Position numbers and translations under genes: made by a program. From assembly GCA_027489095.1 (NCBI GenBank), contig JAIYAL010000084.1, positions 1 to 40,598 on the forward strand: a DNA stretch of 40,598 nt, given 5' to 3'. Positions 1 through 40,598 of the stretch are shown here, one piece after another (the stretch's first letter is position 1; each line of letters opens with the position of its first letter). This DNA comes from Erythrobacteraceae bacterium. Lineage in GTDB: Bacteria > Pseudomonadota > Alphaproteobacteria > Sphingomonadales > Sphingomonadaceae. The notes under the pieces were generated by a model. The model searched no databases, was not told the origin of the DNA, and worked only from the letters and a program-made list of their open reading frames with translations.

Positions 1-115
1 CTTGGTGGCCATAGCGTCTGTGACCCACCCGATCCCATCTCGAACTCGGCCGTGAAACCAGACAGCGCCGATGGTACTAACGCTCAAGCGTTGGAAGAGT
101 AGGTCGTCGCCAGGC
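1..115 (+). rRNA. rrf: 5S ribosomal RNA (5' end at or near the window edge)
   Basis: CTTGGTGGCCATAGCG...CCACCCGATCCCATCTCGAACTCGGCCGTGAAAC...AGTAGGTCGTCGCCAGGC is the typical bacterial 5S sequence; the 5' and 3' ends pair. Confidence 0.95.
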
Positions 116-224
116 ATTGAAGCCAGTGGGAGCGGGTATAACCCATTCACAAGTCAACAGGGCTGACCCGCAAGGGCGGCCCTTTTGGCGTCTTTAGGTT
201 TGGCTCAGGACGCAAAATCGGTAT

Positions 225-301
<77 letters not shown>

Positions 302-501
302 CCGTAACAAGCTCACAACACCAACACTGTTCCACGCCCGCAGCCTAGCTGCCGGGCGGTTTCGGCGTTCGCGCAGGCCCGCGCTCGGCGTGGTTAACCA
401 ACGTAAAGCTTACATCCTTGCGACAGCTGCAAAAATTAGCTGCCATAGCGCGAAGGATTGTTTAGCCTGCGGCGTATTCCCCAAAGAGGGAAAGGGGCGC
501 G

Positions 502-2331
502 ATGACACAGCAACAGGGCGTTCATGCACGTTCAGAGCGCGATGCCGCGCAAGCCGCTTTGCCGGAACCGGCAGATGCGGCTGCCGTAATCGCGAGGCAC
601 GGGCGACCTTCCGTGGCAACATCAGCCACTGTCAGCGCCCTCGCCCTCGCGGTGGCAGCCTGCGGCAGCGGCGGTAGCGGTAGCACGGGCGGGGGCGGGG
701 TTACGCCCCCCGTCGCCACGGTGCGCAAGCCGCAGACCGATGCCGAGGCAGCCCGCTTCCTGCTCCAGGCCTCGCTCAGCGCTTCGACAGCCGCGATCGC
801 CGAAGTCCGCAGCGAAGGCTACGAGCCGTGGCTCGATCGCCAGATGAGCGCCGCGAACAGCCAGACCGGGGCAGAATTCCTCGCCGCACGCGGCTTCGAT
901 CAGGTTACTGCCGCCCAATTCTACAATGGCACGATCACTGGCGACTACATGATCTGGTCCCAGCTGCTTTCGGGCGGCAACGCCGTGCGCAAGCGGATCG
1001 CCTTCGCGCTTTCGGAATTCTTCGTCGTCTCGCTCACTGGGATCGACATGGTCTGGCGCGGACCCGGTATTGCCGCCTATTGGGACCTTCTCAACCGCAA
1101 CGCCTTCGGCAATTACCGGGATCTGTTGCAGGATATCACGCTCAACCCGGCGATGGGGACGTTCCTCAACACCCGAGGCAATCGCCGCGCCGACGCCTCG
1201 GGCCGGGTGCCCGACGAAAACTACGCGCGCGAAGTAATGCAGCTCTTCACCATCGGCCTGTTCGATCTCAACCCCGATGGCACGCAGAAGCTCAACGGCG
1301 GCAATCCGATCGAAACCTACACCAGCGCCGATGTCAGCGGGCTGGCGCGGGTGTTTACCGGCTATGATTTCGACCTCGCAGGCCTGACGGCCACCACCGA
1401 GATCGGCGGCACGCGGCAGATCATCAGTCCTGAATACACCCGCCGGCCCATGACAGCGGATCCGACGCGCTGGGTGCCGGCACGCACCACCGGGTTTCAC
1501 TCGGCCGAGGCCAAGAGCTTCCTTGGCCTGACGATCCCGGCGAACACCAACGCGGCCGAAAGCCTGCGTCTCGCGCTCGACCAGCTGTTCAATCATCCCA
1601 ACGTCGGCCCCTTCTTCGCCAAGCAGATGATCCAGCGGTTGGTGACGAGCAATCCCTCGCCAGCCTATGTCGGACGCGTCGCGGCGGTCTTTGCCAACAA
1701 CGGCTCGGGGCGCCGGGGCGATCTTGCGGCCGTGTTCAAGGCGATCCTTGCCGACACCGAGGCGCTCGACACCGCCAACATCACAAATCCCAATTTCGGC
1801 AAGCTGCGCGAACCGGTGTTGCGCTTTGCCCAGCTGTCCCGGACTTTCGGCGCTCGCTCGACGTCCGGCAACTGGCTGATCGGCGACCTGACCGATCCCG
1901 CGACGGCGCTCGGCCAGAGCCCGCTGCGATCGCCTTCGGTGTTCAATTTCTTCCGCCCGGGGTACTTCCCGGCCAACACCGAGATCGCCAACCGCAATTT
2001 GCTCGCGCCCGAGTTCCAGCTCGTCAACGAGACCTCGGTGGCAGGCTATGTCAATTTCCTCGAACGCGCGGTGCCTGGCAGCCGCTTTGCCGATATCACG
2101 CTCGACTACGCGGCGGAGGTCGCAATTGCGCAGGACGCCGCCCAGCTGCTTGACCGGCTCGACCTGCTGCTGACCGGAAAGCAGCTCTCCGCAAACGTGC
2201 GCGACACGATCCGCGCAGCGATGGAGGACGTGGTGCTGACGTCCACCTCGACCAATGCCGATCGGCTGCGGCGGGTGCAGATCGGGGTCACGCTGATCCT
2301 CGCCTCGAGCGATTACCTGATCCAGAAATAG
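502..2331 (+). CDS. DUF1800 family protein
   Basis: 609 aa; features such as ENYAREVMQLFTIGL, LQDITLNPAMGTFLN, KLREPVLRFAQLSR and SVFNFFRPGY typical of DUF1800; AAAGGGG upstream of the ATG. Confidence 0.88.
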   Translation: MTQQQGVHARSERDAAQAALPEPADAAAVIARHGRPSVATSATVSALALAVAACGSGGSGSTGGGGVTPPVATVRKPQTDAEAARFLLQASLSASTAAIAEVRSEGYEPWLDRQMSAANSQTGAEFLAARGFDQVTAAQFYNGTITGDYMIWSQLLSGGNAVRKRIAFALSEFFVVSLTGIDMVWRGPGIAAYWDLLNRNAFGNYRDLLQDITLNPAMGTFLNTRGNRRADASGRVPDENYAREVMQLFTIGLFDLNPDGTQKLNGGNPIETYTSADVSGLARVFTGYDFDLAGLTATTEIGGTRQIISPEYTRRPMTADPTRWVPARTTGFHSAEAKSFLGLTIPANTNAAESLRLALDQLFNHPNVGPFFAKQMIQRLVTSNPSPAYVGRVAAVFANNGSGRRGDLAAVFKAILADTEALDTANITNPNFGKLREPVLRFAQLSRTFGARSTSGNWLIGDLTDPATALGQSPLRSPSVFNFFRPGYFPANTEIANRNLLAPEFQLVNETSVAGYVNFLERAVPGSRFADITLDYAAEVAIAQDAAQLLDRLDLLLTGKQLSANVRDTIRAAMEDVVLTSTSTNADRLRRVQIGVTLILASSDYLIQK

Positions 2332-2369
2332 GCTCACGCCGCAGACGACGAGAACAAGGGGACGCGGGC

Positions 2370-3818
2370 ATGTTTATCGGCATGAGCACTGAAATGGAGC
2401 GGCGGGCCTTCCTGCAACGCACCGGGCAGCTGGCGATGATGGGGGCGGCTTCGTCCTATGCGTTAGGACTGGCCGGAATCGGCGAGGCTGCGGCGTTCAG
2501 CAACGCGGGCGGTTACAAGGCACTGGTCTGCGTGTTCCTTTATGGCGGCAACGATCACGCCAACACCCTGATCCCCTCTGACGCGACCAACTACGCGCGC
2601 TATGCCGCGATCCGCGGCACCGCCGGGTCGGAAGCGGCCTCCGGCATTGCGCTTGGCCGAGCGTCGCTTGCGAACACCGTGCTGACCCCGCCGCAGGGCC
2701 AAACCCTCACCGACAACATCACCTACGCCATCGCGCCGACCATGCCGCGCTTGAAGGCGCTCTATGATCAGGGCGTGATGGCGCCGGTGCTGAATGTTGG
2801 TCCGCTGATCGCGCCGATGACCCGTGCGCAATATGACAATGGCAGCGTGCCCCGCCCGCCCAAGCTGTTTTCGCACAATGACCAGCAATCGACCTGGCAA
2901 AGCTCGCAGCCCGAAGGCTCGCGCACGGGGTGGGGCGGGCGGATGGGCGATCTGGCGCTGACTTCGAACACCAATTCGATGTTCACCGCGATCAACGCGA
3001 CCGGCAATGCCGTGTTCCTGAGCGGGCAGACTGCAGTACCGTATCAGGTCTCGGCTGCGGGCGCGACGCTCTACAATCCGCTGCAGACCGGGCGGCTGTT
3101 CAATTCCACCGTCGCCTCGCAGGCGCTCGGCACACTGCTGCGCAGCGGTTCGGGCCATGTCATGGCCGCCGACTATGCGCGGATCAACGATCGCTCGATC
3201 CAGTATGGCAGCTTCGTCAACGATGCGCTGCGCACGACGACGCTGACCACCAGTTTCGGCACCGGCAACCGCCTCGCCGACCAGATGCGCGTCGTGGCTC
3301 AGATGATTGGCGCGCGCGCGCGTCTGGGAGTGACGCGGCAGGTGTTCCTCGTTTCGCTCGGCGGGTTCGACCACCATGACGGGCTGATCGGATCGCACGA
3401 GGCCTTGCTGGGGCAGGTCGATTTCGCGATGGACGCCTTCTACCGTGCGACCGTGGAACTTGGCGTCGCGAGCAATGTCACGACCTTCACCGCCTCCGAT
3501 TTCGGGCGGACCTTCACCTCCAACGGTGATGGGTCCGATCACGGCTGGGGCTCGCATCACTTCATTGTCGGCGGCGGTGTGCGCGGTGGGCGTTTCTACG
3601 GACGCGCGCCCAGTGTCTCGGTGAGCACCGCCGATCAGGTCGGTCAGGGGCGCCTGCTGCCGTCCACCTCGGTCGACGAATATTCCGCGACGCTGGCGAC
3701 GTGGTTCGGTGTGGCCCCGTCCGAGCTGGCTTCGGTGGCGCCCAATATCGGGCGATTTGCGAGCCCGGATCTGGGGTTCATGCGGCCCCCGCCGGCGGCG
3801 CTCGCAGCGCAAGCGTGA
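2370..3818 (+). CDS. DUF1501 domain-containing protein with Tat-like signal
   Basis: N-terminal ERRAFLQRTGQLAMMGAASSYAL Tat-like signal; LVCVFLYGGNDHANTLIP, LFSHNDQQSTWQSSQPEG and DFGRTFTSNGDGSDHGWGSHHFIVGG are DUF1501-like; follows DUF1800, a usual pairing. Confidence 0.88.
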   Translation: MFIGMSTEMERRAFLQRTGQLAMMGAASSYALGLAGIGEAAAFSNAGGYKALVCVFLYGGNDHANTLIPSDATNYARYAAIRGTAGSEAASGIALGRASLANTVLTPPQGQTLTDNITYAIAPTMPRLKALYDQGVMAPVLNVGPLIAPMTRAQYDNGSVPRPPKLFSHNDQQSTWQSSQPEGSRTGWGGRMGDLALTSNTNSMFTAINATGNAVFLSGQTAVPYQVSAAGATLYNPLQTGRLFNSTVASQALGTLLRSGSGHVMAADYARINDRSIQYGSFVNDALRTTTLTTSFGTGNRLADQMRVVAQMIGARARLGVTRQVFLVSLGGFDHHDGLIGSHEALLGQVDFAMDAFYRATVELGVASNVTTFTASDFGRTFTSNGDGSDHGWGSHHFIVGGGVRGGRFYGRAPSVSVSTADQVGQGRLLPSTSVDEYSATLATWFGVAPSELASVAPNIGRFASPDLGFMRPPPAALAAQA

Positions 3819-3861
3819 CGCAGCCCTGATCGCATGATCACCGCCGCAGCCGCGCCGCGCG

Positions 3862-5715
3862 TCAGCCCGTCCGCACGGTGCGAAGGAAGCCGCGCACCTG
3901 TTCGCCCAGGTGCGAGGCCTGGGACTCCAGGTCGTTGGCGCTCGACAAGACCTGCGAGGCCGCCGCGCCGGTCGAGAGCGACAGCTGGCGCACGTCCTCT
4001 ATGTGGCCTGAGACCTTCTCGGTCCCGCGCGCGGCGAGGTCGATGCTCTGGGCCAGGTCGCGGCCCGCAACCGATTGCTGATCGACTGCGGTCGCGATCG
4101 AGACGGCGGTGGATTCCAGTTCCTTGACCTGCCCCGCGATCGCCCGCAGCGCCTTCACGCTGGCGCCGGTGGTCGATTGCATCGCACGGATCTGGTCGGC
4201 GACCTTCTCGGTCGCGCGGCTGGTCTGCATCGCCAGTTCCTTGACCTCGCTCGCCACCACCGCGAAGCCGCGCCCGGCCTCGCCGCCGCGCGCCGCCTCG
4301 ATCGAGGCGTTGAGCGCGAGCAGGTTGGTGCGCTGGGCGATGGTCTGGATCAGTTCGACGATCTGGCCGACTTCCTCAGCGGAAGCCGCGAGCGCCGAGA
4401 TGGTCTCGTCCGCCTCGCCGGTGGCGACGGTGGCGAGCCGCGCGAGCTCGCTGGACGAGGCGGCCTGACGGCTGATCTCGCTGATCGACAGCGCGAATTC
4501 GTCACTGGCGGCGGCCGCTGCGGTGGCGCCCGCGTTGGCTTCTTCCATCGAGGTGGCCACTTCGCCGGTGCGGCGGCTGGCTTCCTCGGCGCTGGTGGCC
4601 ATGCGGCTGGCGGTGGTGTGGAGCTGGCTCGAGGCCGCCGCCACGCCGCTCACCACGTCGCCGACGGTGCGTTCGAACTGGCGCGCGACTTCGTCGAGCA
4701 GCGCGGCCTTGCGGGCCTCCGCTTCGAGCCGTTCGCGCTCGCGCTCCTGCTGGAGCTGCAATTCCTGCTCGGCCTTTTCCGAACGTTCGCGCGCCCAGGT
4801 CTCGAGCCGCTTGCTGGCGCGCTTGAACAGATCGAGTGCGCGGACCATTGCGCCGATCTCGTCTTCGCGATCGGCGCCGGCAATATCGAAATTGCGGTCG
4901 CCGTCGGCAAGCCGGGTCATGGCGCCCGTGATCTCGACGATCTTGCGCGAGAAATCGCGCGACAGGTAGGCAAGGCCAAGCAGCAGCACTGCAGCCCCCA
5001 CCGCCGCAAGCACGGCGATGATCAGGATCATGTTGAAGAAATAGCTGATGCCGCTCGCTTCCTGAGCCTCACCGCGCGCGGCGAGTTCGCTGGCGAGCTT
5101 CGCGCTGGCGGCCATCAGCACATTGCCCTGCGCCGAGACAGCCTCGGCTGCGGTATTGGCATTGCCGCCGTCGCGCGCGGTTTCGCTGGCGCGTTCGAAA
5201 GTGCTCTCGAAGCGCATTACCTCTTCGCGCACGGCGGCAACGCGCGGGCTGAGTTCGGGGGCTTCGGCGTTCACTGCGGTTTCAAGGCCGACGACATGGG
5301 TGAGGACGGTGCTTGCGGCGGCCGATTGCGCTTCGCGCAAGGCGGCGCTGCGGTCATAAAGCACGCGCACCGAGTGGTAGCGCAGCGCGTCGGCGCTGGA
5401 ATGGAGCTGCCCGGCGGCCACAAGGGTTTCCTGCACCCGCGCGGTGGAATTGTAGCGGTTCCACAGCTCGCCCAGCCCGAGGCCGAGCACCAGCACCATC
5501 AACAGGCCGACCCCGAGGAAGGTGCCGAAAACGGTGTTGATCTTGCGAGCCAGCGGAAGATTGCGGAACCAGGTGAGGCGTTCGAGCAGGGTGCTGCGCG
5601 GTGCGGCGGCAGGCTGCGCAGCGGGGTCGAAGTCATCGAAGTCCGACCGCAGGTCGCGCACGAAGTCGGGAACAGCCTGCTCCTCGCGACGCTCCTGCAA
5701 GCTCATCATGTTCAT
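3862..5715 (-). CDS. methyl-accepting chemotaxis protein
   Basis: TM helices, HAMP-like region and the signalling hairpin [38 protein letters not shown]. Start placed at MNMMSLQ (GGGGGAT upstream); the ORF is open to 5751. Confidence 0.92.
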
Positions 5716-5797
5716 GCCGCAATCCCCCGGGGTCTGTTTGCAAGCTTTCATGAAGGATAAACCTTAAAAAAGCTTGATGTCGTAAGGGAAGTTCCGG

Positions 5798-7615
5798 TCA
5801 GCCGGCGCGCACTCGTGCAAGGAAGCCCTGCACTTGGCTGCGCAAGGTGGCGGCCTGGGTTTCGAGGCTGGTGGCGCTGGAAAGCACCTGCGATGCGGCC
5901 GCCCCGGTCGAGAGCGACAGCGTGCGCACCGTGTCGACGTGGCCCGCCACCTTCTCGGTCCCACGCGCGGCAAGGTCGATACTGCGAGCAAGATCGTGGC
6001 CCGCGACCGATTGCTGGTCGACCGCGGTTGCGATCGAGACGGCGGTGGTTTCGAGGCTCTCGATCTGGGCGGCAATGGCGCGCAGTGCGCTGACGCTCGC
6101 GCTGGTGGTCGATTGCATTGCGCGGATCTGTTCGGAGACCTGCTCTGTGGCGCGGCTGGTCTGGTTGGCGAGTTCCTTGACCTCGCTCGCCACCACCGCA
6201 AAGCCGCGGCCTGACTCCCCCCCGCGCGCGGCCTCGATCGAGGCGTTCAATGCGAGCAGATTGGTGCGCTGGGCAATGGTGCGGATCAGCTCGACGATCT
6301 GGCCGACTTCCTCGGCCGAAGAGGCGAGCGCGCCGATGGTGCTGTCGGCTTGCCGTGCCGAAAGGCTCGCTTCGCGGGCGAGTGCTGCCGATGACGCGGC
6401 CTGACGGCTGATCTCGCCGATCGATATGGCGAATTCGTCGCTCGCGGCGGCGGCGGCGGTGGCGCCTGCGTTGGCCTCCTGCATCGCGGCCGAGGCTTCC
6501 TCGGTGCGCGAGCTCGAATCCTCAGCGGTGCTCGCCATCAGGGCGGCGGTCGAATGAAGCTGGCCTGAGGCAGCGACCACCTCGGTGACGACTTCGCCGA
6601 CGGTCCGCTCGAACTGGTCGGCGATCGAATGGATCGCCCGGTCGCGTTCGATCCGCGCCTGTTCGGCGAGCAGCTGCTGGCGGGCCTGTTCGTCAAGCTC
6701 GGCGCGGGCGCGATCGGCGCGTTCGCGGCTGAGCTTTTCAAGCCGCATCGCGGCCCGGTGGAACACTTCGTTGGCGCGGGCCATGTCGCCGATCTCGTCG
6801 GCGCGCTCCTTGCCGCTGATCGTGATGTCGCGCTCGCCGGCGGCGATGCGGCTCATCTGCCGCGCCATGGCGGAGAGCGTCGCGCCGACAGTGCGGTTGA
6901 AATAGCGCTGAGCGAACACGGTGATCAGCGTGAGCATGCTGGCAAGGCCGATCCACATCAGCAGCAACCGCGCGATCAGCGCCGCGCCGCTATCGGACAT
7001 GCCGTCGGCCTCTGCGCCGAGCCTTGCGGCCATCTTCTGCCCGGCGGCGAGCACCGCAGTGCCGGTCGCGCCCATCGCGGCGGCCTGATCGCTGCGACGA
7101 TCGGCTGCATCGTCCGGATCGAAAGCGGTGACCTGGCGGCCGAGGTCATCAATCCCTTCACGGATCAGTGCGAGCTCTGCCTGCGCCTCGACGCCGCTCG
7201 CCTCGGCCCGTTCGCCCAGCGTCGCGGCGGTCGCGCCGGCGCGGATCAGGGCCTCACTGGCGGCGCGTCCACGCGCCAGGTCGCCTGCGGCGACCAGCAT
7301 CTCGGCATGGCGCTGGCCTTCGCTCAGCTGCACCAGTAACCGCTCGGCCGAAAGCGCGGCGCCATGGGTGGCGCGGATCCGTTCGGCGCGCTGGCCGAGC
7401 TCGAGATAGCCCCCCACCACGAACAGCCCTGCGGCCAGCGCGAAGGCGAGGTTGATGCTGAAGAAAGCGGTGATCTTGCCGCCCACGGGGAGCTTCGCGA
7501 ACCACTGGCGCGCGCGTGACAGCATGGCGACGGGCAATGCGCCGGTCTGGGTGGCGGGTGCCCCGGCGGCGTTCTCGGCCTCGAAATTCATCGCGATGTC
7601 GTTGAGCGCGCTCAT
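5798..7615 (-). CDS. methyl-accepting chemotaxis protein
   Basis: [39 protein letters not shown] hairpin; start at [11 protein letters not shown] gives an ATGA overlap with the upstream GGDEF-EAL stop. C-terminal half closely resembles the adjacent MCP. Confidence 0.92.
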
Positions 7616-9147
7616 GCCGCCTGCTCGCCGCTTGGCATTGCACTTTGCGCCAACGCCGCATCCTGCTCGGCGATCAGCCGGTCGATCTCGCGCGCGGGCA
7701 GGGCACGGTAATAGAGCCAGCCCTGGATCTGGTCGCACCCGGCGAGCCGCACGAGTTCGGCCTGTTCCTCGGTCTCGACCCCTTCGGCGGTCACGCCCAT
7801 ATCGAGCGCGCGGGCGAGCGCGATCGAGGAGATCATCATCGCCCGGCTGCCTTCATCCACCCCGGCCAGTTCCACCAGGCTGCGGTCGAGCTTGAGCTTC
7901 TCGAAGCGGAAGCGCCGCAGGAAACCGATCGATGCATAGCCGGTGCCGAAATCGTCGAGCGCTATTCGCACCCCGAAGCTGCGGATCACGTCGAGCGTGC
8001 GCTCGGCGACCACGGGGTCGAGCACAAGGCAGGTTTCGGTGACTTCGAGCTCCAGCCGGTGTGGCGGCAAGCCGGTCTCTTCAAGCACCTCGCCGAGCCG
8101 GATCGGGAACTCGGCATTGCGCAGCTGCGCGGCCGAGATGTTGACCGACAGAGTGATATCGCCCCAGCGGCCCGCGTCGCAGGCAGCCTGACGCAGCACC
8201 CACAGCCCGAGCGGATTGATCAGGCCCGAATCCTCTGCGATCGGGATGAAAACATTGGGCCCCAGCGCATCGCGCGTCCCCCGGTCCCAGCGCAGCAGCG
8301 CCTCGACCGCGACGATGCGTTTGTCTTCGGCGTCAACCAGCGGCTGGTAGGCGAGGCTGAATTCGCCTGCGGTGATCCCGGCGCGGATGTCGTCCTCGAT
8401 TTCGCGCACACGCTCACGGCGGCGGTCAAAGCTCTCATTGAACCAGGTGCAGCGCATCTTCCCGCCGCGCTTTGACATGTCCATTGCCACGTCGGCGCGG
8501 CGCAGCAGTTCCGAAGAGGCGAGGCGCAGAGCCACCGGTGATCGGGTCAAGCCGATGCTGGCGCCGACTGCGATATGGCGATGGCCGACGTCAAGCGGGG
8601 TGCCGAGCCGTTCCAGAAGCGTGCGACAGATCCCTTCGAGGATCGTGCCCGCGACCTTGCCGGTCATCAGCGCTGCGAACTCGTCGCCGCCCAGCCGGTA
8701 GCAGCGGGCCTCGGCCGCGCACGCCGCGCGGATTTCCTCGGCAAAGCGTTCGATCAACAGGTCGCCGACCGCGTGGCCGTAATGGTCGTTGACCTGCTTG
8801 AAGCTGTCGAGATCGATCATCGCCAGCGCCACTTCCTGGCCGTCGTGCGAGATGCGGGTGATGTCCTCGTGCAGCGCGTGGCGGTTGGGGAGGCGGGTGA
8901 GGGGATCGGTGCTGGCGCGCATTTCCAGCCCGCGGACATTGGCGATGCCGCTGCGCCCGAGGATCACCAGCACCGTGGCATAGATCAGCACGGCGACGAT
9001 CATCAGCGCGCTTTTGGAGCCGGTCTCCCAGCTTCCTGTCAGCACCATCGCCAGCGCAAGCGCGCCGGTCATGACGCACGAGACCGCCATCGGGATCACC
9101 GCGAGCCCCGCCGAGGTCAGATGCAGGGGCTGCTTAACCTTGAACAC
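7612..9147 (-). CDS. GGDEF-EAL protein (putative diguanylate cyclase/phosphodiesterase)
   Basis: Intact [11 protein letters not shown] and [12 protein letters not shown] motifs, plus [29 protein letters not shown]-terminal TM helices. Confidence 0.95.
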
Positions 9148-9279
9148 AATGAAGCTTTTCCCGGTTCGCGCGCCGAAAACGTGAGGCGTTGCCCAAAACG
9201 TCCTAAAGGGAAGCGGCTAAGGAAGGGTAAAGCGCAGCCCCCTAAGACCCTTAGGCGAAGCGTTACGGAACCGTCGGTT

Positions 9280-10146
9280 TCACGCCGAGCGGCGCAGCGC
9301 CGTCAGGGCAGGCGCCATGGCCGGCACGAAGAAGCTCGCGCGGCGCGCGGCGGGGACGAAGCGATCGGTCTGCCCGACTGCGGTCTCGCCTGCGCCGAGC
9401 ATCAGGAAGCCATCGGGTATGACCGCGCCGGCAAGCCGGGCGAAGGCCTCGCGGCGGACCTGCCGGTCGAAATAAAGCAGCACATTGCGGCACAGCACGA
9501 GGTCGAAGGGGATGCGCCCGAGGTGCTGTCCGCCAAGCAGGTTGTGCTGCTGGAAGCGCACCATCGAGCGCACATCATCATGCACCTGCCAGCCGCGCGG
9601 GGTCTCGTCGAAGTGGCGCAGCATCTGCGTGACGCCAAGCCCGCGCTGCACCTCGAACGGGCTGTAGAGGCCGCTGCGCGCCGCGTTGATGGCGCGGTGC
9701 GAGACATCTGTGCCGAGGATGTCGATCGTCCAGCCCTGCCAGCGCTCTGCCTGTTCGGCAAACACCATGGCGAGCGAATAGACCTCCTGTCCGGTCGAAC
9801 AGCCCGCCGACCAGATCGACAGGCGGCGCACATCGCGGCGGCGCTGGTGGAGTTCGGGGAGGATCTCGGCGGGAAGCTGATCGAAGGTCGGCTTGTCGCG
9901 GAAGAAATAGGTCTCGTTGTTGAGCAGCGCCTCGACCACTTCCTGCGCGAGGTCGGCGCCTTCGGGCCCTGCGGGTGGCGAGGCAAGGAGGCAGACGAGC
10001 TGGTCCACATTGGAGATGCCATGCGCACGGAAAATCCCCGCGAGCGCCGAGTTGACGCGCCAGCGGCGGCTTTCGGTGAGATGCTGGCCGGTGCGCGCTT
10101 CGAGCAGATCGGCGATGATCTGGTGGGAGGCTTCGCTTGCGTCCAT
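9280..10146 (-). CDS. cheR: chemotaxis protein methyltransferase CheR
   Basis: NNETYFFRDKPTFDQL, WSAGCSTGQEVYSLAM, GTDVSHRAINAARSGLYSPFEVQRG and LVLCRNVLLYFD; TAATG overlap with the cheB stop. Confidence 0.94.
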   Translation of the reverse strand: MDASEASHQIIADLLEARTGQHLTESRRWRVNSALAGIFRAHGISNVDQLVCLLASPPAGPEGADLAQEVVEALLNNETYFFRDKPTFDQLPAEILPELHQRRRDVRRLSIWSAGCSTGQEVYSLAMVFAEQAERWQGWTIDILGTDVSHRAINAARSGLYSPFEVQRGLGVTQMLRHFDETPRGWQVHDDVRSMVRFQQHNLLGGQHLGRIPFDLVLCRNVLLYFDRQVRREAFARLAGAVIPDGFLMLGAGETAVGQTDRFVPAARRASFFVPAMAPALTALRRSA

Positions 10147-11324
10147 TACGGGCGCACCAATGGGACGGCGGGCGCGGCGGCCTGGGTCATGATCGCATCA
10201 CCGAGCCGCTCGGGCGGAGCGATGACGCTGGCGAGCCCTGCCCGCGCGACCGCGCCGGGCATCCCCCACACCGCGCTGCTGTCGGCGTCCTGCGCGAAGA
10301 TCGCGCCGCCGGCCTCGACCAGATCCTTGGCCCCGATCGCGCCGTCGCGGCCCATGCCGGAGAGGATCACCCCGATCGCGCGGCCCTCGCAGGCCTCGGC
10401 GAGGCTGGAGAGCATCGGATCGACCGAGGGCAGGCAGCCGCTTGGCGCAGGCGCGCTGCTGATTTCGACCACCAGACCCCCAAACGCTCCGGGCGCGCCC
10501 TTGCGGCGCACCACGATATGGCCGTGGCCCGGCGCAATGACGATCCGGCCGGGCGTGAGCACGAGGCCATCAGCGGCGATGTCGGCGGGCCGCCCGCAGG
10601 CGGCCTCGACCTGCCGCGCGAAAACCGGGATGAAGGAGGCCGGCAGGTGCTGCGTGACCAGCAGCGGCACGTCGAAATCGCGCGGCAATCGCCGCAGCAT
10701 CAGACCGAGCGCATGGATCCCGCCAGTCGAAGCGCCGATCGCCACCGCCTGCGGACGCCACGTGCGGCGGGCAAGGCCCGGCCTTGCGAAAGAGGGTTCG
10801 GGCAACCGGCGCGCAGGCGCGACCAGGCTTTCGGCCTCACCCTCGGGCGCGTGCGTGCCGAGCGCGCGGATCTTGCCGAGCAACTGGGCGCGGTAATCCT
10901 CGGTGAAGCCGCCGGGGCGCGGCTTGGCCAGCGTGTCGGCGGCGCCCATCTGGAGCGCGGCCATGGTGTGTTCGGCGCCGTCCATGGTCAGCGAGGAGAC
11001 CACCAGCACCTGCGGGTTGCCCGGTGTCGCGAGGATCGCCGGCAGGGCATCCAGCCCGCCGATCCCCGGCATTTCCAGATCGAGCAGCACCACATCGGCA
11101 GGCGCGGCGGCGAGCTGCGCGATCGCGCCCTCGGCGCTCGAAGCGGTGCCGACGATCACCAGCGCGGGATCGCTTTCGACCATACGCTTGAAGATCGTGC
11201 GGACAGTCAGCGAATCGTCAACCACCATCACCCGGATCGCTGCTGCGGCGCCGGGATGCGCGAACGGACGCGCAGACGTCGCGGGGGCGCTAGCAGAACG
11301 TGGCAGGGAGGCGGGGTGGTTCAC
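10146..11324 (-). CDS. cheB: protein-glutamate methylesterase CheB
   Basis: REC domain (VMVVDDSLTVRTIFKRMV, VVLLDLEMPGIGGLDALP) plus methylesterase domain (AIGASTGGIHALGLML, HLPASFIPVFARQ, GMGRDGAIG). GTG start at 11324 overlaps the cheY stop as GTGA. Confidence 0.94.
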   Translation of the reverse strand: MNHPASLPRSASAPATSARPFAHPGAAAAIRVMVVDDSLTVRTIFKRMVESDPALVIVGTASSAEGAIAQLAAAPADVVLLDLEMPGIGGLDALPAILATPGNPQVLVVSSLTMDGAEHTMAALQMGAADTLAKPRPGGFTEDYRAQLLGKIRALGTHAPEGEAESLVAPARRLPEPSFARPGLARRTWRPQAVAIGASTGGIHALGLMLRRLPRDFDVPLLVTQHLPASFIPVFARQVEAACGRPADIAADGLVLTPGRIVIAPGHGHIVVRRKGAPGAFGGLVVEISSAPAPSGCLPSVDPMLSSLAEACEGRAIGVILSGMGRDGAIGAKDLVEAGGAIFAQDADSSAVWGMPGAVARAGLASVIAPPERLGDAIMTQAAAPAVPLVRP

Positions 11325-11686
11325 GCAAACCCGACGAGCTGCAGCTTGATCTGCAACGTCTCGTGATCGAAGGGCTTCATCACATATTCGTCCGCCCCGG
11401 CCTGGATCGCCTGGCGGATATGCGCGACGTCGTTCTCGGTCGTGCAGAACACCACCTTGGGCTTGCTGCCGTTGGGGCGGGCACGCAGCTGGACGAGGAA
11501 TTCGATCCCGGTCATCACCGGCATGTTCCAATCGAGCAACACCACATCGGGCATCGCAGCCTCGCAGGCATCGAGCGCAAGCTTGCCGTTCTCGGCCTCT
11601 TCAACGGCGAAGCCGAGGGTCTCGAGAATGTGCCTCGAAACCTTCCGGATGACGCGGGAATCGTCGACGATCAGGCATGTTTTCAT
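11321..11686 (-). CDS. cheY: CheY-type response regulator
   Basis: 121-aa single REC domain: CLIVDDSRVIRKV, DVVLLDWNMPVMTGIEFL, GADEYVMKPFD. Confidence 0.94.
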   Translation of the reverse strand: MKTCLIVDDSRVIRKVSRHILETLGFAVEEAENGKLALDACEAAMPDVVLLDWNMPVMTGIEFLVQLRARPNGSKPKVVFCTTENDVAHIRQAIQAGADEYVMKPFDHETLQIKLQLVGFA

Positions 11687-11739
11687 GGGCTGTCCTGCGG
11701 TTGCGGCACGAACCTAAGGGCCAGATGGTAAGGATTGGA

Positions 11740-12207
11740 TTAAACCAGAACCTCGATTTCGCGATGGGCGGTATCCGGCCCGGCGAGCAGCGCGGCAAGA
11801 TCGACCAGCAGCGCGGGCCCGGCCATGGTCTCGATCATCCCGGTGGCGATGCGTGACCATTCGGGGCCGAAGCCCCCCGGCACCTGCCCTGCATCGCTGG
11901 CGCCGGTGGTGATGTCCTCGATCACATCGACGAGCAGCGCGTAGGAATGGCCCCCTTCCGCGACGACGATCGCGCGGTGGTCGGTCGGCCACTCGCTTCC
12001 CGGCAGGCCGATCCCAAACCCAATCGCGCGGCGGCAATCGATCACGGTCAGCGCCTGGCTGCGCAGCGCGGTGATTCCGGCGATCCACGCCGGCGCGCGC
12101 GGGATCGGGGTGACGGTGCCGATCTCGATCACCGATTTGACGTCGAGCGCCGAGAGCGCGCAGGCGCGCCCCGCGATCCGGGCGACGACGAGCAGTTGTC
12201 CGATCAT
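11740..12207 (-). CDS. cheW: chemotaxis coupling protein CheW
   Basis: MIGQLLVVARIAGRACALSALDVKSVIE...IPRAPAWIAGITALRSQALTVIDCRRAIG; ATGA overlap with the cheA stop; shorter than the 11740..12486 ORF. Confidence 0.9.
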   Translation of the reverse strand: MIGQLLVVARIAGRACALSALDVKSVIEIGTVTPIPRAPAWIAGITALRSQALTVIDCRRAIGFGIGLPGSEWPTDHRAIVVAEGGHSYALLVDVIEDITTGASDAGQVPGGFGPEWSRIATGMIETMAGPALLVDLAALLAGPDTAHREIEVLV

Positions 12208-14651
12208 GCGGCAACTCCCTTGGCTTGAAGCGCCGCGCGGCTGGCTGCGGCGAGCGCTGCCAGCAGGCTTTCGCGGTCGTAGCGGTAGATCGTCTCGCAT
12301 CCCGTGGGTGCATCGGGCTGGTCGCGCAGGCGGATCACCTGTTGCGGAAGCGGGCGGCCGAGCGCCTCGGCAACTTCGTAGACATCGTCGAACAGAATGC
12401 CGAGCGTCTCCGTCCCGGCCTCGCTGGCAGGGACGATATCGTAACCCGCGGCGGTAACCAGCGGGGCGAGGATGGTGCGCGCCCATTCGCTCTCGGGCAG
12501 GGTGCAGCGCGGGCGGTCGGCGGCAAGCGGCGGCTCGCCGTGGCGGGCGAAAAGTTCATGTGCGTCCACCAGCGTGACCGGCTGGCCTGCAATCAGCGTG
12601 ATCGCTTCGGCGAGCGGGTCTTCCGGAACGGCGTGCAAGTCCTCGGTCAGTTCGACCGCGTCCTCTACCTCACGCACCGCGAAGAGCAGCTCGCAGGCCC
12701 CGTCGGACAGGCGCAGCAGGCGCACGCGGTTCTGGGTCAGTGGGGTGTCGGGCAGGCCGACCAGCGGCAGGATCAGCCCGTCGATGACCACGCGCGGGCG
12801 CGCAGCGGAGCGATCAATGGCGGTGATCGGCGCGGTCTCGATGCGCTGGACGAGTTCGAGCCGCACCGCCGAGCGGCGTCCGGCAAAATCGGTGAACAGC
12901 ATGGCCCGATCGGCCTGCTTGGCCACCTCGGCGGCGCTGTCGCCAAGCGTGCCGAGCACGCGCGTGCGGGTGTCGGAGACGAGGTCGGCGCCGGCCGCGA
13001 TGTTGGCGACGTCGAGCAGCAGCACTGGCTGGCCATCGTCAAGCAGGGTCGATCCGGCATAAAGCCCGGACTTCATCACCGCTGGCGCAAGCGGCTTGAC
13101 GACAAGATCGCCGTGGCCGTGGATGCCCTCAACCGCGAGCGCGAAGAGATCGCCGCTGGCGAGGCGCAGCATCACGAGGGTGGGTTCCTTGGCGGCGACC
13201 GGGCAGGCCGGGAGCCCGAGCACTTCGCCGAGCATCAGGCAGGGCACGCGGTTGCCGCGGAAGGTGACCAGCGCGGTCTCGCCCATCCGGGTGAAATCGA
13301 GCGCCTGGGAGGAGGCCTGGACGATCTCCTCGACATAGCTCTGCGGGATCGCGAAGCGGTGGCCGGCGACTTCGACGGTAAGACCGGCGATGATCGAGAG
13401 GGTAAGCGGGATGTGAAGGGTGAAGGCAGTGCCCTTGCCCGGGGTGCTGGTGACGCGGATCGAGCCGCCGACCTTCTCGAGGTTCTGGCGCACCACGTCG
13501 AGGCCGACGCCGCGGCCCGAGACGTTGCTGACCGTCTCGGCGGTTGAGAAGCCGGGCTCGAAGATCAGGTTGAGGATGCGCTCGCGGCTCATCGCGGCGC
13601 GTTCGGCGGCGGTGATGAGGCCGGTGGCGACCGCCTTGGCGGCAATGCGCTCTTCGGCGAGCCCGCGCCCGTCGTCGCTGATGAGGATGCTGATGGTGTT
13701 GCCCGATTGCCGCGCGGCGATGGCAAGCAGGCCGATTTCGCGCTTGCTGGCGGCGAGGCGGGCCGAAGGGCCTTCGATGCCGTGGTCGATGGCGTTCCTG
13801 ATGATGTGGGTGAGCGGATCGCGGATCGTTTCGATCATCTCGCGGTCGAGTTCGACATCGCCGCCGTCAAGATCGATCATCACTTGCTTGCCGAGCTCGG
13901 TCGACAGGTCGCGCACGAGCCGGGGGAGCGCGCCGAACAGGGTCTCGATGCGCTGCATCCGCATCCGGGTGATCGCGTCGCGCACGTCGGTCAGGATCGT
14001 GGTGAGCCGCTCGAAGGGCCCGTCGATGGTCGGCTGGTTGCCCGCCTGGCGCAGGCGGTGGGCGAGATCGTTGCGGGCCAGCACCATGTCCGAGACGCCG
14101 CTCATCACCCGGTCGAGCAGTTCGACCGGCAGACGGATGGTGCGTTGTGCCGCGGCGGGATCGGCGCGGCGCTGGGGGGCGTTCGGCTCATCGTTAGACC
14201 CCAGTAGCGCCGCCGCAGGGGCGTGCAGAGGCGGGTTAGACCCCTCGCAGGCCCCCTCCAGACCCCCGGTTTGGGGTGTTTCATGTGAAACATCCAGCAT
14301 CGCGATGAGACTTTCGTCGTCGCCTTCGTCGATGGGTTCATTCGCCTCGATCGCGTCGATCATCGCGGCGATCCGGTCGATGATGGCGAGCACTGCGGTG
14401 ACGAGCTGCTGGTCGGGATCGCGGCGTCCGGCGCGGCAATCGGCGAGCGCATCCTCAGCGGCATGGCTGAGGCTGGCGAGGCGCGGGAAATCGAAGAAGC
14501 CGCAATTGCCCTTCACCGTATGGACGAAGCGGAAGATCGTATCGAGACGCGCGCGATCGGTTGGATCGGCCTCCCAGGCGACGAGTTCGCCGCCGGACGC
14601 CTCCAACATCTCGCGGGTCTCGGCGATGAAATCCGCCAGCAGATCATCCAT
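12204..14651 (-). CDS. cheA: chemotaxis histidine kinase CheA with extended C-terminus
   Basis: P1/HPt (FRFVHTVKGNCGFFDFPRLASLSHAAEDAL), dimerisation/HATPase (DPLTHIIRNAIDHGIEGP, DDGRGL, FEPGFSTAETVSNVSGRGVGLDVVRQNLEKVGG) and CheW-like domain, followed by further CheW-like and degenerate receiver-like sequence. Confidence 0.94.
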   Translation of the reverse strand: MDDLLADFIAETREMLEASGGELVAWEADPTDRARLDTIFRFVHTVKGNCGFFDFPRLASLSHAAEDALADCRAGRRDPDQQLVTAVLAIIDRIAAMIDAIEANEPIDEGDDESLIAMLDVSHETPQTGGLEGACEGSNPPLHAPAAALLGSNDEPNAPQRRADPAAAQRTIRLPVELLDRVMSGVSDMVLARNDLAHRLRQAGNQPTIDGPFERLTTILTDVRDAITRMRMQRIETLFGALPRLVRDLSTELGKQVMIDLDGGDVELDREMIETIRDPLTHIIRNAIDHGIEGPSARLAASKREIGLLAIAARQSGNTISILISDDGRGLAEERIAAKAVATGLITAAERAAMSRERILNLIFEPGFSTAETVSNVSGRGVGLDVVRQNLEKVGGSIRVTSTPGKGTAFTLHIPLTLSIIAGLTVEVAGHRFAIPQSYVEEIVQASSQALDFTRMGETALVTFRGNRVPCLMLGEVLGLPACPVAAKEPTLVMLRLASGDLFALAVEGIHGHGDLVVKPLAPAVMKSGLYAGSTLLDDGQPVLLLDVANIAAGADLVSDTRTRVLGTLGDSAAEVAKQADRAMLFTDFAGRRSAVRLELVQRIETAPITAIDRSAARPRVVIDGLILPLVGLPDTPLTQNRVRLLRLSDGACELLFAVREVEDAVELTEDLHAVPEDPLAEAITLIAGQPVTLVDAHELFARHGEPPLAADRPRCTLPESEWARTILAPLVTAAGYDIVPASEAGTETLGILFDDVYEVAEALGRPLPQQVIRLRDQPDAPTGCETIYRYDRESLLAALAAASRAALQAKGVAA
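14194..14268. repeat. degenerate 10-11 bp phased array of YYAGACCCC-type motifs, inside cheA
   Basis: A of each AG at 14196, 14206, 14217, 14227, 14238, 14249, 14260; best copies TTAGACCCC, TTAGACCCC, CCAGACCCC. Confidence 0.55.
14277..14292. promoter_or_regulatory. parS-like palindrome, one mismatch, inside cheA
   Basis: TGTTTCATGTGAAACA versus parS consensus TGTTTCACGTGAAACA. Confidence 0.5.
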
Positions 14652-14714
14652 CAGAAGCGCACCCTCTTGCCGCCTTTCGGGCGTGGCTATGCGGCAGGGT
14701 TGGTTAACAACCAG

Positions 14715-16103
14715 CTAGCGCACGGATGCTCCGGTGGCGGAGGCTGGGGCCTGCCTGGCGAAGATGTGCCGCACCAGCAGTACCGCCGAGATCGCGCCAA
14801 ACAGGTTGGCGGCAAGCTCTGCCGTGTAGATCGCCGAGGAGCCCATCGAAGGGCGCAGCACCAGCGCGACGGGGAGCATCACAAGGAACACCCGCGCGAT
14901 GGATTGGCCGAGGGCAAATCCTGCCTTGTCGACCGCATTCATGATGCCATTGCCGACGATCAGCAGCCCGAAGCCGGCATAGCCCCAAGCCGCGATCCGC
15001 AGGTAAAGGTCGAATTCCGCGACCACGGCGGGGTCGGAGGTGAAGACCCGCGCGAAGCTCTGCCCCGCCGCCATCACGCCGATCGCAACGATCAGCCCCC
15101 AGACGATGCAGAACCCGCCCGCGTAGAGCACCGCCTCGCGCGCCCGGTCGATCCGGCCCGCCCCCCAGTTCTGCCCGACAATCGCCCCGATCGCGCCCGA
15201 CAGGCCGAGCAAGGGCACGATCACGAAGCTCTGGAGGCGCCCCGCCGCGCCGAAGCCCGCGACCGCCGCCTCGCCCTCGAGCGCCACCAGCGCGGTCAGG
15301 ATCGACAGCCCCAAGGGGTTGATCGCGTTTGAGAAAGCAGCTGGGAGCCCGACCCGGATGATCGCCTTGGCCGGCCCCGCCAGATTGCAATGCCGCAGCA
15401 GGCCAAGGTCAAGCGGCAAGGACGTGCCGCGCAGCAGCCACAAGGCGGTCAGCACCCCTATCCCCCAGCCGATCACCGTGGCATAGGCGGATCCCGCGAT
15501 GCCCAGCCCTTCGAACCCGAAACCGCCCATGATCAGCAGCGGATTGAGCACCCAGTTGGCGGCGGCATAGGTGATCGAGACGGTGCTCGTCCGTTTGGCC
15601 TCGCCCTGTCCGCGCAGCACGCCGTTGAAGCCCATGATCGCAAGACTGAGCGGGAAGCCCATCGCATAAGGCGTCATATAGGCGCGGATCAGCGGCATAA
15701 GGTGCGCGGGCGCGTTCATGGCGGTGAAGATCGGGTCGATCAGCGCCCACAGCGTGAGGCCCATCACCAGCCCACAGGCGACAGCGAAGACGATCCCGAA
15801 ATTGGCGCGCTGGGCCGCCTTGGCGTGGTCGCCTTCGCCCAGGGCACGAGCGACCACCGAGTTGATCCCGACCATCACCCCCACGCCCAGCGACGTGCTC
15901 GACACCGCAACCGGGAAGATGAAGGCAATCGCTGCCAGCGGCTCGCTGCCGAGCTGTCCGATGAAATAGGCATCGACGATCCCGATCGACATGATCGCGG
16001 CGACGCCGATGACCGCAGGGAGCGTCTGGCTGACGAGATGCCCGGGGATGCTGCCGCTGACCAGTCTGGCAGAAGAAAGGGCGGGCGCATTCATCGTTCC
16101 CAC
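14715..16103 (-). CDS. MATE family efflux transporter
   Basis: 12-TM-like protein; SIGIVDAYFIGQLGSEPLAAIAFIFPV, VGINSVVARALGEGD, GFGAAGRLQSF. Start may be MNAPAL (16094). Confidence 0.88.
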   Translation of the reverse strand: MGTMNAPALSSARLVSGSIPGHLVSQTLPAVIGVAAIMSIGIVDAYFIGQLGSEPLAAIAFIFPVAVSSTSLGVGVMVGINSVVARALGEGDHAKAAQRANFGIVFAVACGLVMGLTLWALIDPIFTAMNAPAHLMPLIRAYMTPYAMGFPLSLAIMGFNGVLRGQGEAKRTSTVSITYAAANWVLNPLLIMGGFGFEGLGIAGSAYATVIGWGIGVLTALWLLRGTSLPLDLGLLRHCNLAGPAKAIIRVGLPAAFSNAINPLGLSILTALVALEGEAAVAGFGAAGRLQSFVIVPLLGLSGAIGAIVGQNWGAGRIDRAREAVLYAGGFCIVWGLIVAIGVMAAGQSFARVFTSDPAVVAEFDLYLRIAAWGYAGFGLLIVGNGIMNAVDKAGFALGQSIARVFLVMLPVALVLRPSMGSSAIYTAELAANLFGAISAVLLVRHIFARQAPASATGASVR

Positions 16104-16188
16104 GGCCTAGCGGCAGGCCGCGCGGCTTGCAAAGCATTCCCTGCCCATGCGATAGCGAAGGCAACGACAGACGTAAGAGGAATGGCTG

Positions 16189-16953
16189 ATGGCAACCCAA
16201 CTCAAGCCCGGTATCGAGTGCAGCAAGGAAGAATGGCAGGCGCGGCTCGATCTGGCGGCGTGCTACCGCATCTTCGATCACCTCGGCTGGTCGGAATCGA
16301 TCTACAACCACATCTCGCTCAAGGTTCCGGGGGAGAAGGATACCTTCCTCATCAACCCCTTTGGCCTGCTCTACAGCGAAGTCACCGCGTCAAACCTCGT
16401 CAAGATTGATGTCGAGGGCAACAATGTCGGCGGGTCGCCCTACATGGTGAACAAGGCGGGCTTCACCCAGCACGCCTATTTCCACAAGCATCTGGGCGGG
16501 CGGGCGGATGCCATCTGCCATGTTCACACCACCGCGACGATGGCCGTGGCGAGCCACAAGGATGGCCTGCTTCCGATCAATTTCTACGCCTGCAACTTCC
16601 AGGGCCAGATCGGCTATCACGATTTCGAGGGCGTCACGGTGCGCGCCGAAGAGGGCGAGCGGCTGGTCAAGAACCTCGGCAATCACACCATCCTGATGCT
16701 GCGCAACCATGGCCCGGTGGTGATGGACCGCACCATCCAGGGGATGTTCCTCAAGATGTGGGCCTTTCAGCGCGCCTGCGAGATCCAGGTGGCGGCGCTG
16801 AGCATGGGCGATCCGATCCTCGTGCCGCAGGAGGTGGTCGATGTCCACCAGCGCGACCTGTCGGTGATGAGCGGGCAGGGCGGCGCGGGAATGTTCGATT
16901 TCGAGGCGTGGAAGCGCCGGATCGACAAGATCGACGACAGCTGGCGCCAGTAA
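16189..16953 (+). CDS. class II aldolase/adducin family protein
   Basis: GWSESIYNHISLKVPGE...LINPFGLLYSEVTASNLVKID...DAICHVHTTATMAVA...HTILMLRNHGPVV. Confidence 0.9.
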   Translation: MATQLKPGIECSKEEWQARLDLAACYRIFDHLGWSESIYNHISLKVPGEKDTFLINPFGLLYSEVTASNLVKIDVEGNNVGGSPYMVNKAGFTQHAYFHKHLGGRADAICHVHTTATMAVASHKDGLLPINFYACNFQGQIGYHDFEGVTVRAEEGERLVKNLGNHTILMLRNHGPVVMDRTIQGMFLKMWAFQRACEIQVAALSMGDPILVPQEVVDVHQRDLSVMSGQGGAGMFDFEAWKRRIDKIDDSWRQ

Positions 16954-16973
16954 GCCACTAAGAGGGCCGCACG

Positions 16974-17522
16974 ATGTCGCGCATGACCGTCAACGAGCGG
17001 CCGGTCCAATTCGACCTCGATCCGCGCATCCCGCTGCTTTACGCGCTGCGTGAGGCGATGAACCTGACCGGCACCAAGGCGTGTGGTGGCGGGCCGGAAT
17101 GCTCGGGCGCGTGCATGGTGCTGGTTGACGGGGTGGCGCTCAGATCGTGTGCGATCACGCTCGCCGAGGCCGAGGGGCGGATCATCACCACCATCGAAGG
17201 GCTGAGCCGCGACCGCGCGCATCCGGTTCAGCAGGCGATGGTGGCGCAGCAGGCGATCCAGTGCGGCTATTGCACCCCCGGCATCGTCATCTCGGCCGCC
17301 GCCCTGCTGATGCGCAACCCCGCGCCGACCCGCGCCGATATCGAGGCGGGCATCCCGAACATCTGCCGCTGCGGGGTCTATCCGCGGCTGATCAAGGCGG
17401 TCGAACAGGCGGGCCGCGTGGCGCAGCGGCAGGAACGCATCAGCGCGGCGCCTGCGCCCGGGATCAGCCCCGAGGATGCGGCCAAGGCGGTGCCCGCGCT
17501 GCGCGTGCCGCAGAGCGAATAG
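16974..17522 (+). CDS. (2Fe-2S)-binding protein, xanthine-dehydrogenase small-subunit-like
   Basis: C-terminal QCGYCTPGIVISAAALL and PNICRCGVYPRLIKAV match the family; N-terminal cluster motif is atypical (TKACGGGPECSGACMVLVDGVALRSC). Confidence 0.88.
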   Translation: MSRMTVNERPVQFDLDPRIPLLYALREAMNLTGTKACGGGPECSGACMVLVDGVALRSCAITLAEAEGRIITTIEGLSRDRAHPVQQAMVAQQAIQCGYCTPGIVISAAALLMRNPAPTRADIEAGIPNICRCGVYPRLIKAVEQAGRVAQRQERISAAPAPGISPEDAAKAVPALRVPQSE

Positions 17523-17533
17523 GATTGGCGACA

Positions 17534-17878
17534 ATGAAGGCGACGATCTGGCACAACCCGGCTTGCGGCACTTCGCGCAAGACGCTGGCGATCCTCGAGA
17601 ACCTTTCCCGGGTCGATGTGACGGTGGTGGAGTATCTCAAGACCCCGCCTGGCCCCGACAAGCTCGCGCAGCTTTACCGCGATGCCGGGATCACACCACG
17701 CCAAGGCCTGCGCCTGCGCGGCACCGATGCGGCAGAGCGCGGGCTTACTGAAGCCGACGACGCAGCCGTGCTGGCGGCGATGGCGGCTGACCCGATCCTG
17801 ATCGAGCGGCCCTTGGTAGAGACCGACAAGGGTGTTCGGCTGTGTCGGCCTCAGGATACGGTTCTGGAAATTCTATAG
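17534..17878 (+). CDS. arsC: arsenate reductase ArsC-like (ArsC/Spx fold)
   Basis: MKATIWHNPACGTSRKTLAILEN...VVEYLKTPP...LIERPLVETDKGVRLCRPQDTVLEIL; shorter than the 17147..17878 ORF. Confidence 0.9.
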   Translation: MKATIWHNPACGTSRKTLAILENLSRVDVTVVEYLKTPPGPDKLAQLYRDAGITPRQGLRLRGTDAAERGLTEADDAAVLAAMAADPILIERPLVETDKGVRLCRPQDTVLEIL

Positions 17879-17937
17879 GCCTGGCTATGTCCGGTCGCGG
17901 CACGCGGCCGCGAGGCCACGCGGATGCGGGCGCGCCA

Positions 17938-19293
17938 TCAAGAACGCGTCAGCTCGCGGTCGTCTTGCAGCCGGAACCAGCCGTGCACGAGCACGATCAG
18001 GCACAGCATCACGATCAGTCCGAAGCCGAGCCAGTCCGAATGGCCATACAGCCACACGCCCAGCGCCGGCGCGTAGATGTAGCTTGCGCCCGCCAGCGAG
18101 GCGACGATGCCTGATGCTTGCCCCTGCTCGGCGCGGGTAACCGCGAGCGAAGTGCCCGCCGTGGTGCCGGGGCGGAACAGGCCAAAGCCCAGCGATGCGA
18201 TGGCATAGCCCAGCGCGATCAGGTGGAGATCGCCCGCCACCGCCAGGATCACCGTGCCGACCGCAGCGGCGGTGATTCCCCACAAGGTCGCGGCGCGCGG
18301 GCCAAGATCGAAGCGCGGGATCAGGCCCCACTGCGCCAGCAGCGTCGCGATCGCGCCGCTCATCAGCACAAGGCCCACCGGCCCGGCGCCATCCGCGGGG
18401 CTATCGCGCAGGCCCAGCCGGTCGAGCACCAGAAAGCCCGAGATCCCCAGCACCATCGCCTGCGCGTGACCGCCAAACAGACCAGCGAAGACCCACGGCC
18501 GCAGGCGCGGATCACGCCACGAAAGGCGCGGCGGTTCGGCGAGCTCCTCGGCTTCGGACGCCTCCTGCGGATCGACCGGCGCGCCCGATCCGCTCGAATA
18601 GGCCACCGCCTGGCCTCTGGCGGCATATTGCGGTTCGTCATCGGGCAGGCGCAGGCGCAGCAGGACAAGCGCAACCACGCCGATTGCGGCAAAGCACAGG
18701 AACGGCCCCGTGAGGCCAAGGCCAAGGAAGGGCACCACCATCAGCGGGGCGAGGGCCGGGCCGATCACCGTGCCCAATCCGAAGCTCGAGGCGATCAGCG
18801 AAAGCGCCTGGGTGCGGGTCGCTCTCGGCGTGCGCGAGGCGACATAGGCCTGCACCGCCGGGGGCGCGGCGCTGCCGAAACCGCCATAGAGGCTGCGCGC
18901 CGCAGCAAAGGCGATCAGCGTCCAGAAGGCGCCGAGCCAGCCGGATAGCCCCGCCCACAGCGCCGCGCCGCACAGCACGAAGGACGTGATGAAGCCGGCG
19001 AGGCCCAGCGCCATCATCGCCTTGCGCCCGCGCTTGTCCGAACGCCGCGCCCAGAACGGCGCGCACACCACCCACAAAAGCGCCGACCAGCTATAGGCGA
19101 GGCTGATCCACACATCCTCGACCTTCAGCGCGGTGCCGATCGAAGGCATCACCGATTGCATCGCGGTGTTGCCCGCCGCCGTCACCAGCATGACCATGAA
19201 CAACAGCGCCATGCGCGACGGCGGGATCGCGCCCGCCAGGGAGGCGGTGGCGGGATCTCGCTCGGGGCTCAGGGCAGGATCGGTTTCGGCCAT
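17938..19293 (-). CDS. MFS transporter
   Basis: 12-TM-like hydrophobic protein with WARRSDKRGRKAMMALGLAGF (MFS loop 2-3 motif). Confidence 0.88.
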   Translation of the reverse strand: MAETDPALSPERDPATASLAGAIPPSRMALLFMVMLVTAAGNTAMQSVMPSIGTALKVEDVWISLAYSWSALLWVVCAPFWARRSDKRGRKAMMALGLAGFITSFVLCGAALWAGLSGWLGAFWTLIAFAAARSLYGGFGSAAPPAVQAYVASRTPRATRTQALSLIASSFGLGTVIGPALAPLMVVPFLGLGLTGPFLCFAAIGVVALVLLRLRLPDDEPQYAARGQAVAYSSGSGAPVDPQEASEAEELAEPPRLSWRDPRLRPWVFAGLFGGHAQAMVLGISGFLVLDRLGLRDSPADGAGPVGLVLMSGAIATLLAQWGLIPRFDLGPRAATLWGITAAAVGTVILAVAGDLHLIALGYAIASLGFGLFRPGTTAGTSLAVTRAEQGQASGIVASLAGASYIYAPALGVWLYGHSDWLGFGLIVMLCLIVLVHGWFRLQDDRELTRS

Positions 19294-19309
19294 GATCGTG
19301 CGTGCGGCC

Positions 19310-20116
19310 TCAAGCGAAGAGGTCCGCTTCCACTTCGGGAAGAGGTTCGGACAGCTGGCGGTAGATCGCTGCGGTTAGCGCGTAGGAGACGGTGTAGAAG
19401 ACCGTCAGCAGCACGGCGAAGAAGGCCGCGTTGCCGATCACCGCAGCCCATTCGCCGAGCGCTGAAAGGATCAGGCCGATAATCAGCATGAACATCAGGC
19501 CGATCACCATCGACAGCACGATCAGCGCGGCGAAGAACGCAAAGAGGCGGAAGGAGTTGCCCTTGGTGAGCGCCCACGAACGGCGCATCGCCGTGACGGG
19601 ATTGCCTTGCCGGCCGAGCACGATCACCGCGCTCGCCAGAGAAAACTTCACCGTCAGGTAAAGCGTCACCGGCAGGGTGACGAGGCTCGCCGCGGGCAGG
19701 ACGTTGCTGATGAGCGAGGGCGCCTGCGTGAAGAGGCCGACCAGCAGCTGCATACCGATCACCGGCAGGCTCAGCCGCGGCACTCTTTCCAGCGCCTCGC
19801 GCACGGTCGGGCGAAGAGGATCGCCGAGCAGCGCGAGGATCGCGATCCCGCCGCAGATCTGGCCGATCACGACGATTAGCAGCGCCCACCACTTTTCGAT
19901 CAGGAAGGCGTTGATCTGGGCTGCGAGCTTCTGCGGATCGGGTTCGCCCCCGCCACCCGAAAAGTCGATGCCGCTGGTGAACAGGGCGTAGATGATCACG
20001 AACAGCGGCAGGAACAGGAAAATGCCCGCCAGCACGCTCACCAGATCGCGGTTGGCGCCGATCATGCCGGTCGCCTGTGTCCAGGCCCGTCCCATATCGA
20101 GCTTGTGGTTTGCCAT
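19310..20116 (-). CDS. multi-pass membrane protein of unknown function
   Basis: Start at MANHKLDMGRAWTQATGMI; several hydrophobic helices; no catalytic motif recognised. Confidence 0.75.
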   Translation of the reverse strand: MANHKLDMGRAWTQATGMIGANRDLVSVLAGIFLFLPLFVIIYALFTSGIDFSGGGGEPDPQKLAAQINAFLIEKWWALLIVVIGQICGGIAILALLGDPLRPTVREALERVPRLSLPVIGMQLLVGLFTQAPSLISNVLPAASLVTLPVTLYLTVKFSLASAVIVLGRQGNPVTAMRRSWALTKGNSFRLFAFFAALIVLSMVIGLMFMLIIGLILSALGEWAAVIGNAAFFAVLLTVFYTVSYALTAAIYRQLSEPLPEVEADLFA

Positions 20117-20196
20117 GACGCGATCCCTTCTTGCAGACGCTGCGGCTTGCGCAATCGCCTCTTGATCTCGGCGCTCAATGCCCCCACCGCTGCGCC

Positions 20197-20886
20197 ATGG
20201 CAAGCATTGCTCCGGCCCTTGGGGCTGCATTCCCGATCGAATGGCGGCGTGAGAGCCTGCCTGTGGCCTACAGCGCCGCGCTGGCGCAAATGGAGGCGCG
20301 CAACGCCGCCGTCCATGCTGGCGAGGCGGCCGAGCTGGTCTGGCTGCTCGAACATCCGCCGGTCTACACCGCCGGCACCAGCGCCGATCCTGCCGAACTT
20401 GTCGACCCGCGCTTCGAGGTGGTCGAAGCCGGGCGCGGCGGGCGCTACACCTATCATGGGCCGGGCCAGCGGGTGGGCTATCTGGTGCTGAACCTCGCGG
20501 AGCGCGGCAAGGACGTGCGCTGCTTCGTCCACGCAATCGAAGGCTGGGTGATCGCCACGCTGCGTTCCTTCGGGGTGGAAAGCTGGCGCGCCGAGGGCCG
20601 GGTCGGCATCTGGACGAAGGACATCGACGGGCGCGAAGCCAAGATCGGCGCGATCGGCGTGCGGGTGCGGCGCTGGGTGACGATGCACGGCTTTTCGGTC
20701 AACCTCGACCCCGATCTTGCGCATTTCGGCGGGATCGTGCCCTGCGGGATCGCCGAGTACGGCGTTACCAGCCTTGCGCGCCTCGGCCTCACGGTTTCAT
20801 CCGAGGAATGGGACGAGGCCTTGATCGCGTGCCATGACGATTTCCTTGACGCCTTGGACGCGGCAGCGAAAAGAGCGTGCAAATGA
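20197..20886 (+). CDS. lipB: lipoyl(octanoyl) transferase LipB
   Basis: [44 protein letters not shown] and [15 protein letters not shown]; start at MASIAPALG. Confidence 0.94.
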
Positions 20887-21209
20887 AACGCTTCGTGTCC
20901 CCTTCCATTGGCCTTGCCCTGTGCCTTGCGCTTGCCGCTTGCGGTGACGAGGCCGCCGCGCCCGCCAAGCAGGGCGGAGAGGCCTCGGGCGAGGTGCTCG
21001 CCGGGTCGGTCAGCGACGCGATGATACCGCTGGGGGAGCTCAAGTCCGAAGCTCCGCTTGCGCCGCGCCAGGCAGCGCCGGTGGGCGATGTCGATGGCGA
21101 GCAGCCTGAAGTAACGCCGGCTGAAGGGATCGAGGGCGCTGCGCCGACAAGCGAAGGGGCCGCAGCGGCTTCTGCCGCTCCGGCCCCTCAAGCCCAGCCC
21201 GCAGGCTAG
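20883..21209 (+). CDS. small hypothetical lipoprotein
   Basis: [23 protein letters not shown]: signal peptide plus lipobox; ATGA overlap with the lipB stop; low-complexity Ala/Pro/Glu tail. Confidence 0.7.
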
Positions 21210-21218
21210 TTCGCAGCC

Positions 21219-22331
21219 TTACTCCGCCGCTTCGGCCTGTTCTTCGGCGAGCGTCGGATAGTCGACATAGCCTTCGGGGATCGGGAAGTACCAGCTCTTG
21301 GGCACGTCCTTGTTCGGGTTCCAGTGCGCGCCCGCCGCGATCCGCTTGTCGAGATCGGGGTTGGAGATGTAGGGGCGGCCAAAGCTCACCGCGTCGCACT
21401 TGCCGCTGGTCACGTCGGCCACGGCTTCTTCCGCCGTGTAATCCGAATTGAGGATCAGCGTGCCGGTGTAGATCTGGCGGATCAGCGGGCTCTGCTTGGG
21501 AACGTCGGTCTGGCCGAAGGTGCCATTGGGGCCGGGTTCACGCAGTTCGACAAAGGCAAGGCCCAGTTCCTCGCACACCTTCGCCGCCGCCCCGAAGGTC
21601 GCCGCCGGGTTGCTGTCATCGGTGCCTTGCGAATCGCCATTGGGCGAGAGGCGGATGCCGACGCGGTCTGCGCCCCACACGTCAATCAGGGCTTCCAGGA
21701 CTTCGCGCATGAAGCGCGTGCGGTTTTCCGGTGAGCCGCCATATTCATCGGTGCGCAGGTTGGTGCCATCGCGCAGGAACTGGTCAACCAGATAGCCATT
21801 TGCGCTGTGCAGCTGCACGCCGTCAAAGCCCGCCTTCTTCGCGTTTTCGGCGGCGCGGCGATAGTCGCCGATTGTGCGCTGGATATCCTCATGGGTCATG
21901 GCGCGCGCCTCGGCATAGGGCGACTTGCCGGTCGGCGTGTGCGCTTCGCCCGGCGCGGTGGTGGCGCTGGCGGAGAAGGGCGGCTCGCCGCCGAGGAAAT
22001 AGGGGTGAACGATCCGGCCCATGTGCCACAGCTGCATGACGATCAGGCCGCCTTCCTCGTGCACCGCCTTGGTGGTGGCCTTCCACGCCTCGGTCTGCTC
22101 GTCCGACCAGATGCCGGGGGCCGAGGGCCAGCCGAGGCCTTCGGTGCTGACGCCGGTCGCTTCGGTCAGGATCATGCCGGCACCTGCGCGCTGGCGGTAG
22201 TAGAGCGCCATCAATTCGTTGGGCACGAACATCGGCTCGGCCGCGCGCCCGCGGGTGAGGGGGGCCATGTGGATGCGGTTCTTGGCATGGAGCGCGCCCA
22301 TCTGGAGCGGCTGGAACAGAGCGTCGTGCAT
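21219..22331 (-). CDS. old yellow enzyme family alkene reductase (NADH:flavin oxidoreductase)
   Basis: LFQPLQMGALHAKNRIHMAPLTRGRA, GLIVMQLWHMGRI, AGFDGVQLHSANGYLVDQFLRDGTNLRTDEYGGSPENRTRF. Start placed at MHDALFQ; the ORF is open to 22373. Confidence 0.92.
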   Translation of the reverse strand: MHDALFQPLQMGALHAKNRIHMAPLTRGRAAEPMFVPNELMALYYRQRAGAGMILTEATGVSTEGLGWPSAPGIWSDEQTEAWKATTKAVHEEGGLIVMQLWHMGRIVHPYFLGGEPPFSASATTAPGEAHTPTGKSPYAEARAMTHEDIQRTIGDYRRAAENAKKAGFDGVQLHSANGYLVDQFLRDGTNLRTDEYGGSPENRTRFMREVLEALIDVWGADRVGIRLSPNGDSQGTDDSNPAATFGAAAKVCEELGLAFVELREPGPNGTFGQTDVPKQSPLIRQIYTGTLILNSDYTAEEAVADVTSGKCDAVSFGRPYISNPDLDKRIAAGAHWNPNKDVPKSWYFPIPEGYVDYPTLAEEQAEAAE

Positions 22332-22401
22332 ATGTGGGTAATCCTTGGGTACCAGTTTCGATTGGCTATCCACTTGGGGCGAGCGAGGCTAGGGCGCAAG
22401 C

Positions 22402-23313
22402 ATGGAAAATGAGGGTGCGGCCCAAGAAGAAGTTGTTCCTGCGGCGCCGCTAGAGGGCGCACGCCCCGCGCAATGGCTGCTGCTGCTCGCGCTGTTCGGC
22501 GGCAACGTGGCGCTGGCGATCGGCCCGTGGTTCGTGCGGGTCGCCGACACCGGCCCGGTTGCTGCGGGCTTCTGGCGGCTGTTCCTCGCGCTGCCCTTCA
22601 TGGTGCTGCTGGCCCGGGCGAACCGCCAGCGGCTGACGGGGATGGGCGCCAAGACCCTCGCGCTGGTGGCGCTGGGGGCGGTGACCTTCGCGCTTGATCT
22701 GGCGAGCTGGCATATCGGCATCGGCATGACCCGATTGGGCAATGCGACTTTGTTCGGCAATGCCGGTTCAATCGTGCTGTTGTTCTGGGGCTTCATCATG
22801 CACCGGGTGCTGCCCGGGCGGCTGGAGTGGCTGGCGATCATCTTCGCGCTGGCGGGCGCGGCGATCCTGATGGGGCGGAGCCTCGAGATTTCCGACGCAA
22901 CGCTGATCGGCGATCTGTTCTCGGTTGCGGCGGGGCTGCTTTATGCGGTCTATCTGCTGACCCTTCAGGGCGCGCGCGGGCAGTTCGGATCGTGGAGCCT
23001 GCTGGTCTGGGTGAGCATCTTCGGCGCCCCGGTGCTGCTGGTGATCGCGCTGCTCTTGGGCGAGCCGGTGTGGCCGACGCATTGGGGGCCGGTGGTGGGG
23101 CTGTTCGTGCTCAGCCAGCTGGTAGGCCAAGGGCTGATGGTGTTCTCGCTCAAATATTTCCCGCCGCTGGTGGTGGGCCTCGCGCTGCTGACCCAGCCTG
23201 CGGTCGCCTCGATCTACGGCTGGCTGGCGTTCGGCGAGGTTTTGTCGGGGATGGATATTGCGGGCATGGTGCTGGTGGGCGCGGCTTTGGCGGTGAGCAG
23301 GGCGAAAGCGTGA
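22402..23313 (+). CDS. DMT-family (EamA) transporter
   Basis: 10-TM-like drug/metabolite transporter pattern with two repeated halves; LTQPAVASIYGWLAFGEVLS. Confidence 0.86.
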   Translation: MENEGAAQEEVVPAAPLEGARPAQWLLLLALFGGNVALAIGPWFVRVADTGPVAAGFWRLFLALPFMVLLARANRQRLTGMGAKTLALVALGAVTFALDLASWHIGIGMTRLGNATLFGNAGSIVLLFWGFIMHRVLPGRLEWLAIIFALAGAAILMGRSLEISDATLIGDLFSVAAGLLYAVYLLTLQGARGQFGSWSLLVWVSIFGAPVLLVIALLLGEPVWPTHWGPVVGLFVLSQLVGQGLMVFSLKYFPPLVVGLALLTQPAVASIYGWLAFGEVLSGMDIAGMVLVGAALAVSRAKA

Positions 23314-23316
23314 TCC

Positions 23317-23347
23317 GTCACCCCAGCGAACGCTGGGGCCTAGGGCG
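23317..23347 (+). repeat. REP-like palindromic element, copy 1
   Basis: GTCACCCCAGCGAACGCTGGGGCCTAGGGCG; 8-bp perfect stem CCCCAGCG-AA-CGCTGGGG; inverted copy at 23663-23693. Confidence 0.85.
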
Positions 23348-23368
23348 GCAATATGCTAAGCTGCTGAT

Positions 23369-23662
23369 ATGGAACGCGGCGGCACCGTCTACATCATGGC
23401 CAACAAGCGCTACGGCGTGCTGTATATCGGCGTGACCAGCGATCTCGCCGCCCGCATCACGCAGCATCGTGAAGGCAAAGGCGGCGCTTTTACCTCACGC
23501 TTCAACTGCAATCTTTTGGTCTATGTCGAACACTACCCGACCATCGAGGATGCCATCGCCCGCGAGAAGGCGATGAAGGCATGGAAGCGGATGTGGAAGA
23601 TCGACGCGATCGAAGCGCAGAACCCGGCTTGGGACGATCTCTACCTTAAGATCCTCGCGTGA
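23369..23662 (+). CDS. GIY-YIG nuclease family protein
   Basis: GTVYIMANKRYGVLYIGVTSDLAARITQHREGKGGAFTSRF...YPTIEDAIAREKAMKAWKRMWKIDAIEAQNPAWDDLY is the small stand-alone GIY-YIG family. Confidence 0.93.
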   Translation: MERGGTVYIMANKRYGVLYIGVTSDLAARITQHREGKGGAFTSRFNCNLLVYVEHYPTIEDAIAREKAMKAWKRMWKIDAIEAQNPAWDDLYLKILA

Positions 23663-23693
23663 CGCCCTAGGCCCCAGCCTTCGCTGGGGTGAC
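23663..23693 (-). repeat. REP-like palindromic element, copy 2 (inverted)
   Basis: Reverse complement GTCACCCCAGCGAAGGCTGGGGCCTAGGGCG is 30/31 identical to copy 1; starts immediately after the GIY-YIG stop. Confidence 0.85.
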
Positions 23694-23726
23694 GAATTAG
23701 GGAAGCAAGCGCCAAACCCACCCCGC

Positions 23727-23757
23727 GTCATGCCAGCGCAAGCTGGCACCTAGGGCG
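23727..23757 (+). repeat. REP-like palindromic element, copy 3
   Basis: GTCATGCCAGCGCAAGCTGGCACCTAGGGCG; stem TGCCAGC/GCTGGCA is a compensated version of CCCCAGC/GCTGGGG. Confidence 0.8.
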
Positions 23758-23934
23758 GCTACAGAACCTATGCCGGTGAAGTATCGCCACGGCAGCTTCA
23801 CGATCATAACGACCAGCAGCGCCAGGATCGGGCGGCCTGCCTTTATAAGTTCGAGGGTGACTGCGGCTTCGTGCTTGTTCATCCGCCCGTTTTGCGGGCT
23901 GTCAACACTCCGCGCTATTTGCCTTCCCTAGCCC

Positions 23935-24936
23935 TCAATCCCCGCTGAACCGCACCTTCCCCAAATCGCCCATCCCGACAGTCCCGCTCGCCATCTCGAG
24001 CATCCGGTCGAGGCTGCGCTTCGCCTTCAGCCTGATGCCTTCCTCGATTTCGATCTGGGGCGAGAGGTCGCGGAGCGCCACGTAGAGCTTCTCCATCGTG
24101 TTGAGCGCCATGTAGGGGCAGATGTTGCACGAGCAGTTGCCGTCCGCGCCGGGGGCGCCGATGAAATTCTTCTCGGGCAGCGCTTTCTGCATCTGGTGGA
24201 TGATGTGCGGCTCGGTCGCGACGATCAGGGTGTCGCCTTCGAACTCCTGCGCGAACTTCAGGATGCCGCTGGTCGAGCCGACGTAATCGGCGTGGTCGAT
24301 GATCGTCGGCGGGCATTCCGGGTGCGCGGCGATCGGCGCGCCGGGGTATTGCTCCTTGAGCTTCAGAAGCTCGGTCTCGGAGAAGGCCTCGTGGACGATG
24401 CACACGCCGGGCCACAGCAGCATCTCGCGGTTGAACTTGCGGGCAAGGTAGCCGCCAAGGTGACGGTCGGGGCCGAAGATGATCTTCTGTTCGGGCGGGA
24501 TCTGGGCGAGGATCGTCTCGGCGCTGGAGGAGGTGACGATCACGTCCGAGAGCGCCTTCACCTCGGTCGAACAGTTGATGTAGGTCAGCGCGATGTGATC
24601 GGGGTGGGCTTCGCGGAAGGCGCGGAACTTGTCCGGCGGGCAGCTGTCTTCAAGGCTGCACCCGGCGTCCATGTCGGGCAGGATCACGGTTTTCTGGGGG
24701 CTGAGGATCTTGGCGGTGTCGGCCATGAACTTGACCCCGCAAAAGGCGATCACGTCCGCGTCCGTCGCGGCGGCCTTGCGGCTGAGTTCGAGACTGTCGC
24801 CCACGAAGTCCGCGATGTCCTGGATGTCGGGCGTCTGGTAGTAATGCGCGAGGATCACCGCGTTCTTCTCCTTGCGGAGACGGTCGATCTCGGCCAGCAG
24901 GTCGGCGCCGGTGGGGTTGCGGGTCAGCAGGCTCAT
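23935..24936 (-). CDS. nadA: quinolinate synthase NadA
   Basis: ILAHYYQTPDIQDIADFVGDSLELSRKAA, AGCSLEDSCP, YINCSTEVKALSDVIVTSSSA, PEKNFIGAPG...CSCNICPYMALNTMEKL. Confidence 0.95.
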   Translation of the reverse strand: MSLLTRNPTGADLLAEIDRLRKEKNAVILAHYYQTPDIQDIADFVGDSLELSRKAAATDADVIAFCGVKFMADTAKILSPQKTVILPDMDAGCSLEDSCPPDKFRAFREAHPDHIALTYINCSTEVKALSDVIVTSSSAETILAQIPPEQKIIFGPDRHLGGYLARKFNREMLLWPGVCIVHEAFSETELLKLKEQYPGAPIAAHPECPPTIIDHADYVGSTSGILKFAQEFEGDTLIVATEPHIIHQMQKALPEKNFIGAPGADGNCSCNICPYMALNTMEKLYVALRDLSPQIEIEEGIRLKAKRSLDRMLEMASGTVGMGDLGKVRFSGD

Positions 24937-25012
24937 CGGTCAGTTCCCATCATCTCAGGAGCCGCCGATATAGGGGCGCGCCCGCGATTTTCGAGCGAAA
25001 AACCGCGCGCGC

Positions 25013-25786
25013 CTACATCGCAAAGCCGGGCGGGAGGAACGGCCCCATCGGCCGCTCGGCCCCCGGCGTGCCCGCGATCACCGCCTCGGTGATGGCAATC
25101 CCGAGCGGCGAATAGGCGAGCAGCATCGAGGCGAGGAACGCGCCCACATTGATCCCCATGCCCCACCAATAGGCCGGATGCACCCGGCCGTTGGCGCGCC
25201 AATCGACTGCAATCGCGATGGCGCCGAACACAAAGCTCGCCGAAACCGCGATCGGCCAGGCATAGGGGATCAGCAGCGGCATCGGCAGCAGGCGGCCAAG
25301 TCCCGGCCCCGTCAGCGCGCTCATCGCCACCAGCATCAGCCGCCGGTGCCAGCCCGAATAACGCTGCACCCTGAGCGCCCACAGCGCGATGCCGCCGAAC
25401 ACCAGCAGCCCGGCCAGATTGCTGATCAGAAACTCGTTCTGCGCAAAGAAGAACGGCCCGCCGCTCCCGCGCACCGAGACCAGGATGATCATCGCCCCCG
25501 CTGCGATCATCGCCGGGATCCACACATAGGCGAGCCGGCCCAAGCTGCGGTGCAGCGCGACATGGCCGCTGGCGATGGTCACGACCTGTGCCAGATAGAG
25601 CCCCAGCCAGCCCATGAAGATCATGCCGTGGACATGGAACGCGGCCGGCATCGTGAAGCTTGACCGGCCCATCGCAAGGTTCAGCGAGAAGCCTGCGACG
25701 ATGACGCCCGCCATGACGAAGGCCATGATGGTGAAGAAGCGCGTGCCTTCAACCGGCGTGCGTTGCGGAGCTGCTGCTGTGGCCAT
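25013..25786 (-). CDS. hypothetical multi-pass membrane protein
   Basis: Start at MATAAAPQRTPVEG; about seven hydrophobic helices; conserved-looking FHVHGMIFMGWLGLYLAQ. Confidence 0.75.
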   Translation of the reverse strand: MATAAAPQRTPVEGTRFFTIMAFVMAGVIVAGFSLNLAMGRSSFTMPAAFHVHGMIFMGWLGLYLAQVVTIASGHVALHRSLGRLAYVWIPAMIAAGAMIILVSVRGSGGPFFFAQNEFLISNLAGLLVFGGIALWALRVQRYSGWHRRLMLVAMSALTGPGLGRLLPMPLLIPYAWPIAVSASFVFGAIAIAVDWRANGRVHPAYWWGMGINVGAFLASMLLAYSPLGIAITEAVIAGTPGAERPMGPFLPPGFAM

Positions 25787-25867
25787 GCGATGATCCCCCA
25801 TCTCGCTATTCCGCGATATTTGATCACGAAACAGGCCGCCCCGCAAGCGCAGGGCGATGAGCAGCGG

Positions 25868-26758
25868 TCAGACCACCCGCCAGACCTCGCCCTCAGAAGT
25901 GCTGGCGCGCGCTGCGGCCCCACGCTTTTCGAGATCGAGAAGGTGCGCCGTCACGCTCATCTCGGCCGCGCCGATCAGGCGCGCGTCGAGGCCCTTGTAC
26001 ATCTCGGGGATGAAGCCGCTGACGGGCCGCGCGGCCTCGCCCAGCAGGCGCAGGATCTGGTTTTCACGCTGGCGGCGGTGGCCGATCATGCCGCGCACCA
26101 GCTGGCGGGGCTTCTCGATCGCGGCGCCGTGGGCCGAATGGTAGCGCACATCCTCGCGCGCCATAAGCTTGTCGAGGCTCGCCATGTAATCGCCCATGTC
26201 GCCGTCGGGCGGGATGACGACACTGGTTGACCAGCCCATCACGTGATCGCCGGTGAACAGCGCGCCGCTCTCCTCCAGCGCATAGCACAGGTGGTTGGAG
26301 GTGTGCCCGGGCGTGGCGACCGCGGTGAGCGTCCAGCCGGTGCCGCGCATGCCTTCGCCGTCGGCGAGCACGCGGTCAGGGGCATAGGTGGGGTCGAAGG
26401 CCTCATCCGATCGCGGGCCGTCCACCGCCAGCACCAAGGGCGCGCAGCCGACGATCGGCGCGCCCGTCGCGGCGGCAAGCGGCGCAGCGGCAGGCGAGTG
26501 ATCGCGGTGGGTGTGGGTGCACATGATCGCCACGATCCTGCGACCCGCCACAGCGGCGATGATCGCGTCGATATGCGCCGCCTCGTTCGGGCCCGGATCG
26601 ATCACCGCGCAGTCCGGCCCTTGCGGATCACCCACCACATAGGTCTGCGTGCCGGTGAAGGTGTAAGGCGAGGGATTGGGCGCAAGCACGCGGCGCACCA
26701 GCGGCTCGACATCTTCGGCAAGGCCGGTGGGCCAGGGTTGGGGAGGGATAGTGACCAT
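25868..26758 (-). CDS. MBL-fold metallo-hydrolase
   Basis: THTHRDHSPAA metal motif, VATPGHTSNHLCYAL, LFTGDHVMGW; start at MVTIPPQPWP. Confidence 0.92.
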   Translation of the reverse strand: MVTIPPQPWPTGLAEDVEPLVRRVLAPNPSPYTFTGTQTYVVGDPQGPDCAVIDPGPNEAAHIDAIIAAVAGRRIVAIMCTHTHRDHSPAAAPLAAATGAPIVGCAPLVLAVDGPRSDEAFDPTYAPDRVLADGEGMRGTGWTLTAVATPGHTSNHLCYALEESGALFTGDHVMGWSTSVVIPPDGDMGDYMASLDKLMAREDVRYHSAHGAAIEKPRQLVRGMIGHRRQRENQILRLLGEAARPVSGFIPEMYKGLDARLIGAAEMSVTAHLLDLEKRGAAARASTSEGEVWRVV

Positions 26759-26813
26759 GGCCTTGCATATGAAGTCCGGCGTGGCAGAAGTCACCCCCGA
26801 GAGAGGGGAGATC

Positions 26814-28286
26814 ATGGCCGACTACATTCTGGTGCTTGATGAAGGCACCACCTCCACCCGCGCGATCCTGTTCGCTTCCGATGGCGTGCTGGTGGCAAGC
26901 GCGCAGGAACCGCTGACCCAGCATTATCCGCAAGGCGGCTGGGTTGAGCATGATCCGCGTGAGATCTGGGACAAGACGCTGGCCTGTGTGCAAGCGATGA
27001 TCCCCAAGGCGGGCGGGGCGGCGATGATCGCTGCCATCGGCATCACCAACCAGCGCGAGACCGTGGTGGCGTGGGACCGCGAGACGGGCGAGCCGCTCAC
27101 CAACGCGATCGTCTGGCAGGATCGCCGCACCGAGCCCTTCTGCGCCGCCCTGCGCGAGGCGGGCCACGAGGCGGGGGTTCAGGAGCGCACCGGGTTGCTG
27201 CTCGACCCCTATTTCTCCGGCACCAAGATGCGCTGGATGCTGGACAATGTGCCGGAAGTGCGCGCGGCGGCGGAGCGCGGCACGCTGGCGTTCGGCACGG
27301 TTGAAAGCTGGCTGGTGTTCAAGCTGACCGGCGGGGCGGCGCATATCACTGACGCGAGCAATGCCAGCCGCACGCTGCTGATGGGATTGGAGGACGCGCA
27401 GTTCAACGAGGAGCTGTGCGAATTGCTCGGCGTGCCGCTGTCCAGCCTGCCGGGTGTGGTCGACATGGCCGGGCCGCTTGGCGTGACCGCCCCGGCGCTG
27501 CTGGGCCGCTCCATTCCGATCACCGGGCTGGCCGGCGACCAGCAGGCCGCGACCATCGGTCAGGCCTGTCTTGCGCCCGGCCAGACCAAGGCGACCTACG
27601 GCACCGGCGCCTTCGTGCTGACCTGTCAGGGGCGCCGCATCCCGCGCTCGACCAACCGCCTGCTCGGCACGGTGCTGACCCAGATCGAGGGCACGCGCAC
27701 CTACGCGATCGAAGGTTCGGTGTTCGTCGCGGGGAGCCTTGTCCAGTGGCTGCGCGACTCGCTCGGGATCGTGGCTGTCGCCGAGGAGACCGAGGCGCTG
27801 GCGCGTTCGATCCCCGATAGCGGCGGGGTGGTGATCGTGCCTGCGCTGTCCGGGCTGGGCGCGCCGCATTGGCGGGCCGACGCGCGCGGGGTGATCGCCG
27901 GGCTTTCGTTTGCAAGCGGCAAGGCGGAACTGGCGCGCGCGGCCTTGGAAGCGATGGCGCACCAGACCCACGACCTCGCCGCCGCCTTCACCGCCGATGG
28001 CGCGCCGTGGCAAAGCTTGCGGATTGACGGGGGCATGGCGGCCAATGACTGGATGGCGCAGGATCTGGCCGATATGCTGGGGCTGACGGTCGAGAGGCCC
28101 GGCTTTGTCGAGACCACGGCGCTGGGTGCAGCGATGCTGGCGGCAACCGGGGTGGGGATGTACCCCGATCTCGATACCGCGGCGCAGGCGATGCGCGGGC
28201 GGCTCAGCCGGTTTGAGCCGCAGATGGAAGCCGAAGTGCGCGATGCGCGGCTGGCGGCGTGGAAGAAGGCGTTGGCAGCGGCTTGA
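26814..28286 (+). CDS. glpK: glycerol kinase GlpK
   Basis: MADYILVLDEGTTSTRAILF, IGITNQRETVVAWDRETGEP, IVWQDRRT, GLAGDQQAATIGQ, TKATYGTGAFVL, RIDGGMAANDWMAQ. Confidence 0.96.
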   Translation: MADYILVLDEGTTSTRAILFASDGVLVASAQEPLTQHYPQGGWVEHDPREIWDKTLACVQAMIPKAGGAAMIAAIGITNQRETVVAWDRETGEPLTNAIVWQDRRTEPFCAALREAGHEAGVQERTGLLLDPYFSGTKMRWMLDNVPEVRAAAERGTLAFGTVESWLVFKLTGGAAHITDASNASRTLLMGLEDAQFNEELCELLGVPLSSLPGVVDMAGPLGVTAPALLGRSIPITGLAGDQQAATIGQACLAPGQTKATYGTGAFVLTCQGRRIPRSTNRLLGTVLTQIEGTRTYAIEGSVFVAGSLVQWLRDSLGIVAVAEETEALARSIPDSGGVVIVPALSGLGAPHWRADARGVIAGLSFASGKAELARAALEAMAHQTHDLAAAFTADGAPWQSLRIDGGMAANDWMAQDLADMLGLTVERPGFVETTALGAAMLAATGVGMYPDLDTAAQAMRGRLSRFEPQMEAEVRDARLAAWKKALAAA

Positions 28287-28331
28287 TCTGGCCGATTTGG
28301 GCGCTGTGCTGTGGCCCGGTGCCAGATGCGG

Positions 28332-28397
28332 CCAGACTCGCGTTAGACCGCTGCCAGACCCCTGTTAGACCCCCTCTAGACCCCCTCTAGACTGGCG
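28332..28397. repeat. 11-bp phased tandem array of YYAGACCCCYN motifs
   Basis: A of each AGAC at 28334, 28345, 28356, 28367, 28378, 28389 (exact 11-bp spacing); weaker AG copies at 28324 and 28400. Confidence 0.85.
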
Positions 28398-28407
28398 TCA
28401 GCGCGGG

Positions 28408-28423
28408 TGTTTCACGTGAAACA
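28408..28423. promoter_or_regulatory. parS: parS centromere-like site (ParB binding), exact consensus
   Basis: TGTTTCACGTGAAACA, perfect 16-bp palindrome identical to the conserved bacterial parS consensus; intergenic. Confidence 0.88.
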
Positions 28424-28442
28424 TGGGCTCGGCAATAGGGGG

Positions 28443-28904
28443 CTAGCCCAACCGTCCGAATTCGCGCCCGATCCGGTCCTGAAAGGCGCGCACCGGAGAG
28501 CTTGCCTCCAGATGCTGGCGCCAAGCCTCATCAAGGCGGGCGATGCGCCGGTGGAGCCTTTCGGTATCGGCGATCAGCTCCCGGGTTTCGGGCTCAAGCA
28601 GCGCAAGCTGCGTCTCGTCGGCGACGCGGTCTGGCGGCAGCGCGCCGTGCAAGCGCACCTGGCTCTCGCTGAGGTCGCCTGAAAACAGCGCGCGCTGGTT
28701 CAGCAGCCAGGCGAGCACGTGCATCATGCGGGTGGTGGTCTTGAGCCCCTCGGTAGACAGCGCGAGGCGCACGAAGGCGTCCTCCTCCGTCAGCGGCTCG
28801 CGCACGCCGGCGGCGAACACCGCGCGCACCTCGTCGGCCAGTACGAGGGCTTCGGTGTAGAGCGCTTCGACGATCGGGCGCGATAGGTTGGGAGTGCGTT
28901 CCAT
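28443..28904 (-). CDS. DUF1465 family protein (RcdA-like)
   Basis: RPIVEALYTEALVLADEVRAVF...VRLALSTEGLKTTTRMMHVLAWLLNQRALFSGDLSESQ; start at MERTPNL. Confidence 0.85.
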   Translation of the reverse strand: MERTPNLSRPIVEALYTEALVLADEVRAVFAAGVREPLTEEDAFVRLALSTEGLKTTTRMMHVLAWLLNQRALFSGDLSESQVRLHGALPPDRVADETQLALLEPETRELIADTERLHRRIARLDEAWRQHLEASSPVRAFQDRIGREFGRLG

Positions 28905-29058
28905 GATGCTGCCGAGACTACGCGTCAGCGGTCGCGGTCGCCATATGACTATGGTTACTTTCCAAGCAATTTTTCCATCCGTCCCTTCCGGGAACAGAAT
29001 TGACGAAGCGTTTACCTTAAGCCGCTTGGAGGTCAGCTCGCGCGTCAGCGCGGCGCAA

Positions 29059-29268
29059 TCACGCGATGATATCCGGCAACAGCGTGTCTTCGATGATCGA
29101 GATCTGATCCTTGAGGCGCAGCTTGCGCTTCTTGAGCCGCGCAATCTGGAGCATGTCGGCCGAAGCGCTGCCGCGCGCGGCTTCGGTCAGGGCGGCGATC
29201 GCGGCGTCAAGGTCGCGGTGCTCGGTCCGGAGCAATTCGAGCATTTTGCGTAGCTCCTGCTCGGTCAT
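29059..29268 (-). CDS. DUF465 (YdcH-like) family protein
   Basis: MTEQELRKMLELLRTEHRDLDAAIAALTEA...QIARLKKRKLRLKDQISIIEDTLLPDIIA. Confidence 0.87.
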   Translation of the reverse strand: MTEQELRKMLELLRTEHRDLDAAIAALTEAARGSASADMLQIARLKKRKLRLKDQISIIEDTLLPDIIA

Positions 29269-29609
29269 GTTAGCCCCTGATCCCTTCGTTGTGCGCAAGG
29301 CCCGATACCGGCGGTGCCCCCGGCTGTATTCCGATGCCGCGCCAATGCACGGCCCCGCTACCCGTTCCCGCGCGGGTTTGTAAGATGCCTTCGTGCAGTT
29401 TTCGCGCGCCGCATGTCAGTTCGCGTGCCCGCCCGCGCGCCGGGCTCCCGGTACACGCTTCCTCGCGGTCCAGCACCGATGCGTCGGTTAAGGATGTGTT
29501 CGCACTTTGCAAGTCACTCTGCCTGTGGTTTCACTGAAACCTGCGGCTCGGTCGCGATCGTTCCGAGTCGCCTTTATCGGGGGTATTCCCCCGCAGGCTA
29601 GGAGAACGC

Positions 29610-29777
29610 ATGATGGCATCGACCGCAGTGTCCCACCTCAACGCCCTTCAGACCAAGCACGCCGGCCTTGAGGCCCGTCTGCGCGACGAGATGGCCCGAC
29701 CTGTACCCGATACCGTGACGATCCAGTCCCTCAAGAAACAGAAGCTCCGCCTCAAAGAAGAGATCGCCGGCTCCTGA
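29610..29777 (+). CDS. DUF465 (YdcH-like) family small protein, absent from the supplied ORF track
   Basis: MMASTAVSHLNALQTKHAGLEARLRDEMARPVPDTVTIQSLKKQKLRLKEEIAGS (55 aa); AGGAG upstream; LKKQKLRLKEEI signature. Confidence 0.85.
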   Translation: MMASTAVSHLNALQTKHAGLEARLRDEMARPVPDTVTIQSLKKQKLRLKEEIAGS

Positions 29778-29886
29778 CGCCGGAGGCGATGGAGGCGGCC
29801 GCGGCTGCTTTGCGGTGGGGCATACGGCCTATTTCGCATCTGGCCCTTTTGCATTTGCCGCGCGGAATGAATAAGTCCGCTAAGGT

Positions 29887-32172
29887 ATGACCGCAGCTGC
29901 CTCCGCCCGCCAGATCCTCACCCGCCTCACCGAGGTGATGGCCTCGCGCATGCACGCGCAGGGCAAGCTCGATCAGGTCGTCGAGATCATCGGCGAGTGC
30001 CTGTTGAGCGAGGTCTGTTCGATCTACCTCCTGCGTGAGGGGATGCTCGAACTGTTCGCCACCCGCGGTCTCAACCAGAGCGCGGTGCACGTCACCCGCA
30101 TGGCGATCGGCGAGGGGCTGACCGGGGCGATTGCCCAGAAGGTCGAGACGCTGAACCTCGCCGAGGCCAAGGCGCACCCGGACTTCCAGTATCGCCCCGA
30201 AACGGGTGAGGATAAGTTCCACTCCTTCGCCGGGGTGCCGATCGTCTATCGCGAGCGCGCGGTGGGCGTGCTGTGCGTCCAGCATGTCGAGCCGCGCCGC
30301 TACGAAGAAGTCGAGATCGAGGCGCTCCAGACCACCGCGATGGTGCTTTCGGAGCTGATCGCCAACGCCGAGCTGGTCGACGAGGAGGATGCTCTCGGCC
30401 TCACCGCCGAGATGACCGGGCCGCAGACGCTTTCCGGCCTGACGCTGGTCAAGGGTCTGGGCGCGGGGCACGCCGTCTATCACCAGCCGCGGGTCGAGAT
30501 CACGCAGGTGATGGCGCAGGACATCGAGGCCGAGCGCCAGCGTGTCTACCGCGCCTTCGACAAGATGCGCGAGCAGATCGACACGCTCGCCAGCCAGGCC
30601 GAATTCGGCATCGGCGGCGAGCACGAGGAGGTGCTCGAGACCTACAAGATGTTCGCCTATGACGAAGGCTGGTCGCGGCGCATCAACGAGGCGATTGACG
30701 CCGGCCTCACCGCCGAGGCGGCGATCGAGCGCGTGCAGCAGCATACCCGGATGCGGATGCGCGCGATCGACGATCCGCTGCTCGCTGACCGGATGCACGA
30801 TCTGGAGGATCTGGCGAACCGGCTGCTCAGGATCGTTGCCGGGCAGGTCGGCACGGCGGCCTCGCAGGGGCTGCGGCGCGACACCATCCTGATCGCGCGC
30901 AACCTGGGGCCGGCCGAGCTGCTTGAATACGACAAGCGGCGGCTGAAGGGCGTGATCCTCGAGGAAGGCTCCTTGACCGCCCACGTCGTGATCGTCGCAC
31001 GCGCGATGAACGTGCCGGTGATCGGCCGCATAGCCAAAGACAAGGGTGGGGGCGTGCGCGCCACCATCCGCGAGGGCGACGAGATTCTGCTCGACGCCAG
31101 CGCCGGCAGCGCCATCGTCCGCCCCCTGCCGCAGGTCGCCGACGTCTTCCAGACGCGCTTCGCCAAATCGCGCGAGAAGCAGGCCGCCTATGCTTCGCTG
31201 CGCGATGTCGAGCCCTTCACCCGCTGCGGCACGCGCATCCAGGTGATGATGAATGCAGGGCTCAGGGACGATATGACCGCGCTCGCCATGACCGGCGCGG
31301 ATGGCGTCGGCCTGTTCCGCACCGAGTTCCAGTTCCTTGTCTCGGCCACCCTGCCGCAGCGCGAGCGCCAGACGCGGCTCTACCGCGATGTTCTCGACGC
31401 GGCGGGCGACAAGCCGGTGATCTTCCGCACGGTCGACATCGGCGGCGACAAGTCCGTGCCCTACCTCGCCAGCGAGATCGCCGCGCAGGACGAAAACCCG
31501 GCAATGGGCTGGCGCGCGCTGCGGCTTGCGCTCGAACGCGAAGGCTTGATGAAGATCCAGGCGCGTTCGCTGCTCGAGGCGGCGGCGGGACGCTCGCTGT
31601 ATGTCATGTTCCCGATGGTCTCCGAGCCGTGGGAGTTCGACGCGGCCAAGACCGTGTTCGACGAGCAGCTCGCCTTCCTTCGCGCGCAGAAGAAAATGCT
31701 GCCCGAACAGATCCATTTCGGCGCCATGCTTGAGGTGCCCGCGCTCGCGGAAGTGCTGGATATGCTGCTGCCGCGCCTCTCCTTCCTCTCGATCGGCACA
31801 AACGACCTCACCCAGTTCCTGTTCGCCGCCGACCGTGCCAACCCGAAGCTCGCCGAACGCTACGACTGGCTGAGCCCTTCGATCCTGCGCTTCCTGCGCC
31901 GCGTGATGCAGAACAGCGTCGGTTCCGGGGTTGATATCGGCGTGTGCGGCGAGATGGGCGGACGGCGGCTCGAGGCGCTCGCGCTGCTCGGGATCGGCTA
32001 TCGCCGCCTTTCGATCACCCCGGCGGCAGTCGGCCCGATCAAGGAACTGGTGCGCAAGGTCGACCTTGCCGAGCTTACCGCGGCGATGAACGGCTGGCTC
32101 GTCAGCCCGCAGCGGTCCCTGCGCGATCAGCTCTCGGCCTGGGCTGATGCACGCGACATCGAGCATGATTAA
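29887..32172 (+). CDS. ptsP: phosphoenolpyruvate-protein phosphotransferase PtsP (EI-Ntr, GAF domain)
   Basis: N-terminal GAF (GEGLTGAIAQKVETLNL), EEGSLTAHVVIVARAMNVPVIG (active His region), GADGVGLFRTEFQFL, FRTVDIGGDKSVPYL, IGTNDLTQFLFAADR, VCGEMGG. Confidence 0.95.
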   Translation: MTAAASARQILTRLTEVMASRMHAQGKLDQVVEIIGECLLSEVCSIYLLREGMLELFATRGLNQSAVHVTRMAIGEGLTGAIAQKVETLNLAEAKAHPDFQYRPETGEDKFHSFAGVPIVYRERAVGVLCVQHVEPRRYEEVEIEALQTTAMVLSELIANAELVDEEDALGLTAEMTGPQTLSGLTLVKGLGAGHAVYHQPRVEITQVMAQDIEAERQRVYRAFDKMREQIDTLASQAEFGIGGEHEEVLETYKMFAYDEGWSRRINEAIDAGLTAEAAIERVQQHTRMRMRAIDDPLLADRMHDLEDLANRLLRIVAGQVGTAASQGLRRDTILIARNLGPAELLEYDKRRLKGVILEEGSLTAHVVIVARAMNVPVIGRIAKDKGGGVRATIREGDEILLDASAGSAIVRPLPQVADVFQTRFAKSREKQAAYASLRDVEPFTRCGTRIQVMMNAGLRDDMTALAMTGADGVGLFRTEFQFLVSATLPQRERQTRLYRDVLDAAGDKPVIFRTVDIGGDKSVPYLASEIAAQDENPAMGWRALRLALEREGLMKIQARSLLEAAAGRSLYVMFPMVSEPWEFDAAKTVFDEQLAFLRAQKKMLPEQIHFGAMLEVPALAEVLDMLLPRLSFLSIGTNDLTQFLFAADRANPKLAERYDWLSPSILRFLRRVMQNSVGSGVDIGVCGEMGGRRLEALALLGIGYRRLSITPAAVGPIKELVRKVDLAELTAAMNGWLVSPQRSLRDQLSAWADARDIEHD

Positions 32173-32326
32173 GGCCGTCTTGCGGAGAGACGTGCGCAGG
32201 ACACGCCAGTGTGCTAAGGCGGCGCTTGACAGGACAGGCCCCGGCGGGTGAGTGCCGGTCGCGGACAAGTCCATCTCTCACTCAGACAAAAGCCTCGGCA
32301 AGAAGGCGCGGAAAACTCGGGCCATC

Positions 32327-33298
32327 ATGGATAGCGAAGACCCCACCAGCGCCGACATTGCGCCAGATACGCCTGTAGCCGGGCCCGGTGACCGGCTGCG
32401 CGCGGCGCGCGAGGCCCTGCGACTCGACCTGCCGCACATCGCTGCCGAAACCCGCATCCCGCTGCGCCACCTCCAGTCGATCGAGGGCGGGCAGTTCGAA
32501 AAGCTGCCCTCGCGCACCTATGCGATGGGGTTCTCGCGCACTTACGCCAAGGCCGTCGGGCTCGACCCTGCCGAGATCGCCGATCTGGTGCGCGCAGAGC
32601 TTTCCGACGGGTCGATCCGGCGCACCGTGCCCTCCTCCGCGATGGAGCCCGGCGATCCGGCGCGATTGCCCTCATCGGGTCTTGCCTGGGCGCTGGCTGG
32701 GGCGGTGCTGATCCTCGCGATCGGCGCCTTCGCCTACTACCGCACCCAATTCGCCGCTGGTGCCGAGCCCGCCTCGCTGCTCGCGCCAAAGCCCACCGCC
32801 AGCGCCGCAGCCCCGGTCGGGGCAGCGCGTTCGCCTGCCCCGGTGGCAAGCGGCCCGGTGGTGCTCACCGCGAGCGAGGACGGCATCTGGGTGCGGCTCT
32901 ATGAAGAGGGCGGCGAACGCCTGACAGAGCGCACCTTGAAGCAGGGCGAGGCGCTGGAGGTTCCCCCGGCGGCGCGCGATCCGCGCATCAATACCGGCCG
33001 GCCCGATGCGCTCGCCGTCACGATAGGTGGGCAACCGGTGGCAAGGCTCGCCGAGCGGTCGGAGACGATCATCGGCGTGCCGGTATCGGCGGCGGCACTG
33101 CTGGCGCGGGGCAACCCTGCAGCGACCGCAGCTCCCGCAGCCGGAGCGAGCCCGCTTGCCACCGAGACCGTGCCGGTTCGGCGCCCTGCCAGGCGTCGCC
33201 CCGCCGCGCAGGCCCCCGCCGATACCGCCGCGCCGGCGCCCGCGCCCGCCGCGCCTGCCGCCCCGGCAGGCGAAGCGGTGGCTCCGGGCACCCCCTAG
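32327..33298 (+). CDS. RodZ-like helix-turn-helix protein with DUF4115-type domain
   Basis: GDRLRAAREALRLDLPHIAAETRIPLRHLQSIEGGQFEKLPSRTYAMGFSRTYAKAVGLDP, one TM helix, then DGIWVRLYEEGGERLTERTLKQGEAL. Confidence 0.88.
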   Translation: MDSEDPTSADIAPDTPVAGPGDRLRAAREALRLDLPHIAAETRIPLRHLQSIEGGQFEKLPSRTYAMGFSRTYAKAVGLDPAEIADLVRAELSDGSIRRTVPSSAMEPGDPARLPSSGLAWALAGAVLILAIGAFAYYRTQFAAGAEPASLLAPKPTASAAAPVGAARSPAPVASGPVVLTASEDGIWVRLYEEGGERLTERTLKQGEALEVPPAARDPRINTGRPDALAVTIGGQPVARLAERSETIIGVPVSAAALLARGNPAATAAPAAGASPLATETVPVRRPARRRPAAQAPADTAAPAPAPAAPAAPAGEAVAPGTP

Positions 33299-33427
33299 GC
33301 CGTTTTTCCGGTTGATGAACCTGTCTGCCGCTCTCGACTTGCAGCGCGGCAGGCGGCAGGGATTCGGGAAGCGTTCATGTGGCGCGCGCCAGTAAGGCGT
33401 GCCCGCAATCCAGGGAGCCTGACAGCC

Positions 33428-34507
33428 ATGACCACCCCCCTGAAGACCGTTTCCTTGCGCCTCGCCGGCGCTGCGCTGATGGCGGCGGGCGCGGCGAGCG
33501 TCGTGGGCGTGACCGTGGCTGCGCCTGCTGCCGCGCAGGACAACGCCGCCACGGCAGAGGCCCGCCTGAAGAAGATCGAGGCCGAAGTCCGCGCCTTGCA
33601 GCGCAAGGTCTTCCCCGGCGGCGACGGCAAGTTCTTCGAGCCCCAGATCGCGCAGGGCACACAGGGCCCCGCCTCGACCATCCCTCCCGCGACGACCGGC
33701 GCGCCGGCGACCACGGCGGTGACCGACATCCTTGTGCGCCTCGATGCGCTTGAGCTGCAATTGCAGGCGCTGACCTCGCGCTCGGAGGAGCAGGCCAACA
33801 CGCTCTCACAGCTCGAACAGCGCCTCATCGCGCTAGAGACCGCGGCCAATGCGACCCTGTCCCCGGCGCCGGCGGTTGCATCGCCCGGTCAGCCCGCGAT
33901 TGAGCCGGTCGCCACGCTGCCGGTCGCGACGGCTCCCGCCGCGACAACCCCCGCCGCAACCACCCCGCCGGTGCGCCTGCCGGTGCAGACGGCCACGACG
34001 CCCGCACCCAAGCCCAGCCCTGCCGCGACCGCTCCTGCGACCACCGCCACGACGTCCGCCGCGCCAAGCCCATCGCGCATTGCGGCGGTGCAGGCGATTG
34101 CCAAGCCGCAGACCACCGACGTGGGCGACGACGAGTATTCCTACGGCTTCCGCCTCTGGAACGCCGGGTTCTTCCCCGAGGCGCGCCAACAGCTCACGAA
34201 GTATGTCGAGAAGTACCCGTCCCACGCCAAGATCAGCTATGGTCGCAACCTGCTGGGCCGCGCCTTTCTTGATGACAACATGCCGCAGGACGCGGCGCGC
34301 TGGTTCCTCAAGAATTACCAGGCCAACAAGGCTGGCGAGCGCGCGCCCGACAGCCTGCTCTTCCTCGGTGCCTCGATGATCGCGTTGAAGGACACCAAGC
34401 GCGCTTGCATCGCGCTCGCCGAATTCGCCGACACCTACCCGCTGGTCGCCGCCGGACGCCTCGCCACCGATTACCAGGCGACCCGCGCCAAGGTGAAGTG
34501 CAGCTAG
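33428..34507 (+). CDS. YbgF/CpoB-like TPR periplasmic protein
   Basis: Signal peptide, coiled-coil N-terminus, Ala/Thr/Pro linker, C-terminal YSYGFRLWNAGFFPEARQQLTKYVEKYPSHAKISYGRNLLGRAFL TPR repeats; immediately before tilS. Confidence 0.85.
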   Translation: MTTPLKTVSLRLAGAALMAAGAASVVGVTVAAPAAAQDNAATAEARLKKIEAEVRALQRKVFPGGDGKFFEPQIAQGTQGPASTIPPATTGAPATTAVTDILVRLDALELQLQALTSRSEEQANTLSQLEQRLIALETAANATLSPAPAVASPGQPAIEPVATLPVATAPAATTPAATTPPVRLPVQTATTPAPKPSPAATAPATTATTSAAPSPSRIAAVQAIAKPQTTDVGDDEYSYGFRLWNAGFFPEARQQLTKYVEKYPSHAKISYGRNLLGRAFLDDNMPQDAARWFLKNYQANKAGERAPDSLLFLGASMIALKDTKRACIALAEFADTYPLVAAGRLATDYQATRAKVKCS

Positions 34508-34514
34508 CAGTGCG

Positions 34515-35507
34515 ATGACGCAAGGTGGGGCGCGCTTCGCTGCCGACCTTGCGGCGCTCTGGCCCGAGGCGGAGCGCGGCGGGCCGCTGGGCCTTGCGGT
34601 TTCGGGCGGGCCGGACAGCCTGGCGCTGCTGCTGCTGGCAGCTGAGGCCCTGCCGGGGCGGATCGCGGTCGCCAGTATCGATCACGGGCTTCGCCCCGAG
34701 GCCGCGGGCGAGGTCGCGTTGGTCGAACGGATCGCTGCGACACGCGCAATTCCCTTCACCCCGATCACGGTAACGCTTGCTCCGGGCAATGTGCAGGCCG
34801 AAGCGCGTGATGCCCGCTATGCGGCACTGGCGCGCTGGGCGGCGCAATCGGGTCTGGGAGCGGTCGCCACCGCGCACCACGCCGATGATCAGGCCGAAAC
34901 CTTGCTGATGCGCCTCAACCGGGGGAGCGGGCTGGCGGGTCTCGCCGGGGTGCGCGCCCGCACCGTCATCGAAGGCAGCGAGATCACCTTGCTGCGCCCG
35001 CTGCTCGGCTGGCGCAAGGCGGAGCTTGAGGCGCTGGTGGCGGCGGCGGGGATCACGCCGGTGCAGGATCCGTCGAACGCCAACCCCGCCTTCGACCGCG
35101 CCCGCCTGCGCGCCCGGCTTGCCGAGGCAGACTGGCTCGATCCCGTCCGGATCGCCGCCAGCGCCGCGCACCTCGCGGAAGGCTGGCAGGCGCTCGAATG
35201 GTATGCCGAGCTCGACTGGCACGAGATGGTGATGCGCGATACCGATGCCCCCGGCGGGCTCGGCTACACCTATTGCGCGAATGTCCCGCGGGTGATTGGA
35301 CTCGAGACGATCCTCAGGATCATCGCCGCGCTCGGAGGCCGCGCCGCCCGATCAGAAGCGGCGCGGGCGTGGGATCGCTTGTGGGCGGGCGAGAACGCGT
35401 CGCTGGGCGGGGTGCTGGCGGTGCCGGGGGTGGAGCGGGTCGAGAAGGTCGGCGTGGCCATGCGGGTCTGGCGTTTCCGGCCCGAACCGGCGCGTTGTGT
35501 GAACTGA
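34515..35507 (+). CDS. tilS: tRNA(Ile)-lysidine synthetase TilS
   Basis: LAVSGGPDSLALLLL (PP-loop), IDHGLRPEAAGE, ATAHHADDQAETLLMRLNRGSGLAGLAG, RPLLGWRKAELEAL, DPSNANPAFDRARLR. Confidence 0.94.
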   Translation: MTQGGARFAADLAALWPEAERGGPLGLAVSGGPDSLALLLLAAEALPGRIAVASIDHGLRPEAAGEVALVERIAATRAIPFTPITVTLAPGNVQAEARDARYAALARWAAQSGLGAVATAHHADDQAETLLMRLNRGSGLAGLAGVRARTVIEGSEITLLRPLLGWRKAELEALVAAAGITPVQDPSNANPAFDRARLRARLAEADWLDPVRIAASAAHLAEGWQALEWYAELDWHEMVMRDTDAPGGLGYTYCANVPRVIGLETILRIIAALGGRAARSEAARAWDRLWAGENASLGGVLAVPGVERVEKVGVAMRVWRFRPEPARCVN

Positions 35508-35555
35508 TCGCGCTGGGGCGCGGGAGGTCTGCGCCACCGTTAGGTGACCAAGAAA

Positions 35556-36386
35556 CTAAAGCACCTTGTCGCCGAGGCCGATCATCTTGCCACGGGTGAT
35601 GATCACCTTGTCCCCGCGCTTGGCGGCCGCGAACAGCTGGGCGGCGAATTCGTCGGGGACGCCGATGCAGCCGTGGCTCGCATAGCCGTTCAGCACTGGC
35701 GAGCCGTGGATCGCGATCCCGTCCCAGGTCAGACGCAGCGTCCAGGGCATGGGCGCGTCGTTGTATTTCTCGGACACATTGTTCCGCTCCTTGGTGAGGA
35801 TCGGGAAGCTGCCGAGCGGGGTTGGGTGTTCCTGCGTGCCGACCAGCACCACCGCCGTGCCGATTTCATGCCCGTCGCGGAAGGCGCTGATCACGCGCGC
35901 CTCAAGGTCGACGGTGATGACGAGCTGGCCTGTGCCGGGGGCGGCGCTTTCGTCCCAGAACCAGTCGCCGTAGCGGATCGAGCCCTCGATCGGGAGGATC
36001 GACTTGATGACAAAGGGATCGCGCGAGGCCAATCTGACCGGGGCGATCACCGGGGCAGGAGGTGCAGCGACAACCGGCGCGGGAAGCGGCTGCACCACCT
36101 CGCGCGGGATCATTCGCACCGCCGGCCCGCGCGGCTCGGGAGTGGGCTCGGGGCGCGCTTCGGCTTCCCGGGTGAGCGGCGGAAGGCCGGCATAGACCGC
36201 CGCAGCCTCGTCGCCTCGCGCCGCTGCGCTGTCGGGATCGACCTCCTCAAAGGCCCCGGAAGCGCGCGCCGCGACCGCTTGTGCGGCCTCTGCGGCGCGG
36301 GCGGCCGCGGGCACAGGCGTTGTCTGGGCGGAGGCTGCATTTTGCAGCGCTGTTAGTGCGATGAGGAAAGCAAGGGCGCGGATCAT
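35556..36386 (-). CDS. L,D-transpeptidase (YkuD domain) family protein
   Basis: Signal peptide; IAIHGSPVLNGYASHGCIGVPDEFAAQLFAAAKRGDKVIITRG (HxnSHGCI catalytic motif). Confidence 0.9.
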   Translation of the reverse strand: MIRALAFLIALTALQNAASAQTTPVPAAARAAEAAQAVAARASGAFEEVDPDSAAARGDEAAAVYAGLPPLTREAEARPEPTPEPRGPAVRMIPREVVQPLPAPVVAAPPAPVIAPVRLASRDPFVIKSILPIEGSIRYGDWFWDESAAPGTGQLVITVDLEARVISAFRDGHEIGTAVVLVGTQEHPTPLGSFPILTKERNNVSEKYNDAPMPWTLRLTWDGIAIHGSPVLNGYASHGCIGVPDEFAAQLFAAAKRGDKVIITRGKMIGLGDKVL

Positions 36387-36436
36387 GGAAATGAGTATGC
36401 CGCGCTAGCTGCAAACTTGCCAGCGGTTAACCAGCT

Positions 36437-36457
36437 CGCGTCCCGGTCGGGGACGCG
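36437..36457 (-). terminator. hairpin downstream of rimO, possible terminator
   Basis: CGCGTCCC-GGTCG-GGGACGCG: 8-bp stem, 5-nt loop; no clear U-tract. Confidence 0.35.
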
Positions 36458-36470
36458 GGCGGGGCGGGGG

Positions 36471-37877
36471 TTAACGCGCGCCCGCCCCGCTCGCCGCGAT
36501 CACCCCGAACAGGTCGTGCGCGTCGGCGTCTTCGATGGTGGCCTGCACGATATCGCCGGGGGCAAGTGTTGTGGGCACGTTGCGCAGATAGACCGCGCCG
36601 TCGATCTCGGGCGCATCGGCCTGACTGCGGCCGCTTGCGCCGATATCGCCGTCTTCATCAGGCTCGCCGATCTCGTCGATGATGACGGCAAGCGTGCGGC
36701 CCACCTTGCTTGCGAGCTTGGCGGCGCTGATACGCTCGGTCACTTCCATGATCCGGGCGTAGCGTTCTTCCTTGATCGCCTCGGGCACCTGATCAGGCAG
36801 GGCATTGGCCGCCGCGCCTTCGACCGGTTCGAAACGGAAGGCGCCGACGCGGTCGAGCTGCGCTTCCTCAAGCCAGTCGAGCAGGTACTGGAAGTCCTCC
36901 TCGGTCTCGCCGGGGAAGCCGACCACAAAGGAGCTGCGGATCGCGATATCGGGGCAGATTTCGCGCCAGCTCTTGAGCCGTTCGAGCACCTTGGCCTCGT
37001 TGGCGGGGCGGCGCATCAGCTTCAGCACTTTGGGGCTGGCGTGCTGGAAGGGGATGTCGAGATAGGGCGTCAGCAGCCCTTCGGCCATCAGCGGAATGAC
37101 CTGATCGACGTGGGGGTAGGGGTAGACGTAGTGCAGTCGCACCCAGGGCGCCTTGCCTTCCGGCGTGCGCAGGCCGCCCAGTTCGCGGGCGAGGTCGGTC
37201 ATGTGCGCGCGCACCTCCCGCCCCTTCCACTCACGCGGTTCGTGACGGATATCGACCCCGTAGGCGCTGGTGTCCTGCGAGATGATCAGCAGTTCCTTTG
37301 TCCCCGCCGCGACCAGCTTCTCCGCCTCGCGCAAGCAGGCGTCGACCCGTCGGCTGGCAAGCTTCCCGCGCAGCGCCGGGATGATGCAGAAGGAACAGGA
37401 GTGATTGCAGCCCTCGGAAATCTTGAGGTAGCTGTAGTGGCGCGGCGTCAGCTTGATGTCAGGCTGCGGGATCAGGTCGACAAACGGCCCCTGCGAGGGC
37501 GGCGCGTGGGTGTGCACCGCCTCGACCACCTGCTCGTATTGGTGCGCCCCGGTGATCGCGAGCACCTGCGGATGCGCGGCGCGGATCGCGTCTGCCTCCT
37601 CGCCCATGCAGCCGGTGACGATCACGCGCCCGTTTTCGGCAATCGCCTCGCCGATCGCGGCAAGGCTTTCTTCCTTGGCGCTATCGAGGAAGCCGCAGGT
37701 GTTGACCAGCACCACGTCCGCGCCCGCATAATCGTCGGCGAAGGCATAGCCGTCGGCACGCAACCGGGTGAGGATCCGTTCGGAATCGACGAGCGCCTTC
37801 GGGCAGCCGAGGCTGACCATACCGATCTTCTTCTGGTCGGGGAGGGTCGTTGGGGCGGTGGTGGTGGCGGTGTTCAT
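36471..37877 (-). CDS. rimO: ribosomal protein S12 methylthiotransferase RimO
   Basis: [67 protein letters not shown] (radical SAM CxxxCxxC), [14 protein letters not shown]. Confidence 0.96.
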
Positions 37878-37954
37878 TGCGGCGCGCCCCTACACTGTGT
37901 GCGGGCGCAGCGCTAGGGTTGACGCAGTGCGGCCGGTGCGGGCATTGGGAGCGC

Positions 37955-38194
37955 ATGATCGCCAAGCTCTTCACAGACCACCCGCGCGCCATCGGCGAGA
38001 CCTATGGCGAGCATGCTCGCACTGCGCTCAGCTTCGGCTGGCGGATGACGCTCGGTGGGCTTGCCTGCATGGTCCACGCAGCCGTCCCCGGCCTGTTCGT
38101 CAAGACCGCAAGCCGCACCGTGGTGCAGCTCGACGCGGAGATGCGCGGCCGCAAGCCAGCGCCGGGCGATGAGGAATTCGCTTACGTCATCTAG
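37955..38194 (+). CDS. DUF6356 family protein
   Basis: MIAKLFTDHPRAIGETYGEHARTALSFGWRMTLGGLACMVHAAVPGLFVKTASRTV. Confidence 0.8.
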   Translation: MIAKLFTDHPRAIGETYGEHARTALSFGWRMTLGGLACMVHAAVPGLFVKTASRTVVQLDAEMRGRKPAPGDEEFAYVI

Positions 38195-38254
38195 CGCAAG
38201 GGGCGGTGCAGCCGAGCCCCTACCGGCGCACGCCCGATTGGGCTACACAGCCGC

Positions 38255-38776
38255 ATGCGCATCGCCATCACCAAAGGGACGTCCGGTGACCGGATCGCGG
38301 TGACGCGGCCCGATGGCTCGCGCGCCGACTTCGGTTTTGCCCGCAAGGGCCCCTATCCGCACGACGCGTTCCATTTCTTCATCGAGCGCGAGTTGGGGAT
38401 GGAGGCCGGGTTCTGGGGCCTCATTGCCAGCGGCATGGCACCTGATGCGGTGCAGGAACTTGCCGCGACAGGCGGCCATGCCAGCGCCAAACGGGCCGGC
38501 ACGCCCGATCCCGAAATCGTCGAACTGGTGCAGGCCGAGCGGTTGGTCGAATGTTTCGAGGCGGCCAGCTGGAGCGGCGGCGCGGATGACGCTGCGATCA
38601 TGGCGATGGCCGAGCCCGCCTGGGCTGCCTCGCTTGTGCCACCGCCCGAAGGCGTGGCCGAGCGGCTGGGCGCGATCCGGCACGGCCTTGATGCCTTCCT
38701 CGATGCATGGCGCGCACTGCCGGAGAACGGGGCATTGGAACTCGAATGGCCGATGATGGCCGGAGAACCCACATGA
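38255..38776 (+). CDS. hypothetical protein
   Basis: 173-aa ORF, soluble composition; ATGA overlap with the next gene. Confidence 0.75.
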   Translation: MRIAITKGTSGDRIAVTRPDGSRADFGFARKGPYPHDAFHFFIERELGMEAGFWGLIASGMAPDAVQELAATGGHASAKRAGTPDPEIVELVQAERLVECFEAASWSGGADDAAIMAMAEPAWAASLVPPPEGVAERLGAIRHGLDAFLDAWRALPENGALELEWPMMAGEPT

Positions 38777-39174
38777 ACGACTTTGCCCTGTGGCCTGTAT
38801 TGGCCGGAACGCTGGCCTTCTTCGCGGTCGGCTCGCTGTGGTACGGGGTGATCTTTGCGGTGCCTTGGCAGCGCGCGGCGGGGCTTTCGAACACCCAGCT
38901 CAAAAGCGGCAACATGCCGCTGATCTTCGCCCTGACCTTCGCCTTCGAAATGCTGATAGCGATGGTGCTGTGGCACCTCATTGCCCGCACCGATCCCAAG
39001 CCTTTCGTGGTGATGATGATGGCGGTGGGCTTTGCTGGCGGCGTAATGATCCCGGCGATCGGGATCAATTACCTCTACCTCAGGAAGCCGCTGGCGCTGT
39101 TCCTGATCGACGCCGGACACTTCCTCGTTGGCATGGCGGCAATGGGGGGTGTGTTCGTGTGGTTCCGCGGGTGA
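38773..39174 (+). CDS. DUF1761-like small membrane protein
   Basis: MNDFALWPVLAGTLAFFAVGSLWYGVIFAVPWQRAAG..., four hydrophobic helices. Confidence 0.75.
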   Translation: MNDFALWPVLAGTLAFFAVGSLWYGVIFAVPWQRAAGLSNTQLKSGNMPLIFALTFAFEMLIAMVLWHLIARTDPKPFVVMMMAVGFAGGVMIPAIGINYLYLRKPLALFLIDAGHFLVGMAAMGGVFVWFRG

Positions 39175-39177
39175 GTG

Positions 39178-39938
39178 TCAGGCGAACCGTTCGGCAAGAA
39201 TGCCGATCGTCGAATAGTGGGTGAGATCGAGCTGCAAGGGCGTCACCGCGATGTAGCCTTCCTCGATCGCTTCCAGATCAGTGCCGTGATCGAGCGTGTG
39301 CTCGATCTGGTCGAGCCCGAACCAGAAATAGCGGTAGCCGCGCGGATCGCGGCCCTCGACGATGGTGCCGCGCGAATAGTCGTGGAACCCCTGCCGCACG
39401 ACGCGGATGCCCTTCACGTCCTCTGGCGCGAGCGCGGGGAAGTTGACGTTGATCAGCGTGCGGGGCGCCATCGGCGCGTCGATCAGAGGGGCGAGCACCT
39501 TCGCCCCCCACTCGCGCGCCGCGCCGAAGGGCACGTCATCGCCCATCCCTTCGCGGGCATAGACCTGGCTGAAGGCGACCGAGCGGATGCCCGCCAGCGC
39601 GCCCTCGATCGCGGCGGAGACGGTGCCGGAGTAGGTGATGTCGTCGGCAAGGTTGGCGCCGCGGTTGACGCCCGACAGGATCAGGTCGGGGGCATCGGGC
39701 ATCACGGTGCGCAGCGCCATCATCACGGAATCGGTCGGCGTGCCGGTGACAGCGAAGCGCCGCTCGCCCAGCTTTTGCAGCCGCACAGGCCGCGTCAGCG
39801 TGAGCGAGTGACCCGCGCCCGATTGCTCCTCGGACGGGGCGCAGATCCAGATATCATCGGAGAACTGCCGCGCGATTTCTTCCAGCACCTTGAGGCCGGG
39901 GGCGTGGATGCCGTCGTCATTGGTGAGGAGGATGCGCA

Positions 39939-39939
<1 letters not shown>
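39178..39939 (-). CDS. surE: 5'/3'-nucleotidase SurE
   Basis: MRILLTNDDGIHAPGLKVL, APSEEQSGAGHSLTL, PDLILSGVNRGANLADDITYSGTVSAAIEG. Confidence 0.96.

Positions 39940-40598
<659 letters not shown>

Follow-up and report, generated by a model that had tools for sequence, protein, structure and literature searches.

A phased array runs up to an exact parS site

Why does an array of AGACCCC units phased at 11 bp run directly up to a parS palindrome in the gap between two convergent genes, and is this arrangement peculiar to one locus or part of a larger system? Within the window, i.e. the whole 40,598-nucleotide stretch of DNA that was analysed, the features bearing on this question are the following:

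28324..28407, + strand: phased array 1, with 11-bp lattice positions from 28324 to 28400 and six AGAC cores (starts 28334 to 28389)
28408..28423, no strand: parS 1, the exact palindrome TGTTTCACGTGAAACA, in register with array 1 and 19 bp from its last AGAC
14227..14276, + strand: phased array 2, with units at 14227, 14238, 14249 and 14260, antisense inside the cheA ORF
14277..14292, no strand: parS 2, TGTTTCATGTGAAACA
26727..28286, + strand: glycerol-kinase-like gene, glpK (FGGY_N, FGGY_C), upstream of element 1 and the marker of the orthologous site in relatives
28443..28904, − strand: DUF1465 gene, convergent with glpK, its stop 19 bp past parS 1
12204..14651, − strand: CheA-type histidine kinase, cheA (Hpt, residues 3-101; dimerisation domain, residues 169-227)

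Element 1 occupies most of the convergent intergenic gap between glpK and the DUF1465 gene. A first-pass annotation of this DNA had placed AGAC starts at 28334, 28345, 28356, 28367, 28378 and 28389, flanking AG copies at 28324 and 28400, and a perfect parS palindrome beside the array, all of which we confirmed. Its estimate of a ~10-bp gap between array and palindrome can be made more precise: the start of parS is 19 bp from the last AGAC and 8 bp from the lattice position at 28400, and parS thus prolongs the 11-bp lattice. The chance expectation for an exact TGTTTCACGTGAAACA in the window is 0.00, and the pattern AGAC-N7-AGAC-N7-AGAC (≤1 mismatch) matched five times as compared to 0.05 expected, a count reached in 0 of 100 shuffles; Tandem Repeats Finder called array 1 at 28331-28392. 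A second array-parS copy in the same window (14227-14292), overlooked in the first pass, falls in the cheA codons for the linker joining the Hpt and dimerisation domains. Scanning the window against Rfam returned a 5S rRNA and a tRNA only, with no match at element 1. These two genes lie at the contig start (1-298), indicating that the contig probably breaks at an rRNA operon.

Array-parS elements recur genome-wide in fixed order and register

Treated at first as a local oddity, the array proved to be genome-wide, conserved and, in the complete genomes tested, regularly spaced. The window genome (a 3.32-Mb draft in 223 contigs) contained 83 forward parS-like matches with up to two mismatches, as compared to 2 for the reversed-pattern control, and 101 three-unit array matches, several of them per array, as compared to 1 for its control. 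An array was present at 58 of the 73 distinct parS-like sites collected, and the remainder belonged mostly to the trmE-gidA-parAB cluster and to a second site class. As support for its reading, the first-pass annotation had asked that most parS sites of the clade have an array in one orientation; this held for this genome, and alike for the relatives G261 and G418, but not for the origin cluster, the second dispersed class or whole species without arrays (G430, G475 and G472).

The order of the two parts was one-way. In the window genome, a parS palindrome (≤2 mismatches) lay downstream of 54 of the 66 arrays examined and upstream of none, and the same held for G261 (33 of 46 arrays) and G418 (28 of 37), again with none upstream; depending on the species, ~18-28% of arrays in these three lacked a palindrome within two mismatches. 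Neighbouring AGAC cores were 11 bp apart in 146 of about 200 cases in the window genome, and the distance from the last AGACC start to parS was 17-20, 29-31 or 39-41 bp in most copies, placing array and palindrome on one lattice (11n+7/8 bp) with the same distance series in G261 and G418. When the 84,980 species of the GTDB genome collection were scanned with the array-parS gap left open at 8-38 bp, 83 stretches were returned, all titled Erythrobacter, Porphyrobacter, Erythrobacteraceae or unclassified sphingomonad or alphaproteobacterial MAGs. The 79 array-parS distances from these loci fell at 17-19, 27-30 and 37-44, some loci being orthologous and so inflating the Rayleigh value. This register is compatible with the earlier proposal that a second protein sits on one DNA face beside ParB, albeit not at every parS, as not every parS has an array.

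Array copies resembled one another in motif and register only, not along their whole length, save for rare pairs. The great majority sat at gene 3′ ends, mostly in intergenic DNA: in the window genome, 27 of the 53 copies with both neighbours mapped lay between convergent genes, while those between tandem genes were oriented with the genes in 12 cases and against them in 8. Three copies lay between divergent genes, one of which is kept in three species (L090, L206 and L191). These three might suggest promoter-type regulatory arrays for nearby genes with an incidental parS, a reading we find scarcely credible given the prevalence of 3′-end positions and the systematic coupling to parS. Nor did the first-pass description of the repeats as iterons find support in the replication sense of the term, since the elements are dispersed and mostly at gene 3′ ends, rather than grouped at an origin beside a Rep gene.

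The array is rich in C and poor in G, lies at gene 3′ ends, in many cases where two genes converge, and in some copies has a T-run before parS, features that could also be read at the RNA level, as a Rho-utilisation region (C-rich, with ~11-nt periodicity) followed by a 3′-end-protecting hairpin, together terminating the upstream gene. However, the arms flanking the palindrome showed no excess of site-specific covariation in a shuffling test, and the window copy had neither a terminator-like site in a terminator scan nor, as mentioned above, an Rfam match. Tandem copies in both orientations speak against such a signal as well, and it would leave unexplained both the exact parS sequence and the joint change with the centromere described below, making this explanation very improbable.

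The dispersed palindromes change together with the centromeric parS

The canonical parAB genes adjoin gidA and have a parS cluster of their own. G418 initially looked exceptional in having 3 consensus parS sites as compared to 86 array hits. Its array-linked palindromes read TGTTCCACGTGGAACA, with two single-base variants, and TGTTCCACGTGGAACA is also found at seven of the eight parS-like sites of its parAB region. Dispersed and centromeric sites have thus changed together, which argues for a shared reader, namely ParB, and constitutes strong sequence evidence that ParB reads the dispersed sites.

The flanks of the palindrome differ between the two settings, being GCGR...TYGC at array-linked sites and AA...TT at the origin cluster, as might be expected if another protein, either ParB-like or an unrelated regulator, read the array-linked copies in place of chromosomal ParB. 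Against this stand the common change of both palindrome sets in G418 and the presence of a single canonical ParB match per genome, any further matches being much weaker; no ParB/Noc paralogue of comparable score was found in the genomes searched. We therefore hold a different reader to be improbable and retain ParB as the protein expected at the dispersed sites.

Elements are spaced around the chromosome

The complete genomes G261 and G418 carry 48 and 47 array elements, respectively, all round the chromosome at a mean spacing of ~63-75 kb. Their closest elements are separated by 13.4 and 16.8 kb; 5000 random placements yielded no case with so wide a minimum gap. The gaps have a coefficient of variation of 0.77 and 0.59, as compared to about 0.97 for random positions. 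When arrays and array-free dispersed parS of G261 were pooled (63 sites), a single gap was shorter than 12 kb as compared to 11.8 expected. The draft window genome contains several element pairs 3-12 kb apart (e.g., on C93, C103, C15 and C204), and the spacing rule is hence a tendency rather than absolute.

Taking parAB as the origin, we counted 6, 6, 13, 12, 11 and 8, 9, 9, 11, 10 elements in the two complete genomes with increasing distance from it; a depletion toward the terminus, as known for Noc, was not seen in either. Only the array-free parS cluster sits at parAB; array-linked parS are not origin-confined. Array strands were split 11/11 and 13/13 between the replichores of G261 and 12/12 and 13/10 in G418. 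We rule out a polar guide function of the KOPS type, as array orientation has no replichore bias.

Cores, register and palindrome are under selection at orthologous sites

Comparison of flanking genes identified 24 sites that match between G000 and G261 on both flanks and share their orientation; G418 supplied additional matches. At the glpK site, inspected in 30 species, the element was present in the same orientation in eight and degenerate in a ninth; empty sites exist, and, G418 apart, the element was absent from species with few consensus parS. AGACCCC core identity was 78% for orthologous pairs and 77% for unrelated elements, while spacer identity was 50% versus 45% and right-flank identity 36% versus 32%. 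That core, register and palindrome were kept while spacers and flanks of orthologues fell to near the level of unrelated elements argues for selection on the former three.

These data also bear on whether the elements are MITE- or REP-like mobile repeats, copied into gene 3′ ends together with an incidental parS-like palindrome and passively retained. Their mostly intergenic location, with about half of the mapped copies between convergent genes, the empty glpK sites and the absence of elements outside one lineage are all in keeping with this idea. Copying has indeed occurred: two loci of one genome, L073 (~8755) and L078 (~10293), are near letter-for-letter alike in array and left spacer and not in the right flank, which suggests copying or gene conversion ending at parS. 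However, passive retention does not account for orthologues that preserve cores, register and palindrome after their spacers have diverged to background, for the over-dispersed, non-random placement seen in two complete genomes, or for a palindrome that tracks its own species' centromeric parS, and no match to the element was found in viral contigs, providing no sign of a provirus or phage origin. Copying may thus explain how the elements arose, not why they were retained, and the mobile-repeat account as a whole is unlikely. We favour elements that likely originated by copying and were kept by selection, duplication having apparently spread the family either ahead of its fixation or in the course of it.

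Downstream of glpK, L341 (G399) and L342 (G443) carry a different repeat-like insertion, of the CCTCCCCATTCC type, at the same convergent site, which thus accepts other repeats.

A proposed role in chromosome organisation

The copy number of the elements and their spacing, with pairs more than ~13 kb apart in the complete relatives, point to ParB-loading stations all round the chromosome that supplement the origin-proximal centromere. Indeed, the elements probably serve as such stations, each a two-part site with a lattice for a putative second DNA-binding protein. The palindrome would be a genuine ParB site, and the 3-7 AGACCCC units at 11 bp would form a cooperative lattice on which the second protein always occupies one and the same DNA face with respect to ParB. 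At each station, this array protein would hold ParB in place or control its passage, perhaps by blocking sliding ParB clamps on one side. The window genome carries some 65-80 copies, which would operate in this manner. The stations would most likely bring the ParB partners SMC and MipZ, the latter an FtsZ inhibitor present in 14 of 14 genomes tested, along the entire nucleoid, and the even spacing of elements likewise suggests a nucleoid-wide role. The outcome could be loop organisation and/or nucleoid occlusion, with SMC loaded at many points and MipZ-based control of division possible. Sequence comparison supports the build of the elements in two parts, their polarity, register, conservation and spacing, and their change in step with centromeric parS; ParB occupancy, an array protein, partner recruitment and a cellular role are inferred.

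Beyond the individual stations, we regard it as an evenly balanced proposition that the elements together constitute an undescribed chromosome-organising system, wherein ParB, from its role at the centromere, is loaded at 50-80 regularly spaced stations in helical register with an array partner, marking the whole nucleoid for control by SMC and/or MipZ. No earlier description of an array-parS element was found in the open-access literature searched. Among known systems, the direct repeats recall ParR/parC of plasmid R1, whose iterons are 11 bp long: in both cases, repeats of about this period could allow a protein to sit on a single DNA face. The elements described here differ in being chromosomal, present in dozens of copies and joined to a ParB site, and no parMR genes were seen adjoining those of the window. 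With the ParABS centromere they share the identical 16-bp palindrome and a canonical parAB beside gidA with its own parS cluster; what sets them apart is the number of parS, 50-80 round the chromosome, most with a phased array. The nearest analogue is Noc with its binding sites in Firmicutes, likewise comprising many origin-distant parS-like palindromes read by a protein of the ParB family. Here, by contrast, no second full-strength ParB was seen, the site is unaltered parS, sites also occupy the terminus half, and a phased partner array is added. REP and MITE repeats are similarly intergenic, multi-copy and partly copied from one another, yet the present elements are regularly spaced, stay in place across orthologues and have their cores and palindrome under selection. 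MatP/matS and MaoP/maoS also organise chromosome regions through short sites (PMC3330122, PMC5023128), though of different sequence, and the present elements are not limited to one macrodomain.

Published chromosomal parS sites cluster near the origin and number at most 20-23 (review, PMC7333895). In Caulobacter, an extra parS cluster is tolerated best when placed no farther than about 500 kb from its native counterpart, and ParB recruits MipZ, the foci of which are disturbed by ectopic parS (PMC5815017); parS added away from the origin harms both Caulobacter and Pseudomonas (PMC5815017, PMC7333895). If true, the proposed system would be the reverse of this usual restriction to a permissive zone near the origin: a clade with dozens of selected, spaced parS, most of them tied to a second lattice, would contradict the rule. 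Two questions would become open to testing, namely what keeps parS within the origin region and by what route a segregation protein can turn into a nucleoid-wide organiser, and the protein that binds the array would add a new partner to those of ParB.

Sampled species with many parS form one ParB clade

Across 100 species of the genus, the number of parS sites (≤1 mismatch) was bimodal, at 0-4 or 9-86, as compared to 0-8 in the rest of the family except for one genome with 14. Arrays exceeded background in this genus only, and there in a subset of the high-parS species; several species have dispersed parS and no arrays at all. Together with the arrays that lack a palindrome, this indicates that neither part strictly requires the other. 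The sampled high-parS species, plus G418 with its changed parS sequence, form one ParB group (support 100/99) on a long stem branch, and ParB of this clade has a one-residue insertion in the N-terminal domain (VRPHPxxxGY; e.g., L066:8196-9158). As species with few parS, with dispersed parS only and with parS plus array coexist in one genus, and the palindrome has changed throughout in G418, the evolutionary steps are directly comparable.

In the second, array-free class of dispersed parS, a GAACA half-site is placed precisely at +6 (parS-TTTNNN-GAACAT), with 11 bp separating it from the inner half-site; among the sites inspected, this class never coincided with an array. It was seen in loci of G430, G475, G421, G261 and G464 (e.g., L107, L137, L140 and L367). 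Elsewhere in the family, g73 (G073 and G141, with 8 and 14 parS, respectively) was the only other sampled genus with clearly raised counts.
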